Below the pieces are notes generated by a model, which had not been told where the DNA came from, did not search any database, and saw nothing but the letters and a program-made list of their open reading frames with translations. Position numbers and translations under genes: made by a program. Positions 1-64,000 of a stretch of DNA of 64,000 nt are shown here, in pieces; within the stretch, counting starts at the first letter, position 1, and the number at the start of each line of letters is the position of its first letter. Source of the DNA: Allohoeflea poritis. Its GTDB lineage: Bacteria > Pseudomonadota > Alphaproteobacteria > Rhizobiales > Rhizobiaceae. The stretch lies in assembly GCF_027889715.1 (NCBI RefSeq), contig NZ_JAPJZH010000012.1:62001-126000 (forward strand), given 5' to 3'.

Positions 1-688
1 GTGGTTGCGACGACCACTCGCGGTCGAGCCAGGCCCGGCCACTGACTGTGAACCGGCCGGACGGCAGGGTGATCGTGCCGGTGACCGTGTAGAAGGGCTG
101 CGAATAATAATAGCTTGCCTGTCCGGAAGCCGATTTGACCGACAGGCCGTTGTCGCCGTGCAGCACCAGCGGTCCGGACGCGGTAAGCGCGATATCGTAA
201 GAAAAATCCGGGCCACGGGCGAATACCCGAAGCGCCGAGAGCGAATCGTTACCCGGCGCTGCCAGGCTGGTCATCCGCCAGTCGTCGATCCAGGCCGAGA
301 ACGGAACAGCGGTCACCCCGGCCTGGCCGATTCCGCCGCGGGAAAAGCGCTCGGTTGAAAAATGATCCTCTCCGGTCGTTACGCCGGCATGCGCCATCCA
401 TGTCTGGGATGCGGACCAGCCCTTCCCTGCGGTGGGACGTAGCGCGGACCGGAAAAGGGTCCATTGCAGCCCGAAATCAGCGCCGTTTTCGTCTTTCAGA
501 TTGGCCGTCAGGTACCACCACTCGATGCGGAAGTCGGGATGCGGTCCGTGATCCTGCGGAAACACAAGTTCCCGCCCGGGTTCTGGCACCGAAAATCCCT
601 CGGCATCCGTACCGAGGCCCGCAAAACCCTGCGCCCTCACGCCGCATGTCATGAGGAGAAACAGCAAGAGGAGAATTCTAACGCTCAT
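1..688 (-). CDS. AttH / carotenoid 1,2-hydratase-like lipocalin protein (3' end outside window)
   Basis: About 229 N-terminal residues are visible; the rest lies beyond base 1. The N-terminus is a signal peptide (basic start, Leu-rich core, probable cleavage after VRAQ). Recognisable AttH/CrtC-like motifs are IEWWYLTANL near residue 47 and WLDREWSSQ at the window edge. The start ATG at 688 overlaps the stop of the upstream permease by 11 nt, so translation is probably coupled. Proteins of this family are commonly encoded with a LolD/FtsX-type ABC transporter, as here. The substrate is unknown; a real carotenoid hydratase activity is not implied. I am sure of the family, not of the function. 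Confidence 0.8.
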   Translation of the reverse strand, partial: MSVRILLLLFLLMTCGVRAQGFAGLGTDAEGFSVPEPGRELVFPQDHGPHPDFRIEWWYLTANLKDENGADFGLQWTLFRSALRPTAGKGWSASQTWMAHAGVTTGEDHFSTERFSRGGIGQAGVTAVPFSAWIDDWRMTSLAAPGNDSLSALRVFARGPDFSYDIALTASGPLVLHGDNGLSVKSASGQASYYYSQPFYTVTGTITLPSGRFTVSGRAWLDREWSSQP

Positions 689-3077
689 GAACGAAGACCT
701 TGAGAAAATTCGCCGGCTGGGTCCGCGCCAGTCGCCAGACCGGTATGGCGGCGGCAACGCCGGCCGCCAACACGGCCATTGCCAGAAGCTGGAACCACGC
801 GGCGGGAAAGATATGCATCGGAAGACGCCAGCCGAACGCCTCGACATTGACAATGGCAAGAAGCACCCAGGCGAGAAGCAGCCCGACCGGCAACGCCAGG
901 AGCCAGGTCAGAACCGCAAGCGCCAGCGTTCGCAGCATCTCAAGCCGTGCAAGCTCCGCGCGGGTCGTTCCGACGGCCCACACCGGAGCAAGCTGCATCA
1001 GACGCATCGAAGACAGCGTCAGCAGATTGGCAAAGATGGCGAAGGCGGCAATGCCAAGCGTGAATATGTTGAGCGCTCCCGTGACCAGGAAGGTGCGGTC
1101 GAAAATCTGGAGCGAGAACCGTTTCAGATCGGCCTGATTGAGTATATTGCCCGGCGGAAGACCGAACTCGTCGACAAGCGCCTCGGCCAGCGCCTGCGCG
1201 TCCCGCGGCGGCACACGCACGGCATGGCGCAGTTTCGCGATGTCGGGAAAGGACGCCATGAGCCGGTCATGCTGCACGATCATCTGCCCGGTCGGATTGC
1301 CGTAATCGGAATAGACCCCGACAATCTCCTCCGCCCAATCCGGCGTTATGGCAATGCGGTCGCCCAGCCGGTGGCCACCGCGCCTGTACATCTGCTCGTT
1401 GATCAATGCGCCCTCGCCCGCCGCCACCCTGTCCCAGACATCCTCAAGGCTTTCCAGCAGCGGCCAGTGGTCCCGGTAGGTCGCATGGTCGACGATGCCG
1501 TAGACGAAGACAGGTGCCCCGCCGATGTCGACCTCAAGACTTCGCATCGGCAACACCGCATCCGCCCGGCCGGCGAGGAACGACCGCAATTCCTCCGCCT
1601 GCGCCTCATTGTCTGCCGATACGTAGAGTTCCGAGGCAAGGCGCTGGTCCAGCCAGCCGGTGAACGTATACCGGAATGACGAGACCATGGTGCCGACGCC
1701 GATATTGGCGGCCAGCGCGAGCATCAGCGCCATGAGCGCCAGCGAAAGGTTGGGCACCTGCTGGCGCATATCGGCCCACACCCACTCGGCCATGACGGAT
1801 CGGGATGCGCGCGCGCCCAGCGCGAGGACAAGGGACAGGAAAGCCGGCAGAAGCAGCGCGGCGCCGAGAAGCAGCGCACCCAGCGTCAAGAAGCCTGCCG
1901 TCAGACCGCGTCCGAACCAGGCCAGCAAAAGCGCGGCCAGCAAAAGCACCAGGCCGCCCAATGTGGTCCAGACCGTGTTCTTCCGGCTCGCCATTGCCCA
2001 GGCGCGCGGCTGGGCCGGGGCCAGGAGCGGCAGGCGCGCGATGCGCCACAGGCCCTGCCACACGGCGAGCAAAGCGCCGCCCAGCGCGATGGCCAGGCCG
2101 GTGAGAACCCAATCCGGCCGCAAGGTGAGTGTACCGGGGACGTTCGCGCCGTAGAGACCGGCGAGCGTCGCCGCGACGTCCGGCAGCAGCAGTGCGGCGA
2201 TGCCATAGCCGAGCATGACGCCAAGCAGACCGGCAATCAGCGCCAGCAAAACGATCTCGGTGAGCAGAAGCAGAACGACCGCACGGTTGGGCATGCCGAG
2301 CGCACGCAATGTGCGGATGACCGCACGGCGCTGCTCGAAGGCAAGCCCGATTGTCGCGTGGACAATGAACAGGCCGACGGCGAAGGACAGGAAAGCAAAG
2401 GCCGTCAGGTTGAGGTGAAAACTGTCTGTCAGCCGGGCGATGTCGCCTTGCGCATCGGGCTGAACGCGCCTGAGGTCGGGCACGATTTGCGAAAGCGGCT
2501 CGAGCCCGCCAGGCTGTTCGGCCGCCAACAGCAGATAATCGAAATCGCGCCGCTCGAGCAGCGACCATGCGGTCGCGATGTCCGCCATCAGATCCCCCGG
2601 TGCGACCCGCAGCGATGTGCGCAGGTTAAGATCTGTATCACCGAGCGCCGCCACGGTATCGGGATGCGCAAGGACAAGGCCATCGCCGATGAAGGCAGCG
2701 ATATCTTCATTGCCGGATAAGCCGATCGGCGCCGCGCCCCGCGGCAGCGTAAAGACATCGAAGCCCATCACCCGCACGCGGTTTTGCCCCAGCCTCAAAT
2801 CTCCGGTGACAACCGGCGAGACCAGCCAGCCGGCGCGCCTGAGAGAAACGAAACGGTCAGCGGCAATCGGCCCGCCGCTGTCCGATTGCAGCTGTTCCAG
2901 CGTATCCTGCCCGAGAACGGCCGCGGCCCGGCTGTAACTCGACCGTGCCTCGCTGTTGATTGCCTGAACGCCCGTCCACAGGCCCGTCGCCAGCGCCAGG
3001 CCGCCGATCAGGGTCAGCAACTGCAGCGGCCGGTAGCGCCAGTGGGAAAGGAGAGCAGCGAAGCCGGCGGCAATCAT
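678..3077 (-). CDS. FtsX-like ABC transporter permease
   Basis: A 799-residue inner-membrane permease of the FtsX/MacB/LolC type. One membrane segment near residues 15-40 is followed by a large extracytoplasmic domain (about 45-225). A block of membrane segments follows (about 230-430), then a second periplasmic domain and three C-terminal membrane segments ending near residue 790. This duplicated 1+3 layout is typical of long permeases that work as a single chain. Its start overlaps the ATPase gene by 4 nt (ATGA), and its stop overlaps the lipocalin gene. It probably forms, with the ATPase and the secreted lipocalin, a mechanotransmission-type exporter or envelope lipid/lipoprotein machine. 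The substrate cannot be read from sequence. Confidence 0.88.
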
Positions 3078-3730
3078 TGCAACAGGCCGTGCGTCAGATG
3101 CAGCCGGCGGTGCAGAAGACCGGCCAGCTTGGTCGAATGCGTGACCAGGATGAAGCCGGCCTTCACATCGGATACAAGCTGCAGCATCAGCTCGATCACC
3201 ACGTCGCCCGTATCCTCATCGAGATTGCCGGTCGGCTCGTCGGCGAGGATCAGATCGGGCTTGGCGGCAAGCGTGCGGCCGATCGCCACCCGCTGCTGCT
3301 GGCCGCCCGACAGTTGCTCCGGATAGCGGTTGAGACACGCGGCAAGGCCGAGCCGCTCGGTCAGTTCCGCATTCCAGTCCTCATCGAGCTTTCCGGCCAG
3401 CCGCGCGTGAAAGGCAAGGTTCTGGGCAACCGTCATCGAGGGAATGAGATTGAACTGCTGAAAAACCAGGCCGATCTTTCCGCGCCGCACGGCAGCGAGC
3501 TGCGCATCCGTCATGCCGGCCAGATCGGCGCCCGAAACCCTGATTTGACCGCCATCGGGCATGTCCAGTCCGGCGATCAGGTGCAGCAGCGTGCTTTTGC
3601 CGGAACCCGATTCGCCCGTCAGCGCCAGGTGCTGACCCGCATCCAGTTCGAAAGAAACGCCCTTGAGAACGCCGACCCTGCTTCCCTCGGTGTTGTAGGA
3701 TTTTCTGACATCGCGCAGCGTGAGCAGCAT
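3074..3730 (-). CDS. ABC transporter ATP-binding protein, LolD/MacB type
   Basis: A 218-residue ABC ATPase. Visible motifs are Walker [10 protein letters not shown] (39-47), signature [13 protein letters not shown] and Walker [13 protein letters not shown], the latter typical of the LolD/MacB/FtsE group. I chose the ATG at 3730 because homologues begin just before the first beta strand; an in-frame TTG at 3796 would add 22 unlikely residues. The stop overlaps the permease start by 4 nt. It energises the permease encoded immediately downstream. Specificity (lipoprotein, lipid or peptide) is undetermined. Confidence 0.88.
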
Positions 3731-3819
3731 GGCGGTTCCGGTGTTGATTCTGGATGTAAATATAAGGTCTTCGGCCCGGATGGAAATGCCCGGCAAGCCC
3801 GATCCGAATACACCGCCCT

Positions 3820-4383
3820 TCAGACCCGCAGCCCCAGCCGGTTGGATTCCGCCCGGATCCTCATCCGCGCCGAAAGCGTGAACTGATAACAGCCGAAAAC
3901 AAGGATGCCGATCGTGGAGACAAGCTTGTATTGGGCCCAGACATCAACGGAAAAGCCCTGCCGGAAGATCTCGTTGAGAACCGCCAGCAGAACAAACAGA
4001 AGGCCCCATCGCAGCGAAAGGATCTGCCAGGCCTCATCGGTGATGGCAAAGACGCGTTCAAAGAGGAATTTCAGCACAGGAAACCCGAGCACGCGGCTTC
4101 CAAGGAGCAGGACCGCAAAAACGCCGTCGAGGATCGTATCGGAGACCTGAAAATAGGTGCTGTTGCCGGTCAGGATGCTCGGAACGGAAAAGAACAGGAA
4201 GAAGATCGTGCTGATAACCGCGAAGCGCGGCACCGCCCGTCCCAGCCCGTACGACAATGCAAGCAGGACAACCACCAGCAGGGTCATCGCCATCAGCCCG
4301 GCGGTAAAGCTGTAATAGTGCTGCACCACAAAAAACGCCAGAACCGGCGCCAGTTCTTCAATGGCGCTGAACAACCAGAGCAT
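3820..4383 (-). CDS. inner membrane-spanning protein YciB / septation protein A family
   Basis: A 187-residue, almost wholly hydrophobic protein with five or so membrane segments. The family hallmark WQILSLRWGLLFVLLAVLNE lies near residues 125-145. The start at ATG 4383 is preceded by GGGAGG at a good distance; a TTG 18 nt upstream is less likely. YciB/IspZ proteins are linked to envelope synthesis and septation in enterobacteria and Shigella, but their molecular activity is unsettled. It lies 89 nt upstream of the ABC ATPase on the same strand and may be co-transcribed with it. Confidence 0.82.
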   Translation of the reverse strand: MLWLFSAIEELAPVLAFFVVQHYYSFTAGLMAMTLLVVVLLALSYGLGRAVPRFAVISTIFFLFFSVPSILTGNSTYFQVSDTILDGVFAVLLLGSRVLGFPVLKFLFERVFAITDEAWQILSLRWGLLFVLLAVLNEIFRQGFSVDVWAQYKLVSTIGILVFGCYQFTLSARMRIRAESNRLGLRV

Positions 4384-4519
4384 GCGCCTCCCACCGGTCA
4401 ATCATTCACGCAGGACAATCCTGGAACGTCCGCCCGCAAGGCAGGCAGATAGGAACAATCGACTGGGCGGCAAGGGTGGTCGGAAACGACTTTATGGTGC
4501 CGACATCGGCGCCAGGCGG

Positions 4520-5071
4520 TTAATGCCCCTCGAACTCGACCAGCGTGCGCACCGTCACGCCGAGGTCCTCAAGCTTCTTGCGACCGCCGAGATCCGGCAG
4601 ATCAATGACGAAACAGGCGGCGATAATGTCCGCTCCCATGCCACGCAGCAGCTTGACGGCGCCTTCGGCCGTACCGCCGGTGGCGATGAGATCGTCGACA
4701 AGGATCACCTTCTGGCCGCTGGTGATGGCATCCTTGTGCATTTCCATCTCGTCGACACCATATTCCAGGCTGTAGGTGACGTGAACCGTGTCATAGGGAA
4801 GCTTGCCCTTCTTGCGGATCGGCACGAAGCCGGCGGAGAGCTGATGGGCAACGGCGCCGCCGAGGATGAAACCGCGCGCCTCGATGCCGGCGATCTGATC
4901 GACTTTCATGCCCGCATAGGGATGCACCAGTTCGTCGACGGCCCGGCGAAACGCTTTTGCATTGCCGAGCAAAGTGGTGATATCGCGGAACAGGATGCCC
5001 GGTTTCGGATAGTCGGGAATCGTGCGGATGGAACCGAGCAGGGTTTCCTTCAATGTCTGGTCCATCGCCAT
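4520..5071 (-). CDS. apt: adenine phosphoribosyltransferase
   Basis: This cytoplasmic enzyme converts adenine and PRPP to AMP and pyrophosphate in purine salvage. The 183-residue length fits the family. The PRPP-binding signature [17 protein letters not shown] is near residues 123-139, and the adenine-site region [15 protein letters not shown] is near residue 16. The start at ATG 5071 follows a G-rich Shine-Dalgarno (GGGGGACGGGACG); a second ATG at 5065 is possible. It stands alone, just downstream of the petABC terminator. Confidence 0.95.
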
Positions 5072-5110
5072 CGTCCCGTCCCCCAACCCTCCGGTAGCGT
5101 CACACATGCA

Positions 5111-5132
5111 AAAGGCGGCTCAAGGCCGCCTT
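5111..5132 (-). terminator. intrinsic terminator of petABC
   Basis: A perfect 8-bp stem AAGGCGGC/GCCGCCTT (5112-5119 with 5125-5132) and a 5-nt loop, followed on the minus strand by TTTTGC. It lies 30 nt after the petC stop and before apt, so it most likely ends the bc1 operon transcript. Confidence 0.75.
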
Positions 5133-5161
5133 GGCAATTTCTATCCCTTATGGCGCTCAGG

Positions 5162-5998
5162 TCAATGCTCGACGCGAGACCAGACCGCTTTCTTGCTGAG
5201 GTAAAGCAGGCAGCTGAAGATCAGGATGAAGATCATGACCTTGAAGCCAAGCGACTTGCGCTCTTCCAGCTTCGGTTCGGCCGCCCACATAAGGAAGGCC
5301 GAAACGTCCTTGGCGTATTGGTCGACCGTTTCCGGCGCTCCATCGTCATAGGTGACGATTTCGTCGGAAAGCGGCGGCGCCATGGCCAGCGAAACGCCGT
5401 TGATGAAATACGGGTTGTAGTAGGTACCTTCCGTGATCTCCACGCCCTGCGGCGGATCCTGATAACCGGTCAGGAGCGAATAGAGATAGTCCGGTCCGCC
5501 CTCGGTATACATGGTGAAGATGTCGAAGACGAACTGCGGAAATCCGCGGGTCGCCGCGCGGGCTTTCGCCATCAGCGACAGGTCCGGCGGCGCGGCACCG
5601 TTATTGGCGTAGGCGGCGGCCTCGACATTGGGGAACGGGTTGGGGAAATAGTCCGCCAGAATGGCCGCCCGCTCGAACATTTCGCCCTCTTCGTTCGGCC
5701 CGTCCGTGACCTCGTATTCAGAAGCCAGCGTCTTCACCTGATCCTCGCTGTAGCCGAGTTCCGTGAAGTTGCGGAAGGCAATGCGGTCCAGCCCGTGGCA
5801 GGCGGCGCAGACCTCGATATAGACCTTCAGGCCGCGCTGCAGTTGGCCCTTGTCATAGAGGCCGAAAGGGCCGGAGAACGACCAGTCCTGTTCCCGCGGC
5901 GCCTTGGCGTATTCGCTGTCGCCAGCGGCCATGGCAACACCTGTGCCGAGGCCGGCGGCCATGGCGAGCGACAGAAGTGTCGAGACGAGTTTTTTCAT
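5162..5998 (-). CDS. petC: ubiquinol-cytochrome c reductase, cytochrome c1
   Basis: The electron-carrier subunit of the cytochrome bc1 complex. From ATG 5998 it is 278 residues: signal peptide (about 1-24), a c-type haem site CAACH near residue 64, and a C-terminal membrane anchor (KVMIFILIFSCLLYL) with a short cytoplasmic end. The Met ligand candidate sits in the SLAMAPPL region. An alternative ATG at 6028 overlaps the petB stop by 4 nt and would add ten charged residues before the signal peptide; AAAGG lies 10 nt before ATG 5998. It is the last gene of petABC. Confidence 0.94.
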   Translation of the reverse strand: MKKLVSTLLSLAMAAGLGTGVAMAAGDSEYAKAPREQDWSFSGPFGLYDKGQLQRGLKVYIEVCAACHGLDRIAFRNFTELGYSEDQVKTLASEYEVTDGPNEEGEMFERAAILADYFPNPFPNVEAAAYANNGAAPPDLSLMAKARAATRGFPQFVFDIFTMYTEGGPDYLYSLLTGYQDPPQGVEITEGTYYNPYFINGVSLAMAPPLSDEIVTYDDGAPETVDQYAKDVSAFLMWAAEPKLEERKSLGFKVMIFILIFSCLLYLSKKAVWSRVEH

Positions 5999-6024
5999 CT
6001 TATCTGTACCTTTCTGACGCTTCA

Positions 6025-7320
6025 TCAACCGCGGTCTTCCGGAGCGGCGGTTGCCGCTTCAGGCTTGCCGCCGCCGCTCTTTTCAAGCACCGAATCGGTG
6101 ATCGAATTCGGCACCGGCCTTGTTTTCTCGACCAGGCCGAGCAACGGCAGGATCGGGAAGAAGAACAGGAAGTAATAGGCCGTGCCGATCTGTGCCATGA
6201 CGACGTAGGTCCCTTCAGCAGGCTTGGATCCAAGCCATCCGAGGAAGACGCAGTTGGCGACAAACAGCCAGAAGAACATCTTGTACCACGGCCGGTAGAC
6301 GGCCGAGCGCACCTTGGACGTATCGAGCCACGGCAACAGGAAGAGGATCAGGATCGACGCGAACATGGCAAGCACGCCGCCGAGTTTCGAATCGATCGGC
6401 CCGATGTTGAATGTGATGGCGCGCAGGATCGCGTAGAACGGCAGGTAATACCATTCTGGCACGATGTGGGCAGGCGTCACCAGCGGATTGGCCTCGACAT
6501 AGTTGTCGGGGTGGCCGAGATAATTCGGCATGTAGAAGATGAAATAGGCAAAGACCAGCAGGAACACCATCGTGGCAAAGGCGTCCTTGATCGTCGCAAA
6601 GGGCGTGAACGGCACCGTATCCGTCTTCGATTTGACCTCGACGCCCGTGGGGTTCGTCTGCCCCGTTACGTGCAGCGCCCAGACATGCAGCACCACGACG
6701 CCGGCAATCATGAACGGCAGCAGATAGTGCAGCGAGAAGAACCGGTTGAGCGTCGGATTGTCCACCGCGAAGCCGCCGAGCAGCCACTGCTGGATCGGCT
6801 CGCCGACCAGCGGGAATGCGCTGAAGAAGCCGGTGATCACGGTCGCGCCCCAGAAGGACATCTGGCCCCAGGGAAGCACGTAGCCCATGAAGCCGGTCGC
6901 CATCATCAGCAGGTAGATGGTCACGCCGAGGATCCAAAGGATCTCGCGCGGCGCCTTGTAGGAGCCGTAATACATGCCGCGGAACATGTGGATGTAGACG
7001 GCAATGAAGAAGAACGACGCGCCGTTCTGGTGCATGTAGCGCAGCAGCCAGCCCGAATTCACGTCGCGCATGATGTTCTCGACGGAGCTGAAGGCACCAG
7101 CCGTCGACGATGCGTAATGCATTGCCAGAACAATGCCGGTAAGGATCTGCGCGACCAGCATCACCGACAGGATCGCGCCGAACGTATAGGCGTAGTTCAG
7201 GTTGCGCGGCGTCGGATAGGCGACGAAGGAATCATACACAAGCCGCGGCAGCGGCAACCGTGAATCGACCCATTTCTCAAAACCGGTTTTCGGTTCGTAT
7301 GTTGAATGTCCACCACTCAT
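6025..7320 (-). CDS. petB: ubiquinol-cytochrome c reductase, cytochrome b
   Basis: A 431-residue core membrane subunit of the bc1 complex, carrying the two b haems and the Qo and Qi quinone sites. The Qo motif [13 protein letters not shown] is visible, as are haem-ligand His positions in HMFRGMYYG and HYLLPF/HVWALH, and eight membrane segments. The C-terminus has a short Ala/Glu-rich extension. It follows petA by 15 nt and overlaps or abuts petC. Confidence 0.96.
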
Positions 7321-7335
7321 GGATCAGTCCCCTGC

Positions 7336-7914
7336 TTAGCCGATCTTGATTCTTGTATCGGAGATGAATTCGAACGGCGGAATCGGAAGATTCTCCGGTG
7401 CGGGACCGCTGCGAATCCGGCCGGCGGTATCGTAGTGCGAACCGTGGCACGGGCAGAACCAGCCGCCAAAATCGCCGGCCTGGCCGAGCGGCACGCAGCC
7501 CAGATGGGTGCAGGAACCGATCATGACGATCCAGTTTTCGCGACCCTCTCCGGCCGACCGGTCGACATCGAGCGCCGGCGTATCGGGCGCGAGATTGGCG
7601 TTGCGCGCGGCCTGATCCTTGAGATCCTCAAGCGGCACGGCATTCGCTTCCTCGATTTCCTTTTGGGTGCGGTAGCGGATGAACACCGGCTTTCCGCGCC
7701 ATTTGACCGTGATCGACATGCCTTCTTCGATGGCCGAGACGTCAACTTCGATGGTGGAAAGCGCCAGCGTTGTGGCGTCGGGCCGCATCTGGTCGATGAA
7801 AGGCCATGCCAGCGCGCCGGCTCCGATGACGCCGGTCATGCCGGTCGTCAGATAGAGAAAGTCGCGGCGTGTCGGCTCGGCAGTTGTATCGTGTTCGCTC
7901 ACGGTAGTAACCAT
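7336..7914 (-). CDS. petA: ubiquinol-cytochrome c reductase, Rieske iron-sulfur subunit
   Basis: A 192-residue Rieske protein. A twin-arginine-type signal/anchor TRRDFLYL is followed by a hydrophobic segment. The [2Fe-2S] ligands are in CTHLGC and CPCHGSHYD, with the FICPCHG-like region near residues 145-170. ATG 7914 has GAGG directly abutting it. GTG 7902, four codons on, gives the N-terminus [16 protein letters not shown], which resembles that of rhizobial homologues and lies 12 nt after the same GAGG; the start is therefore uncertain. It is the first gene of petABC. Confidence 0.95.
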
Positions 7915-8096
7915 CCTCTGCGCATACTCATTGGCATGGGAAAGCCCGCCGCGTTTCCGCTACCCCTTACGCACGGCAGAGTCCCCTTATTTGGCCGGTT
8001 TCTAGGCTGCTTCTTAGAATATGTCCAGCCTGCTTGACCGACCAGAGGCACATTGCCGCAAGTTTTTGCCACAAGAGAGCAAGGGCGCGACCTGAT

Positions 8097-9968
<1,872 letters not shown>

Positions 9969-10061
9969 GGCCGGGAAAATAGTCCCGCGCCGGTTCGTCC
10001 ACAATGGTTCAGTTTACCGAAGCAGGCCGGAGCCGGCGGGCAAAGGCCGGCTTGCGCGCAA

Positions 10062-12380
10062 TCACGCCGGTTTTGCGCCGGCCTCGACCATCTCCTGTTC
10101 GACCTGTTCCTGGATTGCAGCCTGTGCCGCGGCGGCCGCGCCGCTTGCGCCGGCATTGTCCTGGCTCTCTTCCGCCTCCGGCATCTTGACGCGTACCTCG
10201 CGCCGCGCGAACTCGATACCGTTTTCGGCAAAGATCTTCTGCACACGTGCGTAGACATCCTTGCGGATCATCCATTGTTTGCCGGGCTTGGCCATGAACT
10301 TGCCGCGAACGATGATGCCGACATCGTTGACATCATAGACGCCCTGCGACTTGAAGGTCTGGATGATGTCCTCGGCATAGGGGGCCTCCATGATGTCCTT
10401 GCCGATCTGCTTGAACAGCTTCTTGACCTTGTTGACATCCGTATCGAACGGCACGGTGAACTTCAGCTTGACGATCACCCAGTCGCGCGAATTGTTCGTC
10501 ACCTTGGGGATCTCGCCATAGGGAATGGTGTGAACCGGTCCCTGGTGGTGACGCAACTGCAGCGAACGGATCGAAATGCGCTCGACGGTGCCCACCGTTC
10601 CGTCGATCTCCAGATATTCGCCGACGCGGAAAGCGTCATCGAACAGGAAGAACAGGCCCGATACGATGTCGCGCACCAGCGTCTGCGCGCCGAAGCCGAT
10701 CGCCAGGCCGACGATGCCGGCACCGGCCAGCAGCGGCGTGATGTCGATACCCATATTGCCGAGCGCAATCAGCACGGTGATGGTGATAATCGATACCTGC
10801 GCCGCAATCTTGACCAGCGGCAGCACCGTCGAAAGACGCGTACCGCCGACACCACCGCCCTCGCCGCCGCCCGGCTCCTCGGCCTCAAGGTCGAGGCCGG
10901 CCGCCGTTTGCTCGTCGGCCAGCTTGCGGTTGATCCAAAGCGTCACCACTTCCCAGACCAGGTAGCCGGCCGCCACGATGAACAGGATTTCGAACATGTT
11001 GGCGGCGATGCGCACGCCCAGCCCGGCGGTCGCCAGGTTTGAATAGTCGATGTGCCAGACATTGGCGATGGCAACAACGATGAAGGTCGCCAACAGAGCC
11101 CGTCCGATGCGCACATAGCTGCGTTTTGTCGATCTGTAGGCCGCCTCCGCCAGCGCCCCCTCGCCGCGCATCGGCGGCACGAGATGTTTGACCAGGCCGC
11201 GCACCATCGTGTCGAACACCGGGGCAAACAGCAAAATGCCGACCGTATAATAGCCCTGCCCGTCATCGATCAGATCGAAACGGCCGGCGGCAAGGATCAT
11301 TTCCACCACCAGCCAGGTCAGCAGGACGGAAACAATAGCGAACCAGGGGTAAGCGAGGGCGACACCCCGTTCGAGCATGGTGGCTTCGTCATCACCGCCC
11401 AGGACGATGGACGAGAGGCCATGCCGCGCCCGGTAGAGCGTATAGCAAAGCCAGAGGATGGAAATGAGGAGCAACCAGAAGCCGAGGGCGGAATCGGTAA
11501 ACGGAATTCCCTGCAATTCCTGAAATCCGATGATTACATTGGCCAAACCGATCAGCAGGATGATGCCCAATTGCTGCCGGAAGATGAATTTTGCCGTCCA
11601 GTCATCTGTCGTGACCAGCCGCAGATCGGGCCGTGTGGGCGCAAACAGAAACCGGGTGATGGCGATCGACAGGCGCGGCATGACGATAAGATTGGTCATC
11701 AGCAGCGGCAGCAACGGCCGGTCATTGACCGGTGCGAGCAATTCGATGACGGCGCGCGTGACGGCAAAAAAGACCAGCAGGCCCCCAAGCTCCAGAAGCA
11801 GTCGCTTTCCAAGCACTTCAAGCGTCTGAAGCAGGCCGTCGGGGGCCTGCATATCTTCGATCTGCCGGCGCCATTTCGAGGCCAGGCGCGTGACCACGTT
11901 TTCGGCAAGCAGGCCGATGACGATTGCAACCGCGAAATAGGCGGTCACCTTGAGCAAGCCGCTGCCGCCGCGTTCGTCCACATATTGCGTTCCGGCCTCG
12001 TGCAGGCGCGAAAGGATTTGCGGAATGCCGAACACGGCATCTTCCACCAGGCCAACGACGCCGAGCAGGGAGGAGCCGAGAAACTCCAGCGTTCCGGGCC
12101 CCTGCGCGCCACTCGCGCCTTCCTGCGCAGCAACCGCGTCCAGACGTTCAAGCAGCAATTGCCGCACCTGCTGATCGCTCAGAGTCGAGACAAGCTGGCG
12201 GATGGTTTCCGGGGTCAGATCCTTCGGAAGTGCGACCGGCACCGCACTGTCCGCCGCCTCGTCGGAGCTGCCGGACACGCCGGACAGGCTCACCTGGGCA
12301 GAGCCCGGCACAGAAATGGCGCCCAGCATGACAGCCATGGCAAGCAGCAAGGCCGTGAAATGATAAATCTTTGATTTCAT
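10062..12380 (-). CDS. large MscS-type mechanosensitive channel
   Basis: A 772-residue MscS-superfamily channel of the long type. It has a signal peptide (about 1-27), a periplasmic/linker part with several extra membrane helices (about 130-480), and a conserved pore and beta domain from about 515 (GLAIGFGAQTLVRDIVSG and GTVERISIRSLQLR). The C-terminal alpha/beta vestibule ends in an Ala/Glu-rich tail. The start ATG 12380 gives a clean signal peptide; upstream in-frame codons do not. It is flanked by two related ABC exporters on the same strand. The likely role is osmotic-downshock relief or a modulated channel. Confidence 0.86.
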   Translation of the reverse strand: MKSKIYHFTALLLAMAVMLGAISVPGSAQVSLSGVSGSSDEAADSAVPVALPKDLTPETIRQLVSTLSDQQVRQLLLERLDAVAAQEGASGAQGPGTLEFLGSSLLGVVGLVEDAVFGIPQILSRLHEAGTQYVDERGGSGLLKVTAYFAVAIVIGLLAENVVTRLASKWRRQIEDMQAPDGLLQTLEVLGKRLLLELGGLLVFFAVTRAVIELLAPVNDRPLLPLLMTNLIVMPRLSIAITRFLFAPTRPDLRLVTTDDWTAKFIFRQQLGIILLIGLANVIIGFQELQGIPFTDSALGFWLLLISILWLCYTLYRARHGLSSIVLGGDDEATMLERGVALAYPWFAIVSVLLTWLVVEMILAAGRFDLIDDGQGYYTVGILLFAPVFDTMVRGLVKHLVPPMRGEGALAEAAYRSTKRSYVRIGRALLATFIVVAIANVWHIDYSNLATAGLGVRIAANMFEILFIVAAGYLVWEVVTLWINRKLADEQTAAGLDLEAEEPGGGEGGGVGGTRLSTVLPLVKIAAQVSIITITVLIALGNMGIDITPLLAGAGIVGLAIGFGAQTLVRDIVSGLFFLFDDAFRVGEYLEIDGTVGTVERISIRSLQLRHHQGPVHTIPYGEIPKVTNNSRDWVIVKLKFTVPFDTDVNKVKKLFKQIGKDIMEAPYAEDIIQTFKSQGVYDVNDVGIIVRGKFMAKPGKQWMIRKDVYARVQKIFAENGIEFARREVRVKMPEAEESQDNAGASGAAAAAQAAIQEQVEQEMVEAGAKPA

Positions 12381-12520
12381 ACCGTTTGCGACAGCCGAGC
12401 CGCCGGCTCCAATCCGTTTCACCGGTCGCAAACATACCTGCAATCGGCACCCCGGCAAACCGCCAATGTCGTGTGAAAGGCCAAAGCCGCGGCCTGCAGC
12501 CGGATTTGCGTCATGATATC

Positions 12521-12556
12521 AGCCATCCCGGACAAAGATCCGGGATGGCTGGTTTT
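12521..12556 (+). terminator. strong stem-loop with U-tract on the plus strand
   Basis: A perfect 12-bp stem (12521-12532 with 12539-12550) and a 6-nt loop, followed on the plus strand by GGTTTTTT. Both neighbouring genes run on the minus strand, and the minus side has no T-run. The hairpin sits just after the stop of the exporter at 12577. It could act as a weak minus-strand end or stop antisense transcription. Confidence 0.6.
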
Positions 12557-12576
12557 TTGGGCGCGAAACGGGCGTC

Positions 12577-14436
<1,860 letters not shown>

Positions 14437-14905
14437 GAGTCAGCCTCTTTGAAACTTGGGCAGTGAACGCTTTACGCAAGGGGTCTTTGGATTGACCCGA
14501 AAGCCTGGGCTTTCATATGGCGCGATTAAATTTCAAAGCGAACAGTCGCTGCCGAATGGGAATTGACCTGGCGGGGCGCAAGGGTGCACCTCGGATAGCT
14601 GGGTCAGCGATTGTTTGGGATTCGGTGTGCTTCTAAATCATGGAAGCACGCAACCGGACCGCAACATTGCCATCGCGCGGCATTCGCGCCGATGGAAGGA
14701 GATGTCGAAACTGATCTGTCAATGACCCCTCCTTGGTTGGAATTCGGTCCACGGTGCAACCCTTTATATCGATTCGACTCCGATTTCCACCGTCGATCTG
14801 GCGGCAAGGCATCCTGGGCGCTCCAACATCGACCGGTGTTGCAGATTGGCCACGCCGCCACAAAGCGCGTTTGCGTTTCCGGATCAGTCGCTTAAGAGAT
14901 ACGCG
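14437..14905. other. gene-poor stretch upstream of trmL
   Basis: 469 nt without a supported gene. Two short opposing reading frames (14604-14861 minus, 14611-14895 plus) have no recognisable motif, no good ribosome site and an atypical composition. A loose promoter-like pair TTGACC (14492) and TATGGC (14516), 18 nt apart, lies on the plus strand. AAGAG precedes the trmL ATG. Confidence 0.4.
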
Positions 14906-15370
14906 ATGAAATACGATCTGCGAATAGCGCTGTTCCAGCCGGACATTCCCGGCAACACCGGAACCATACTGCGCATGGCGGCATGCCTGGGCCTTGCCGT
15001 CGATGTAATCGAGCCGGCCGGCTTTGACATGTCCGACCGCGCCCTGCGCCGCGCCGGCATGGACTACCTCGAACAGGCGGCGCTGACCCGCCACCGCGGC
15101 TGGAAGAGCTTTCTCGAGTGGCGGCAATCCGGGAACCGCCGGCTGATCCTGGCCTCCACCAAGGCGGATTTGTCCTACAGGCGTTTTTCATTCTCGCCCG
15201 GAGACATATTGTTGTTCGGGCGCGAGAGTTCCGGCGTACCGGATCATGTTCATGCTGAAGCCGACGCGCGGCTTCTCATTCCGATGGTCAAGGATCGCCG
15301 CTCCCTCAATCTCGCCGTGTCGGCCGCGCTCATTGCCGGCGAAGCGATCCGGCAGGTCGAAGGGCCCTAG
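14906..15370 (+). CDS. trmL: tRNA (cytidine(34)-2'-O)-methyltransferase TrmL
   Basis: A 154-residue SPOUT-class methyltransferase that 2'-O-methylates the wobble nucleotide of tRNA-Leu. Family motifs are NTGTILRMAACLG (motif 1 region, about 16-28), FGRESSGVP (about 106) and IPM then RSLNLAVSAAL (about 130-145), which form the SAM-binding trefoil knot. The start ATG 14906 is preceded by AAGAG; an in-frame extension to 14846 lacks support. The length matches the family. Confidence 0.93.
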   Translation: MKYDLRIALFQPDIPGNTGTILRMAACLGLAVDVIEPAGFDMSDRALRRAGMDYLEQAALTRHRGWKSFLEWRQSGNRRLILASTKADLSYRRFSFSPGDILLFGRESSGVPDHVHAEADARLLIPMVKDRRSLNLAVSAALIAGEAIRQVEGP

Positions 15371-15466
15371 ATTTGGTCGTTCAACGGCTAGGCTGTGGAG
15401 ACCATTTAACTTATGCGCCGGTTTGCCCGGATTTGCCCATGAGCGGCCCATTCGTCGTCGAATATG

Positions 15467-15727
15467 CTAGTCGGCGCTGGGCAGCCTGCGCATGGTGAAT
15501 TCGATTTCATCATCCGGCAATTGGCGCCAGCTTTCCACCTCGGTCCAGTAAGCCGCCTTGGGCCAGGACCGGAACCATTCCTGCGCCTTGGCGCGCGCGT
15601 CGCGGCGCGGCAGTCGGAATGTTTCGCGAATGAACGAATCGCCGCCGGACGCGCCCCGTTCTCTCCGGCTTTTGCGGATTTGCCGGCGCAGCCCTTCCAT
15701 GGGCGGGACTTTAGGAACCTGCTTCAT
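15467..15727 (-). CDS. small conserved-looking protein of unknown function
   Basis: 86 residues from ATG 15727. The N-terminal half is very basic (RRQIRKSRRERG), and the C-terminal half is Trp-rich (EWFRSWPKAAYWTEVESWRQ). No signal peptide or membrane segment. The region is in a plausible gene slot between trmL and hemF, and the codon pattern is consistent with coding. The basic/aromatic composition would suit a nucleic-acid or membrane-surface binder, but this is only inference. Confidence 0.55.
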   Translation of the reverse strand: MKQVPKVPPMEGLRRQIRKSRRERGASGGDSFIRETFRLPRRDARAKAQEWFRSWPKAAYWTEVESWRQLPDDEIEFTMRRLPSAD

Positions 15728-15895
15728 AATCAGCACCCTATGCCCGATAATAAGGGGGAACCGGCCGCTTGGCGAGTCCATGCGTATGCAGAAATACACA
15801 CGCTACACTAACTGTGTAATTTAGCCGCCACATCTATGGTGTCGGATGGTTGGACCTGCTAAGGAGAGCCGGGGACGAACTGGGGACATTTGTTG

Positions 15896-16807
15896 ATGGA
15901 AAGGCCGAACCTTCCGCTCGGGCATCCGGCTGGGCTGGAAGAAAAAAAAGCGAAGGCACGTATCTGGTTCGAGACGCTTCGCGACGCCATATGTTCGACT
16001 TTCGAGCAGCTTGAGGACGAGGTGAGCGGGCCCTTGGCGGACGATCCGCCCGGCCGGTTTGTTCGCACGGACTGGCTGCGCGATGAGGGCCAGGGCGGCG
16101 GCGGCACCATGTCCATGATGAGCGGCCGCGTCTTCGAGAAAGTCGGCGTTCACACATCGACGGTTCACGGCGAATTTTCCTCCGAATTCCGCCAGCAGAT
16201 CCCCGGCGCGGAGATCGATCCGCGTTTCTGGGCCTCCGGCATCTCGCTGATCGCCCATCCGGTCAATCCGAACGTGCCCGCGGTGCACATGAATACGCGC
16301 ATGGTGGTCACATCGACGCAATGGTTCGGCGGCGGCGCCGATCTGACACCGGTGCTCGATCGCCGCCGCGTACAGGACGATCCGGACAGCCAGCTGTTCC
16401 ACAAGGCCATGGAGGTCGCCTGCGCGCGCCACGAGGTGGCCGACTATCCGCGCTACAAGAAATGGTGCGACGACTATTTCTACCTCAAGCACCGGGACGA
16501 GCCGCGCGGCATCGGCGGCATCTTCTTCGACTGGTTGCGCACCCGCGACGCCAAGGGCGGCTGGGACGCCGATTTCGCCTTCGTCCAGGATGTCGGACGC
16601 GCCTTCGCGGTGGCCTATCCGAAGCTCGTGCGGCGCAATTTCAACATTCATTGGGACGAGGACGACCGCAACGAACAGCTGATCCGGCGCGGCCGGTATG
16701 TCGAGTTCAACCTGCTCTACGACCGCGGCACGATCTTCGGCCTCAAGACGGGCGGCAATGTCGAGTCGATCCTGTCATCCATGCCACCGGCCGTGCGCTG
16801 GCCTTAG
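15896..16807 (+). CDS. hemF: oxygen-dependent coproporphyrinogen III oxidase
   Basis: This enzyme converts coproporphyrinogen III to protoporphyrinogen IX with O2, in haem synthesis. The 303-residue length fits HemF. Signatures are [14 protein letters not shown] (about 121), [10 protein letters not shown] and [20 protein letters not shown] (about 184-203), with conserved His and Asp residues of the metal-independent active site. The start at ATG 15896 is preferred over TTG 15890 two codons upstream. It stands alone, convergent with the CHASE2-EAL gene. Confidence 0.95.
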
Positions 16808-16834
16808 GCTGAAAAATCGCATTGATGGAAAAGC

Positions 16835-19633
16835 TTATACGGCCGTCTTGAGGACGGAAGAGCCCTTTTCCACGAACCAGCTACGGATTTCGGCTGCTGT
16901 CTGCGGCTTGCCGAACAGATAGCCCTGGATCTTGTGGCACCCGATGCTGCGCACCAGTTGATACTGGTCTTCCGTCTCGACGCCTTCGCACAGGACTTCC
17001 ATACCCAGCCCCTCGCCCAGCACCTGCGCCGCAAAGATCACCGATTGATCGCGCGACGACTGCGGCAGGCCGCGCATGAAGGTCTGGTCGACCTTGATCT
17101 TGTCGACCGGAAAGCTGGCGATATAGCCGAGCGACGAATAGCCGGTTCCGAAATCATCGAGGGCCAGCGACACCCCGAGCGCCTTCAGAGCCTCCAATTG
17201 GGAAAGCAGGTCCTCGGTCGCGGTAAGGAAACTCGACTCGGTCAGTTCAAGTTCAAGCCGGTGCGGCGGCAGGCCGCTCGCGGCCAGTGCTTCCCGGACG
17301 TCCTTGACAACCCCGCCGCGCAACAGCTGGGTCGGCGAAACATTGACCGATACGGTAACATCCTCGGGCCAGGCACAAGCATCCCTGCAAGCCTGGTTGA
17401 GGATCCAGCGCCCGAGCTGGACGATGATGCCGTTCGCCTCGGCGATCTCGATAAATTCGCCGGGAGAAATCGTCCCCAGCTCCGGATGCGTCCAGCGAAG
17501 CAGCGCCTCGGCGCCGGCCGGGCTGCCGTCTTTCGTGTGCACCTGCGGCTGGTAGGCGACCCAGAACTGTTTGCTGCCGTCCTTGACCGCGCTCTGCATT
17601 TCACGCTCGACGAGGCGTGCACGCTGTAGCTGCTGGGCGTGGTTCGGATCATAGTAGGCGATCCCGCCGCCGCCCTGTTTACGCGCCTTGTCCAGTGCCA
17701 GTTCGGCGTTGCTGATGAGGTCGTCAGCCGTCTGGGACGGCAGGTCCACCGCTTCCGACAGACCCGCGTAGAAATCGGCCGAGACCTGCATTCCGTTCAG
17801 ATTGTAGGGTTTGCTCAGTTCCTGTATCACCGCGCCCGCGATATACCGCCCACCGGACTTGCTGAGTTCGGAAGCGTTGTGAAAGGCAAATGTATCGGCA
17901 TCCAGGCGCGCCGCTTGCGACACCGGCAGGCCGATCTTGGTCAGCCGGTCCGCCACCGCCTTTAATAGCCCGTCCCCCGTCGAACGGCCGAGCGTGCTGT
18001 TGAGCGATTTGAATCGGTGAATATTGATCACCACGACGGTTACTTTGCGGCCGTCTTCGGCGACTGTTTCCAGGAACCGGTCGAGATATTCGACATATTC
18101 ACGCCGGCGCATCGCGCCGGTCAGGTCGTCATATTTCGAAAGATATTCGAGTTTGTCGCGCTGCGCACGCTCGACGCTGACATCGCGGGCGGCGACCGAC
18201 GCGATGATCGGACCGTTATCTTCCCCGTGCCCGGTTCCCGAAAGTTTCGACAGCGTGATCGTGTATTCAACGACCCGTCGACCCGTCTCCGCCCTGGCCG
18301 CGTGGAATTCCGCTTCGCCGGTCACGTGCCTGTCGCCGGTGTGGCCAAGCGTCATCCGCAGGTCGCGCGCCAGCGCTTGCGGAAGCGCGTCGATCACGTC
18401 CACCGCAGCGTTCTGTTCACCGTCGATATCGAACAATGCGCGGAAATTGTCGTTGATCTCCAGGATACGCCCATCACAATCCACGACGAGGAAGCCGTCG
18501 GCACTGTCCGCAAAGACCTGTCTGAGCACCCGCCGGGTGTTGAGGCTTTCAAGGCGCGAGATGCGCAGCAGGAGCGATATGATATTGAACTCACTCGCAA
18601 CCGCGAGCAGGGAAAGCCCGACAATGGCGATATGCACCTGAACCGTCGCCAGCACTATAGCGGAATTCGTCTGAAGATAGACACCGACCGCTTCCGTCAG
18701 CAGGGAAAGCACCGCAAGTATGGTCAGCCGCACAACGATCCCGAACCGCGCCGTCAGAAGCGCTACGGCCAGGACAAGAAGAACCAGCGCCGCGTTCAGC
18801 CATTTGCCCGACGGCAACATAATGCGGTTCTGGAGCAGGGTTTCCGCCGCCAGCACCTGCAACAGCGGGCCTGAAATCAGCGTGTGAACCGGGACGGCGA
18901 ATGTGTCCCTGAGTTCGATAGCATGCGCACCAACGATAATCGATTTATCGCGTAGCGCTCCTTCCGGCAAATTGCCGGACAGGAGGTCGGTCACGGAATA
19001 GGTCGGAACGCTTTGCGGATCGATCGAGAAATCGATCCCGAAATATCCGGTCTTCATCTCCGGAATGCCGGCCAGGATCGCCGCCGCCGACGGAATGATC
19101 TCGCCCTCTACGCTCGTTCCGTAAGCATACTGACGCACTGCACCGTCGGCATCCGGGCTGACCTGAACACTGGCAAGCCACGCATCGTTGCGGAACATTT
19201 CGTGAGGCAGCGAGCGGACAAGCCGGGCTGCACCGCTATCGGTAGCTGTACCGGGCTGGGCGAATGTCGGGAATACGACCGATCCGCCAGCTTCCTGCAA
19301 AGCCGAAAGCAGCCTTCTGTCTTCCACCGCCGTGGAGCGGCTGCTGAAGTCAATGTCGAAAAGGATATCGGCGACATCGTTCTCGACCAGCCTGCCGATC
19401 AGGTCGGCATGGACCGAGCGCGGCCAGGGCCATATGCCGATCCGGTTGAGGCTCTCGTGGTCGATGGCAATGAACGCAATGTCTCCGGATGCGTCTCGAG
19501 GTGCAAGCTCGGCACGCTTTGCGTCGACGCCATGCTGCAGACCGTCAAAGACGCCCAGTGTCTGGAGCCAGATCACGCCCAGACAAAGGATCGCCTGCGC
19601 GGCGATGCGCGCTATGTTCGGCGGGAGCTTCAT
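16835..19633 (-). CDS. CHASE2-PAS-GGDEF-EAL membrane protein (module 1)
   Basis: 932 residues. A first membrane segment (about 9-27) is followed by a periplasmic CHASE2 sensor domain (about 30-275; motif IGIWPWPRSVHADL), three membrane segments (280-348) and a PAS-like region (about 370-490). Next comes a GGDEF-fold domain (495-660) whose signature is DADTF (578-582) instead of GGDEF, and an EAL domain (670-920). The EAL domain keeps EALLRW (709), ELTES, LALDDFGTGYSS (824), KIKVDQ and EGVET. I infer a c-di-GMP phosphodiesterase with a degenerate cyclase domain. It follows the FecR-domain gene by 35 nt and is paralogous to the protein at 25573-28380. Confidence 0.9.
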   Translation of the reverse strand: MKLPPNIARIAAQAILCLGVIWLQTLGVFDGLQHGVDAKRAELAPRDASGDIAFIAIDHESLNRIGIWPWPRSVHADLIGRLVENDVADILFDIDFSSRSTAVEDRRLLSALQEAGGSVVFPTFAQPGTATDSGAARLVRSLPHEMFRNDAWLASVQVSPDADGAVRQYAYGTSVEGEIIPSAAAILAGIPEMKTGYFGIDFSIDPQSVPTYSVTDLLSGNLPEGALRDKSIIVGAHAIELRDTFAVPVHTLISGPLLQVLAAETLLQNRIMLPSGKWLNAALVLLVLAVALLTARFGIVVRLTILAVLSLLTEAVGVYLQTNSAIVLATVQVHIAIVGLSLLAVASEFNIISLLLRISRLESLNTRRVLRQVFADSADGFLVVDCDGRILEINDNFRALFDIDGEQNAAVDVIDALPQALARDLRMTLGHTGDRHVTGEAEFHAARAETGRRVVEYTITLSKLSGTGHGEDNGPIIASVAARDVSVERAQRDKLEYLSKYDDLTGAMRRREYVEYLDRFLETVAEDGRKVTVVVINIHRFKSLNSTLGRSTGDGLLKAVADRLTKIGLPVSQAARLDADTFAFHNASELSKSGGRYIAGAVIQELSKPYNLNGMQVSADFYAGLSEAVDLPSQTADDLISNAELALDKARKQGGGGIAYYDPNHAQQLQRARLVEREMQSAVKDGSKQFWVAYQPQVHTKDGSPAGAEALLRWTHPELGTISPGEFIEIAEANGIIVQLGRWILNQACRDACAWPEDVTVSVNVSPTQLLRGGVVKDVREALAASGLPPHRLELELTESSFLTATEDLLSQLEALKALGVSLALDDFGTGYSSLGYIASFPVDKIKVDQTFMRGLPQSSRDQSVIFAAQVLGEGLGMEVLCEGVETEDQYQLVRSIGCHKIQGYLFGKPQTAAEIRSWFVEKGSSVLKTAV

Positions 19634-19668
19634 TGCGACCGTCTACCGTTTGTCCCCGACACCCGCGA

Positions 19669-20514
19669 TCAGCGGCCGTTGCCGTTTCCGTTGCCGTTTC
19701 CGTTGCCGTTCCCGTTCCCGTTTCCGTTTCCGTTTCCGTTTCCGTTTCCGTTGCCGTTCCCGTTTCCGTTCCCGTTGCCGTTGCCGTTGCCGTTCCCGTT
19801 GCCGTTGCCGTTCCCGTTGCCGTTGCCGTTACCGTTTCCGTTGCCGTTGCCGTTGCCGTTTGCATTGCCATTGGAATTGCCGTTTGCGTTCCCGACGGAT
19901 GTCAAGCTGCCGAAAATAGCGGCCAGCACGGACTCATTGGTCTTTCCAACCGAAACTTCGGCGGTGGCCGCACTACCGACATTGGCGCTTTGGCCGGCGC
20001 CGACATCGACGGATTTACCGCCACTATTGGCCGTAACGCCGACAACGCCACGCTGAACCGAGACTTTTGCCGCCCGTTGATTGACATCCACCGTGAACCT
20101 TGTGCCCTTCACGACGGCGGCAAGAAAAGGCGTTTTGATCCGCACATGTTTTTCTTTGCGCGTCTCGACATCCAGCAGCAGGCTGCCGAACTGCTGACGC
20201 AGCAGGGTCTTTTGTCCGCCCTTGCCATGGCTGACCAGCGCGGCCAACGTATTCGGCTTGTAAAGGATCATCTCTTCGCCACGGCTGAGTTGCAGCCGGC
20301 CGCGACGGCCCGTGTGAATCCAGCTTGCTTCCGGAATACGCATGCCGCGTGTGATCGGATGCCAGTTTTTGCTGTCGACCGTATAGTAAGCCGGCTTGCT
20401 GACCCGCGAAGCGATCCAGTCTCCTGCAATGGCGTTCACAGCCAGGCCAAATATTAGCACGGCTGACAACAGCACAATCTTGCACAACTGGCGCATGCTC
20501 AGCGTATATGTCAT
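19669..20514 (-). CDS. secreted FecR-domain protein with (Asn-Gly)n tail (module 1)
   Basis: 281 residues: signal peptide (about 1-30), then an SH3-like/FecR-type domain (about 38-180). Its motifs VSKPAYYTVDSKNW, WIHTGRRGRLQL and FLAAVVKGTRF are shared almost unchanged with the FecR protein of module 2. A tail of about 36 Asn-Gly-type dipeptides (208-280) follows, ending Gly-Arg. There is no membrane segment besides the signal, so it is predicted to be periplasmic or exported. ATG 20514 has AGGGGGT 9 nt upstream. It is co-directional with the CHASE2-EAL gene. I infer that it is the extracytoplasmic partner or ligand of the CHASE2 sensor. Confidence 0.82.
   Translation of the reverse strand: MTYTLSMRQLCKIVLLSAVLIFGLAVNAIAGDWIASRVSKPAYYTVDSKNWHPITRGMRIPEASWIHTGRRGRLQLSRGEEMILYKPNTLAALVSHGKGGQKTLLRQQFGSLLLDVETRKEKHVRIKTPFLAAVVKGTRFTVDVNQRAAKVSVQRGVVGVTANSGGKSVDVGAGQSANVGSAATAEVSVGKTNESVLAAIFGSLTSVGNANGNSNGNANGNGNGNGNGNGNGNGNGNGNGNGNGNGNGNGNGNGNGNGNGNGNGNGNGNGNGNGNGNGNGR
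19675..19892. repeat. coding hexanucleotide microsatellite (Asn-Gly tail)
   Basis: About 215 bp of tandem 6-mers of the form ccgttN (N = g, t or c) on the plus strand, degrading at the right end (cattgc, cattgg). They encode the Asn-Gly tail of the FecR protein. Unit length is two codons, so gain or loss of units preserves the frame. Third-base differences between units show that the array is not freshly expanded. Confidence 0.95.
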
Positions 20515-20520
20515 GAAACT

Positions 20521-20537
20521 ACCCCCTAAACTGGGGT
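20521..20537 (-). promoter_or_regulatory. hairpin covering the ribosome site of the FecR gene (module 1)
   Basis: Inverted repeat ACCCC/GGGGT with a 7-nt spacer, placed so that the Shine-Dalgarno AGGGGGT of the FecR gene would be paired in the mRNA. It lies in an otherwise AT-rich 100-bp leader. Its regulatory use is an inference. Confidence 0.4.
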
Positions 20538-20614
20538 GGATTATGCAATATCATTGCTAATAATGGATTGAATTTATTGATTTACATAATATTGCCGACT
20601 ACCCATCTAGAGTA

Positions 20615-22420
20615 TTAGCCGAGACAATCATGCAACCACACGTCCCGTTGCTCGACAACTCGGGGCACATCCGGCGGCGGCGTGAACTCTACATTGAACA
20701 CAATGGAGAATGTCGCCAGTTGCGCGGTATCCGGATGGGCCGCTTTCCATGTCCGGCACAAATAGCGCGCATAGTTCAGTGCGAGGAATTGGTCGACCGG
20801 GTTGTAGGACTGGTCCTCGAGGTTGGACAGGAACTTGCGCCAGCGGTAATTACGGTAGACCGAAGAAACCACATCCGGTCTCGAAGTGTCCGCGTCACCC
20901 TCCAATTGGCGATAGACATCCACGACGGTCCCATCCGTCAATTTACCCTCGATGACAGGCCATGGACTTGTCAGCTCCGGATGCGGCGCGAACATTGTCC
21001 AGTACTGAAACAGCCCGAGGGCCTGCCGAACGATCACGAACCGGTCCGGCAAGGTCCAGTTCACGGCCGGCAGGGTTGCCACATTCTGGACCGTTATGAA
21101 GATAAGGAACACACCGGCGAGACCATTTGTCATCCAGCCGGCGCGTCGCGGGATCGTCCGCCAGGGCAGCAGGCGCTCCGAGATACGGGCCAGCCGCGCG
21201 CGGTTGGCCGCGATGCGATCATAGGATCGCTCACCCAGCCACACGACGGGCCGCACGCCCGTCGCGAAGGCAAGCGGCCGCAAGACCGGCGAGCCGCGCA
21301 CGAGCTGCCGCATGGCGTTCCACTTCAGGAAACTGCCCTGGTCGCTGGTAACGACCCAGGAATTGTTTTTCTCGAGCAGCGGGCCGGCTGTCGGATCGTC
21401 CTGTGCCGGCCTGATGGGCGCATCGCCGAGGAACAGGAAGATGCGCAGGACCCTGCACGCCTTCAGGCAGAACGTGCAGTCCCGGTCGTACCAGATCGCC
21501 AGTGCCTGCATACGCCGCCGCGCCGCCCATTTTGCCAGTCCATCCCAGACCCAGCCGGGCAGGAAGGTCAGGTTCATGATGATCGAGATGACCGGGAAAA
21601 GCCCGATCTCCAGGCACATCATGAAACCCAGATGCATGGTGATGAAGGCGCACATGAGCACTATGCGCAGGCTTCGGTGAAAGAATGGCGAGAACATCAG
21701 GATCGGACCGATCAGTTCCAGCCAGTAGACATAATAGGTCAGCGCTTGCAGCAGCGGCTCGAACTGGCGAAACCACAGCCCGAAGGGCGTTACCATGTAG
21801 TCAAGGTTCAGCGCATAGTAGACGGCGGTGCCGTCCGGCATCCAGCGTGCATCCGACTTCAGGAGCGCGCTGAACAAATACATCGACATGCCCTGCACGA
21901 GCAGTGCCAGCGTTGCGGTCGAGAAATAGCGGTTGTTGACCTTGTCCGATGCCGGATCGAGTGCCGCATCCACCGAATAACGCGCGCCGAGTGGCAGAAA
22001 CATCGCCCAGAAGGTCAGAAGCACCGCAAGATTGTCTTCGCCCGAAAGGATGAAAGTATTGCGGTTCTGCACCGAGATCAGCAGGATCCAGCTCGCTATG
22101 ACGGCGAACCGCGTCTTCCATCCGATGATCATCATAAGCGCGGCGGCAGCGGCGACGGCGAAGAGAAAACCCTGGTAGAAGCTCGATCCGTTTGCCAGGT
22201 GCAGCGAATAGGAGCCGAGCGAAAGGTAATCCATCTGCACGGCGCGCGGCATGACGCCCAGATCGGAATAATGCGCCGTCAGATCCCGCAGTCTCAGGCA
22301 GATATCCGCCAGCAGATAGAAACCCAGCAATATGCGGAACAGGGCCAGGGTCCTGAGGTCAATGCCAAAAATCTGCCGAAAGCCGGCGGGCCGGGACCAG
22401 CCGCTTGTCGCATTACCCAT
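20615..22420 (-). CDS. HTTM-domain membrane protein with internal DCC1-like thiol oxidoreductase domain
   Basis: 601 residues. The N-terminal two thirds form an HTTM/vitamin-K-carboxylase-like membrane domain (about 20-290) with many helices. It includes RILLGFYLLADI, SGEDNLAVLLTFW and a helix rich in His/Met. A DCC1/DUF393-like segment follows, beginning AIWYDRDCTFC (308-318) with a CxxC motif. A further helix lies near 440, then a soluble C-terminal domain. The HTTM plus DCC arrangement suggests redox chemistry at the membrane. The substrate is unknown, and gamma-carboxylation cannot be claimed. It runs on the minus strand, downstream of nothing obvious. Confidence 0.78.
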   Translation of the reverse strand: MGNATSGWSRPAGFRQIFGIDLRTLALFRILLGFYLLADICLRLRDLTAHYSDLGVMPRAVQMDYLSLGSYSLHLANGSSFYQGFLFAVAAAAALMMIIGWKTRFAVIASWILLISVQNRNTFILSGEDNLAVLLTFWAMFLPLGARYSVDAALDPASDKVNNRYFSTATLALLVQGMSMYLFSALLKSDARWMPDGTAVYYALNLDYMVTPFGLWFRQFEPLLQALTYYVYWLELIGPILMFSPFFHRSLRIVLMCAFITMHLGFMMCLEIGLFPVISIIMNLTFLPGWVWDGLAKWAARRRMQALAIWYDRDCTFCLKACRVLRIFLFLGDAPIRPAQDDPTAGPLLEKNNSWVVTSDQGSFLKWNAMRQLVRGSPVLRPLAFATGVRPVVWLGERSYDRIAANRARLARISERLLPWRTIPRRAGWMTNGLAGVFLIFITVQNVATLPAVNWTLPDRFVIVRQALGLFQYWTMFAPHPELTSPWPVIEGKLTDGTVVDVYRQLEGDADTSRPDVVSSVYRNYRWRKFLSNLEDQSYNPVDQFLALNYARYLCRTWKAAHPDTAQLATFSIVFNVEFTPPPDVPRVVEQRDVWLHDCLG

Positions 22421-22631
22421 CTGTCAAGTTGCCCCGTCCTGTCGGCCTGCGGAAACCGCCCCGTTTCGCATATGGTCTTTTGCGACAATGGCACATGGCC
22501 TTTGACCATTTGTTAACGCTGTTTGCCGGCTGGGAAAGCCAATGACGCCGTGGTCACAAGACTGACAAAGTGTCGCTGGACAACGCTGCGTTGTGATTTA
22601 GACTCCGGGTTGAAACCACGGAGGTTTGCCG

Positions 22632-23789
22632 ATGCGCATTGCAGCTCTCACAGGCTTGTTCGTCGCCGCCGGTCTTTTGATCGCGGCGACATCCTCCGCA
22701 ATGCAGGGACCGATCCGCTTCGGCGCCGTCTACAATCTGTCCGGCGACTGGGGCGCCTACGGCATTCCTTCCTCGCGCGGCGCGAAACTGCATGTCGAGC
22801 AGGTCAACGGCAAAGGCGGCGTTTTGAGCCGGCCGATCGAGCTGATCGTCAAGGATGCGGGCGGCACGCCGGAGGGCGCTGCCGCGGCCGCCACGGAAAT
22901 CCTGGCTGAGGCACCGGATGTGCCTGCCCTTTTCGGCCTTTCGGGCAGCGACCAGGCACGCACGGCGGGCGAGGTCTCCGCACAGTCCAAACGTGTCTTC
23001 CTCACATCGGGCGCGACATCCCCGCAATTGCCGTTCCAGGTGCCGGGCTTTCTTTTTCTTGCCTGTTTCGGCGACAACGTACAGGCGGCTGCCGCTGCAC
23101 AATATGCCTATGAGACGCTTGGCGCCCGCTCGGCCACGATACTATACGACGCCAGCCACACCTACACGCGTCTGTTGCAGGACTATTTCAGCAGCAGTTT
23201 CAAGGCGCATGGCGGGCAGATCGTCTCGGCCGTCAAATTCCAGGGCGCCGACAAATTCGCCAGCGCGATCACCCGCGCATCTGCGGCCGACATCATCTTT
23301 GTTGCGGCAGAGACTCCGGCCGACGCCTTCGCCTTCGCCAGGGCCGTGCGCGAGAACGGATTTGATCAGCCGATTTTCGGCGGCGACGGCTATGACGGTG
23401 ATTCGGTCTGGAGCGCCGATCCTGCCCTCAAGGACATCTATTTCACCACCCACGCCTATTTTGCCGACGACAATCCGTCCCCCCGCGCCCAGGCATTCGC
23501 CAAGGCCTACGCCACCGCCCATGACGGCGCCGTTCCGGACAGTTTTGCCGGTCTGGGTTACGACGCGGCCGGTCTGCTGGTGGCGGCAATCGAGAAGGCC
23601 GGCTCTTCCGAGCCGGACAAATTGCTGGACGCGCTGGCGACGATCGAGAATTACCGGGGCGTGACCGGCACCATCAGCTATGTGGACGGCAGCCATGTGC
23701 CGCGAAAATCGGTGACGATCCTCAAGATTGCAGACGGCAGGCGCAACTTCATCGCCGCGTTCACGCCGACCGAGATCCCTGCCCCCTGA
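22632..23789 (+). CDS. branched-chain-amino-acid-type ABC substrate-binding protein (orphan)
   Basis: A 385-residue periplasmic type I binding protein of the LivK/Peripla_BP_6 class. It has a signal peptide (about 1-25), then IRFGAVYNLSGDWGAYG, GLSGSDQARTAGEV and GFLFLACFGDN typical of the first lobe, and FGGDGYDGDSVW in the second. The start ATG 22632 has GGAGG 8 nt upstream; a TTG two codons earlier is less likely. No permease or ATPase of the Liv type is in the window, so it is an orphan or works with a distant transporter. The ligand is unknown. Confidence 0.87.
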   Translation: MRIAALTGLFVAAGLLIAATSSAMQGPIRFGAVYNLSGDWGAYGIPSSRGAKLHVEQVNGKGGVLSRPIELIVKDAGGTPEGAAAAATEILAEAPDVPALFGLSGSDQARTAGEVSAQSKRVFLTSGATSPQLPFQVPGFLFLACFGDNVQAAAAAQYAYETLGARSATILYDASHTYTRLLQDYFSSSFKAHGGQIVSAVKFQGADKFASAITRASAADIIFVAAETPADAFAFARAVRENGFDQPIFGGDGYDGDSVWSADPALKDIYFTTHAYFADDNPSPRAQAFAKAYATAHDGAVPDSFAGLGYDAAGLLVAAIEKAGSSEPDKLLDALATIENYRGVTGTISYVDGSHVPRKSVTILKIADGRRNFIAAFTPTEIPAP

Positions 23790-23813
23790 GACGTCCGGCA
23801 GGCCGGGATATTT

Positions 23814-24362
23814 CTAGTCGCCGAGAAAATCCCCAGTGGTGACGACCTTGGCATAGCTCATGGCAAGGGGTGCCATGAAGGCGGCATGCACCTGGCCGGC
23901 GTCCAGCGTAACGCCGCCGAAGGAGGCCTCCTTCGCGCCGCACGCATCCTCGACAACGGTCACGGCATAACCGAAGTCCGAGGCCGCGCGCGTCGTGGCG
24001 TCGATGCACATCTGGCTCATGGCGCCGCAAATGACGACGTCGGTGACACCCGCAGCATCCAGATCCTGTTTCAGGGACGTGTCCTGGAAGCTGTTGGCCT
24101 TGTGCTTAAGGATGACAGGCTCGCCAGGCTGCGGCGCGACGGAGCTGTGATGCTGTGCGCCTTCCGATCCCGGGCGGAAGAACGGTGCCTCATCGGACGG
24201 AATTTCGTGGCGGATATGGACGATCGTATCGCCATTGGCGCGGGCATCTTCCAGAAGCCGCGCCGCATTTTCCGCCGCCCGTTCCATCTTGTGGACCGGC
24301 CAGGCGCCGTCTTCGAAATAGTCGTTCTGAATGTCGACGAGGATGAGTGCTTTCTTGGACAT
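23814..24362 (-). CDS. isochorismatase-family cysteine hydrolase
   Basis: 182 residues with the family triad: Asp in LVDIQNDYF (about residue 9), a Lys in ILKHKANSF (about 92), and the nucleophile Cys in GAMSQMCIDATTRAASDFG (about 120). The family includes nicotinamidases, biuret/ureidoacrylate hydrolases and others; the substrate cannot be fixed. AAAGGAG precedes the ATG at 24362. It is transcribed divergently from a GlxA-type regulator across a short region with a long imperfect palindrome, so that regulator likely controls it. Confidence 0.88.
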   Translation of the reverse strand: MSKKALILVDIQNDYFEDGAWPVHKMERAAENAARLLEDARANGDTIVHIRHEIPSDEAPFFRPGSEGAQHHSSVAPQPGEPVILKHKANSFQDTSLKQDLDAAGVTDVVICGAMSQMCIDATTRAASDFGYAVTVVEDACGAKEASFGGVTLDAGQVHAAFMAPLAMSYAKVVTTGDFLGD

Positions 24363-24411
24363 CGGATTCTCCTTTGCAGCCTTTGTGCCGCAACGGGCGG
24401 CAAATGAACAC

Positions 24412-24446
24412 TGGCGTAAATGACATTTGATATGCCATATTCGCCA
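24412..24446. promoter_or_regulatory. imperfect 35-bp palindrome between divergent hydrolase and GlxA regulator
   Basis: Outer arms TGGCG (24412) and CGCCA (ends 24446) with further matched positions inward (pattern TGGCGnAnATGnCAT on each strand), centred on 24429. It lies in the 85-bp divergent intergenic region, right up to the regulator's start codon. It is a candidate operator for autoregulation and control of the hydrolase. Confidence 0.45.
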
Positions 24447-24447
24447 A

Positions 24448-25380
24448 ATGACCCAATTCTCTGACGATGCTTCCGTCGCTATCCTCGCCTATCCGGGCGT
24501 TCAGATGTCCGCGGTTCTCGGACTCGCCGACCTATTCATGATCGCCAGCGGCAACAGCAACCGCGCAGACGGGCCGGAACTGACGGTCACGCAACTGACC
24601 TTGCCGGCCAGTGCAAAAAGCAACGATTATGACGCGGTGATCCTGCCGCCAAATCTCACGGGCGCCCGGGGAGAGGACGCCACTGACATTCTCCGATGGC
24701 TGAGAAATCAGCATGCGACCGGCACCATCATGTGCTCCGTGTGTGCCGGCGCTTTCTGGCTCGGCCATGCCGGATTGCTTTCCGGACGTCCCGCAACCAC
24801 CCACTGGGCCCTGGAGGGCGAATTCCGCGCAGCCTTCCCCGACGTTGAGCTCGCTGCCGAACATCTGCTCGTCGACGACAACGATATCGTCACGGCCGGC
24901 GGGCTGATGGCCTGGGTGGATCTTGGCCTTTTCGTCGTCAACCGGTTTCTTGGACCTCAGACCGTCTCGCAGACCGCGCGGCACCTGCTTGTCGATCCGG
25001 GCGGACGCGAACAGCGCAACTACCGCAGCTTCCGCCCGCCGCTCGGCCATGGCGATGCGCCGGTCCTGAAGGTGCAGCACTGGCTGGAGGCCCATTGCGA
25101 GACGGAGATTTCGGTCAAGGACATGGCCGCCCGCTCGCATCTGTCGCCACGCACCTTTCTGCGCCGTTTCAAGGCAGCCACCGGATACACGCCGATCGCC
25201 TATCTCCAGAACCTGCGGATCGAGAAAGCACGCGGTTTGCTCGAACGCACCCGCATCCCCGTCAATGAGATCGGCTGGCGCAGCGGCTATGCCGATCCGT
25301 CCGCCTTCGGCCGTCTCTTCCTCAAGGCAACCGGCCTGACACCGGGAGAGTATCGCGGCCGATTCGGAGTACAGAGTTAA
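24448..25380 (+). CDS. GlxA-family transcriptional regulator (DJ-1/PfpI + AraC)
   Basis: 310 residues. An N-terminal DJ-1/PfpI-like amidotransferase-fold domain (about 1-165, elbow region MCSVCAGAFWLGHAGLL) is followed by a C-terminal AraC/XylS domain with two helix-turn-helices (about 205-305; SPRTFLRRFKAATGYTP and GYADPSAFGRLFLKATG). I chose ATG 24448 because homologues start just before the first beta strand; the upstream TTG adds seven odd residues. Divergent from the isochorismatase-family gene, its probable target. The effector is unknown. Confidence 0.87.
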   Translation: MTQFSDDASVAILAYPGVQMSAVLGLADLFMIASGNSNRADGPELTVTQLTLPASAKSNDYDAVILPPNLTGARGEDATDILRWLRNQHATGTIMCSVCAGAFWLGHAGLLSGRPATTHWALEGEFRAAFPDVELAAEHLLVDDNDIVTAGGLMAWVDLGLFVVNRFLGPQTVSQTARHLLVDPGGREQRNYRSFRPPLGHGDAPVLKVQHWLEAHCETEISVKDMAARSHLSPRTFLRRFKAATGYTPIAYLQNLRIEKARGLLERTRIPVNEIGWRSGYADPSAFGRLFLKATGLTPGEYRGRFGVQS

Positions 25381-25572
25381 TAATTAACTGATTTATTGTT
25401 TATAATTAATAGAAAAAAGAGTAACTAGAGAGTCGACAGAACGCCAACCACGGCTACAGATGCAGAGTTGATATCCCTTGATGCATGCAGCGAGCCATGC
25501 CTGGCGCAGCCCGCCACATGCAACAGTGCACCAGGCCAGTCGCAAATCGTTCGTCTTATCTTGTCTTATGAT

Positions 25573-28380
25573 TTAACCGGCATCCTTCAGAGCTGAGGCG
25601 CGCCGATCCGCGAACCATTGAAGAATGTCCACCGCAGTCATTGGCTCTCCGAACAGATATCCCTGCATCTTGTGACAGCCGATGCTGCGCACAAGCTGAT
25701 ACTGCTCTTCGGTCTCGACGCCCTCGCAAAGGACTTCTATGCCCAGCCCCTCACCCAGCACCTGCGCGGCGAAAATGACTGATTGGTCGCGGACCGATTG
25801 CGGCAGCCCCCGCATGAAGGTCTGGTCGACCTTGATCTTGTCGACCGGGAAGTTGGCGATATAGCCAAGCGATGAATAGCCGGTGCCGAAATCATCGAGC
25901 GCCAGCGACACGCCGAGGGCCTTCAGTTCCTCAAGCTGGGACAGAAGTTCATTCGTCACCGTAAGGAAGTTGGATTCGGTTATCTCCAATTCCAGCCGAT
26001 GCGGCAGGAGGCCGCTGGAGGCAAGCGCGGCGCGGACATCGTCGACAACGCCGCCGCGCAACAGCTGTGTCGGCGAAACATTAACCGCCACCGTAACCTC
26101 TTCAGGCCAGGCCCGCGCATCCTGGCAAGCGCGGTTGAGCACCCAGCGCCCGAGTTGGACAATAAGGCCGGTGGCCTCGGCGACATCGACGAACTCTCCG
26201 GGCGAGATAAGCCCCATTTCCGGATGCATCCAGCGCAGAAGCGCCTCCGCGCCGGCGGGGCTGCGGTCTCTCGTGTACACCTGCGGCTGGTAAGCTAAAT
26301 GGAACTGATCGATCCCGCCTTTGACGGCGATCTGCATTTCCCGCTCAATGAGCCGCGCGCGCTGCAGTTGCTGCGCATGGTTCGAGTCGTAATAGGCAAC
26401 GCCGCCGCCGCCCTGGATGCGGGCCGCATCCAGCGCGAGTTCCGCGTTGCAGACGAGGTTCTCGATCGGTCGGGACTGCGGGCCCACCGCCTCAGCGAGG
26501 CCCACATAGAAATCAGCCGAAACCTGCATACCGTCCAGGTCGTATGGCTTGCTCAAGCGACGGATAATAGCGGCGGCGAGATGACGACCATCGCATTTGC
26601 CCGATTCCGAATGACTGTAGACGGAAAACGTATCGGCATCCAGCCGCGCCGGTTCGGAGACAGGCAGGTTCAGCTCCTTCAACCGTCGCGCCACGGCCGA
26701 CAGCAAAGCGTCGCCGATGGAGCGCCCAAGCGTGCTGTTAAGCGCCTTGAAGCGGTGAATATTGATCACCATAACGGTTATTCTGCTGTCCTCGCCAGCG
26801 GGCGATGCGAAGCTGCGGCCCAACCGCACGACATATTCGCGCCGCCGCAACGCGCCGGTCAGATCGTCGAATTTCGACAGATATTCCAGCTTGCTGCGCT
26901 GCGTGCGTTCGATGCTTACATCACGCGCCGTGACCGAAGCCACGACAGGGCCCTTTTCGCCGCCGTCCGGGCGATCGGACCTTACCATTTGTGAAAGGGT
27001 AATGGTGTAGTCGATAATACAGCGGTTGCTTTCGGCTTCGCCGGTCTCGAACGCCAGTTCACCCCTGATATGCCGGTCGCCGGCATTTTCGAGTATCGAT
27101 TTCAGGTCGCGTGCCAGAATTTCGGGCAATGCGGCAAAAATGGTTTCCTGCGAGTCTCGGTCCCGGGCAATATCGAACAGGCTGCGGAAATTATCGTTGA
27201 TCTCCAACACCCGGCCTGCCTGGTCCACAATCAGGAATCCGTCGGCGCTGTCCGCGAAGACCTGGCCGAGCACCCGCTTCGTATTGAGGTTTTCAATGCG
27301 CGAGAGGTGCAGCAGCAGAGACTTGAGGTTGAATTCACTGGCAACCGCAATCAACATCAATACGGCGATGGCGGCATGAGCCGGCGCGGTCGAAACAACA
27401 ATGGCAAGATCCTTTTGCAGGAAAAATCCGGCGGCTTCCAGGAACACGGCCAGCGTCGCGAGCGCAATCAGCCGGTAGGCAAGGCCGATACGCGCCGATA
27501 CAAGCATCACGGCCAGCGCCAAGAGCACCAGCGCACCGTCCAGCCAGATGCTCGACGGCATCAAGATGCGGTCCTGAAGCAACGTCTCAGCAGCCAGCAC
27601 CTGCAAAAGCGGGCCCGAAATCAGTGCGTGCACCGGAACAGCGAAGGTGTCTCTCAACTCCAGCGCGTGCGCCCCGACAATGATGGATTTGTCGCGCAGC
27701 GCTCCATCGGGAACCTTGCCGGCAAGCAGATCGGTCACGGAGTAGGTCGGCACAGAACCCGGATCGATGGAGAAGTCGATCCGGAACCGGTCGGTCTTCA
27801 TCTCCGGAACACCTGCCAGGATCGCGGCGACGGAAGGAATGATCTCATCGCCTACTCGCACGCCAAAGTCATGATTGTGGACTTGCCCGTTCGCGTCGGG
27901 CACGACCTGAACGCTTGCCAGCCAGATGTCATCGCGAAACATTTCATGCGGCAGTGTGCGGGCAAGGCGCGCCATGCCGGACGCGTCGACGCGGTCCGGC
28001 TGTGCGAATGTGGGGAACACCACCGACCCACCAGCCGCTTGCAATGATTCGAGCAGCCTTTCGTCCTCGCCGGCGGTGGAGCGGCTGCTGAAATCGATGT
28101 CGAAAACGATATCCGCTGCTTCGTTCGCGACAAGCGCATCGATCAAACGGGCATGCACCGATCGTGGCCATGGCCAGACGCCGATTTGCCGCAAACTCTC
28201 CTGATCGATGGCGACAAAGGCTATTTCACCCGTGGCAGCCCGCGCTGCGAACTGTGCCCGCCTTTCCTCGATGCCATTTCGCAGGCCATCAAAAGCACCG
28301 ATTGCATGCAACCAGATCACGCCAAGACAAAGGATCACCGGCGCGATGACGCGCACCATATTGGGCGTGAAGGTCGTCAC
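25573..28380 (-). CDS. CHASE2-PAS-GGDEF-EAL membrane protein (module 2)
   Basis: 935 residues from GTG 28380. The order matches module 1: membrane segment, periplasmic CHASE2 (about 32-280), three membrane helices, PAS-like region, GGDEF-fold domain with DADTF in the signature position, and a complete EAL domain (EALLRW, EITES, LALDDFGTGYSS, KIKVDQ, EGVET). I prefer GTG 28380 over TTG 28410 for three reasons. It aligns with the start of the module 1 protein, it has GGAAAG 8 nt upstream, and it restores the same spacing to the FecR gene (36 nt versus 35). It is probably a c-di-GMP phosphodiesterase. Confidence 0.88.
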   Translation of the reverse strand: MTTFTPNMVRVIAPVILCLGVIWLHAIGAFDGLRNGIEERRAQFAARAATGEIAFVAIDQESLRQIGVWPWPRSVHARLIDALVANEAADIVFDIDFSSRSTAGEDERLLESLQAAGGSVVFPTFAQPDRVDASGMARLARTLPHEMFRDDIWLASVQVVPDANGQVHNHDFGVRVGDEIIPSVAAILAGVPEMKTDRFRIDFSIDPGSVPTYSVTDLLAGKVPDGALRDKSIIVGAHALELRDTFAVPVHALISGPLLQVLAAETLLQDRILMPSSIWLDGALVLLALAVMLVSARIGLAYRLIALATLAVFLEAAGFFLQKDLAIVVSTAPAHAAIAVLMLIAVASEFNLKSLLLHLSRIENLNTKRVLGQVFADSADGFLIVDQAGRVLEINDNFRSLFDIARDRDSQETIFAALPEILARDLKSILENAGDRHIRGELAFETGEAESNRCIIDYTITLSQMVRSDRPDGGEKGPVVASVTARDVSIERTQRSKLEYLSKFDDLTGALRRREYVVRLGRSFASPAGEDSRITVMVINIHRFKALNSTLGRSIGDALLSAVARRLKELNLPVSEPARLDADTFSVYSHSESGKCDGRHLAAAIIRRLSKPYDLDGMQVSADFYVGLAEAVGPQSRPIENLVCNAELALDAARIQGGGGVAYYDSNHAQQLQRARLIEREMQIAVKGGIDQFHLAYQPQVYTRDRSPAGAEALLRWMHPEMGLISPGEFVDVAEATGLIVQLGRWVLNRACQDARAWPEEVTVAVNVSPTQLLRGGVVDDVRAALASSGLLPHRLELEITESNFLTVTNELLSQLEELKALGVSLALDDFGTGYSSLGYIANFPVDKIKVDQTFMRGLPQSVRDQSVIFAAQVLGEGLGIEVLCEGVETEEQYQLVRSIGCHKMQGYLFGEPMTAVDILQWFADRRASALKDAG

Positions 28381-28416
28381 CGCTTTCCGCAGCCGTCGAC
28401 GGGCGGACAAAGAAGA

Positions 28417-29223
28417 TCAGTCGCCATCATCATCATCATCATCATCACCATCTCCGCCACCGCCTGTGCCCCCGGTACCACCAGTTCCGCCGGTTCCCCC
28501 GGTGCCGCCGGTTCCTCCGGTGCCGCCGGTTCCTCCGGTACCGCTTGTGCCGCCAGTATCACCTGTGCCACCGTCCCCGGTCCGACCTCCACTGTATTCC
28601 CGGCCGCCATCGCCATCTTCATTGCCAACCCGGCCTGAACTGGCAGCGAAAGACTTCGCGTCTGTCCTCACGACGGAAACTTCGGCCATATTGGCACCTG
28701 AGACGGTAGCCGTGTGACCGGAACGCACATTTACGGCCTTGCCGCCACTGGACGGCGAGACTTCAACCAGACCGCGCTTTACGGAAACCTGGGCGGATCG
28801 CGAATCCACGTGGACCGAAAACCGCGTGCCCTTGACCACCGCGGCCAGGAACGGCGTGTCGACTCTGACATGCTGATGATTGCGGGTTTCAACATCGAGA
28901 ATCAGCGTGCCGAAGCGCTGGCGAAGTTCCGTTTTGCCCGCGACCCGGCCACGATTGATCAACGCGGCCAGCGTATTCGGCTTGTACATGATCATTTCGT
29001 CGCCACGTCTGAGCTGAAGCCGCCCACGTCGCCCGGTGTGGATCCATGCTGCGTCGGGCAGCCGCATGCCACGGCGGATGGCGAACCAGTTTTTGCTATC
29101 GACCGTAAAATAGGCAGGTTTGCTGACCCGGTGCGCGGTCCAATCCTGTGCAATGGCTGTTATAGGTGCCCAGAACAGAACAACCAATGCGAAAAGCACT
29201 CTTTGGGTACTGCGCGTCAACAT
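28417..29223 (-). CDS. secreted FecR-domain protein with (Gly-Gly-Thr)n and Asp7 tail (module 2)
   Basis: 268 residues: signal peptide (about 1-25), then a FecR-type domain (about 33-180) nearly collinear with the module 1 protein (VSKPAYFTVDSKNW, WIHTGRRGRLQL, FLAAVVKGTRF). An acidic/Gly-rich linker follows (198-228), then about nine Gly-Gly-Thr units (229-253) and seven consecutive Asp (260-266). ATG 29223 is preceded by AGGGG. The domain is conserved between paralogues while the tail is entirely different, so the tails probably serve spacing or binding roles rather than folding. It is co-directional with the EAL gene downstream. Confidence 0.82.
   Translation of the reverse strand: MLTRSTQRVLFALVVLFWAPITAIAQDWTAHRVSKPAYFTVDSKNWFAIRRGMRLPDAAWIHTGRRGRLQLRRGDEMIMYKPNTLAALINRGRVAGKTELRQRFGTLILDVETRNHQHVRVDTPFLAAVVKGTRFSVHVDSRSAQVSVKRGLVEVSPSSGGKAVNVRSGHTATVSGANMAEVSVVRTDAKSFAASSGRVGNEDGDGGREYSGGRTGDGGTGDTGGTSGTGGTGGTGGTGGTGGTGGTGGTGGTGGGGDGDDDDDDDGD
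28420..28555. repeat. coding repeats: (ATC)n and 9-bp Gly-Gly-Thr units
   Basis: Tandem ATC triplets (28424-28445 on plus) encode the poly-Asp stretch. To the right, 9-bp units alternating ccggttcct and ccggtgccg (an 18-bp higher-order period) encode Gly-Gly-Thr. Both unit lengths preserve the frame. Confidence 0.9.
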
Positions 29224-29243
29224 ATGTCGCCCCTCTACATACG

Positions 29244-29287
29244 AATATCACCTTAAGGTTGTACATTCGTCACCTTAAAGTGATATT
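29244..29287 (-). promoter_or_regulatory. operator-like repeats upstream of the FecR gene (module 2)
   Basis: Direct repeats TCACCTTAAGG (29248-29258) and TCACCTTAAAG (29270-29280) start exactly 22 bp apart, two helical turns. They are framed by the perfect inverted arms AATATCAC (29244-29251) and GTGATATT (29280-29287). They lie 20-65 nt upstream of the start codon in AT-rich DNA. A regulator site is a reasonable inference; the regulator is unknown. Confidence 0.5.
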
Positions 29288-29655
29288 AATGCAGAGATAA
29301 GATATTGTTATAATTGAGAAAAATATAAAGACAATATATTAATTACATAACAAATAACATGTCTTTGGATCCAAAATATTAGTTATGCGGGTAAATTTTC
29401 GTCGAAATTATTGCAGCCAATGGCTGAACAGGCCCGGTCAAGACAGTGCTTCATCAAGTTCCAGACAGTATAAGGCCAAAAGTCCGCCGAAACACGCACG
29501 CGGGCGTGCTCTGCCATCTGCCTCTTTGACCTGACTGTGCCCTGTCGGATCAAACCATCCGATTTCTCCCGGCGTCGTCGAAATTCCTGCTCCACCGTGC
29601 TATCGGTTCGGAATCAAACAACCGCATTGTCCGGCACGGTCATGCAACCCGGCTG
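29288..29655. other. AT-rich then featureless intergenic stretch
   Basis: The left 100 bp is strongly AT-rich (unlike the GC-rich surroundings) and probably holds the promoter of the FecR/CHASE2-EAL operon on the minus strand. The right part (29383-29595) has a 70-codon minus frame without recognisable motif or ribosome site, which I do not call. Confidence 0.4.
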
Positions 29656-30102
29656 ATGGACCGGACTTTCTGGGAGGACACCGTGACAGCAGATGACGAT
29701 GCAATCGTTCGGATGAAGGCCTTTTTGTCCGAGGCCTTCGCGCCCTGGGTGCAGCAACTGAGCATCGAGCCGGTGGCGGTTACCGAAACTGGCGCCGTCT
29801 TCAAAATACCGGCCAGCGACACGCTGGCCCGCACGGGCGGTATCGTCTGCGGCCAGGCGCTGTCGGCGATTGCCGATACGATCGGCGTCCTTGCCCTGAT
29901 CGGCCACAACAATGACGAGCGCATCATGACCACGGTCGACATGACCACCCATTTCATGCGGCCGGTCATGACCGGCGATGTGGAAGCAACCGTCACGCTT
30001 TTGTCAAACGGCCGGCGCATGGCCACTGCCAGGATCGACATCCGTCAGGCGGGCAATCCCAAGATCTGCGCCGGCGCGACATGCGCCTACGCCTATGTCT
30101 GA
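29656..30102 (+). CDS. PaaI-type hotdog thioesterase
   Basis: 148 residues (or 139 from GTG 29683, which has GGGAGG 5 nt upstream and may be the true start). The hotdog-fold pattern is visible: GGIVCGQALSAIADTIGVLAL (long helix, about 60-80) and TTVDMTTHFMRPVMTGDVEA (strand region, about 93). Such proteins hydrolyse acyl-CoA thioesters; the substrate is unknown. Stands alone on the plus strand. Confidence 0.82.
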   Translation: MDRTFWEDTVTADDDAIVRMKAFLSEAFAPWVQQLSIEPVAVTETGAVFKIPASDTLARTGGIVCGQALSAIADTIGVLALIGHNNDERIMTTVDMTTHFMRPVMTGDVEATVTLLSNGRRMATARIDIRQAGNPKICAGATCAYAYV

Positions 30103-30142
30103 GGATGGTTGCCGAAGCTGCAATTGAGCGATCGCCGCGCTT

Positions 30143-30805
30143 TCAGGCCTGCGGCACCAGGACAATGAAATTGCGCAGGCTGTAATAATACTCGCTGGCA
30201 GGCCACATCGCCTCCGAAACGGCCTTCTTGCCGGCGGCCCAGTCCTCGTTGTCGAGCAGGACCTCGACAACCGTGTCGCCACCGCCGGGCTTGCAGTAAA
30301 AGGTGCGAAGCCAGTGCACTTCGGGCGCAAGTTCGGTGCGCATCAGCGTGTTTCTGATCACATGCAGCAGATCGGGCGGAAAACTGACTTCCTCCGGGCC
30401 GAGACAGCGCGAGACGAATTCGCCGACATGCGCGGTCCACCTGCCATGCGGTGATTGCCATTCCTGAATCACGACGCTCTCATGCGGCCTCGACCACAAG
30501 GCCGAGAGCAACACGTGCAGCGACCCGAGTTGGAAATTCTGCAGCGCGTCCGTGTAGCGCTCGCCATCGGCACCCATTCCGGCGAAGGATTCCTCGATCA
30601 CCCGCTCTGCGTCCGACAGCACCTGTATATCCAGCCGGCCGATCTCCTGATTGCCGATCTGGTGGGTCCAGTTGCCACGGATCGCCGGCAATGCCTGATC
30701 CGTCACGAGCCAGTCCTTGTAATCGGAAAGTTCAACCCCCTGCGCGCCGATAAGGGCTTTCAGATGTTGCCGGACCTCGTCCGCCGAGGGCACCGGACCG
30801 CTCAT
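30143..30805 (-). CDS. conserved protein of unknown function, last gene of the DUF1285 operon
   Basis: 220 residues from ATG 30805, which overlaps the CCA-transferase stop (ATGA). Mostly soluble alpha/beta, with no signal peptide or membrane segment. A central Trp/His-rich part includes WTHQIGNQEIGRLDIQVL and VVIQEWQSPHGRW, and the C-terminus is aromatic (ASEYYYSLRNFIVLVPQA). I do not recognise the family with certainty. Tight coupling to the tRNA nucleotidyltransferase gene suggests co-expression, not necessarily shared function. Confidence 0.75.
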   Translation of the reverse strand: MSGPVPSADEVRQHLKALIGAQGVELSDYKDWLVTDQALPAIRGNWTHQIGNQEIGRLDIQVLSDAERVIEESFAGMGADGERYTDALQNFQLGSLHVLLSALWSRPHESVVIQEWQSPHGRWTAHVGEFVSRCLGPEEVSFPPDLLHVIRNTLMRTELAPEVHWLRTFYCKPGGGDTVVEVLLDNEDWAAGKKAVSEAMWPASEYYYSLRNFIVLVPQA

Positions 30806-32064
30806 GGCGCAACCTTCTCCAGAAGCTGCGCGCGCGTGAGGGAAAAGTCGCTGTCGATCCACGCCTCCTCCAGCGCATTCATCGCCGCGCCGACATCCGG
30901 CCCGGCAGAAAGGCCCGCCTCGAGCAGATCCGTACCGGAAACCGGGAAATCCGGCCGTGCCCAATCGTCCGCGACCTTGAGCAGACGCGACAGCGCCGCC
31001 GCGCCCTTGAGCGCTTCATCATCCTGTTCGGCAGCCTTGCGCCGGGCGCAGAATTGCAGGCGGATCTTGTCGGTGACCGCCTGCTTGTCGCCGCGATAAA
31101 GCAACCGTCGCAAAGCCGTATCGGCAAGCGCCTCCGGAACCGGGGGTTGCCCGGCCCACTCGACCAGCCGCTTGCGCTCACTGTTCGACATGCGCAGCCG
31201 GCTCGCCATGGCGTCCAGGCGCTCCCCATGATGCGGCACGATCGCCATCAGCCGCAACAAGGGATCGCTTGGCCACTTCAGGGCCGCACCCGTCTCAACG
31301 ACACCGAAGATCGCGTCGATGCCCCATTTTTCCGATTCCGGCAGGATCTCGCTCAAGACACCGCTCTGGCGCATCCACAGGAGCGCCCGCGATGGATCGG
31401 GCGCCGCCAGCAGGCGTTTGAGTTCCGACCAGACGCGCTCGGCGGAAAGGCCGTCAAGTCCCGATTTCAGTCGTGCGCAGGCCTTGAGACCTTCTGCATC
31501 GGGGCGACCGCCGCCATACCAGGCAAAGAACCGGAAGAACCTTAAGATACGCAGATAGTCTTCCTCGATGCGCGTTGCCGCATCGCCGATGAAACGCACC
31601 GTGTGCGTTTCTATATCGGCAAGGCCGCCGACCAGATCGATTACGTTTCCGTCCCGGTCGGCATAAAGCCCGTTGATTGTCAGGTCCCTGCGGTGCGCAT
31701 CAACGCTCCAGTCGGCGCCATAGGCGACCGTGGCATGCCGGCCATGCGATTCGATATCGGCCCGCAGCGTCGTTACCTCATAGGGCACACTTTCGACAAC
31801 CAGCGTGACCGTCCCGTGGTCGATCCCCGTCGGAACCGCCTTGATGCGTGCTTCTTTGGCCCGTTCAACAACCTCATCCGGGCGCAGCGTCGTGGCGATA
31901 TCGATATCGCCGACATCGAGACCCATCAGCGTGTTGCGCACCGCGCCACCGACAATACGCGCCTCGCCGCCATCCGCGTTCAACACATCCAGGACCCGGC
32001 GCAGGCGTCGCGCCCGGAACCAGTCCGCGTCGGCGATGGTTCTCTGCCCATGACTGCCGCTCAT
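30802..32064 (-). CDS. CCA tRNA nucleotidyltransferase / poly(A) polymerase family
   Basis: A 420-residue class II nucleotidyltransferase. The N-terminal catalytic motif is GGAVRNTLMG (39-48) followed by GDIDIATT (52-59) with the metal-binding Asp pair. Next come the RRDLTINGLY motif (about 124) and EEDYLRILRFFRFFAWYG of the neck domain. It probably adds or repairs the CCA end of tRNA. Start ATG 32064 overlaps the upstream NUDIX gene by 4 nt. Single-copy CCA-type enzymes of this length are standard in alphaproteobacteria. Confidence 0.92.
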   Translation of the reverse strand: MSGSHGQRTIADADWFRARRLRRVLDVLNADGGEARIVGGAVRNTLMGLDVGDIDIATTLRPDEVVERAKEARIKAVPTGIDHGTVTLVVESVPYEVTTLRADIESHGRHATVAYGADWSVDAHRRDLTINGLYADRDGNVIDLVGGLADIETHTVRFIGDAATRIEEDYLRILRFFRFFAWYGGGRPDAEGLKACARLKSGLDGLSAERVWSELKRLLAAPDPSRALLWMRQSGVLSEILPESEKWGIDAIFGVVETGAALKWPSDPLLRLMAIVPHHGERLDAMASRLRMSNSERKRLVEWAGQPPVPEALADTALRRLLYRGDKQAVTDKIRLQFCARRKAAEQDDEALKGAAALSRLLKVADDWARPDFPVSGTDLLEAGLSAGPDVGAAMNALEEAWIDSDFSLTRAQLLEKVAP

Positions 32065-32693
32065 GCATAGAGCCTTTCATAAAGTGTGCGCAGAATACCG
32101 GCGGTCACGCCCCAGATGTAGCGCTGCCCATAGGGCATTGTATAAAAATGCCGCTCCTTGCCTTCCCAGACACGGCTCTCGCGGATGTGGTTCGACGGGT
32201 CCATCAAAAAGGAAAATGGCACCTCGAAGGCATCCTCGACCTCGTGCCGGTTGATCTGCATGGGGTAGTTCTCGCGCACCACCGCCAGCACCGGCGTGAT
32301 GCGAAAGCCGGACACTGTCAGATATTGCGGCAACCGTCCGACCGGCTCGACAAAATCGCGCGGCAGGCCGATCTCCTCTTCCGCCTCGCGCATCGCGGCA
32401 ACCTCGGCCGATCCGTCCTCCGGATCGATGGCACCGCCCGGAAAGGCGACCTGACCCGAATGGGTCCGCAGATTGGCGGTCCGCTGGGTCAGCAGAATAT
32501 CGGTGTGCGAGCCATGGTCGACCAGCGGTACGAGCACGGCTGCCTCGCGGAGCGGCTCGCTCGCCAGCCGCTGTATGATATCGGCGTTCAGTACATGGTC
32601 GCCATAGCCGCGCAGGTCGTCCTCGCCGCTTTCGCGCGCCGCCCTTTCGCGAAAACTCGCGGCGCTGAACACCTCGCCGGTCGTCATTTTCAT
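32061..32693 (-). CDS. CoA pyrophosphatase, NUDIX family (NudL-like)
   Basis: 210 residues. The NUDIX box GGAIDPEDGSAEVAAMREAE continues EEIGL (about 86-110), with the preceding NudL/CoAse signature LLTQRTANLRTHSGQVAFPGG. Predicted to cleave CoA or acyl-CoA to phosphopantetheine and 3',5'-ADP. The start overlaps the DUF1285 gene by 4 nt, and its stop overlaps the CCA gene by 4 nt. Confidence 0.92.
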   Translation of the reverse strand: MKMTTGEVFSAASFRERAARESGEDDLRGYGDHVLNADIIQRLASEPLREAAVLVPLVDHGSHTDILLTQRTANLRTHSGQVAFPGGAIDPEDGSAEVAAMREAEEEIGLPRDFVEPVGRLPQYLTVSGFRITPVLAVVRENYPMQINRHEVEDAFEVPFSFLMDPSNHIRESRVWEGKERHFYTMPYGQRYIWGVTAGILRTLYERLYA

Positions 32694-33301
32694 TGCAGCA
32701 TGGCCTCAAGGCGATCCATCGGCATGATCGGGAAGTGAGCGCCGCCCGAACTGATGCTGAACATTTCGATGCCACCCACCGGCTGGCTTTGCCCGAGTTC
32801 GACGATATCGTACATCAGCGGGCGGCTGACCAGCGCTTCGAGCCTGCCGCGCACATGCAGATAGGGCTTGAGCTGCTGGTTCTCGCCGGCGACCTCGAAG
32901 CGCAGCGGATGATCGGGGCCGGCCTCGACGACGTCGCCCACATTGGTGCGAAACGTCAGCACCTGCTCCCCGTCGCGGTCATCGGCGCTCATTTCGACGG
33001 CAATGAACGGCACGTCCTCGACGGTGATGCGCAGCTTTTCGACCGGCGTGACAAGATAGGTCTCGCCGTCCTCATCCTTGCGCAAGACGGTTGAGAACAG
33101 CCGCACCAGCGGCGCCCGCGCGATCGGCGTTCCGAGATAGAACCAGGTACCGTCCGCACGGATTTCCATGTCCAGATCGCCGCAGAATTCCGGGTTCCAC
33201 AGATCGACGGGCGGACGCCCCCTGTCGGTCGGCGCCGCCCGGGAAATCAGCGATTCGAGATAGGTCGCATCGCAGGCCGCGGCGATTTCACCTTCTGCCA
33301 T
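32690..33301 (-). CDS. DUF1285 family protein
   Basis: 203 residues. Typical DUF1285 features are PPVDLWNPEFCGDLDMEI (about 30-47), RADGTWFYLGTPI, LVRLFSTVLRKDEDG and YLVTPVEKLRI. A soluble two-domain beta-rich fold, function unknown. It is the first gene of a four-gene operon whose every junction is an ATGA overlap; a palindromic promoter region lies just upstream. Confidence 0.9.
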   Translation of the reverse strand: MAEGEIAAACDATYLESLISRAAPTDRGRPPVDLWNPEFCGDLDMEIRADGTWFYLGTPIARAPLVRLFSTVLRKDEDGETYLVTPVEKLRITVEDVPFIAVEMSADDRDGEQVLTFRTNVGDVVEAGPDHPLRFEVAGENQQLKPYLHVRGRLEALVSRPLMYDIVELGQSQPVGGIEMFSISSGGAHFPIMPMDRLEAMLQ

Positions 33302-33328
33302 TGTCTGGTCCAGCTTCCTGACTAGGGT

Positions 33329-33357
33329 TTGTTACGTAACAGACCCGCTCACAACAA
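33329..33357 (-). promoter_or_regulatory. candidate promoter with embedded palindrome for the DUF1285 operon
   Basis: On the minus strand, TTGTTG (33352-33357) and TAACAA (33329-33334) are separated by 17 bp. The -10 lies within the perfect 12-bp palindrome TGTTACGTAACA (33330-33341), which would suit repressor control. The ATG at 33301 is 28 nt further on. Confidence 0.4.
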
Positions 33358-33504
33358 TATCACTTAAGATGCTAGGCTAATCATGCGATTCATAGGGATA
33401 AAGCTCAGTATTTTCCATTGATGGTTATCCGATGCGCACCAAATAGTGGATAATGAGTGATATATGGGAAGTGAGTCCGGAAACAAAGAGACGGAGATTG
33501 CCAT

Positions 33505-34521
33505 ATGGGCGTCGTTGAGAATACCGATCCCGCGCTGGACGAAAAAGCGGTGATCGAGACCGCCGAGGCGGCTCTTGAGGACATTGCATCGATCAGGCGT
33601 GAAATCGGCACGGTCATTTTCGGCCAGCAGAACGTTGTCGAACAGACCATTTTGGCGGTGCTTTCGGGCGGCCATGCGCTGCTTGTCGGCGTTCCGGGTC
33701 TGGCAAAGACCAAGCTCGTCGGCACCCTCGGTACGGTTCTCGGCCTCACCGACAACCGCATCCAGTTCACACCGGACCTGATGCCGTCAGACATCCTCGG
33801 ATCGGAGGTCATGGACCAGGATGCCGACGGCAAGCGCTCCTTCCGTTTTGTTGCCGGCCCGATCTTCACCCAGCTTCTGATGGCCGACGAGATCAACCGC
33901 GCCTCACCGCGTACACAATCGGCGCTGCTGCAGGCCATGCAGGAATACCATGTGACCGTCGCGGGCACGCATCACGACCTGCCCGAACCGTTTCATGTCC
34001 TGGCGACACAGAATCCGCTCGAGCAGGAAGGGACCTATCCGCTGCCGGAAGCCCAGCTCGACCGCTTCCTGATGCAGGTTGACGTGCTTTACCCCGAAAT
34101 CGAGGCCGAAAGGCGTATCCTGCTGGAAACGACCGGACTTGCCGAAAAACAGGCGGCGCCCGTCATTTCCGCGGCGCGCCTCCAGGAAATCCAGGCACTG
34201 GTACGCCGCATGCCGGTCAGCGAAAACGTCATCGACGCCATCCTCAAACTTGTCCGCTCGGCCCGGCCCGGCAACGGCAATGAGGAAACCGACCGCCACG
34301 TCGCATGGGGCCCCGGTCCGCGCGCCGGCCAGGCAATGATGCTGTGCGTGCGCGCAAGAGCCCTCTATGACGGCAGGCTTGCCCCCTCGGTCGACGATGT
34401 GCGGGCCCTCGCCGAACCGGTCCTGCAGCACCGCATGGCGCTGACATTCGCCGCCCGCGCCGAAGGTATGCATGTCCGCGATGTCATCGCAGGCCTGGTC
34501 AGCAATATGAGCGGAGACTGA
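33505..34521 (+). CDS. MoxR-type AAA+ ATPase
   Basis: 338 residues. Walker A GVPGLAKTK (62-70), Walker B LMADEINRASPRTQSALLQA, sensor ATQNPLEQEGTYPLPEAQLD and a C-terminal lid. Start ATG 33505 with GGAG upstream. MoxR ATPases act as chaperone-like remodelers with VWA/DUF58 proteins; the DUF58 gene follows at once. First gene of a four-gene plus-strand operon. Confidence 0.93.
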   Translation: MGVVENTDPALDEKAVIETAEAALEDIASIRREIGTVIFGQQNVVEQTILAVLSGGHALLVGVPGLAKTKLVGTLGTVLGLTDNRIQFTPDLMPSDILGSEVMDQDADGKRSFRFVAGPIFTQLLMADEINRASPRTQSALLQAMQEYHVTVAGTHHDLPEPFHVLATQNPLEQEGTYPLPEAQLDRFLMQVDVLYPEIEAERRILLETTGLAEKQAAPVISAARLQEIQALVRRMPVSENVIDAILKLVRSARPGNGNEETDRHVAWGPGPRAGQAMMLCVRARALYDGRLAPSVDDVRALAEPVLQHRMALTFAARAEGMHVRDVIAGLVSNMSGD

Positions 34522-34527
34522 TCGACT

Positions 34528-35448
34528 TTGGCCGCGATCGGACAAGCGACGGAAGCCGTCGGGACGACACCCGCGCTGGCCCGGGCGCGGCAGCGCGCCG
34601 CCTACGTCCCCGATCTGCTGGTGGAGGCCCACCGGGTCGCCAACACGGTAATCGCCGGCTGGCACGGCCGGCGCAAGCGCGGCATCGGCGAAAATTTCTG
34701 GCAGTTCCGGCCTTATGTGGAAGGCGAGAGCCTTTCACGCATTGATTGGCGCCGCTCGGCCCGCGACGACAACACCTATGTGCGCGACCGGGAATGGGAA
34801 GCGGCCCACACGGTCTGGCTATGGTGCGACTCATCGGCATCGATGCTCTTCAAATCATCGCTTGCACCGGTTTCCAAGCAAAGCCGGGCCATGGTCATCC
34901 TTCTGGCCGTTGCCGAGATTCTGGCGCGTTCCGGCGAGCGGATCGCCTCCCCCGGCGTTCTGGAGCCCGTTGCCGCGCGCAACGCGGCGGAACGGCTGGC
35001 GGCAGCCATCGAGTTGCACCGGGACAAGGCGCATTTCCCCGATGTTTCCCAGATCAACCGCCACAGCGACCTGGTTCTGATCTCGGATTTCCTCGATCCG
35101 GCGGAAGCCGTCATCGAGAGGCTCGCGCCCATTGCGAAACGCGGTATTCGCGGCCATATCCTCGAGATATGCGATCCGGTCGAGGAGGTGTTCCCCTATC
35201 GCGGCCGCACCGAATTCATTGATCCCGAAACCGGCGGCAAGTTGACGGCGGGCCGTGCCGAAACGCTGAACGAAGAATACCGCCGGACCTATCTCGCGCG
35301 CCGTGAGGGCATTGCCGAGAGCCTGAGGCGTCTGGGCTGGAATTTCATCACCCACCACACCGACCAGCCGGCATCGACAGCGCTGGTCGCGCTGCACACG
35401 CACCTGTCAGGCGTGCCCGGCGGCGGCGTTCGCGAGGTCGCGTCGTGA
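34528..35448 (+). CDS. DUF58 protein, MoxR partner
   Basis: 306 residues from TTG 34528, six nt after the moxR stop (GGAG about 14 nt upstream). The DUF58 signature GENFWQFRPYVEGESLSRID then WRRSARDD lies near 55-80, followed by a VWA-like fold whose MIDAS-type start WLWCDSSASM is near 97-106. Cytoplasmic. Predicted to work with the MoxR ATPase in assembling or activating envelope proteins. Its last codons overlap the next gene by 4 nt (GTGA). Confidence 0.9.
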   Translation: MAAIGQATEAVGTTPALARARQRAAYVPDLLVEAHRVANTVIAGWHGRRKRGIGENFWQFRPYVEGESLSRIDWRRSARDDNTYVRDREWEAAHTVWLWCDSSASMLFKSSLAPVSKQSRAMVILLAVAEILARSGERIASPGVLEPVAARNAAERLAAAIELHRDKAHFPDVSQINRHSDLVLISDFLDPAEAVIERLAPIAKRGIRGHILEICDPVEEVFPYRGRTEFIDPETGGKLTAGRAETLNEEYRRTYLARREGIAESLRRLGWNFITHHTDQPASTALVALHTHLSGVPGGGVREVAS

Positions 35449-38261
35449 GCGCGCTGCCCATCGTCTTCGGGGCTCCCGCGCTGCTGTTCGGCCTCGCCCT
35501 GCTGCCGGTCATCTGGTGGCTGCTGCGCCTGACGCCGCCTCGGCCGAAGACCGAACTGTTCCCGCCGCTGCGCATCCTTGCCAAGGTCCTCAAGAAAGAG
35601 GAAACGCCGGCCAAGAGCCCCTGGTGGCTGACCGCCCTGCGGCTGCTGATCGCCGCTCTCATCGTCTTCGCACTCGCGCAGCCGGTCATGAACCCGCGCG
35701 AAATCCAGATCAGCGCGGAAGGACCGCTTGTTCTTGTCATGGACAATGGCTGGTCGACCGCCACCGACTGGCAGGAGCGCATTTCGGTTGCCGGCGAACT
35801 CATCGACGATGCCGAAGCGCGGAACCTGCCCGTCTCCATCGTCTTTACCGCCGAAGATACGCACAACGCCACGCCGGATACGCCGGCCCGTGCACGCGAA
35901 CGCCTTCAGGCGGCCGTCGCCCGCCCGTTGCACGGGAGCCAGCAAGATGCCTTGGCCGCGCTCCAGACGGCGCTGGAAAACAGCTCTGTCGGAACGCTCG
36001 CCATCCTGTCGTCCGGCCTGACGAGCGAAGCCGCCACCGACCAGTGGCAGGCGCTCTTGGAACGCGCGCCGCAGCAGGATGTGTTGCTCTTCCAGAACAT
36101 GACCGACGGAACCCTGGCGCTTGTTTCCGCCAGCAACGAGGCCAACGGATTTGCGGTGACGGCCGAACGCACGGATACCGACCACCCGGAGAGCCGCGCG
36201 GTCACCGCGAATGACAGTCAGGGCCGGCCGATTGCCAACGGGCAGCTCGTCTTCGAATCTGGCGCCTCGCTGGGCACGGCGCTTTTGACCGTGCCCTTCG
36301 AACTGCGCAACGACTTTGCCAACATCTCGGTCGATGGCCTGTCCAATGCAGGGGCACGTTACCTGCTCGATGAGAGTGCCAGGCGGCGGCGCGTCGGACT
36401 GTTATCCGCCGAACCGCTCGATCTGTCGCAGCCGCTTCTATCGCCGCTCTATTATCTGACCCGTGCGCTGGAGCCCTTTGCCGATCTGATCGTGCCGGAA
36501 GATTCCGAACTCGGCGGCGCGATCGCGGAACTGGTCGAACAGCGCCCATCGGTGATCGTCATGGCCGATGTGGGCACCGTTCCCGATGAGGTCGAGGACC
36601 TGTTGCTGGAGTGGATCACCGATGGCGGCCTGCTGCTGCGCTTTGCCGGCCCGCGACTGGCCGGCGGCGACAGCAGCGATCCTTTCGTGCCGGTCGATCT
36701 GCGCCGCGGCGAACGGGCGCTTGGCGGAGCGCTTTCCTGGAGCGAGCCGCAGCCGCTTGCAGCGTTTTCCGAACAGGGCGCGTTTGCCGGCATGAGTCGG
36801 CCGGACGACGTGACGGTCAACCGGCAAGTGCTTGCCGAACCGTCACCCGATCTGGGTGCCCGGACCTGGGCAAGTCTTGCCGACGGTACCCCGCTCGTCA
36901 CCAGCCGGGCCTTCGGAGACGGCCGCATCATCCTGTTTCACGTCACTGCGGAGGCAACCTGGTCCAACCTTCCCATCTCCGGTCATTTCGTGGAAATGCT
37001 GCGCCGGTCCATCCTTCTTTCGCGCTCCACCATCGGTGCGCAGGGCGTTGTCGAGGAAGTGATCCTGCCGCCCTACCGGCTGCTGGCGGCAAACGGGTCC
37101 ATAACCACGCCGTCCGGCGCGGTGCAGCCGCTCAAGGTCCGCTCCGGAACGCTGCCGCCGGTCAGTTTCGACAATCCGCCCGGCCTTTACGGAACGGAAA
37201 GCGGCTTCGTCGCGCTCAATCTCATGCGCGACGGCGATGCGCTGATGGCTTTCGATCTGCCGGACTATTCCGGACCGCTGGTGCGCTCGGAGTATATGCG
37301 CAGCGCCAGCATCGATCTCGCGCCCTATCTGCTGACCGCCGCGCTTCTGCTGCTCATGGCCGACACGATCATCGTCCTGTTTATGTCCGGCGCCTTCTCC
37401 AGGCTGAACATGCGCCGGGCACAGACAGCGGCCGGTGCGGGCCTCTTGGTCCTGTCCGTCGGCTTCATGACCGCCGCCGAGCCGGCAAACGCCGCCGATG
37501 AAAAGCCGGGCGATGCCGAGATCCTGGCTTCGCTCGACCGCACCCATCTTGCCTATGTCGTAACGGGCGACCGCCGCACCGACCGGACCAGCCGCCTCGG
37601 TCTCAACGGCATGACGCGCTTTTTGACCTACCGCACCTCGCTGGAGCCGGGCGAGCCCGTCGGCGTCGACATCGAGAACGATCCGCTGGAACTCTATTCG
37701 ATGCTGTACTGGCCGATCACCGTCGATACGGACCCGCCCAGCCGCGAAGCGATTGCCCGTGTCGACACCTTCATGAAGAACGGCGGAACGGTGCTTTTCG
37801 ACACGCGCGATGCGCTGGCCGGTCTGAGCGCAGCCGGTGTCGTATCGCCGGAAACGGCGCGCCTTCGCGCCATTCTGGCCGAACTCGACATCCCGGCACT
37901 GGAGCCGGTGCCGCAGGACCATGTGCTCACCAAGGCATTCTATATTCTGAACGAGTTTCCGGGCCGCTACCGCGGCAGCCCGCTCTGGGTGGAAGCGCTT
38001 CTCGATACCGATAATCCCGACAACAGGCCGGCCAGAGGCGGCGACGGCGTGTCCTCGATCATCATCACCGGCAACGACCTTGCCGGCGCCTGGGCGGTCG
38101 ATGAGAACAACATCCCGGTCTATCCGACCGTCCCGCCGGATCCGGTGCAGCGCGAACACGCCTACCGTTCCGGCGTCAACATCATGATGTATATGCTGAC
38201 CGGCAACTACAAGGCCGACCAGGTCCACGTTCCGGCCCTGCTCGAGCGATTGGGGCAGTAG
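35445..38261 (+). CDS. BatA-N / DUF4159 membrane protein
   Basis: 938 residues from GTG 35445. Two N-terminal membrane helices (about 8-25 and 62-82) match the BatA/aerotolerance N-terminal domain. A long periplasmic/cytosolic stretch with a VWA-like segment follows, then a helix pair near 625-650 and 665-690. A C-terminal DUF4159 domain starts at about 705 (LTYRTSLEPGEPVGVDIEND and GGTVLFDTRDALAGL), a glutamine-amidotransferase-like fold. It is the membrane component of the MoxR operon; its exact role is unknown. Confidence 0.88.
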   Translation: MSALPIVFGAPALLFGLALLPVIWWLLRLTPPRPKTELFPPLRILAKVLKKEETPAKSPWWLTALRLLIAALIVFALAQPVMNPREIQISAEGPLVLVMDNGWSTATDWQERISVAGELIDDAEARNLPVSIVFTAEDTHNATPDTPARARERLQAAVARPLHGSQQDALAALQTALENSSVGTLAILSSGLTSEAATDQWQALLERAPQQDVLLFQNMTDGTLALVSASNEANGFAVTAERTDTDHPESRAVTANDSQGRPIANGQLVFESGASLGTALLTVPFELRNDFANISVDGLSNAGARYLLDESARRRRVGLLSAEPLDLSQPLLSPLYYLTRALEPFADLIVPEDSELGGAIAELVEQRPSVIVMADVGTVPDEVEDLLLEWITDGGLLLRFAGPRLAGGDSSDPFVPVDLRRGERALGGALSWSEPQPLAAFSEQGAFAGMSRPDDVTVNRQVLAEPSPDLGARTWASLADGTPLVTSRAFGDGRIILFHVTAEATWSNLPISGHFVEMLRRSILLSRSTIGAQGVVEEVILPPYRLLAANGSITTPSGAVQPLKVRSGTLPPVSFDNPPGLYGTESGFVALNLMRDGDALMAFDLPDYSGPLVRSEYMRSASIDLAPYLLTAALLLLMADTIIVLFMSGAFSRLNMRRAQTAAGAGLLVLSVGFMTAAEPANAADEKPGDAEILASLDRTHLAYVVTGDRRTDRTSRLGLNGMTRFLTYRTSLEPGEPVGVDIENDPLELYSMLYWPITVDTDPPSREAIARVDTFMKNGGTVLFDTRDALAGLSAAGVVSPETARLRAILAELDIPALEPVPQDHVLTKAFYILNEFPGRYRGSPLWVEALLDTDNPDNRPARGGDGVSSIIITGNDLAGAWAVDENNIPVYPTVPPDPVQREHAYRSGVNIMMYMLTGNYKADQVHVPALLERLGQ

Positions 38262-40328
38262 ATGACGATCGAGTTTGCTCCGCTCCTACCTGTCTTTTAC
38301 ATAGCAGTGCTGGCTGCTCTGGCAGCAGCGCTCGCTGCTTTCAGCATCTGGCAGAAGGTCCGCGGCGCGCTCTTCCGCATCTGCGCCCTGGCGGCTTTGT
38401 GCCTGGCACTGCTGAATCCGGTGATACTCCAGACCGAGCGCGAGCCGCTCGACAGCATCGTCGCAATCATTGTCGACCGCAGCCAGAGCCAGGCGTCCGA
38501 CGAGCGCACCGCGGCGACGGATGCCACGCTTGAACGGCTGCAGGACCAGTTGTCGCGCTTTCAGCGGCTGGATGTGCGCACGGTGGAGGTCGGCAATGAC
38601 AGTTTCACCGAAACACCGTCGACGCGCCTTTTCGATGCGCTTTCCTCGGCAATGGAGGATGTTCCGACATCGCGTGTCGCCGGTGCCATCATGATCACCG
38701 ACGGGCAGGTGCACGACATCCCGGAATCGGCTTCCGAACTGGGTTTTGACGCACCCCTTCACGGCCTCATCACCGGCTCGGCCGGCGAGGTCGACCGCCG
38801 CATCGAACTGGTCAATGCGCCGCGCTTCGGCATTGTCGGCGAACCCCAGGAAATCAGCTACCGGGTCCTCGATGAGGGCGCGGCGACACGGCAGGTCACC
38901 GAGGTCACCGTCCGCGTCAATGGCGAGGTCTACAGCACCGAACTCGCACCGGTCGGCGAAGCGCTGCCGCTTTTCATCGAGGTGGAAAGGGCCGGCGACA
39001 ACATCATTGAGCTTGAGGTCGAGCCGCTGGCGGGCGAGATCACCCTTGCCAACAACCGGGCCGTCGCCGTGCTGGACGGCATTCGCGAGAATCTGCGCGT
39101 CCTGCTGGTTTCGGGCGAGCCCCACAGCGGCGAGCGCGCCTGGCGCAATCTGCTGAAATCCGATACCGCCGTCGATCTCGTGCATTTCACCATCCTGAGA
39201 CCGCCGGAGAAACAGGACGGCACGCCGATCGACGAGCTGTCGCTGATCGCCTTTCCGACCCGTGAACTCTTCGTCGAAAAGATCAATGAATTCGACCTGA
39301 TCGTTTTCGACCGCTACCAGCGGCGCGGCGTGCTGCCGGTCCTCTATTACGATTATATCTCGCAATATGTCGACGGCGGCGGCGCGCTGCTGATAGCGGC
39401 GGGCCCCGAACATGCCGGCCGCGATTCCATCGCGACGACGCCGCTCGCGCCGGTCCTGCCGGCCGTGCCGACCGGCGATATCGCCGAAGTCGGCTTTTAC
39501 CCGCGCCTCAGCGATGCCGGCAAGCGGCATCCGGTGACCCGCGATCTGCCCGGCTCGGCCGAAGAGCCGCCGCAATGGGGCCGCTGGTTCCGGGCCATTT
39601 CGGTGGATGCGCCGGAAGACGATACGATCCTTGAGGGGCCGGACGGCGCACCGCTCCTGATCCTCAACCGGGTCGGTGAGGGCCGCGTTGCAATGCTGAT
39701 GTCCGATCACGGATGGCTCTGGGCGCGCGGCTTCGAGGGCGGCGGACCCCATGTGGCGCTTTACCGGCGCATTGCCCACTGGCTCATGAAGGAACCGACG
39801 CTCGAAGAGGAATCGCTGCGCGCGGCCGCACGCGGCAACCTCCTGACGATCACCCGCCAGACCATGGCCGAGGAAGTCCCGCCCGCAACCGTGACGACAC
39901 CCACCGGCGACACGCTGACAGTGCCGCTCTCTGAAGCCGCCGACGGTCTGTTCGAGGCCGAACTGCCGGTCGATGAAAGCGGTCTCTTCGACATCGCAAA
40001 CGGCGAAATGCGCGCGCTCGTCCATGTCGGCGCGGTCAACGCGCCGGAATTCACCGCAACAGTTTCGACGACCGAGCTGCTGCGCCCGCTGGCGGAAGCC
40101 ACCGGCGGCACCGTTCGGCGCGTCTCCGCCGACGGCTCCAGCGTATCGCTTCCGTCCGTTCTACCCATCAAGGGCAACGTGCGTGCGTCCGGAGACCGCA
40201 TGGTGCTGAAAATGACCGGCGAGACCGAGTTGAAGGGCGTCAATCGCCTGCAGCTCTTCGCCGGCTTCTTCGGCCTTGCCCTGCTTTTCCTCGCGCTCGG
40301 CAGCACCTGGTTCCGCGAGGGGCGTTAG
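38262..40328 (+). CDS. large membrane-anchored protein, last gene of MoxR operon
   Basis: 688 residues, starting directly after the preceding stop (TAGATG). Two N-terminal membrane helices (about 10-27 and 34-55), a VWA-like region ([12 protein letters not shown], about 67), and a CARDB/Ig-like beta region (about 180-270). Then comes a glutamine-amidotransferase-like region ([20 protein letters not shown], about 283, to about 520), and one C-terminal helix (671-685). Typical companion of BatA/DUF4159 proteins; probably part of a membrane complex handled by MoxR. Confidence 0.82.
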
Positions 40329-40419
40329 AACAAATTCGCTTTTCATTCCGTTGCAACTGTGCGAGAAGCGCGGCTCCGGGTGGTCCGGAATTTTCGCCAA
40401 TCAAAAACGGGAGGCTCAA

Positions 40420-40673
40420 ATGGCCCGTTATCGCGACCTCGACCGCTTGCCGTCCTTTTGAGGTCACCAGCAAGCGCCGCAAATCATACCCCTCAGAGAC
40501 CAACGTCAAACGCGGTGAGCGATTTGTACACGGCGACGTGGAACTTGTTGAAAAACTTGGCCGCAACGACCCCTGCCCCTGCGGATCAGGACGAAGATTT
40601 CAAGCGGTGCTGTATGAAATCGGGCCTGTTTGATGGCGCGCACCGACAATATTACTTCCGCGAACGGGAATGA
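40420..40673 (+). pseudogene. SEC-C zinc-binding protein, disrupted by two +1 frameshifts
   Basis: Start ATG 40420 (GGAGG 7 nt upstream) reads [13 protein letters not shown] then TGA at 40459. Removing one T from TTTT (40456-40459) continues as [15 protein letters not shown] up to the SEC-C start [14 protein letters not shown]. Removing one T from TTT (40598-40600) completes FKRCC and runs to the TGA ending at 40673. The corrected product is 83 residues with a complete SEC-C motif [13 protein letters not shown]. It is either a recent pseudogene, two base-call errors in T-runs, or recoding; both shifts are +1 and occur at a Phe codon. Confidence 0.75.
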
Positions 40674-40680
40674 ACGCTAG

Positions 40681-40703
40681 TCAGGGTGTCGCGAACACCC
40701 TGA
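40681..40703. terminator. stem-loop between convergent genes
   Basis: A perfect 9-bp stem TCAGGGTGT/ACACCCTGA with a 5-nt loop, just after the SEC-C reading frame and 57 nt from the convergent GNAT stop. Little U-tract on either side, so it may serve as a weak bidirectional terminator. Confidence 0.55.
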
Positions 40704-40759
40704 TTATCAAGGCTCACTGGGCGATATCTTCCATTGGCGCAGCATAGGTGTCTGCAGGA

Positions 40760-41284
40760 TCAACGCTGTTGAGCCGTGACCGCCGGTTCCGACCGCCAGT
40801 TCAGGGCACCTTCGAGCCGGTCATGGATTTCCGTGCCTTTCGGGGCAACGAGGATCCGGTTCGGATCGACCGGGCCCGGGAAGCTCAGCCGCACGCGTAC
40901 CGGTTCAAAGCCGAGCGGGCTGTAATAGGGTGGATCGCCCACAAGGATGACACCCTCGCTGCCGGCTTCCAGGGCGGCGGCCACGGCGATCCTGACAAGC
41001 TGTTTGCCGATACCGAGATTCTTGAAGCTCGGACGCACCGCGAGCGGGCCGAGCAGGTGCCCCGCAACATCTCCGGCGGTTACCGGCGTCATGCGCACCG
41101 ACCCGACAATTTCTTCGCCGACCGCCGCGACAAAGGACAGGTTCGCGTCATGCGGCCCCTGTTCGCGCACTCGCTCCGCAGCCCGCACGAAGCGTCCCGG
41201 CCCGAAAGCCTCATCATTGATGGCATCGATGATCGGATGGTGCGAGAGGGTCTCGTTCAGATAGACAGGCTTGATCGCAGACAT
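40760..41284 (-). CDS. GNAT-family N-acetyltransferase
   Basis: 174 residues from ATG 41284. The acetyl-CoA-binding motif is LAVRPSFKNLGIGKQLVRIA (about 81-100), preceded by LGP and followed by LVGDPPYYSPLGFEPV. This pattern is typical of YhbS-like predicted acetyltransferases. Substrate unknown. Convergent with the SEC-C gene. Confidence 0.88.
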   Translation of the reverse strand: MSAIKPVYLNETLSHHPIIDAINDEAFGPGRFVRAAERVREQGPHDANLSFVAAVGEEIVGSVRMTPVTAGDVAGHLLGPLAVRPSFKNLGIGKQLVRIAVAAALEAGSEGVILVGDPPYYSPLGFEPVRVRLSFPGPVDPNRILVAPKGTEIHDRLEGALNWRSEPAVTAQQR

Positions 41285-41516
41285 GGTTGAACCCGGTTTT
41301 CTTGCAGCTGGACACGACAAAACACGCCCGTGGGGCGTACAAAAATCAGCGTCGTCGCAGCTGTCCGGTATGGTTCATGGTCATGCCTTTTCGTCCGTTC
41401 AGCGCGGATAGCACAAAGCTCAAGGCAATTGCAATGCAAAACACACTGTTCAATCAATCCGCCTTCGCTTGCGCCAGCCGGCACCCTATCTTGCGTCGGA
41501 ACAAGGGAGAACCACC

Positions 41517-42500
41517 ATGGGCATGCTCGTTGACGGCGTCTGGCACGATGTTTGGTACGACACCAGGAAGAGCCAGGGGCGTTTCAAACGCGCCGATTCG
41601 CAGTTCCGCAACTGGGTAACGGAAGACGGCAGCGCCGGCGCCGCCGGACGGGATGGTTTCAAGGCCGAGTCGGGCCGCTACCACCTCTATATCTCCTATG
41701 CCTGTCCCTGGGCTCATCGCACGCTGATCGTGCGCAACCTCAAGGGTCTCGACAAACATATCTCGCTCTCCGTCGTCCACTACTTCATGGGCGATGGCGG
41801 CTGGGAATTCAGCGAAAGCGACGGTGCGACGGCCGATGCGATCCACGGATCAAGCAATATGTGGCAGGTCTATACCGCCGCCGATCCGGTCTATACGGGC
41901 CGCGTCACGGTACCTGTCCTGTGGGACAAGAAGCAAAACACGATCGTTTCCAACGAATCCTCCGAAATCATCCGCATGTTCAACAGCGCCTTCAACGGGC
42001 TTGATGGTGTCGACGCGGCACTTGATCTTTACCCGCAGGACCTGCGCGCCGAGATCGACGCGATCAACGAGCCGATCTACCACAACATCAACAACGGCGT
42101 TTACAAATGCGGTTTCGCCACCAGGCAGGAAGCCTATGAAGAGGCCTTCGACGCCCTGTTCGAAACGCTCGACATGGTCGAGGAGCGTCTTTCGCAAAAG
42201 CGCTACCTCATGGGCGACCGGGTAACCGAGGCTGACTGGCGGCTGTTCACCACGCTGGTGCGGTTCGATCCCGTCTATGTCGGCCACTTCAAGTGCAACA
42301 AGCGCCGCATCCAGGACTATCCGGCCCTGTCGGGCTATCTGCGCGAGCTTTACCAGATGCCCGGTATCGCCGATACCGTGAACATGACGCACATCAAGAA
42401 CCACTACTATATGAGCCACGAGACGGTGAACCCGACCCGCATCGTACCCAAGGGTCCGGAACTCGACCTGTCGACGCCGCACGGCCGCGACGCGCTGTAG
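41517..42500 (+). CDS. glutathionyl-hydroquinone reductase (YqjG/xi-class GST)
   Basis: 327 residues. Catalytic Cys in the family signature YACPWAHRT (about 62), a thioredoxin-like N-domain and an all-alpha C-domain with MGDRVTEADWRLFTTLVRFD. C-terminal HYYMSHETVNPTRIVPKGP is typical. It reduces glutathionyl-hydroquinones with glutathione. Start ATG 41517 has AAGGGAG upstream; a longer in-frame start at 41469 is unlikely. Cytoplasmic. Confidence 0.92.
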   Translation: MGMLVDGVWHDVWYDTRKSQGRFKRADSQFRNWVTEDGSAGAAGRDGFKAESGRYHLYISYACPWAHRTLIVRNLKGLDKHISLSVVHYFMGDGGWEFSESDGATADAIHGSSNMWQVYTAADPVYTGRVTVPVLWDKKQNTIVSNESSEIIRMFNSAFNGLDGVDAALDLYPQDLRAEIDAINEPIYHNINNGVYKCGFATRQEAYEEAFDALFETLDMVEERLSQKRYLMGDRVTEADWRLFTTLVRFDPVYVGHFKCNKRRIQDYPALSGYLRELYQMPGIADTVNMTHIKNHYYMSHETVNPTRIVPKGPELDLSTPHGRDAL

Positions 42501-42506
42501 AGCATG

Positions 42507-43070
42507 TTACCAGCGGCTGTCGGGCGGGACGTCACCGGACAGTTCCGCAAGCCGCCTTTGCGTCGCGCCGGTCACGCCCTCCGGCAGCGCATCGAGCGCG
42601 AAAAAGCCGGAATCGGCGATTTCCAGGTCCGGCCGTCGGATCTCGCTCTGGGAAACATTCTTGCAGGTGAAAAACACCACATGGTCGCGCCGGCTGCTGC
42701 GGTTGTTGTGATAGACCGCGAAGAGCTGCGGCGGCTCAGCCATGGCGAGGTTTCCTTCCTCGGCCAATTCACGCTCAAGCGCATCATAGACCGTTTCGCC
42801 GACCTCGACGCCGCCGCCGGGCATGTACCAGCCACGGACATAGGTGTGGCGGACCAGGAAGATCCTGCCGGCGCGATCGAACGCCGCCGCGCGAACCCCG
42901 AGCGTCAGGGGCCGCTGCGCGGCGAACAACCGGTTGAGCAGCCACTGATATGTCTTTTGGGCAAGGTTGCGTCGGCCGGGCGCGGGGTACGGTGGCGGCG
43001 ATCCATGCGCCGTTCCTTGCCCAATCGTTGCCGGGCGGCTATGTCCAGCCCCATGTTCCGACTTGCCCAT
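42507..43070 (-). CDS. NUDIX hydrolase
   Basis: 187 residues from ATG 43070 (GGAG 6 nt upstream). NUDIX box GGGVEVGETVYDALEREL continuing AEEG (about 88-108); one glycine of the consensus is replaced by Asn, as in related EEGN-type proteins. The N-terminal 45 residues are Pro/Gly-rich and not obviously part of the fold. The 5' end overlaps the divergently transcribed metallophosphoesterase gene, so one of the two starts may be further downstream. Substrate unknown. Confidence 0.82.
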   Translation of the reverse strand: MGKSEHGAGHSRPATIGQGTAHGSPPPYPAPGRRNLAQKTYQWLLNRLFAAQRPLTLGVRAAAFDRAGRIFLVRHTYVRGWYMPGGGVEVGETVYDALERELAEEGNLAMAEPPQLFAVYHNNRSSRRDHVVFFTCKNVSQSEIRRPDLEIADSGFFALDALPEGVTGATQRRLAELSGDVPPDSRW

Positions 43071-43952
43071 ATCTCCGACATCCATCTCGGCCCGTTGCCG
43101 CGCTTGACACCGCGTGAGCTCGCGTCAAAACGCATCACGGGATACATCAACTGGCACCGGAACCGGCGCAAGCGCCTGTTCGGCAACATACTCGAATCGC
43201 TGGTGGACGATATCAAGTCGGCGGCCCCGGATCACCTGGCCATCACCGGCGATCTGGTCAATCTCGGTGCAAGGGCGGAAATGGATGCTGTCGCCGGCTG
43301 GCTTGCAAATGTCGGCGAACCGGACTTCGTTTCGGTCGTGCCCGGCAATCACGACGCCTATGTGCCGGGTTCCTTTAAGCTCGCCTGCCGCGCCTGGCGG
43401 CCCTACATGCTCGGCGACGACAAACCTGCATCCTCCGCCGGCGAAAACCTGTTTCCTTATTTGCGCGTAAGGGACAATGTGGCGCTCATCGGCGTTTCCA
43501 CGGCCCATGCGACACCGCCCTTCATGGCAAGCGGCGTATTCGATCGGCGCCAGGCGCGCCTGCTGCGCACGATCCTTCGACAGGCGGCCGATGACGGGCT
43601 CTTCCGTGTCATCATGATCCACCATCCGCCGGTGCGCGGCGCTACGCAATCCTACAAGCGAATGCTCGGCATCGGGCGTTTCTCGAAAGTCCTCAAGGAA
43701 GCCGGCGCGGAACTGGTCCTTCATGGCCATACACATCTGGAAACACTCTACCGCCTGCCCGGCAGAAGCGGTGACGTGCCCGTTGTCTGCGTTCCGTCCG
43801 CCAGCGAGGCGCCGGGCGGCCACAGACCGGCGTCGGGCTACAATATGCTCACCATCAGCGGCGGTCCCGGCGAATGGAACTGCCGGCTCGAGCGGCACGG
43901 GCTGGACGCCCAAAGCAGCAAATTCGAACTGTTCCACTCGGAAGATCTTTAG
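43053..43952 (+). CDS. calcineurin-like metallophosphoesterase
   Basis: 299 residues. Metal ligands in motifs HISDIHLG (6-13), GDLVNLG (about 60), GNHDAY (about 92) and HGHTH (about 217), plus IMIHHPP. Cyclic-nucleotide phosphodiesterase or DNA-repair nuclease-like members exist; substrate unknown. ATG 43053 matches the usual start before HISD; ATG 43041 four codons earlier is also possible. Confidence 0.88.
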   Translation: MFRLAHISDIHLGPLPRLTPRELASKRITGYINWHRNRRKRLFGNILESLVDDIKSAAPDHLAITGDLVNLGARAEMDAVAGWLANVGEPDFVSVVPGNHDAYVPGSFKLACRAWRPYMLGDDKPASSAGENLFPYLRVRDNVALIGVSTAHATPPFMASGVFDRRQARLLRTILRQAADDGLFRVIMIHHPPVRGATQSYKRMLGIGRFSKVLKEAGAELVLHGHTHLETLYRLPGRSGDVPVVCVPSASEAPGGHRPASGYNMLTISGGPGEWNCRLERHGLDAQSSKFELFHSEDL

Positions 43953-43968
43953 TCAGTGTCGATTTTCG

Positions 43969-44583
43969 CTAATCGGCGCCCAAAACGGGTGCCAGTTGTT
44001 CCCAGAACACCGCCATGATGAGCAAAGCGGCAACAACAAGCCCAAGGGCGAACCAGGACAACGCCTGCAAAGCCCCAGTTTTCGATATCGTGTTGACACC
44101 TTGCTGTCGGGCCGGACTGGTCTCATTCTGATCGCCGCCGCTCTTGTCCGCCTGGCTTCCCGGCGCACCCGTCGAATAGACCGTGTCACTGGCCAGGAAA
44201 CGCTGTCGCTGAACCATGCGTTCCGCCACATAATGGGTGATGCTGTCGGCGACGCTCATCAGGTCGGCGCTTTCGGCGATGACGACCCGGCCATAGCGCG
44301 TATCGCGCACGAAACGATAGGTGCGACGGTCCGGCCCCATCTGCACATGGGCAATGGCATCGATCCACAAGCGCGGTTGTTCGCCGGAGGACAGGAAAAA
44401 ATCGAACTGATCGTCCTCGGCGGGGACTTCCTTGAAAACCGGCTCCAGCTCATCGGCCAGCAATTCCAGGCGCGCGCGGTCCGCGTCACGCATCTCGACC
44501 ACGACGTCCTCGCGCTCCGCCGCCGCGATCCTGGCCTTGCGCACGACGTCGGAAAGGCGTCTGCTTTCCGTGGCCTTGTCCAT
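43969..44583 (-). CDS. protein of unknown function with C-terminal membrane anchor
   Basis: 204 residues from ATG 44583 (GGCGGAA about 8 nt upstream). Residues 1-125 are a soluble charged domain (LWIDAIAHVQMGPDRRTYRF, RYGRVVIAES). A low-complexity Gly/Gln/Ser linker follows, then one membrane helix near 175-195 (SWFALGLVVAALLIMAVFW). Tail-anchored topology with the N-domain in the cytoplasm is likely. I do not recognise the family. It is convergent with the metallophosphoesterase gene. Confidence 0.75.
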   Translation of the reverse strand: MDKATESRRLSDVVRKARIAAAEREDVVVEMRDADRARLELLADELEPVFKEVPAEDDQFDFFLSSGEQPRLWIDAIAHVQMGPDRRTYRFVRDTRYGRVVIAESADLMSVADSITHYVAERMVQRQRFLASDTVYSTGAPGSQADKSGGDQNETSPARQQGVNTISKTGALQALSWFALGLVVAALLIMAVFWEQLAPVLGAD

Positions 44584-44706
44584 TCGAAATTCCGCCGTCA
44601 ACTATGGTTAACCGTGCCTTAACATAGTGTATCTGCGTGGGAAATTAAATCGCGCTTTGCGCCCGGGCATTCGCGTCGGTCACCGGAATTGCCCGGAGCG
44701 ACCGGC

Positions 44707-45498
44707 TCAGGCCGCCCGCATATTCTGGCGGATCAGCGAGATCACCGCATCCGGGCGCTCTTCGATCAGCATGTGCCCGGTGTTCTCGAACACATGGGCC
44801 GCGAACATCGGCGGCAGCCGGTGGGCCTGACGCGTCGGCAGAACGCGATCCTGCGTGCCCCAAAGTACCTTCACCGGCATCTGCAATTCAGCGAGATCAG
44901 CCCGGCGGAACGTGCCCTGATACAGATCGTCGCCGTCGCGCTGAAGCATGTTTTCGAGAATGACACCAAGCCCTTCGGCCGCGCCCGGTTCGCCGCGCGC
45001 CGCGACAAGATCGTCCAGCAGCTTGTCAGGCACCGCATTGTTCCAGCCGAACATGTTTTCAAGCGCCGCCAGCATCTCGGACCGTGTGCCCGCCGAAGCA
45101 TAGCGCCGCAGCAGCCGGTGATTGATCTCCGGCCCGTATCCGCCGGGCGCAAGCAGCGTCATGGACGCGATCCTGCCCGGCGCGCGCAGAGCGATCAGCG
45201 TGGCGACGGAACCGCCCATGGAATGGCCGACAAGATGCACGCGACCGTGACCGCGTTGTTCGAGATCCCGCGCAATCGCACCCGCCATCTTGCCGGTCCG
45301 TTCGAGACCGGATGCAAGCATCGAACGTCCGTGTCCGGGAAGGTCATAGGCAATGGTCGCGTGGTCGCCGGCGAATGCCCGCTGAATGTCCGACCACATG
45401 CCCGCACTGGCACCGAATCCATGCAGAAAGACGAGCGGTACGCCTTCGCCCCGCCCGTCCTCAACGGCATGAAGTTGCGCGTCCGCTGCTGGCTTCAA
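44707..45498 (-). CDS. alpha/beta-hydrolase fold protein
   Basis: 263 residues from TTG 45498, which has AAGGA 9 nt upstream; no in-frame ATG lies nearby. Oxyanion region FLHGFGASAGMW (about 24), nucleophile elbow GHSMGG (about 92), acid Asp in GTQDRVL (about 215) and catalytic His in NTGHML (about 242). Substrate unknown (esterase, haloperoxidase or acyltransferase-like). It lies 38 nt downstream of leuA on the same strand and may be co-transcribed. Confidence 0.85.
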   Translation of the reverse strand: MKPAADAQLHAVEDGRGEGVPLVFLHGFGASAGMWSDIQRAFAGDHATIAYDLPGHGRSMLASGLERTGKMAGAIARDLEQRGHGRVHLVGHSMGGSVATLIALRAPGRIASMTLLAPGGYGPEINHRLLRRYASAGTRSEMLAALENMFGWNNAVPDKLLDDLVAARGEPGAAEGLGVILENMLQRDGDDLYQGTFRRADLAELQMPVKVLWGTQDRVLPTRQAHRLPPMFAAHVFENTGHMLIEERPDAVISLIRQNMRAA

Positions 45499-45536
45499 AT
45501 GAATGTTCCTTCTTCAGACCCGCAGCCTTGCGGCAC

Positions 45537-47255
45537 CTAACTTTTCTTTTCGAGCAGACGGTTGGCCGCCGATACGACAGCCTCCAGCGAAGCCGCCACG
45601 ATATTGGTGCTGATGCCGACCCCGAACAGCTTGCCGCCCGGATGCTCCATTTCCATGTAGCAGATCGCCGCGGCATTGGCGCCGTGCTGAAGCGAGTGCT
45701 CCGAATAGTCGGCGACGGTGATGTCGATGCCGATATGCTGCGAGAGCGCATGGACGAACCCGTCGATCGGTCCGGTGCCCTGTCCGATGATCTTGATCTC
45801 CTCGCCATTGTCGCGGATCACCGCTTCCACCTCGCGCACGCCCTTGTGCTCCAGCGATGGGAATGTGTGGTGATCCACATAGGAAAGCCGCGCGCCGGGC
45901 TGCTCGACATAACGTTCCAGGAACCGGTCGTAGATTTCCTTCGACGGCAGTTCCCGCCCGACATCGTCAGTAATGCGCTGGATATCGCCCTGGAACTCGA
46001 CCTGCAGGCCGCGCGGCAGGTTCAGCCCGTAATCCTCGTGCAAGACATAGGCGATACCGCCCTTTCCCGATTGGGAATTGATGCGGATGATCGCCTCGTA
46101 GGTCCGGCCCACATCCTGCGGATCGATGGGCAGATAGGGCACTTCCCAGATTTCCGTGTTGGCGGCGCGGATCGCCTTCATGCCCTTGTTGATGGCGTCC
46201 TGGTGGGAGCCGGAAAAGGCCGTGTAGACCAGTTCGCCGACATAGGGGTGGCGCTCGGGAATCACCATCTGGTTTGAATATTCATAGACCGCCTTGATCC
46301 GCTCGATATCGGTGCAGTCCATCTTCGGATCGACGCCTTGCGTGTACATGTTCAGCGCCAGCGTCACCACGTCGACATTGCCGGTGCGCTCACCATTGCC
46401 GAACAGGGTGCCTTCGACGCGGTCGGCGCCGGCCATCAGGCCGAGTTCCGTCGCGGCAATGCCGGTCCCGCGGTCATTGTGCGGATGCAGCGAGATGATC
46501 AGGTTCTCGCGGTTGTCGAGATTGCGGCACATCCATTCGATCTGGTCCGCATAGATGTTCGGCGTCGACATTTCGACGGTCGACGGCAGGTTGATGATCA
46601 GCTTGTTTTCGGCGGTCGGCTGAACGATTTCGGTGACCGCGTTACAGATTTCCAAAGCCACTTCCAGCTCGGTGCCGGTAAAGCTTTCCGGCGAATACTG
46701 GAACCGGTAGCCCCCACCGGCCTTTTCGGCCATGTCGGTGACCATCTTGGCGGCATCGACGGCGATCTGCTTGATCCCGGCGACATCCTTGGCGAACACC
46801 ACGCGGCGCTGCAATTCGCTGGTCGAATTGTAGAAATGCACGATCGGCCTGTGCGCACCTTCCAGCGCCTCGAAGGTCCGGGTGATCAGTTCCGGCCGGC
46901 ACTGCACCAGCACCTGCAGGGAGACATCTTGTGGCACGTCATGGTCTTCGATGCACCAGCGCGCGAAATCGAAATCCGTCTGCGAGGCGGAGGGGAAACC
47001 GATCTCGATTTCCTTGAAGCCCATGTCGAGCAGCAACTGGAACATACGTGACTTGCGGTCGTGCCCCATCGGATTGACCAGCGACTGGTTGCCGTCGCGC
47101 AGATCGACGGAGCACCAGATCGGCGCCTTCTCGATGCGCTTGGACGGCCAGGTGCGGTCGTCCAGGCCGGTCAGCAGATAGGGCTGGTATTTGCGCGCGG
47201 CATGCGCCATGCCGGCTTCTTTTCGCGACTCGGAAATCGGGTCAGTGGTTGTCAT
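45537..47255 (-). CDS. leuA: 2-isopropylmalate synthase (long LeuA2 type)
   Basis: First committed step of leucine synthesis: 2-oxoisovalerate + acetyl-CoA to 2-isopropylmalate. 572 residues from ATG 47255, the length of the LeuA2 branch. Catalytic motifs are SVDLRDGNQSLVNP (about 49-62) and HPHNDRGTG (about 258), with NGERTGNVDVVTLAL after it. The C-terminal part is the regulatory (leucine-binding) domain. An upstream leader ORF with a Leu run plus a terminator indicates attenuation control by leucine supply. Confidence 0.95.
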   Translation of the reverse strand: MTTTDPISESRKEAGMAHAARKYQPYLLTGLDDRTWPSKRIEKAPIWCSVDLRDGNQSLVNPMGHDRKSRMFQLLLDMGFKEIEIGFPSASQTDFDFARWCIEDHDVPQDVSLQVLVQCRPELITRTFEALEGAHRPIVHFYNSTSELQRRVVFAKDVAGIKQIAVDAAKMVTDMAEKAGGGYRFQYSPESFTGTELEVALEICNAVTEIVQPTAENKLIINLPSTVEMSTPNIYADQIEWMCRNLDNRENLIISLHPHNDRGTGIAATELGLMAGADRVEGTLFGNGERTGNVDVVTLALNMYTQGVDPKMDCTDIERIKAVYEYSNQMVIPERHPYVGELVYTAFSGSHQDAINKGMKAIRAANTEIWEVPYLPIDPQDVGRTYEAIIRINSQSGKGGIAYVLHEDYGLNLPRGLQVEFQGDIQRITDDVGRELPSKEIYDRFLERYVEQPGARLSYVDHHTFPSLEHKGVREVEAVIRDNGEEIKIIGQGTGPIDGFVHALSQHIGIDITVADYSEHSLQHGANAAAICYMEMEHPGGKLFGVGISTNIVAASLEAVVSAANRLLEKKS

Positions 47256-47341
47256 TGTTTCTCTCGTTCGTCTCTGAGCCGTGCCGTTCGCCTTCACGCG
47301 AAACGGGCCGGCTTTGCCATAGGGCCATTGGTCTTGATCTG

Positions 47342-47392
47342 TAAAGAAGAAAGGAGCGCATGCCAGCGGCGAACCGATCGCCGGACGCTCCT
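47342..47392 (-). terminator. attenuator terminator of the leuA leader
   Basis: On the minus strand, the outer stem AGGAGCG/CGCTCCT (47386-47392 with 47352-47358) encloses an inner stem GGCGA/TCGCC. It is followed directly by TTTCTTCTTTA. It begins right after the leader-peptide stop codon and lies about 90 nt before the leuA start. The position fits a transcription attenuator rather than an ordinary gene end. Confidence 0.7.
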
Positions 47393-47518
47393 CTAACGGG
47401 CCCGACGATCGCCAGTAAGACCGAGAAGAAGAAGCGAAAGGTCAAGCGCGGGCACGGTCCGCGCACCGGCGCGTACCTGCTCGAAGTCGATCACTGCTTT
47501 GACCGTTTCCATCATCAT
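47393..47518 (-). CDS. leuL: leu operon leader peptide
   Basis: A 41-residue ORF (ATG 47518; two further ATGs follow at 47515 and 47512) ending TAG at 47393. Near its end is the ten-residue stretch LDLSLLLLGL, with seven Leu codons: six CTT and one CTC. CTT stands out in a GC-rich genome. The stop abuts the terminator hairpin, and leuA follows. This is the classical arrangement of a leucine attenuator: ribosome stalling at Leu codons would prevent terminator formation. No Shine-Dalgarno is visible; the promoter spacing suggests a leaderless message. Symbol by analogy with enterobacterial leuL. Confidence 0.78.
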   Translation of the reverse strand: MMMETVKAVIDFEQVRAGARTVPALDLSLLLLGLTGDRRAR

Positions 47519-47525
47519 GGGCGCC

Positions 47526-47554
47526 GTTATACCCGCGACTTCGGTCGACGGCAA
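47526..47554 (-). promoter_or_regulatory. promoter of leuL-leuA
   Basis: On the minus strand, TTGCCG (47549-47554), a 17-bp spacer and TATAAC (47526-47531). Only 7 nt separate the -10 from the first leader ATG, so the transcript would start at or next to that ATG. Confidence 0.65.
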
Positions 47555-47620
47555 CAGTCTTGATACCCGTCCTGCCGGCGATTGAGATTGGATTGAGCTA
47601 TCGGGTGCGAGCCGTTTCAA

Positions 47621-47911
47621 TCACAAGTGTCTTGCAGGATCTTGATCCACACCCAGAATTCGCAGGATCAGGATGCCGTTTGCTTCGATACGATAGTAGA
47701 TGCTGTGGCGCGCGTGTACATGCCGCCGCAGGCCGGCGCGAATTTTCTGAAAGCTTCGGCCCATCTTCGGGTTTTCGGCCAAGAGCGACAGCGCTTTTGC
47801 CAAACCTTCCATGTAGTTCTCTGCCTGGGCAAAGCCGAATTGTTCTAGGGAGTAAAAGTAGATATTCCGCAAATCGGCTTCTGCAGCCAGGGAAAGCGCA
47901 TAGCTACTCAT
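47621..47911 (-). CDS. ParE/RelE-family toxin
   Basis: 96 residues from ATG 47911, overlapping the antitoxin stop by 8 nt. ParE-like pattern: LSLAAEADLRNIYFYSLEQF (N-terminal helices), NPKMGRSFQKIRAGLRRH, and YYRIEANGILILRILGVDQD at the C-terminal sheet. ParE toxins poison DNA gyrase, RelE-type relatives cleave mRNA; the target here is not certain. Second gene of a two-gene module. Confidence 0.87.
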   Translation of the reverse strand: MSSYALSLAAEADLRNIYFYSLEQFGFAQAENYMEGLAKALSLLAENPKMGRSFQKIRAGLRRHVHARHSIYYRIEANGILILRILGVDQDPARHL

Positions 47912-48164
47912 CAAGCAGCCCTTGCGCGCGCGCTGCCTCTCGCGCCTCCGCAAGGACTTGACCAGCCGTTTTCGAACTTACGCCGCTTGCCTCGGCAAGC
48001 TCCATCATGTCGTTGAGTTCGCGTGCGGCATCGAGTTGTCTCTCCTGATCCTTGCGCACGAGATCGCGGAAAAACTCGCTGACATTGCCGTATTGGCCGG
48101 ATTCAACACGTGTTCTGACATATTCGTTCATCGTGTCCGGCACCGAGATCGTTATCTTGCCCAT
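47904..48164 (-). CDS. ParD-family antitoxin
   Basis: 86 residues from ATG 48164 (GGAGG about 10 nt upstream). N-terminal ribbon-helix-helix (KITISVPDTMNEYVRTRVES, then GNVSEFFRDLVRKDQ) for DNA binding, and a helical C-terminal part that would bind and neutralise the toxin. The promoter just upstream contains a palindrome between -35 and -10, as expected for autorepression. Toxin gene overlaps its 3' end. Confidence 0.88.
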   Translation of the reverse strand: MGKITISVPDTMNEYVRTRVESGQYGNVSEFFRDLVRKDQERQLDAARELNDMMELAEASGVSSKTAGQVLAEAREAARAQGLLDE

Positions 48165-48205
48165 TGCGCGCAATCCTCCACCGTTTGACGAGTTACGAAA
48201 TAATA

Positions 48206-48234
48206 AGAATAGTTCCTACCTATTCCGACTGCAA
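48206..48234 (-). promoter_or_regulatory. promoter and operator of the parDE-type operon
   Basis: On the minus strand, TTGCAG (48229-48234), 17 bp, TATTCT (48206-48211). A perfect inverted repeat GAATAG-N7-CTATTC (48207-48225) spans the spacer and -10, ideal for repression by the RHH antitoxin. The -10 is 41 nt before the antitoxin ATG. Confidence 0.7.
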
Positions 48235-48253
48235 GCGCGTTCGCCGGATCTTA

Positions 48254-50440
48254 TCAGCCTCGGTGGCCGTCTTTTCTGACCAGATGCGCAACAACATTCT
48301 CGATCATCCGCATGCCGGCATCCTGGCCGAGCGACATGATGGATTCGGGATGGAACTGGACGGCGGCAACGGGTTCCTTGCCATGCTCGATGCCCATGAT
48401 CGTGCCGTCCTCGCTCTCGGCGGTGACCGTGAATTCCTTTGCCAGCGTCGCCGGATCGGCGAAGATCGAATGGTAGCGTCCGACCGTCACCTCGTTGCCG
48501 AGGCCGGAGAACACGATGCCCGGATCATTGATCCTGATCCGCGAGGGCTTGCCGTGCATTGGGACCGCCAGCGTGCGCAATTCACCGCCATAGGCTTCGG
48601 TGATCGCCTGCAGCCCGAGACACACGCCGAATAGCGGGATCCCGCGCTTGCGCACCTTCTTGATCGTCGCCTTGGTGTCGAAATCCTTCGGACTGCCCGG
48701 CCCCGGCGACAGAACCACCAGGTCGGGCGCGACGTCGTCAAACACGGCATCGGCAACCGGCGTCCTCACCGTTGTCACCTCGGCGCCGGTCTGGCGGAAA
48801 TAATTGGCGAGCGTGTGGACGAAGGAATCCTCGTGGTCGACAAGCAGGATCTTCACGCCCGCGCCGACCTTGGCCGCGCTGCGCGAAGCAGCTGCTTCGT
48901 TGCTTTGCCCGGCATCGCGGATGGCGGCCAGCATGGCCGAGGCCTTCAGTTCCGTCTCCGCTTCCTCTTCCTCGGGAACGGAATCGAAAAGCAGCGTCGC
49001 TCCGGCCCTGACCTCGGCGATCCCGTCTTTGACGCGGATGGTGCGCAACGTCAGTCCGGTATTCATGTCGCCGTTGAAATTGACCATGCCGATGGCCCCG
49101 CCATACCAGGCGCGCGGGCTCTTCTCGTGCTCCTCGATGAAGCGCATGGCCCACAGTTTCGGCGCGCCCGTAACCGTGACCGCCCAGGCATGACTCAAGA
49201 ACGCGTCGAAAGCGTCCATGCCGTCGCGCAAACGGCCCTCCACATGGTCGACGGTGTGAATGAGACGCGAATACATCTCGATCTGGCGGCGTCCGATCAC
49301 CCGCACGGAACCCGGCACACAGACCCGGCTCTTGTCGTTGCGGTCGACATCCGAACACATGGTCAGTTCCGATTCATCCTTCTTGGAATTGAGCAGTTTG
49401 AGGATCTGCTCGGAATCGGAAATCGCGTCGTCGCCGCGTTTGATCGTACCCGAGATCGGGCAGGTCTCGACACGCCGTCCGCTGACCCGTACGAACATCT
49501 CAGGCGAGGCGCCGACAAGATATTCGCCCTGCCCCAGATTGATGAAAAAGGAATAGGGCGACGGGTTGGTCGCCTTCAGCCGCCGCGAGATCGCCGAGGG
49601 CGGGCTGACGCAGCGCTCGAAGAACATCTGTCCCGGCACCACCTCGAACAGGTCGCCCTTCTTGAAGCTCTCCTTGGCCTTGCGCACGAGCTCGGCATAT
49701 TCACCCGGCCTGTGGTCGGCGCGCGGCGGTGCCTGGTCAGACGCGGCAAACTGTTCGGCTTCGCTCTCGCGTGACTTGCCCTGCGTCGTGAATCCGCGGC
49801 GCGAATAATCGTATCGGTCGACCCATGCGCGCGCCGAATAGTGGTCAACCACCAGGATCTCGTCGGGCAGAAACAGTACAAGATCGCGCTGGTCATCCGG
49901 CCGTTCCAGATGTTGCGGCACATTGTCGAACTGAAAAGCGAGATCGTAACCGAACGCCCCATAGAGGCCGAGATTGCTGTCGTCCTCGGTGTGGAAGAGA
50001 TCCATGATCTGGCGCAGTACCGTGAAGACAGTCGGGATGCGCGATCGCTCCTCCTCGGTGAATGCGCGTTTGGGTCCGGAAACCGTCAGGGGAATGGCGC
50101 GGCGCGTGCGTTTGCCGACCGACGCCTCGGAGATGCGCCCCAGCCGCCGTTCCACCATGTCGAGCAGTGCTTCACCGCGCTCATTGTGCGCCTCGAAACG
50201 CATGTTGCGGCCGCTCGCTGTGATCGAAAGCGGCGGATCGATGATCGCCGTGTCCCAGCGCGTATAGCGGCCCGGATATTCGTAATTGGATGAAAAGACC
50301 GCGCCACGGCGGCTGTCGAGACCGTCAACATAGGCCTCGATGGCGTCCGCATAGGGTGTGTCCTCCCGCGTCCGGCTGATCTCGACGCCGCCGCGCGTGA
50401 CAATGATCTCGGTGTTTTCGTCAGTTTTTGTCGCCGTCAT
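48254..50440 (-). CDS. trpE(G): anthranilate synthase, fused TrpE-TrpG
   Basis: 728 residues. The chorismate-binding component (about 1-500) includes [24 protein letters not shown] and the [13 protein letters not shown] region. A linker leads to the glutamine amidotransferase component (about 530-725), with [28 protein letters not shown], the nucleophile Cys in [15 protein letters not shown], and HPESIMS. Makes anthranilate in tryptophan synthesis. The fusion is characteristic of rhizobia and relatives. Preceded by the trpL leader and attenuator, so regulated by Trp-dependent attenuation. ATG 50440 has GGAAG 6 nt upstream. Confidence 0.96.
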
Positions 50441-50473
50441 TTCTTCCGATCCTCAAATTCCGAAACCCGGCAC

Positions 50474-50505
50474 AAAAAAACCGCCGGGATGGTCCTCAGC
50501 GGCTT
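50474..50505 (-). terminator. trp attenuator terminator
   Basis: On the minus strand, a GC-rich stem (50478-50486 with 50497-50505, containing G-U pairs) is followed by seven T (50474-50480). It lies between trpL and trpE(G), 31 nt after the trpL stop: the classical attenuator position. Confidence 0.82.
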
Positions 50506-50536
50506 TGCAGGTTCTGCGCACAACTGTCTGCGGCCG

Positions 50537-50587
50537 CTAATTGCGAGCCCGCCACCAGATGATGTTGATGTTGTGTGCGTCAGTCAT
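50537..50587 (-). CDS. trpL: trp leader peptide
   Basis: A 16-residue ORF MTDAHNINIIWWRARN with tandem Trp codons, ATG 50587 to TAG 50537. It corresponds to the rhizobial trpL peptide upstream of trpE(G), where the leader RNA and peptide are also known to act in trans in Sinorhizobium. No Shine-Dalgarno upstream; the promoter -10 ends 7 nt before the ATG, consistent with a leaderless message. Confidence 0.9.
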   Translation of the reverse strand: MTDAHNINIIWWRARN

Positions 50588-50594
50588 GTCTACC

Positions 50595-50622
50595 TGTTAA
50601 CGCCGTACCGGATCGAGCGCAA
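50595..50622 (-). promoter_or_regulatory. promoter of trpL-trpE(G)
   Basis: On the minus strand, TTGCGC (50617-50622), 16 bp, TTAACA (50595-50600), then 7 nt to the trpL ATG. The same -10 to ATG distance is found at leuL. Confidence 0.6.
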
Positions 50623-50652
50623 GAAGCGATTTCAATTCCGGGTGGTTGACCG

Positions 50653-51150
50653 TCACTCGTCCGGGTCCTCGGCAATGCGTTTGAGCAGATCGCGGAACCG
50701 GGTAAATTCCTCTGCCGTGTAACGCCGGGCGAACGCTCGCTCGACCGCTTCCTTGACCACGTCCGCGTCTTGCATGGCACTACGGCCCGCCGCGGTCAGA
50801 CGCACGATTCTTGCCCGCGCGTCAGACGGATCATGCTGGCGTTCCAGGATCCCCTCGTCTACGAGACCATCCACGAATTGCTGGACAGCCTGCTTGGTCA
50901 GGCCCGTCCGGGCGGCAAGGTCCGACTGTTTCAGACCCTTGCGCGGCAGCTGGCCCAGTATGTTGGCTCTGGCTTCGGTAAACCATCCGTGGCCCCTGTC
51001 CTGCATACCACTGACGAAACGCTGTTTCCAGCGGTCGCGCGCCCGCCAAAGGTCCCATCCGATGTGATCGGGATGCGGGTCTTCCTGGCTCTGGCTGCGG
51101 TTGTTTCCCACCTTGTCATGCTCTTTAGTCAAGCAACTTGACCTTTTCAT
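50653..51150 (-). CDS. MarR-family transcriptional regulator
   Basis: 165 residues from ATG 51150, or 152 from GTG 51111. Winged-helix core about 55-125: LGQLPRKGLKQSDLAARTGL, TKQAVQQFVDGLVDEGILER (recognition helix) and DPSDARARIVRLTAAGR (wing). A second operator lies within codons 3-8 of the longer form, so GTG 51111 is a real alternative start. Divergent from the small gene at 51288. Two matching palindromes in between indicate autoregulation and control of that gene. Ligand unknown. Confidence 0.88.
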   Translation of the reverse strand: MKRSSCLTKEHDKVGNNRSQSQEDPHPDHIGWDLWRARDRWKQRFVSGMQDRGHGWFTEARANILGQLPRKGLKQSDLAARTGLTKQAVQQFVDGLVDEGILERQHDPSDARARIVRLTAAGRSAMQDADVVKEAVERAFARRYTAEEFTRFRDLLKRIAEDPDE

Positions 51151-51180
51151 TTTCCGTGCATATAGTCAAGCTGCTTGACT
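51127..51180. promoter_or_regulatory. two MarR operator palindromes
   Basis: O1 (51164-51180) is the perfect 17-bp palindrome AGTCAAGCTGCTTGACT. O2 (51127-51143) is AGTCAAGCAACTTGACC, with one outer mismatch and the same arms. Their centres are 37 bp apart. O2 overlaps the -35 and O1 the -10 of the plus-strand promoter, so the MarR protein would block it. Confidence 0.75.
51138..51166 (+). promoter_or_regulatory. promoter of the small gene at 51288
   Basis: TTGACC (51138-51143), a 17-bp spacer, TATAGT (51161-51166): close to the housekeeping consensus. Both hexamers are covered by the MarR operators. It would leave a leader of about 115 nt. Confidence 0.7.
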
Positions 51181-51287
51181 ATCCATATCGAAGCCAGTCC
51201 ACCATGCCCCCCCGGGGCACGCATGGCGTAGCCATGTCTGGTTTCATAGCGAAGCGGTCGGCATATGAAAACCAAAGGGAGCTGTTG

Positions 51288-51605
51288 ATGGCCATACTCG
51301 AAAAAGCGGTACTCGCAATTCTGACAATCGGATCCACACATTATGTCGATATCGGACAGGATACGGACGCCGTCATCTACTACGCAAACGATAGCCGAAT
51401 GCACATGGTGTTGCCGGGCGGGCCGCAGATGAACGGCGACTGGCATCTCCTGCCGAACGGCTATCACGTCAAATGGGAAAACGGCCCGGAAGGCGATTGG
51501 AAGATCTCCCATGAGCCTGGTGTCCTGACCTATATCGATGGCGATGGAAAGTCGGTCGGCACCGTCACGCGCCTGGTGCCCGGAAATCCGGAAAACTTCC
51601 GCTAG
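51288..51605 (+). CDS. small protein of unknown function, likely MarR-controlled
   Basis: 105 residues from ATG 51288 (GGGAG 8 nt upstream). No membrane segment; the first 15 residues are mildly hydrophobic. A compact beta-rich pattern follows, with regularly placed aromatics: DAVIYYANDSRMHMVLPGG, GDWHLLPNGYHVKWENGP, EGDWKI and GVLTYIDGDGK. This suggests a small beta-barrel or sheet protein. I do not recognise the family. The palindromic operators place it under the adjacent MarR regulator. Confidence 0.75.
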   Translation: MAILEKAVLAILTIGSTHYVDIGQDTDAVIYYANDSRMHMVLPGGPQMNGDWHLLPNGYHVKWENGPEGDWKISHEPGVLTYIDGDGKSVGTVTRLVPGNPENFR

Positions 51606-51739
51606 ATACCCCGCGGAAGCCCGTCCTGCGGGCTTCCCCCGCCGCCTGTGGCGGCCAGCCGAATGGACCGATTTTCCGCCATCAAATGCTTCAATCCAAG
51701 CCAGATACGCTCTAGACTTGGCGTTTTGAGGTGCGTGGG

Positions 51740-52903
51740 ATGACGGATCTGCAAACACGGACACGGATCGATTGGGTTTCGGAAGGCTGCAGGCTGCTCG
51801 CACAGATCGAACAGGAATTCAGCAGCACCAAGCCCTTCCAGGACCTGACCATCGGGACCGGCATTCACCTCGAGCCCAAGACGGCCGTCTTGCTGCGCAC
51901 ATTGCATTCCGGCGGCGCGCGCGTGGTCGCCACGGGCAATCTGAACAGCACGCAGCCCGAGACCGTACGGTATCTTCTTGAGCACGGCATCGAGGTGATG
52001 GCCGAACAGACCATCGATCAGGAAGTGCACGACCTGTCGCTCAACCAGATCGTCGCGGAAAAGCCGGATCTGCTTCTGGACAATGGCGGGGATCTGTTCG
52101 CCGTCTACGCGGAGACCCCCTATCCGGGTCTCCTCGGCGGCACCGAGGAAACGACATCGGGCCGCATGCGGCTGGAGCCGATGCGCACGGAGTTGCAGCG
52201 CCCGATCCTGGTCATCAATGACAGCCCCATCAAGCAGTTCGCCGAAAACAGGCATGCCGTCGGGCAGAGCATGTTCGAGAGTTACATGCGCTTCACCAAC
52301 CGTTCGACCAATGGAAAACGCGTCACCGTTTTCGGCTATGGCGCCTGCGGACGCGGTGTCGCCGCCTGTTTCCGCAACGCCCACAGCGTTGTCAGTGTCG
52401 TCGAGGCCGATCCGGTCAAGGCGCTTGAGGCGCATCTCGACGGGTTCATCACGCCGCACCGGTCCGAAGCGATCCGGAACGCCGATGTCATCGTCACCGA
52501 AACCGGTGCGGTCAATGTGATCTCCGCTGAAGATCTGGACCGTTTCAAGGACGGCGCCATCCTGATGAATGGCGGGCATTTTCCGACGGAAATCGCCGTG
52601 GGCGATCTGACGGACAGCGCGTTGGTGGCCTGCCGCGACCGGTTCGACGACCTGGAAATCGAGACGCTGCGCCTCGACGACGGCCGCGCCGTGCACATCA
52701 TCAGCGGCGGTCACATGGCCAATCTCGCCGGCCCTCGCCCGCTGGGCAATTCCATCGAGTCGATGGATCTCGGCTTTGCGCTTCAGGCGCGTTGCCTTGA
52801 ATATGTGGCGCAGGGCAACGCGACAAGCGCCGATTGTGTCGTGCCGGTCCCGGCGGAAATCGATGCGCGGATCGCCAGGGAATATCTGGCGATCCACCGC
52901 TGA
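51740..52903 (+). CDS. S-adenosylhomocysteine hydrolase-like protein, short divergent form
   Basis: 387 residues; canonical SAH hydrolases are about 430-470. The full family order is present: NLNSTQPETVRYL (67-79), DNGGDL (114-119), EETTSG (136-141), NDSPIK (160-165), NAD-binding GYGACGRGVA (199-208), MNGGHF, and NLAGPRPLGNSIESMDLGFA near the end. The C-terminal Tyr/Lys tail that closes over NAD in classical enzymes is absent. Some active-site positions appear changed (Asn for the second Asp of DDGGD; Glu and Val near NDSPIK), by remembered alignment. It may hydrolyse SAH or a related nucleoside. ATG 51740 has GAGGTG upstream. Confidence 0.78.
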   Translation: MTDLQTRTRIDWVSEGCRLLAQIEQEFSSTKPFQDLTIGTGIHLEPKTAVLLRTLHSGGARVVATGNLNSTQPETVRYLLEHGIEVMAEQTIDQEVHDLSLNQIVAEKPDLLLDNGGDLFAVYAETPYPGLLGGTEETTSGRMRLEPMRTELQRPILVINDSPIKQFAENRHAVGQSMFESYMRFTNRSTNGKRVTVFGYGACGRGVAACFRNAHSVVSVVEADPVKALEAHLDGFITPHRSEAIRNADVIVTETGAVNVISAEDLDRFKDGAILMNGGHFPTEIAVGDLTDSALVACRDRFDDLEIETLRLDDGRAVHIISGGHMANLAGPRPLGNSIESMDLGFALQARCLEYVAQGNATSADCVVPVPAEIDARIAREYLAIHR

Positions 52904-52909
52904 TAGGGG

Positions 52910-54589
52910 TCAGAAAAGGCCCTCGATATCGCCCTGTTCGTTGAGGTGGATCTTTTCCGATGACGGGACTTTCGGCAGACCCGGCATGGTCATGATCTGG
53001 CCGCAGATGACGACAATGAAGCCCGCGCCGGCCGAAAGCCGCACCTCGCGGATCGGCACTGCATGGTCGGTCGGTGCGCCGCGCAGGTTCGGATCGGTCG
53101 AGAAGGAATACTGCGTCTTGGCCATGCACACCGGCAGGTTTCCGTAGCCCTGCTCCTCCCACTGGCGCAACTGGTCCCGGACCGACTTGTCAGCAATGAC
53201 TTCCGAGGCGTGATAGATGCTCTTGGCGACCGTTTCGATCTTCTCGAAGAGCGGCATGTCATCGGCATAGAGCGGCGCGAATTGCGAAGCACCGGATTCG
53301 GCCAGTTCCACCACCTTTTGCGACAGCGCCTCGATCCCGGCAGACCCTTCCGCCCAGTGCTTGCAAAGGATCGCCTCGGTGCCCAGCGTTTCCACATAAT
53401 CCTGCACCGCGCGGATTTCAGCATCGGTGTCGGAAATGAAGTGGTTGACGGCTACGACCACCGGCACGCCGAATTTCTTGACGTTCTGGATGTGCCGCCC
53501 GAGATTGGCGCAGCCCTGCACCACCGCCTCGACATTCTCCGCGCCGAGGTCTTCCTTCTTCACCCCGCCATTCATCTTCATGGCGCGCACCGTGGCGACG
53601 ATCACCGCGACATCGGGTTTGAGATCCGCCTTGCGGCACTTGATGTCGAAGAATTTTTCCGCGCCAAGGTCCGCACCGAAGCCGGCTTCCGTCACGACAT
53701 AATCACCGAGCTTCAGCGCCGTGGTGGTGGCGACGACGGAGTTGCAGCCATGGGCGATATTGGCGAAGGGGCCGCCATGCACGAAGGCCGGGTTATTCTC
53801 CAGCGTCTGAACGAGGTTGGGCTGCATCGCGTCCTTCAAAAGCACCGCCATGGCGCCATCGGCCTTGATGTCGCGGCAGAAGACCGGTGTCTTGTCGCGG
53901 CGATAGCCGATGATGATGTTGCCGAGCCGCTTCTCAAGGTCCTCGAGATCCGTTGCCAGGCAAAGGATTGCCATGACTTCGGAGGCAACGGTGATATCGA
54001 AGCCGGCCTCGCGCGGGAAGCCGTTGGCGACACCACCCAGCGAGCAGACGATCTCGCGCAGCGCCCGGTCGTTCATGTCCATCACCCGCCGCCAGGCGAC
54101 CCGGCGGATATCGATATTGAGCGCATTGCCCCAGTAGATGTGGTTGTCGATCATTGCCGACAGAAGATTGTGTGCCGATGTGATCGCGTGGAAGTCGCCG
54201 GTGAAGTGCAGGTTCATGTCTTCCATGGGCACGACCTGTGCATAGCCTCCGCCGGCGGCGCCGCCCTTGACCCCGAAACACGGCCCGAGCGAGGCTTCGC
54301 GGATGCAGATGACAGCCTTCTTTCCGATGCGGTTGAGGCCGTCGCCGAGACCGACAGTGGTCGTCGTCTTGCCTTCACCGGCGGGTGTCGGATTGATTGC
54401 CGTGACGAGGATCAGCTTGCCGTCATTCTTGCCCTTCTGGGCGGCGATGAAATCGGCGGAAATCTTCGCCTTGTCGTGGCCGTAGGGCAGCAGGCTTTCA
54501 TTCGGGATGCCGAGCTTCCCGCCGATCTCCTGGATCGGCTCCTTTTGTGCTGCGCGCGCAATCTCAATGTCACTTTTGACGTCGGCCAT
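52910..54589 (-). CDS. fhs: formate-tetrahydrofolate ligase
   Basis: 559 residues. ATP-dependent formation of 10-formyl-THF from formate. Motifs: [20 protein letters not shown] (P-loop, about 66-85), [20 protein letters not shown], and [14 protein letters not shown] (about 295). The C-terminal catalytic/THF domain ends normally. ATG 54589 follows GGAGG. Convergent with the SAH-hydrolase-like gene (6 nt apart); both concern one-carbon metabolism. Confidence 0.95.
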
Positions 54590-54732
54590 CGTTCACAATC
54601 CTCCACTTGATCTTGCGCACCATAAACGCATCAAGCGCCCCGCCAGTCGGCTTAAAACTGCCGAAAATTGCGTCAAATACGACACGGCCGGACACTGTGC
54701 CAAAGCGGAGCGGTGGCAGAGAATTGTCATGG

Positions 54733-54767
54733 CTTCGTGAAAATTTCAAGGAATTTTTCACGAAGCG
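54733..54767 (-). terminator. stem-loop after putA
   Basis: A perfect 12-bp stem GCTTCGTGAAAA (54733-54744) with TTTTCACGAAGC (54756-54767), directly after the putA stop. No T-run follows on the minus strand, so it may be a 3'-end stabiliser or a weak terminator. Confidence 0.55.
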
Positions 54768-54773
54768 TTATTG

Positions 54774-57700
54774 TCAGCCGTCGTCGATCGCCATCAGACT
54801 TGCATTGCCGCCGGCAGCCGCCGTGTTGATCGAAACAACCTGTTCCTGTGCAAAGCGGCACAGATAGGTCGGGCCGCCAGCCTTGAAACCGGTGCCCGAA
54901 AGACCCGAACCGCCGAAGGGCTGGGTTCCCACAACGGCACCGATCGTGTTGCGGTTGACATAGATATTGCCGGTGTCGAGACGGCTGAGCACCTTGGCGA
55001 TGCGCGATTCAATGCGCGTGTGCAGCCCCAGCGTCAGGCCGTAACCGCTGGTATCGATATCGTTGAGCACCCGATCGAGTGTGCCGGCCTTCCACCGCAC
55101 CACATGCAGGATCGGTCCGAACACCTCTTCCTTGAGCGCCGACGGCTTGTCGAGTTCGACAATATGGGGTGCAAAGAAACTGCCTTCCCTGGGCGCTTCG
55201 CCAGCGAAACGCACGGTCTGCGACTTCCTCATTTCAGCGACATGCGCCGCCAGCATCGAGCGCTGCCCCTCGTCGATGATCGGTCCGACATCGGTATCGG
55301 CCCGTTGCGGCTGTCCGAGATGCAGCTCGCGCGTCGCACCCTCGATCATCTCGAGCATGCGATCGGCGACATCGTCCTGCAGGAACAGGATGCGCAGCGC
55401 CGAACAGCGCTGGCCGGCGGAGCGGAAGGCAGACATGATGACATCATCGGCGACCTGCTCCGGCAGCGCCGTCGCATCGACAATCATGGCGTTGAGACCG
55501 CCTGTTTCGGCGATCAGCGGCACGATCGGGCCATCCTTGGCCGCAAGCGTCCGGTTGATCGCCCGTGCCGTGCCGGTCGATCCCGTGAAGGCCACACCGT
55601 CGATCTCAGGATGCGCCACGAGCGCAGCCCCCGTCTCGCCATCGCCCGGAAGATAGATAAGTACGTCTTCCGGCACGCCGGCCTTGTGCAGCAGACGCAC
55701 CGCTTCGAAAGCGATCAGCGGCGTCTGCTCGGCCGGTTTCGCGATCACCGCGTTGCCGGCCGCCAGAGCCGCGGTCACCTGGCCGAGGAAAATCGCCAGC
55801 GGGAAGTTCCACGGGCTCACGCAGGCAAAGACGCCGCGCCCGCGCCAGCCATAGCGGTTTTCTTCTCCCGTCGGCCCCGGCATCGATTTCGGTTCGTCGA
55901 AAAGCTTCTCGGCCTGGAGCCCGTAATAGCGGCAGAAATCAACCGCCTCGCGGATCTCGGCGATCCCGTCATCCAGCGTCTTGCCGGCCTCAAGCGACAG
56001 CAGCGACATGAAACGGTCCCGCTCGGCCTCGAGCAGGTCGGCGGCGCGCGCCAGTGCCGCGGCCCGTTTCGCCGCCGGAAGCCGGGACCAGCGGCCAAAA
56101 CCGCCCCGCGCGGCTTTCATGGCGATGTCGATGTCATCCCTGGCGGCTTGCGCGATGGTGCCGACCACGCGACCGGGTTCGGCAGGCGAGCGCACATCGA
56201 CGCCGCCCCTGTGCGCCTTGACGCCCGGAATCAGCGGATGCGCCTTCACGGTGGCAATGGCGTCCTCCATGCCGTCCATCAGTTCCTTCAACGCATCGCG
56301 GTCGCCGAATTCGACACCGGCACTGTTTTGCCGGTCGCCATAGATTCGCAATGGCAGTGGAATGCCGCTGTGCCGTGCGCTCCTGCCTTCGCCGAAGCCG
56401 AGCTGATCGAGCGGGCGCTCCAGAAGTTCGCTGACCGGCACGTTGCTGTCGCCGGCAACGGCGACAAAGGAGGAATTGGCGCCGTTTTCAAGCAGCCGGC
56501 GCACCAGATAGGCAAGCAGGTCGCGATAGCCGCCGACGGGCGCATAGATGCGGCACGGCACCGGCACATTGTTTTCCGACACGGCATCGTACAGCGACTC
56601 GCCCATGCCATGCAGGCGCTGGAACTCGAAGCCGCTGCGGTCGTCGCCCGCCATTTCGAGGATCATGGCGACGGTCAGCGCGTTGTGCGTGGCGAACTGC
56701 CCGTAAATGCGTTCGCGCATGTCGAGCATCTTGCGGGCGCAGGCGAGATAGGACACATCCGTCGCCGCCTTGCGCGTATAGACGGGATAGTCGGCCAAAC
56801 CGCGCTCCTGCGCCAGCTTGACTTCCGTGTCCCAATAGGCGCCCTTGACGAGCCGCACCATCATGCGCCGTCCTGCATGGCGGCACAGCGTGTCGACATA
56901 GTCGAGCACCTGCGGCGCGCGCTTCTGATAGGCCTGGACCGCGAGGCCGAAACCGTCCCAGTCCTCCAGGGACGGATCGCAGAACACGGCGGCCATGACC
57001 TCCAGCGACAGTTCCAGCCGGTCGGCCTCCTCGGCATCGATGGTAAAGTTCAGATCAGACGTCTTGGCCCGCTGCGCCAGCTTGAGAACGCTCGGAACCA
57101 GCTCGTCCATGACCCGGTCCCTGTGGGTCGCGTGATAGCGCGGATGCAAGGCCGAGAGCTTGACCGAAATGCCCATCCGGTCCGGCAGTTTCGATTTGCC
57201 CGCCGCCTTGCCGATCGCATCGATGGCGTCGGCATAGGATTGCCAGTAGCGCTGCGCATCGGCCGCCGTCCGCGCGCCTTCGCCCAGCATGTCGAAAGAA
57301 TGGCGGTACCCCCGCTCCTCGCTCTTCGCCGCGCGTGTCAGCGCCGCCGAAATGGTCTCGCCGAGCACGAAATGGTGGCCGAGAAAACGCATCGCCTGCC
57401 TGGTCGCCGTGCGCACGGTCGGCAGACCAAGCCGTTTGACCAGCCCCTGCAGGAGCGATTCCGGCGTTTCACCCGGTTTGATCACCCGTGCCGTAAGGCC
57501 GAGCGCCCAAGCCGATGCGGCAACGAACCACGTATCGCCCTGGCCGTCCTGAGCGCTCCAATTGCCCTCCTTGAGCTTGTCTTCGATGAGCTTGTCCTGC
57601 GTTCCGGCATCCGGCACCCGCAGCAGCGCTTCCGCCAGCACCATCATGGCAAGCCCCTCGGGCGTCGAAAGGCCGTATTCGCGCAGGAAATCCTCAACGC

Positions 57701-57881
57701 CGCCGATCGATCCCGACCGGTTTCGGATCACGTTGATATAGCGTGTCGCCCGTTCATCGATAGCAGCATTCTGCCGATCGTCGAGCTTTAGCTGCCTGGC
57801 GAATTCTGCGATCAGCGCATCGTCGTCGGCGGCATAGGGCGCTGCGAACTGCGGTACGACCGAGGAAAGCGGAGCGTTCAT
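54774..57881 (-). CDS. putA: bifunctional proline dehydrogenase / glutamate-semialdehyde dehydrogenase
   Basis: 1035 residues. Proline dehydrogenase barrel (about 90-480; e.g. VRLVKGAYWDTEVKLAQERG) and aldehyde dehydrogenase domain (about 520-1000) with AETGGLNAMIVD (Glu) and FRSAGQRCSALRI (catalytic Cys). It converts proline to glutamate via P5C with a channel between sites. It lacks the N-terminal ribbon-helix-helix of the long enterobacterial PutA, so it does not repress itself; the divergent Lrp-type regulator does this job. ATG 57881 has GGGAGAG upstream. Confidence 0.96.
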   Translation of the reverse strand: MNAPLSSVVPQFAAPYAADDDALIAEFARQLKLDDRQNAAIDERATRYINVIRNRSGSIGGVEDFLREYGLSTPEGLAMMVLAEALLRVPDAGTQDKLIEDKLKEGNWSAQDGQGDTWFVAASAWALGLTARVIKPGETPESLLQGLVKRLGLPTVRTATRQAMRFLGHHFVLGETISAALTRAAKSEERGYRHSFDMLGEGARTAADAQRYWQSYADAIDAIGKAAGKSKLPDRMGISVKLSALHPRYHATHRDRVMDELVPSVLKLAQRAKTSDLNFTIDAEEADRLELSLEVMAAVFCDPSLEDWDGFGLAVQAYQKRAPQVLDYVDTLCRHAGRRMMVRLVKGAYWDTEVKLAQERGLADYPVYTRKAATDVSYLACARKMLDMRERIYGQFATHNALTVAMILEMAGDDRSGFEFQRLHGMGESLYDAVSENNVPVPCRIYAPVGGYRDLLAYLVRRLLENGANSSFVAVAGDSNVPVSELLERPLDQLGFGEGRSARHSGIPLPLRIYGDRQNSAGVEFGDRDALKELMDGMEDAIATVKAHPLIPGVKAHRGGVDVRSPAEPGRVVGTIAQAARDDIDIAMKAARGGFGRWSRLPAAKRAAALARAADLLEAERDRFMSLLSLEAGKTLDDGIAEIREAVDFCRYYGLQAEKLFDEPKSMPGPTGEENRYGWRGRGVFACVSPWNFPLAIFLGQVTAALAAGNAVIAKPAEQTPLIAFEAVRLLHKAGVPEDVLIYLPGDGETGAALVAHPEIDGVAFTGSTGTARAINRTLAAKDGPIVPLIAETGGLNAMIVDATALPEQVADDVIMSAFRSAGQRCSALRILFLQDDVADRMLEMIEGATRELHLGQPQRADTDVGPIIDEGQRSMLAAHVAEMRKSQTVRFAGEAPREGSFFAPHIVELDKPSALKEEVFGPILHVVRWKAGTLDRVLNDIDTSGYGLTLGLHTRIESRIAKVLSRLDTGNIYVNRNTIGAVVGTQPFGGSGLSGTGFKAGGPTYLCRFAQEQVVSINTAAAGGNASLMAIDDG

Positions 57882-57921
57882 TCAATCTCTCCCGTGTTTT
57901 CCCCATTGTATCGCGAATAGA

Positions 57922-57938
57922 ATAGTGTTTTTCACTAT
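57922..57938. promoter_or_regulatory. candidate PutR operator
   Basis: Perfect inverted repeat ATAGTG-N5-CACTAT in the 112-bp AT-rich region between putA and putR, 41 nt before the putA ATG. Lrp-type regulators bind such dyads. Confidence 0.5.
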
Positions 57939-57993
57939 ATTTCAGACAAAATTTTTGCTAATTGACGATCAATTCGAGATTTTATGGTGAAAC

Positions 57994-58455
57994 ATGAAAG
58001 ATATCGACCAGACGGACCGGAAGATCCTCCGGCTGCTTCAACGGGACGGAAGGCTGACGAATACCGAACTTGCAGATCGCATCAACCTGTCCGCAACGGC
58101 GACGGCCGAACGGGTCAAGCGCCTGTCGCGCGAGGGTTTTGTCGAAGGATATTCAGCCAGGCTTTCGCCGGCAAAGCTGGGCCGCGACATGCTGGTCTTC
58201 GTCGAAGTCAAGCTGGACCGCACGACAGCCGATGTGTTCGAGGCCTTTGCCGACGCCGTGCGCCGCTCGGACGACGTCATGGAATGCCATATGGTGGCCG
58301 GCGGTTTCGACTACCTCGTCAAGGCACGGGTGCAGGGCATGGCGGCCTACCGGGCCTTCCTGTCCGATGTCATCCTGCCCCTGCCCGGCGTGCGCGAAAC
58401 TCACACCTATGCGGTGATGGAGGAAGTCAAGAGCACCTCCTACCTTCCCGTCTGA
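57994..58455 (+). CDS. putR: Lrp/AsnC-family regulator of putA
   Basis: 153 residues. N-terminal HTH (DQTDRKILRLLQRDGRLTNT, TELADRINLSATATAERVKR; about 5-50), C-terminal RAM/effector domain (about 65-145; DDVMECHMVAGGFDYLVKAR). ATG 57994. Divergent from putA, like the proline-responsive putR of Agrobacterium and Rhodobacter. It most likely activates putA with proline; this is inferred from context. Confidence 0.9.
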   Translation: MKDIDQTDRKILRLLQRDGRLTNTELADRINLSATATAERVKRLSREGFVEGYSARLSPAKLGRDMLVFVEVKLDRTTADVFEAFADAVRRSDDVMECHMVAGGFDYLVKARVQGMAAYRAFLSDVILPLPGVRETHTYAVMEEVKSTSYLPV

Positions 58456-58464
58456 GCACCATCG

Positions 58465-59589
58465 TCAACGATCGAGGATCGAGCGCACCTCGACGAGATT
58501 CGAACGCACGCGCAGCAGGTAGAAGCCGACGGTCGCCAGATGTGAGGGCATGATCCAGCCGTCCTCCCTGCCGTTGGAGACGATCACCGGATTGAGATCG
58601 AGCGTCGCGCGCAATTGCTCTTCCATCGTGCTCCAGACATCCTCCAGCTGACGGCGCTCGATGATCTCCGCGAAATCGGCATGGGCGGCCTTGAGGATGC
58701 CGTAATAGGCATAGAGCTGGCCGTAGGTGAACCAGAACTGGTTGTCGGCGCGCGTGTCGAACCAGCCCGCATTGCTCTTGTCCGACCGGTCGCGCAGCGC
58801 CGCCGAGGTCGAGCCGATATCGGCGGCGATTCGGTCGACAAATCGGATCAGATTGTCGGCGCGCGCGTCGAAAACGGCGTCGCAGTTCTCCAGCCGGTCA
58901 TTGAAGGCGCGCAGCTTGTCCCGGCCCTCCCGGTAGGCGGCCGGCGACGGCGCGATGGGACCGAAAGGCGACAGGCTGAAATACCATGTATACTGATCGT
59001 ACTGGATGCGCCCGCGCGCCCGGTCGAGATCGGCATCGACCGCCGAGGTGCCGCGCACACGGCCCAGCGCATCGACAAGCTCGATGGCCGTGCGCTGCAC
59101 CGCCTGGTGCACGCCGCGCTGGAACGAAGCCTTGTTGTCGAGGAACGGCGTTGCATCCCACGGAATGCCGAAAAAGCCGGCCTTGTAGAGAATGGTCGAG
59201 GAGATCCAGGCATTCTGATCGACGGTGAAATCGATCAGGTCGGCGGTCACCTCGACAATTGCCGAGCGGCTGCAGGTCCGCGTCGTCGCGCCGCTATTCT
59301 CGATCGAGGGCTGGTCGCCGGCTTTGACACCATGATCTTCGAGACTGTAGGCAACCGCATAGTCCGGATCGAAGTTGCGGATCCACAGCGCCCGCCAGAT
59401 GAAGATGGCGTAAAGAACGACAAGCGCCAGAACGAGACCGCCAACAACCGATTTCAGGATAAAACCCTTGCTGCGGTACCACCGCCCGGCGGCCAGGAAG
59501 GGCCATAAAAGCCAGGCAATCACCACGCCGATACCGTGGCCGATCCAGTGGAAGACACGCTCGAAGAACGCGATGATCGGATCAAGCAT
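58465..59589 (-). CDS. DUF2333 family protein
   Basis: 374 residues from ATG 59589, which has AGGAGG upstream and overlaps the DUF6638-like gene by 8 nt. Two membrane segments (about 16-32 and 45-65), then a periplasmic alpha-rich domain with NQFWFTYGQLYAYYGILKAA and DGWIMPSHLATVGFYLLRVR. Function unknown. Last gene of the operon. Confidence 0.85.
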   Translation of the reverse strand: MLDPIIAFFERVFHWIGHGIGVVIAWLLWPFLAAGRWYRSKGFILKSVVGGLVLALVVLYAIFIWRALWIRNFDPDYAVAYSLEDHGVKAGDQPSIENSGATTRTCSRSAIVEVTADLIDFTVDQNAWISSTILYKAGFFGIPWDATPFLDNKASFQRGVHQAVQRTAIELVDALGRVRGTSAVDADLDRARGRIQYDQYTWYFSLSPFGPIAPSPAAYREGRDKLRAFNDRLENCDAVFDARADNLIRFVDRIAADIGSTSAALRDRSDKSNAGWFDTRADNQFWFTYGQLYAYYGILKAAHADFAEIIERRQLEDVWSTMEEQLRATLDLNPVIVSNGREDGWIMPSHLATVGFYLLRVRSNLVEVRSILDR

Positions 59590-60883
59590 TGATTCTATCC
59601 TCCTGAAAGCCGTATAGGCGGTACCGGAATGCGCGCTTGTCGCGCAGATAGGTTTCCACAAGCGTCTTGACCGCATGAGCCCGGAAATCCGTGCCGTAGG
59701 TCTCATAGGCCGCGTAAAAACCCTGCTTGTCGAAGACGAAGCGCGAAACGAAGTCCTCCGGTACGAGAGTGCTGATCAGGCGACTCACCAGCCAGCAATC
59801 TTCGTGATCGGGCTTTGCGCGCACCAGCAGGAACCGGTGTTCGGCATCGGCCTCGTCGAGCGGAAATTCACCATCCGCCGCGATGCGACGGGCCGCGGAC
59901 TGCAGAAACGGATAAACGCCGTGCTCCGCAACGGCCCTGGCGTTGCGGTGGATCCAGGTCTGCAGCCAGATGGCGTCGAGCCTGTCGAACGGCGCGTCCG
60001 GATCGAACCGGCGGATCAAGTCAGACAGCACCATGTCGATGCGGTGATCGAGATAGCCGGACCGCTCGATCCAGGAGGCGCGCGGCATGTCGATCCGACC
60101 CGTCCTTTGCAGGAATTCCAGAATGCGGGCGTGATCGTCAAGCGCGATGTAGCTCACCTGCCAGGGGCGCGAGCGGCGAAAACCCGGCGCCTTGGGATCG
60201 CAGATGACGGTCGTCGTCCTGTCGTCGATAAAGACGAAAATGCCGCCGAAATGACCCGACCAGAAGGCGTCATGGCGAAACACGACCTGGTCGGGAACCA
60301 GCGCGTTCTTGCGGATGTCGCCGGTCTGCTGGACGAGTTCCACCATCCGCTCGATCATCGCATCGTCGCGCCAGGCGCCCGGAACGCCGATCAGCCGGTC
60401 CGACAGCTTGCGCAGTTCCTCCGCCTTGCCGAGCATGTCGTCGGCCGAAAGCACATTGAAGGTGACTTCCTGGATCGACAGCAGGTCCTCTATATCGGCG
60501 ACCCGGACGACATCTTCCTCGATCTCGCCATAGAGCACGTCGCGGATCGTGACCGCATGGATGGCCCGCCGGTTGGCGTCGAAAAACGCATGCATCAGGG
60601 AACCGGTATTGGAGAAACTCGTATGGACGACCGGCAACCCTTCCTGCGCGGGCGAGAGGATGATGAACCGGCGATTGACCGCATTGGGATCCAGATATTG
60701 CGGGTCGTCCAGTTCCTCCGCGATCTCTGGCGAGAATCCCGTCATGTCGATGCGAAAACGATCCAGGGCCGTTCGCGGCAGCCCGAACGCTTCCAGCGCC
60801 CGGTTGTAGCGCTCGATCAGATGCGGCTCGGTGACATCCAGCAACTGTCCGAAGATCAGATCGTGTTCGGCAAGCAGTTCCAT
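59582..60883 (-). CDS. conserved protein, probably DUF6638
   Basis: 433 residues with no membrane segment. Recognisable stretches: LFGQLLDVTEPHLIERYNRA-like N-terminus (reads DLIFGQLLDVTEPHLIERYN), FIDDRTTTVICDPKAPGFRR and CWLVSRLISTLVPEDFVSRF. I recall this protein type next to AAA ATPases in Rhizobiales, but the family number is from memory. ATG 60883 shares its A with the preceding TAA stop (TAATG). Confidence 0.75.
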   Translation of the reverse strand: MELLAEHDLIFGQLLDVTEPHLIERYNRALEAFGLPRTALDRFRIDMTGFSPEIAEELDDPQYLDPNAVNRRFIILSPAQEGLPVVHTSFSNTGSLMHAFFDANRRAIHAVTIRDVLYGEIEEDVVRVADIEDLLSIQEVTFNVLSADDMLGKAEELRKLSDRLIGVPGAWRDDAMIERMVELVQQTGDIRKNALVPDQVVFRHDAFWSGHFGGIFVFIDDRTTTVICDPKAPGFRRSRPWQVSYIALDDHARILEFLQRTGRIDMPRASWIERSGYLDHRIDMVLSDLIRRFDPDAPFDRLDAIWLQTWIHRNARAVAEHGVYPFLQSAARRIAADGEFPLDEADAEHRFLLVRAKPDHEDCWLVSRLISTLVPEDFVSRFVFDKQGFYAAYETYGTDFRAHAVKTLVETYLRDKRAFRYRLYGFQEDRINA

Positions 60884-62799
60884 TAGCTATTCCAGCGGCC
60901 ATCCCGCTTCATCGTCTCGATTTCCCGCACGGCCTTTTCCCGCTGTCGCTCGCGCCGGATGATGTCTTCGACGGCGGCGTCGTCCGACTTGTCCGTATAG
61001 CGGAATTCGGAATCGCCATAGCGGTTGATTTCCTGAAGCACCATGTCGATGGTGAACGGTCCACGCAGCTCCTCGATCATCGCTTTCTTGTCGTCATAGG
61101 GCTTGTGCATGAAGGCCTCCGGCGTCTCGAACCACTCATCCGGCAGCTCGATATCCATCGCCCGCATCTTGATGGCGTCGGTGATGTTCTTGATCGCCCG
61201 GCCGGTAAAGCGCGGCTCCGCCTCCTTGATCCGGTGAAGATATTCGCCGACATCCGCCATGGTGCTGATGTCGCCCCGCTCCTTCCGGAACCGTTCCCAT
61301 ACGGCCAGAAGCCCGTCCTCCTTCGGCCGGTCGTGCCCGGCATAAGAGGCAGCGACGGCTTTCTTGATCTGCTGTCCGGCATAAAGGTCGTGTTTGCCGA
61401 GCGGAATATCGTGGTTGCCGCCCGCCAGAAGCACGAAGATGTCGATATAGTCCTCGCGGCTTTGCGGCCCGTCCACCAGCCAGCGCGCGCCGGCTCTCTG
61501 GCGCAGCGCATCGTCGACATTTTCCGGATAGTTGGAAAACATGCCGAAGGCGCAATTGCCGCGCACCACGGTCGATGCGCCGGCGAAGCTCTCCATCAGC
61601 ACCGCCGTCACCTCGTGCTGACCCGCCGAAGCGCGGTCATCCGAGCGGCGCGCCGCGACCTGGTCGATATCGTCCACCGTGCCGAAACCGATGGCCCGCG
61701 GATTGACGACATTGTCGACAAAGGCCTTGCAGTTCTGGCCGGATTTGCCCTGATAGGACGAGATCTGGTCGACGCCGAAGTTCTCGTAATGGAACGGATA
61801 GCCGGCGATCTGGCAGTAGTCGTTGATCATGCCGGCGATCATCTGGATCAGGATCGTCTTGCCCGTGCCCGGCATGCCGTCGCCAATGAAGGTGAAGAGG
61901 AAGCCGCCCAGCTCTACGAATGGATTGAGCTGGCGGTCGAAATCATAGGCGACCAGCATCTTTGCGAGTTTCATCGCCTGGTATTTTGCGATGTGGTTGC
62001 CGATGATCTCTTCGGGCTGTTTGAAAGCCATCGCCAACGGCTTGCGCCGCTCGCCCGGCGCCACCTCGAAACCGTCGAGCGTGAAATCGTCCTGCTCGAT
62101 GCGGATATGCGTGTCGGCGAAAGCGGCAAGACCGGTAAAGCGCGAGCGCCGCTGAAGCAGCCCCTCCAGCGCCGTACGGGCAAAGGCCTTCGAACGGGCG
62201 ATCAGCGCCGTATCGTCCGCAACGCCTTGAAGTGCCTCGTCCAGGCCCGCCAGCATGGATTTCAGCGCATCCTGCGGCGTGTCGAACAGGAAATCGGGTT
62301 CTTCGACATCGTTGACCGGCTCGCCTTCCGTGCCAAGAAGCTGCAGAAGATAGGCGGCGAAGGAAAAGGCCGCGACATAGGCGCTGGCCGAGAGCAGCGC
62401 CTTGAACTGCAGGGCCGCATCGCCGGAAAGCGGTGCACTGACATTCTCGGCCTGCAGCGCTTCCAGATCGGTCTGCCGGGCAAAGGCGTCCGACAGAGCC
62501 AGGGCGACCGCCAATCCGCGCCGGGCGCGATAAAGCACATTGTGCTGCGCGATGGACAGCATCGGGTCGTCCGGGCGCACCGCCGCCACCGTCTTGGCCA
62601 GCTCGACTTCCCGCGTGCGCCGCACAGACCCGGTCGAAACCGTCGATACGAACCGTCTACCGGTGCCGGCAAGACCCGTTTTCGATCGCCCGTCGCCGCG
62701 TTCCAGGATCACCAGCCGGGTAACCATGCTTTGCGCCGTGCCGAGATGCTTGGCGATATCATCCTCAGACACCGTTGTCAGACCGGTGTTTTGACTCAT
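60883..62799 (-). CDS. AAA-family ATPase
   Basis: 638 residues. N-terminal helical region (about 1-240) without a known motif, then an AAA core: Walker A GDGMPGTGKT (306-315), Walker B-like AIGFGTVDDIDQ, arginine-rich sensor region (DDALRQRAGARW). A C-terminal helical part follows. Unusually long N-domain. Central gene of an operon with three proteins of unknown function. Could be a remodeler or a toxin/defence motor; context does not decide. Confidence 0.85.
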   Translation of the reverse strand: MSQNTGLTTVSEDDIAKHLGTAQSMVTRLVILERGDGRSKTGLAGTGRRFVSTVSTGSVRRTREVELAKTVAAVRPDDPMLSIAQHNVLYRARRGLAVALALSDAFARQTDLEALQAENVSAPLSGDAALQFKALLSASAYVAAFSFAAYLLQLLGTEGEPVNDVEEPDFLFDTPQDALKSMLAGLDEALQGVADDTALIARSKAFARTALEGLLQRRSRFTGLAAFADTHIRIEQDDFTLDGFEVAPGERRKPLAMAFKQPEEIIGNHIAKYQAMKLAKMLVAYDFDRQLNPFVELGGFLFTFIGDGMPGTGKTILIQMIAGMINDYCQIAGYPFHYENFGVDQISSYQGKSGQNCKAFVDNVVNPRAIGFGTVDDIDQVAARRSDDRASAGQHEVTAVLMESFAGASTVVRGNCAFGMFSNYPENVDDALRQRAGARWLVDGPQSREDYIDIFVLLAGGNHDIPLGKHDLYAGQQIKKAVAASYAGHDRPKEDGLLAVWERFRKERGDISTMADVGEYLHRIKEAEPRFTGRAIKNITDAIKMRAMDIELPDEWFETPEAFMHKPYDDKKAMIEELRGPFTIDMVLQEINRYGDSEFRYTDKSDDAAVEDIIRRERQREKAVREIETMKRDGRWNS

Positions 62800-62802
62800 T
62801 GG

Positions 62803-63945
62803 TTAGACCCCGCTCGTGATCTGGTTGCCCGAGATGACATGCACCTTGTAGCCGCCGAAAACGGAATCGGCATCGCCACTGGCAAAAAGCGCCTGATAGG
62901 CATCATGCGGGACAAGTGCGTGTTTCTCGTAGAAGCTGACGCCCTGACGTGCCGCCTCCAGGTCGCTCGTGTCGATATGGAACTCCTGGCGCGCCGGTGT
63001 CGAACGCCACAGACCGCGTTCGGCCGCACGCTCTCCCGTCGCCGCGATTTCCTGGACCGTCCAGGTCAGCATCCAGGCGTTCTGCGGATTGCGCACCTTG
63101 GCAAGGATCTCGGTCACCGTGTTGTTATGCTCCGTCACGCCGGCCGAATAGAACGGCCCGAGCACGAAACGCTGCAGCCGCTTCGGATGCAGGGTCTCGA
63201 AGTCCTGATCGAGATTGCCGGCAATTGTCGCCGGCGTCAGCGAATAGGCGCTGTTCTTCTCGGCAAAGTCGTCAAAGCGATGCGCGAGGTCCGGATTGAG
63301 CAGACCCTCGACGGGCAGCGGAACGGTGATCTTCGGATTCATCTTGCCGCTCGGCAGCACCAGCATGTCGCACAGTTCCTGGCTGCTGTCCTCGATCGTC
63401 GCCATATAGACCATCGGCAGCGCCTGGCTGCCGTCAAAGGCGCCCCAGTGCACGACATAATAGGGCCGGCGCGTCTTGGGATTGACCGAGACCCTGACCG
63501 TCTGCGGCAGGATGAAGGGTGAGAAGACCTCGCCCTTTTCGATCGTCTCAAGGTAGGAGCGTTCCGCCATGCGTGTCTGCAGGGCCTTCGGAAACGCCTT
63601 TTGCCGCAGGATGAAATCCACCATCTCGCGCCGCAATTCATCGCCGGACGGCAGCGAATCCAGACGGCTTTTCGCCTTCTTGCGGTCCCTGTCCAGTTCA
63701 AGCACGTTCTGGAAGGCCGGAAATCCGCTCTCGGCGCGCAGGATGCGGAAGGACTCGACAAAGCCGATGCGGTTGCGCCAGCAGGCGAAGGTCTGCATCA
63801 GCCTGTCGACATAGGGCGTTACCACCTGGCCGACGAGCTGGTGCTGATAAAGCGGTGAATCTTCGTCTGTGAGGAAGGAATCGAGCCCCCTCAGCGCATC
63901 CTCGAACGCGCCGAAGTAGCGCTCTACCTGCCCGTTCATCGCCAT
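62803..63945 (-). CDS. protein of unknown function upstream of the AAA ATPase
   Basis: 380 residues from ATG 63945 (or 63939). Soluble, mixed fold; notable parts are RRPYYVVHWGAFDGSQALPM, VLPSGKMNPKITVPLPVEGL and FVLGPFYSAGVTEHNNTV. The start shares its A with the preceding stop (TGATG), and the stop is 3 nt before the ATPase start. I do not recognise the family; conserved position with the ATPase suggests a partner. Confidence 0.75.
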   Translation of the reverse strand: MAMNGQVERYFGAFEDALRGLDSFLTDEDSPLYQHQLVGQVVTPYVDRLMQTFACWRNRIGFVESFRILRAESGFPAFQNVLELDRDRKKAKSRLDSLPSGDELRREMVDFILRQKAFPKALQTRMAERSYLETIEKGEVFSPFILPQTVRVSVNPKTRRPYYVVHWGAFDGSQALPMVYMATIEDSSQELCDMLVLPSGKMNPKITVPLPVEGLLNPDLAHRFDDFAEKNSAYSLTPATIAGNLDQDFETLHPKRLQRFVLGPFYSAGVTEHNNTVTEILAKVRNPQNAWMLTWTVQEIAATGERAAERGLWRSTPARQEFHIDTSDLEAARQGVSFYEKHALVPHDAYQALFASGDADSVFGGYKVHVISGNQITSGV

Positions 63946-64000
63946 CAGGCCTGGACGTAGTCGGCCGCGTTGTGTTTTTCCATCACGTCTGCAAAGCGGC
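63945..64000 (-). CDS. C-terminal end of an upstream operon gene (truncated by window)
   Basis: Only the last 17 residues (RFADVMEKHNAADYVQA) before TGA are visible; the gene continues beyond 64000. It overlaps the following gene by one base. Its identity cannot be determined. Confidence 0.7.
   Translation of the reverse strand, partial: RFADVMEKHNAADYVQA

Follow-up and report, generated by a model that had tools for sequence, protein, structure and literature searches.

The leuA gene in the 64,000-nucleotide stretch of Allohoeflea poritis DNA analyzed here (the window) is very probably controlled by leucine-responsive, ribosome-mediated transcription attenuation operating through a leaderless leader mRNA. 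The anatomy of the leader, its conservation in relatives, the exclusive and covarying pairing of its RNA segments and the folds expected for four simulated ribosome positions on Leu codons are direct results of the analysis, and from these sequence features we infer the transcription start, translation, termination and the response to leucine. In the proposed mechanism, transcription would start at or next to the leader ATG, and a ribosome would load on the 5' end of the RNA without a Shine-Dalgarno sequence. With ample leucyl-tRNA, this ribosome would reach the stop codon and cover segment 2, so that segment 3 would join the 3:4 hairpin and RNA polymerase would terminate in TTTCTTCTTT before reaching leuA. 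When leucine is short, the ribosome would stall at earlier Leu codons, leaving segment 2 free to pair with segment 3 over 11 bp; the terminator would then be blocked and leuA transcribed. The initial annotation had already read the region before leuA as a leucine leader peptide with its attenuator, and this is the best reading of the locus, supported by anatomy and conservation alike. No strand had been given there, and the probably leaderless start and the 11-bp antiterminator had gone unnoticed.

All elements of the leader, as read from the sequence (promoter, ORF, hairpin and T tract), lie on the minus strand (Table 1). The promoter is present with the boxes and spacing given in the initial annotation, and the leader ATG lies 7 nt downstream of its -10 box, with no Shine-Dalgarno sequence. 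The previously noted LDLSLLLLGL segment was confirmed codon by codon as CTT GAC CTT TCG CTT CTT CTT CTC GGT CTT, and the leader TAG directly abuts the AGGAGC arm of the hairpin (47392-47387), the partner of which, GCTCCT, occupies 47357-47352. The two tiers of stem and the T-rich stretch behind them are likewise as first described, and the distance from the T tract to the leuA ATG, put earlier at about 90 nt, measures 87 nt. The leuA product shows Pfam HMGL-like, IPMS_D2 and LeuA_dimer domains, all above cut-off; its start context is GAGAGAAACAATG, and an in-frame GTG at 47297 provides a possible alternative upstream start. Consensus scans reported neither the leader promoter, their -10 model requiring a T at the last position, nor any minus-strand terminator, their hairpin model requiring a loop of 3–8 nt where the loop here has 10.

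Table 1. Elements of the leuA leader region, with positions counted from the first letter of the window.
Element	Position	Strand	Description	Basis or remark
Putative leader promoter, sigma-70-like	47526..47554	-	TTGCCG-17-TATAAC	sequence
Promoter boxes	47554-47549 (-35); 47531-47526 (-10)	-	TTGCCG; 17-nt spacer; TATAAC	
Leader ORF	47393..47518 (ATG 47518, TAG 47395-47393)	-	41 codons, MMMETVKAVIDFEQVRAGARTVPALDLSLLLLGLTGDRRAR	sequence and homologous ORF in relatives
Putative sensing codons	47417..47446	-	7 Leu in 10 codons: 6 CTT and 1 CTC	sequence
Antiterminator arm 1 (segment 2)	47401..47411	-	CGATCGTCGGG, within the last leader codons	11 bp with arm 2
Antiterminator arm 2, also terminator 5' inner arm (segment 3)	47375..47385	-	TCCGGCGATCG	pairing in 86 loci
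Predicted terminator hairpin (segments 3:4)	47352..47392	-	GC-rich; outer stem AGGAGC x GCTCCT and inner stem	
U-rich tract	47343..47352	-	TTTCTTCTTT	6 T in 8 nt after the stem
leuA, putative regulated gene	45537..47255 (ATG 47255)	-	2-isopropylmalate synthase, 572 aa	Pfam

Several properties of the window considered by itself bear on the simplest alternative, a chance Leu-rich frame lying beside an ordinary terminator. DNA of this kind is rich in open frames and GC-rich hairpins, and although the 41-nt hairpin is fairly stable (-21.6 kcal/mol, z -2.3, equalled by 6 of 200 shuffles), neither the 81-nt stretch (z -0.9, 36/200 shuffles as good) nor the 139-nt one (z -1.5, 13/200) is unusually stable. 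Leucine density speaks against coincidence. Only five of the 1082 window ORFs (at least 10 aa, longest per stop) hold at least six Leu in 10 residues, and since the other four span 635–938 aa, the leader is the sole ORF of such density under 600 aa. It is the conservation of the element across 86 loci, with a covarying alternative pairing, that makes a chance origin untenable, and we regard its probability as negligible.

Within the window's genus, a 361-nt region is present in all eight genomes searched (own included), and in each of these loci TATAA(C/G)-6/7-ATG, a Leu-rich C-terminus and the hairpin can be read by eye. Beyond the genus, the best 80 of 593 loci returned by a LeuA search were taken; the nearest of these is Nitratireductor sp. 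XY-223 (LeuA identity 95%), and further ones belong to Rhizobium, Sinorhizobium/Ensifer, Agrobacterium, Mesorhizobium, Brucella/Ochrobactrum, Hoeflea, Martelella and others. In each of the 79 named relatives for which upstream DNA is available, the best small ORF in the 750 nt before leuA is rich in leucine, with four or more Leu in 8 residues; at one locus (L050) the first pick was replaced by another ORF, and L083 was omitted for having no upstream DNA. The C-terminal pattern of the leader was found in 76 of these 79 relatives, and counts given below out of 77 (window included) hence omit the three loci where it was missed (L032, L057 and L080). These three were restored by coordinate in alignment A2, which was made from sequence alone and comprises 86 loci of the Rhizobiaceae and allied families (the window, 79 named loci and 6 further loci of the genus), L004 being excluded as an apparent duplicate of the L012 genome. 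An alignment of leuA leaders was the check suggested in the initial annotation, and across these 86 loci it finds both the Leu run and the hairpin conserved in relatives. The element is also carried by Sinorhizobium meliloti strain Ak57. The expectation that automatic annotation would leave the place empty agrees with the gene tables of two relatives, neither of which lists a leuA leader, but those tables are stated to be incomplete.

Many leader peptides end in LLLLGLTRGCRV(R/L) or LLLLGLIGDRRVR, their N-terminal halves vary, and the N-terminus is poorly conserved even within the window's genus. This distribution of conserved residues bears on the proposal that the leader RNA released by attenuation, or the peptide it encodes, has a further role in trans, as is reported for rnTrpL and peTrpL of S. 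meliloti. Such a role would be compatible with attenuation, and the architecture, which is that of the leaderless trpL, together with the presence of a trpL-like leader in the same window, lends it some plausibility; the variable N-terminus argues against it, and leucine sensing and RNA pairing already account for the residues that are conserved, so that we deem it unlikely. Codon usage in the leaders is also distinctive: CTT makes up 60% of the 449 Leu codons found in the last 19 codons of 77 leaders, vs. 18% of 1729 in 33 long window ORFs. CTT and CTC together reach 86% in the same leader segments, where CTG accounts for 9% as against 46% in the long ORFs. This preference may tune sensing to one leucine tRNA, or may keep the run unstructured.

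A leaderless leader mRNA, with its transcription start at or next to the leader ATG, is probable in view of the spacing between the -10 box and the ATG and of the lack of a Shine-Dalgarno sequence. Among the 77 loci, with distances of 4–10 nt allowed, a -10-to-ATG distance of 6–8 nt is the best in 68, and a TTGY motif starts 35–37 nt upstream of the leader ATG in 73. Shine-Dalgarno-like 4-mers (GGAG, GAGG, AGGA or GGGG) precede the ATG in 1 of 77 leaders vs. 48 of 77 leuA starts, figures that favor the leaderless reading to some extent by construction, because the best promoter score was taken where several in-frame ATGs were available and leuA starts were picked partly by their purine run. 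A precedent exists in S. meliloti, where, according to excerpts of two reports, the trpL leader RNA begins with the ATG of the leader ORF (PMC7298713, PMC10117765). The leuA leader has a promoter-to-ATG spacing similar to that of this trpL/rnTrpL leader, located before trpE(G), and of the trpE leader of the window, and differs from S. meliloti trpL in carrying Leu instead of Trp codons and in its length (41 vs. 14 codons).

The trpE(G) leader of the window, MTDAHNINIIWWRARN (50537-50587, minus strand), has TTGCGC-16-TTAACA 7 nt before its ATG and a seven-T run downstream, and it is probably leaderless as well. Between trpE(G) and the leuA leader, at 47621-48173 on the minus strand, sits a ParE toxin gene (Pfam ParE_toxin, E 1.2e-14) with a ParD-like antitoxin just under cut-offs. 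In Nitratireductor sp. XY-223 the end of trpE immediately adjoins the leader promoter, and the ParE/ParD-like pair thus looks either inserted or lost.

Evidence for a regulatory switch comes from the antiterminator. The initial annotation called the arrangement a complete attenuator while naming no antiterminator, and an ORF followed by a hairpin does not amount to one; the missing element does exist, and it covaries. Because segment 3 is used by both the antiterminator and the terminator, the two hairpins exclude each other. The antiterminator retains 11 of 11 pairs in 85 of the 86 loci, through 16 different sequence combinations, and 10 pairs in the remaining locus. Pairing statistics for this helix and for the outer terminator stem were computed on the 83 distinct rows left after removal of identical ones. 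By this measure, 99.9% of 913 antiterminator cells are paired vs. 97.5% in shuffles (0/500 as high), and sliding the helix by 1–3 columns lowers the figure to 20–56%, a comparison in which the native version is favored by the derivation of the structure from the same aligned sequences. Changes on both sides of a pair are seen in 37 cells, a number reached by 0 of 500 shuffles, as was the covariation score; for two coarser measures, 11 of 500 shuffles did as well. A quick LeuA tree of 80 rows gives a minimum of 18 changes of the pair haplotype, and for pair 26-65, the one richest in double changes, an independent-pairs test fell short of significance, supported contrasts being too few. Furthermore, the encoded residues switch between GDRR and RGCR while pairing is kept, and this change in the peptide under constant pairing points to a constraint on the RNA and not on the peptide. 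The outer terminator stem is paired in 98.0% of 498 cells, 7 of them changed on both sides, but its covariation score (0.079) is exceeded by that of one slid control (+3, 0.103).

Folding of the leader with a simulated ribosome, represented by covered bases barred from pairing, yields the alternation that the attenuation mechanism predicts at the four Leu codons tried. A ribosome placed on the first, second or third Leu codon gives the antiterminator as the minimum-energy fold; when it is moved to the last Leu codon, where it lies over segment 2, the terminator forms instead. With the ribosome on the stop codon and the upstream RNA free to pair, a long-range fold is obtained instead of a clean 3:4 hairpin, and the ribosome-free leader favors the antiterminator, so that no default termination is predicted without translation. 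These two outcomes are at odds with the simplest textbook scheme, and may reflect the fact that upstream translated RNA was allowed to pair in the simulation.

How the second hairpin is read may differ between the window's genus and its relatives. Counted over all 86 hairpins (an earlier score with a different rule covered 81 of 86), the 8 nt behind the stem hold at least four T in all 8 loci of the genus vs. 7 of 78 others, a contrast for which a rank test overstates the significance, the loci being related. The U tract is thus lacking in 71 of the 78 loci outside the genus, and intrinsic termination may hence not be the ancestral readout. A comparison with trpE leaders was made in 30 of the 80 named loci, chosen for variety, the leuA side being measured in 28 of the 30. 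In all 30 genomes some 8-nt stretch of the 110 nt after the stop of the trpE leader holds 6–7 T, whereas only 1 of the 28 leuA leaders measured attains 6 T in 8 within the 75 nt that follow it; trpE leaders hence possess a strong T tract that leuA hairpins mostly lack. All 30 of these genomes have a WW-containing leader before trpE. Conservation across the relatives, in sum, extends to the predicted ribosome-set switch and not to the intrinsic-terminator signal; in most of them the readout may be provided by Rho, pausing or translation.

Both contrasts, within leuA and between leuA and trpE, would also fit a variant in which the leucine switch is the same and the 3:4 hairpin serves chiefly as a pause site or a Rho-assisted stop instead of an intrinsic terminator, the T tract of the window being lineage-specific. 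This variant overlaps the attenuation reading, and the chances of the two are therefore not exclusive. Rho sites are stretches in which C exceeds G, and the 30 nt behind the hairpin are indeed G-poor (11–19% G, 24–31% C), with C above G in 68 of 77 loci when the first 40 nt are counted. This bias does not extend far, however, C exceeding G at 40–80 nt in only 42 of 77 loci, and the T tract of the window is itself good. We consider the variant unlikely. A second conserved stretch, roughly GCATTTGYCATCGCCAA ... GATCGGYTAWGA ... GGCAAATGMC, was observed between the leuA hairpin and the leuA ribosome-binding site in L052, L060, L066, L071 and other Rhizobium and Sinorhizobium loci. By-eye inspection of it as an RNA hairpin or an internal promoter was unconvincing, and nothing similar was seen in the window.

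The actinobacterial leuA leaders offer a different precedent. Leaderless leuA leaders without a typical Rho-independent terminator are described, in the part of the source consulted, for LeuL1 of Streptomyces lividans and for other Actinobacteria (PMC8079986), and the rhizobial leaders resemble them in the Leu run before leuA, in their probably leaderless start and, in most loci outside the window's genus, in having no typical terminator. The LEU element of Actinobacteria has been proposed to form a pseudoknot through pairing of its Leu run with the leuA Shine-Dalgarno sequence (PMC1262725), and translational control of this type, with a ribosome on the run freeing the Shine-Dalgarno sequence, can be envisaged here: owing to its preference for CTT, the run is complementary to GA-rich ribosome-binding sites, and the native duplex between run and ribosome-binding site is stronger than the shuffled-run mean in 52 of 77 loci. 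Unlike the LEU element, though, the window leader has an 11-bp antiterminator that excludes a terminator hairpin, and translational control would leave this conserved 2:3/3:4 exclusion without a role. Moreover, the pairing between run and Shine-Dalgarno sequence is not clearly locus-specific, native duplexes not standing clearly above those with partners exchanged among loci (equalled by 147 of 2000 permutations, native above the swapped mean in 43 of 77), and the leader stop and the leuA start lie 150 nt apart at the median. We accordingly regard translational control as improbable.

In its own genome, the model R1 finds the leuA site as the sole meaningful match, the second match having an E value of 0.10. 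Among 397 genomes of the order, 32 match, of which 19 belong to the same family (own included) and 13 to one genus of another family; at least two same-family genomes, among those listed, have no R1 match, and both gave no LeuA candidate. Only 5 of 385 genomes of the class match (own included), and matches in G058 and G334 were taken as false, since neither site belongs to a leuA of this type. As LeuA of this type occurs in 110 of the 385 class genomes, distant leaders seem to have diverged beyond the reach of R1.

Inspection of distant alphaproteobacterial loci provides a lead to a tandem-leader picture. Leu-containing ORFs are arranged in tandem upstream of leuA in 13 of 28 usable loci (L162-L164, L166, L168-L170, L172, L174, L175, L177, L179 and L181), a single ORF is seen in 9 and none in 6; the motif for these counts was derived from the same data, and L176, L182 and L184 were set aside, their upstream stretch lying inside a gene. 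In several loci the second tandem ORF ends in LRLSGGR or similar and is followed by sequence resembling the rhizobial hairpin. The top-ranked Leu ORF lies behind a TTGAC box at short -10 spacing in 26 of 28 loci, the promoter score having been used in the ranking. In another family of the class (L129 and L130, from G295 and G373), very short leaders, MHIFDGILLLGLIGARRA and MFDLGGILLLGLTGARRA, precede leuA, with TTGACA and TATAAG boxes 9 nt before the ATG. A broader scenario can be tentatively drawn, although we consider it rather doubtful as a whole: the Rhizobiaceae, allied families and related Alphaproteobacteria would share an ancient leaderless, ribosome-set leuA switch whose second hairpin is usually read otherwise than as an intrinsic terminator, with the window's genus having gained or kept a canonical T-tract terminator, and the rhizobial leader may represent the fusion or reduction of a tandem pair.

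No known family was found to cover the element. At the gathering score, Rfam had no match to the window or to six relatives' loci; with E values of up to 5 allowed, the interval 47200-47700 gave just two unrelated matches, far below threshold; three leader peptides likewise had no match in NCBIfam. The closest counterpart in Rfam is the leu operon attenuator of Escherichia coli and Salmonella (LeuL), which we take to be RF00512. Like it, the leader described here places a Leu-containing peptide before leuA and alternates between terminator and antiterminator structures. Unlike it, the window leader is without an Rfam match, is probably leaderless and has an RNA sequence and structure of its own; the E. 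coli leu leader has a Shine-Dalgarno sequence. The E. coli peptide has 28 aa, with 4 Leu, according to an excerpt of PMC6123439. Branched-chain amino acid leader peptides of ilvB/ilvIH have been described in the Alphaproteobacteria (PMC1273637, in a passage citing Vitreschak 2004), as has the ilvIH attenuator of Caulobacter (PMC4117421, in excerpt); these belong to the same class and have the same type of leader, but act on another target gene. Leu attenuators, leaderless leader mRNAs and terminator-less leuA leaders are hence each already known separately, and no description of a rhizobial leuA leader was found in the open-access literature searched, among the matches listed.

The attenuation reading would put the first step of leucine synthesis under the control of a leucine-sensing leader in many plant-associated and soil bacteria, and would place a second probably leaderless leader beside trpL. 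It would also set side by side, within the same cell, a trp leader followed by a strong U tract and a leu leader whose switch is conserved but which usually has no such tract, and this contrast makes the reading of a ribosome-set fold without a U tract directly testable in S. meliloti.
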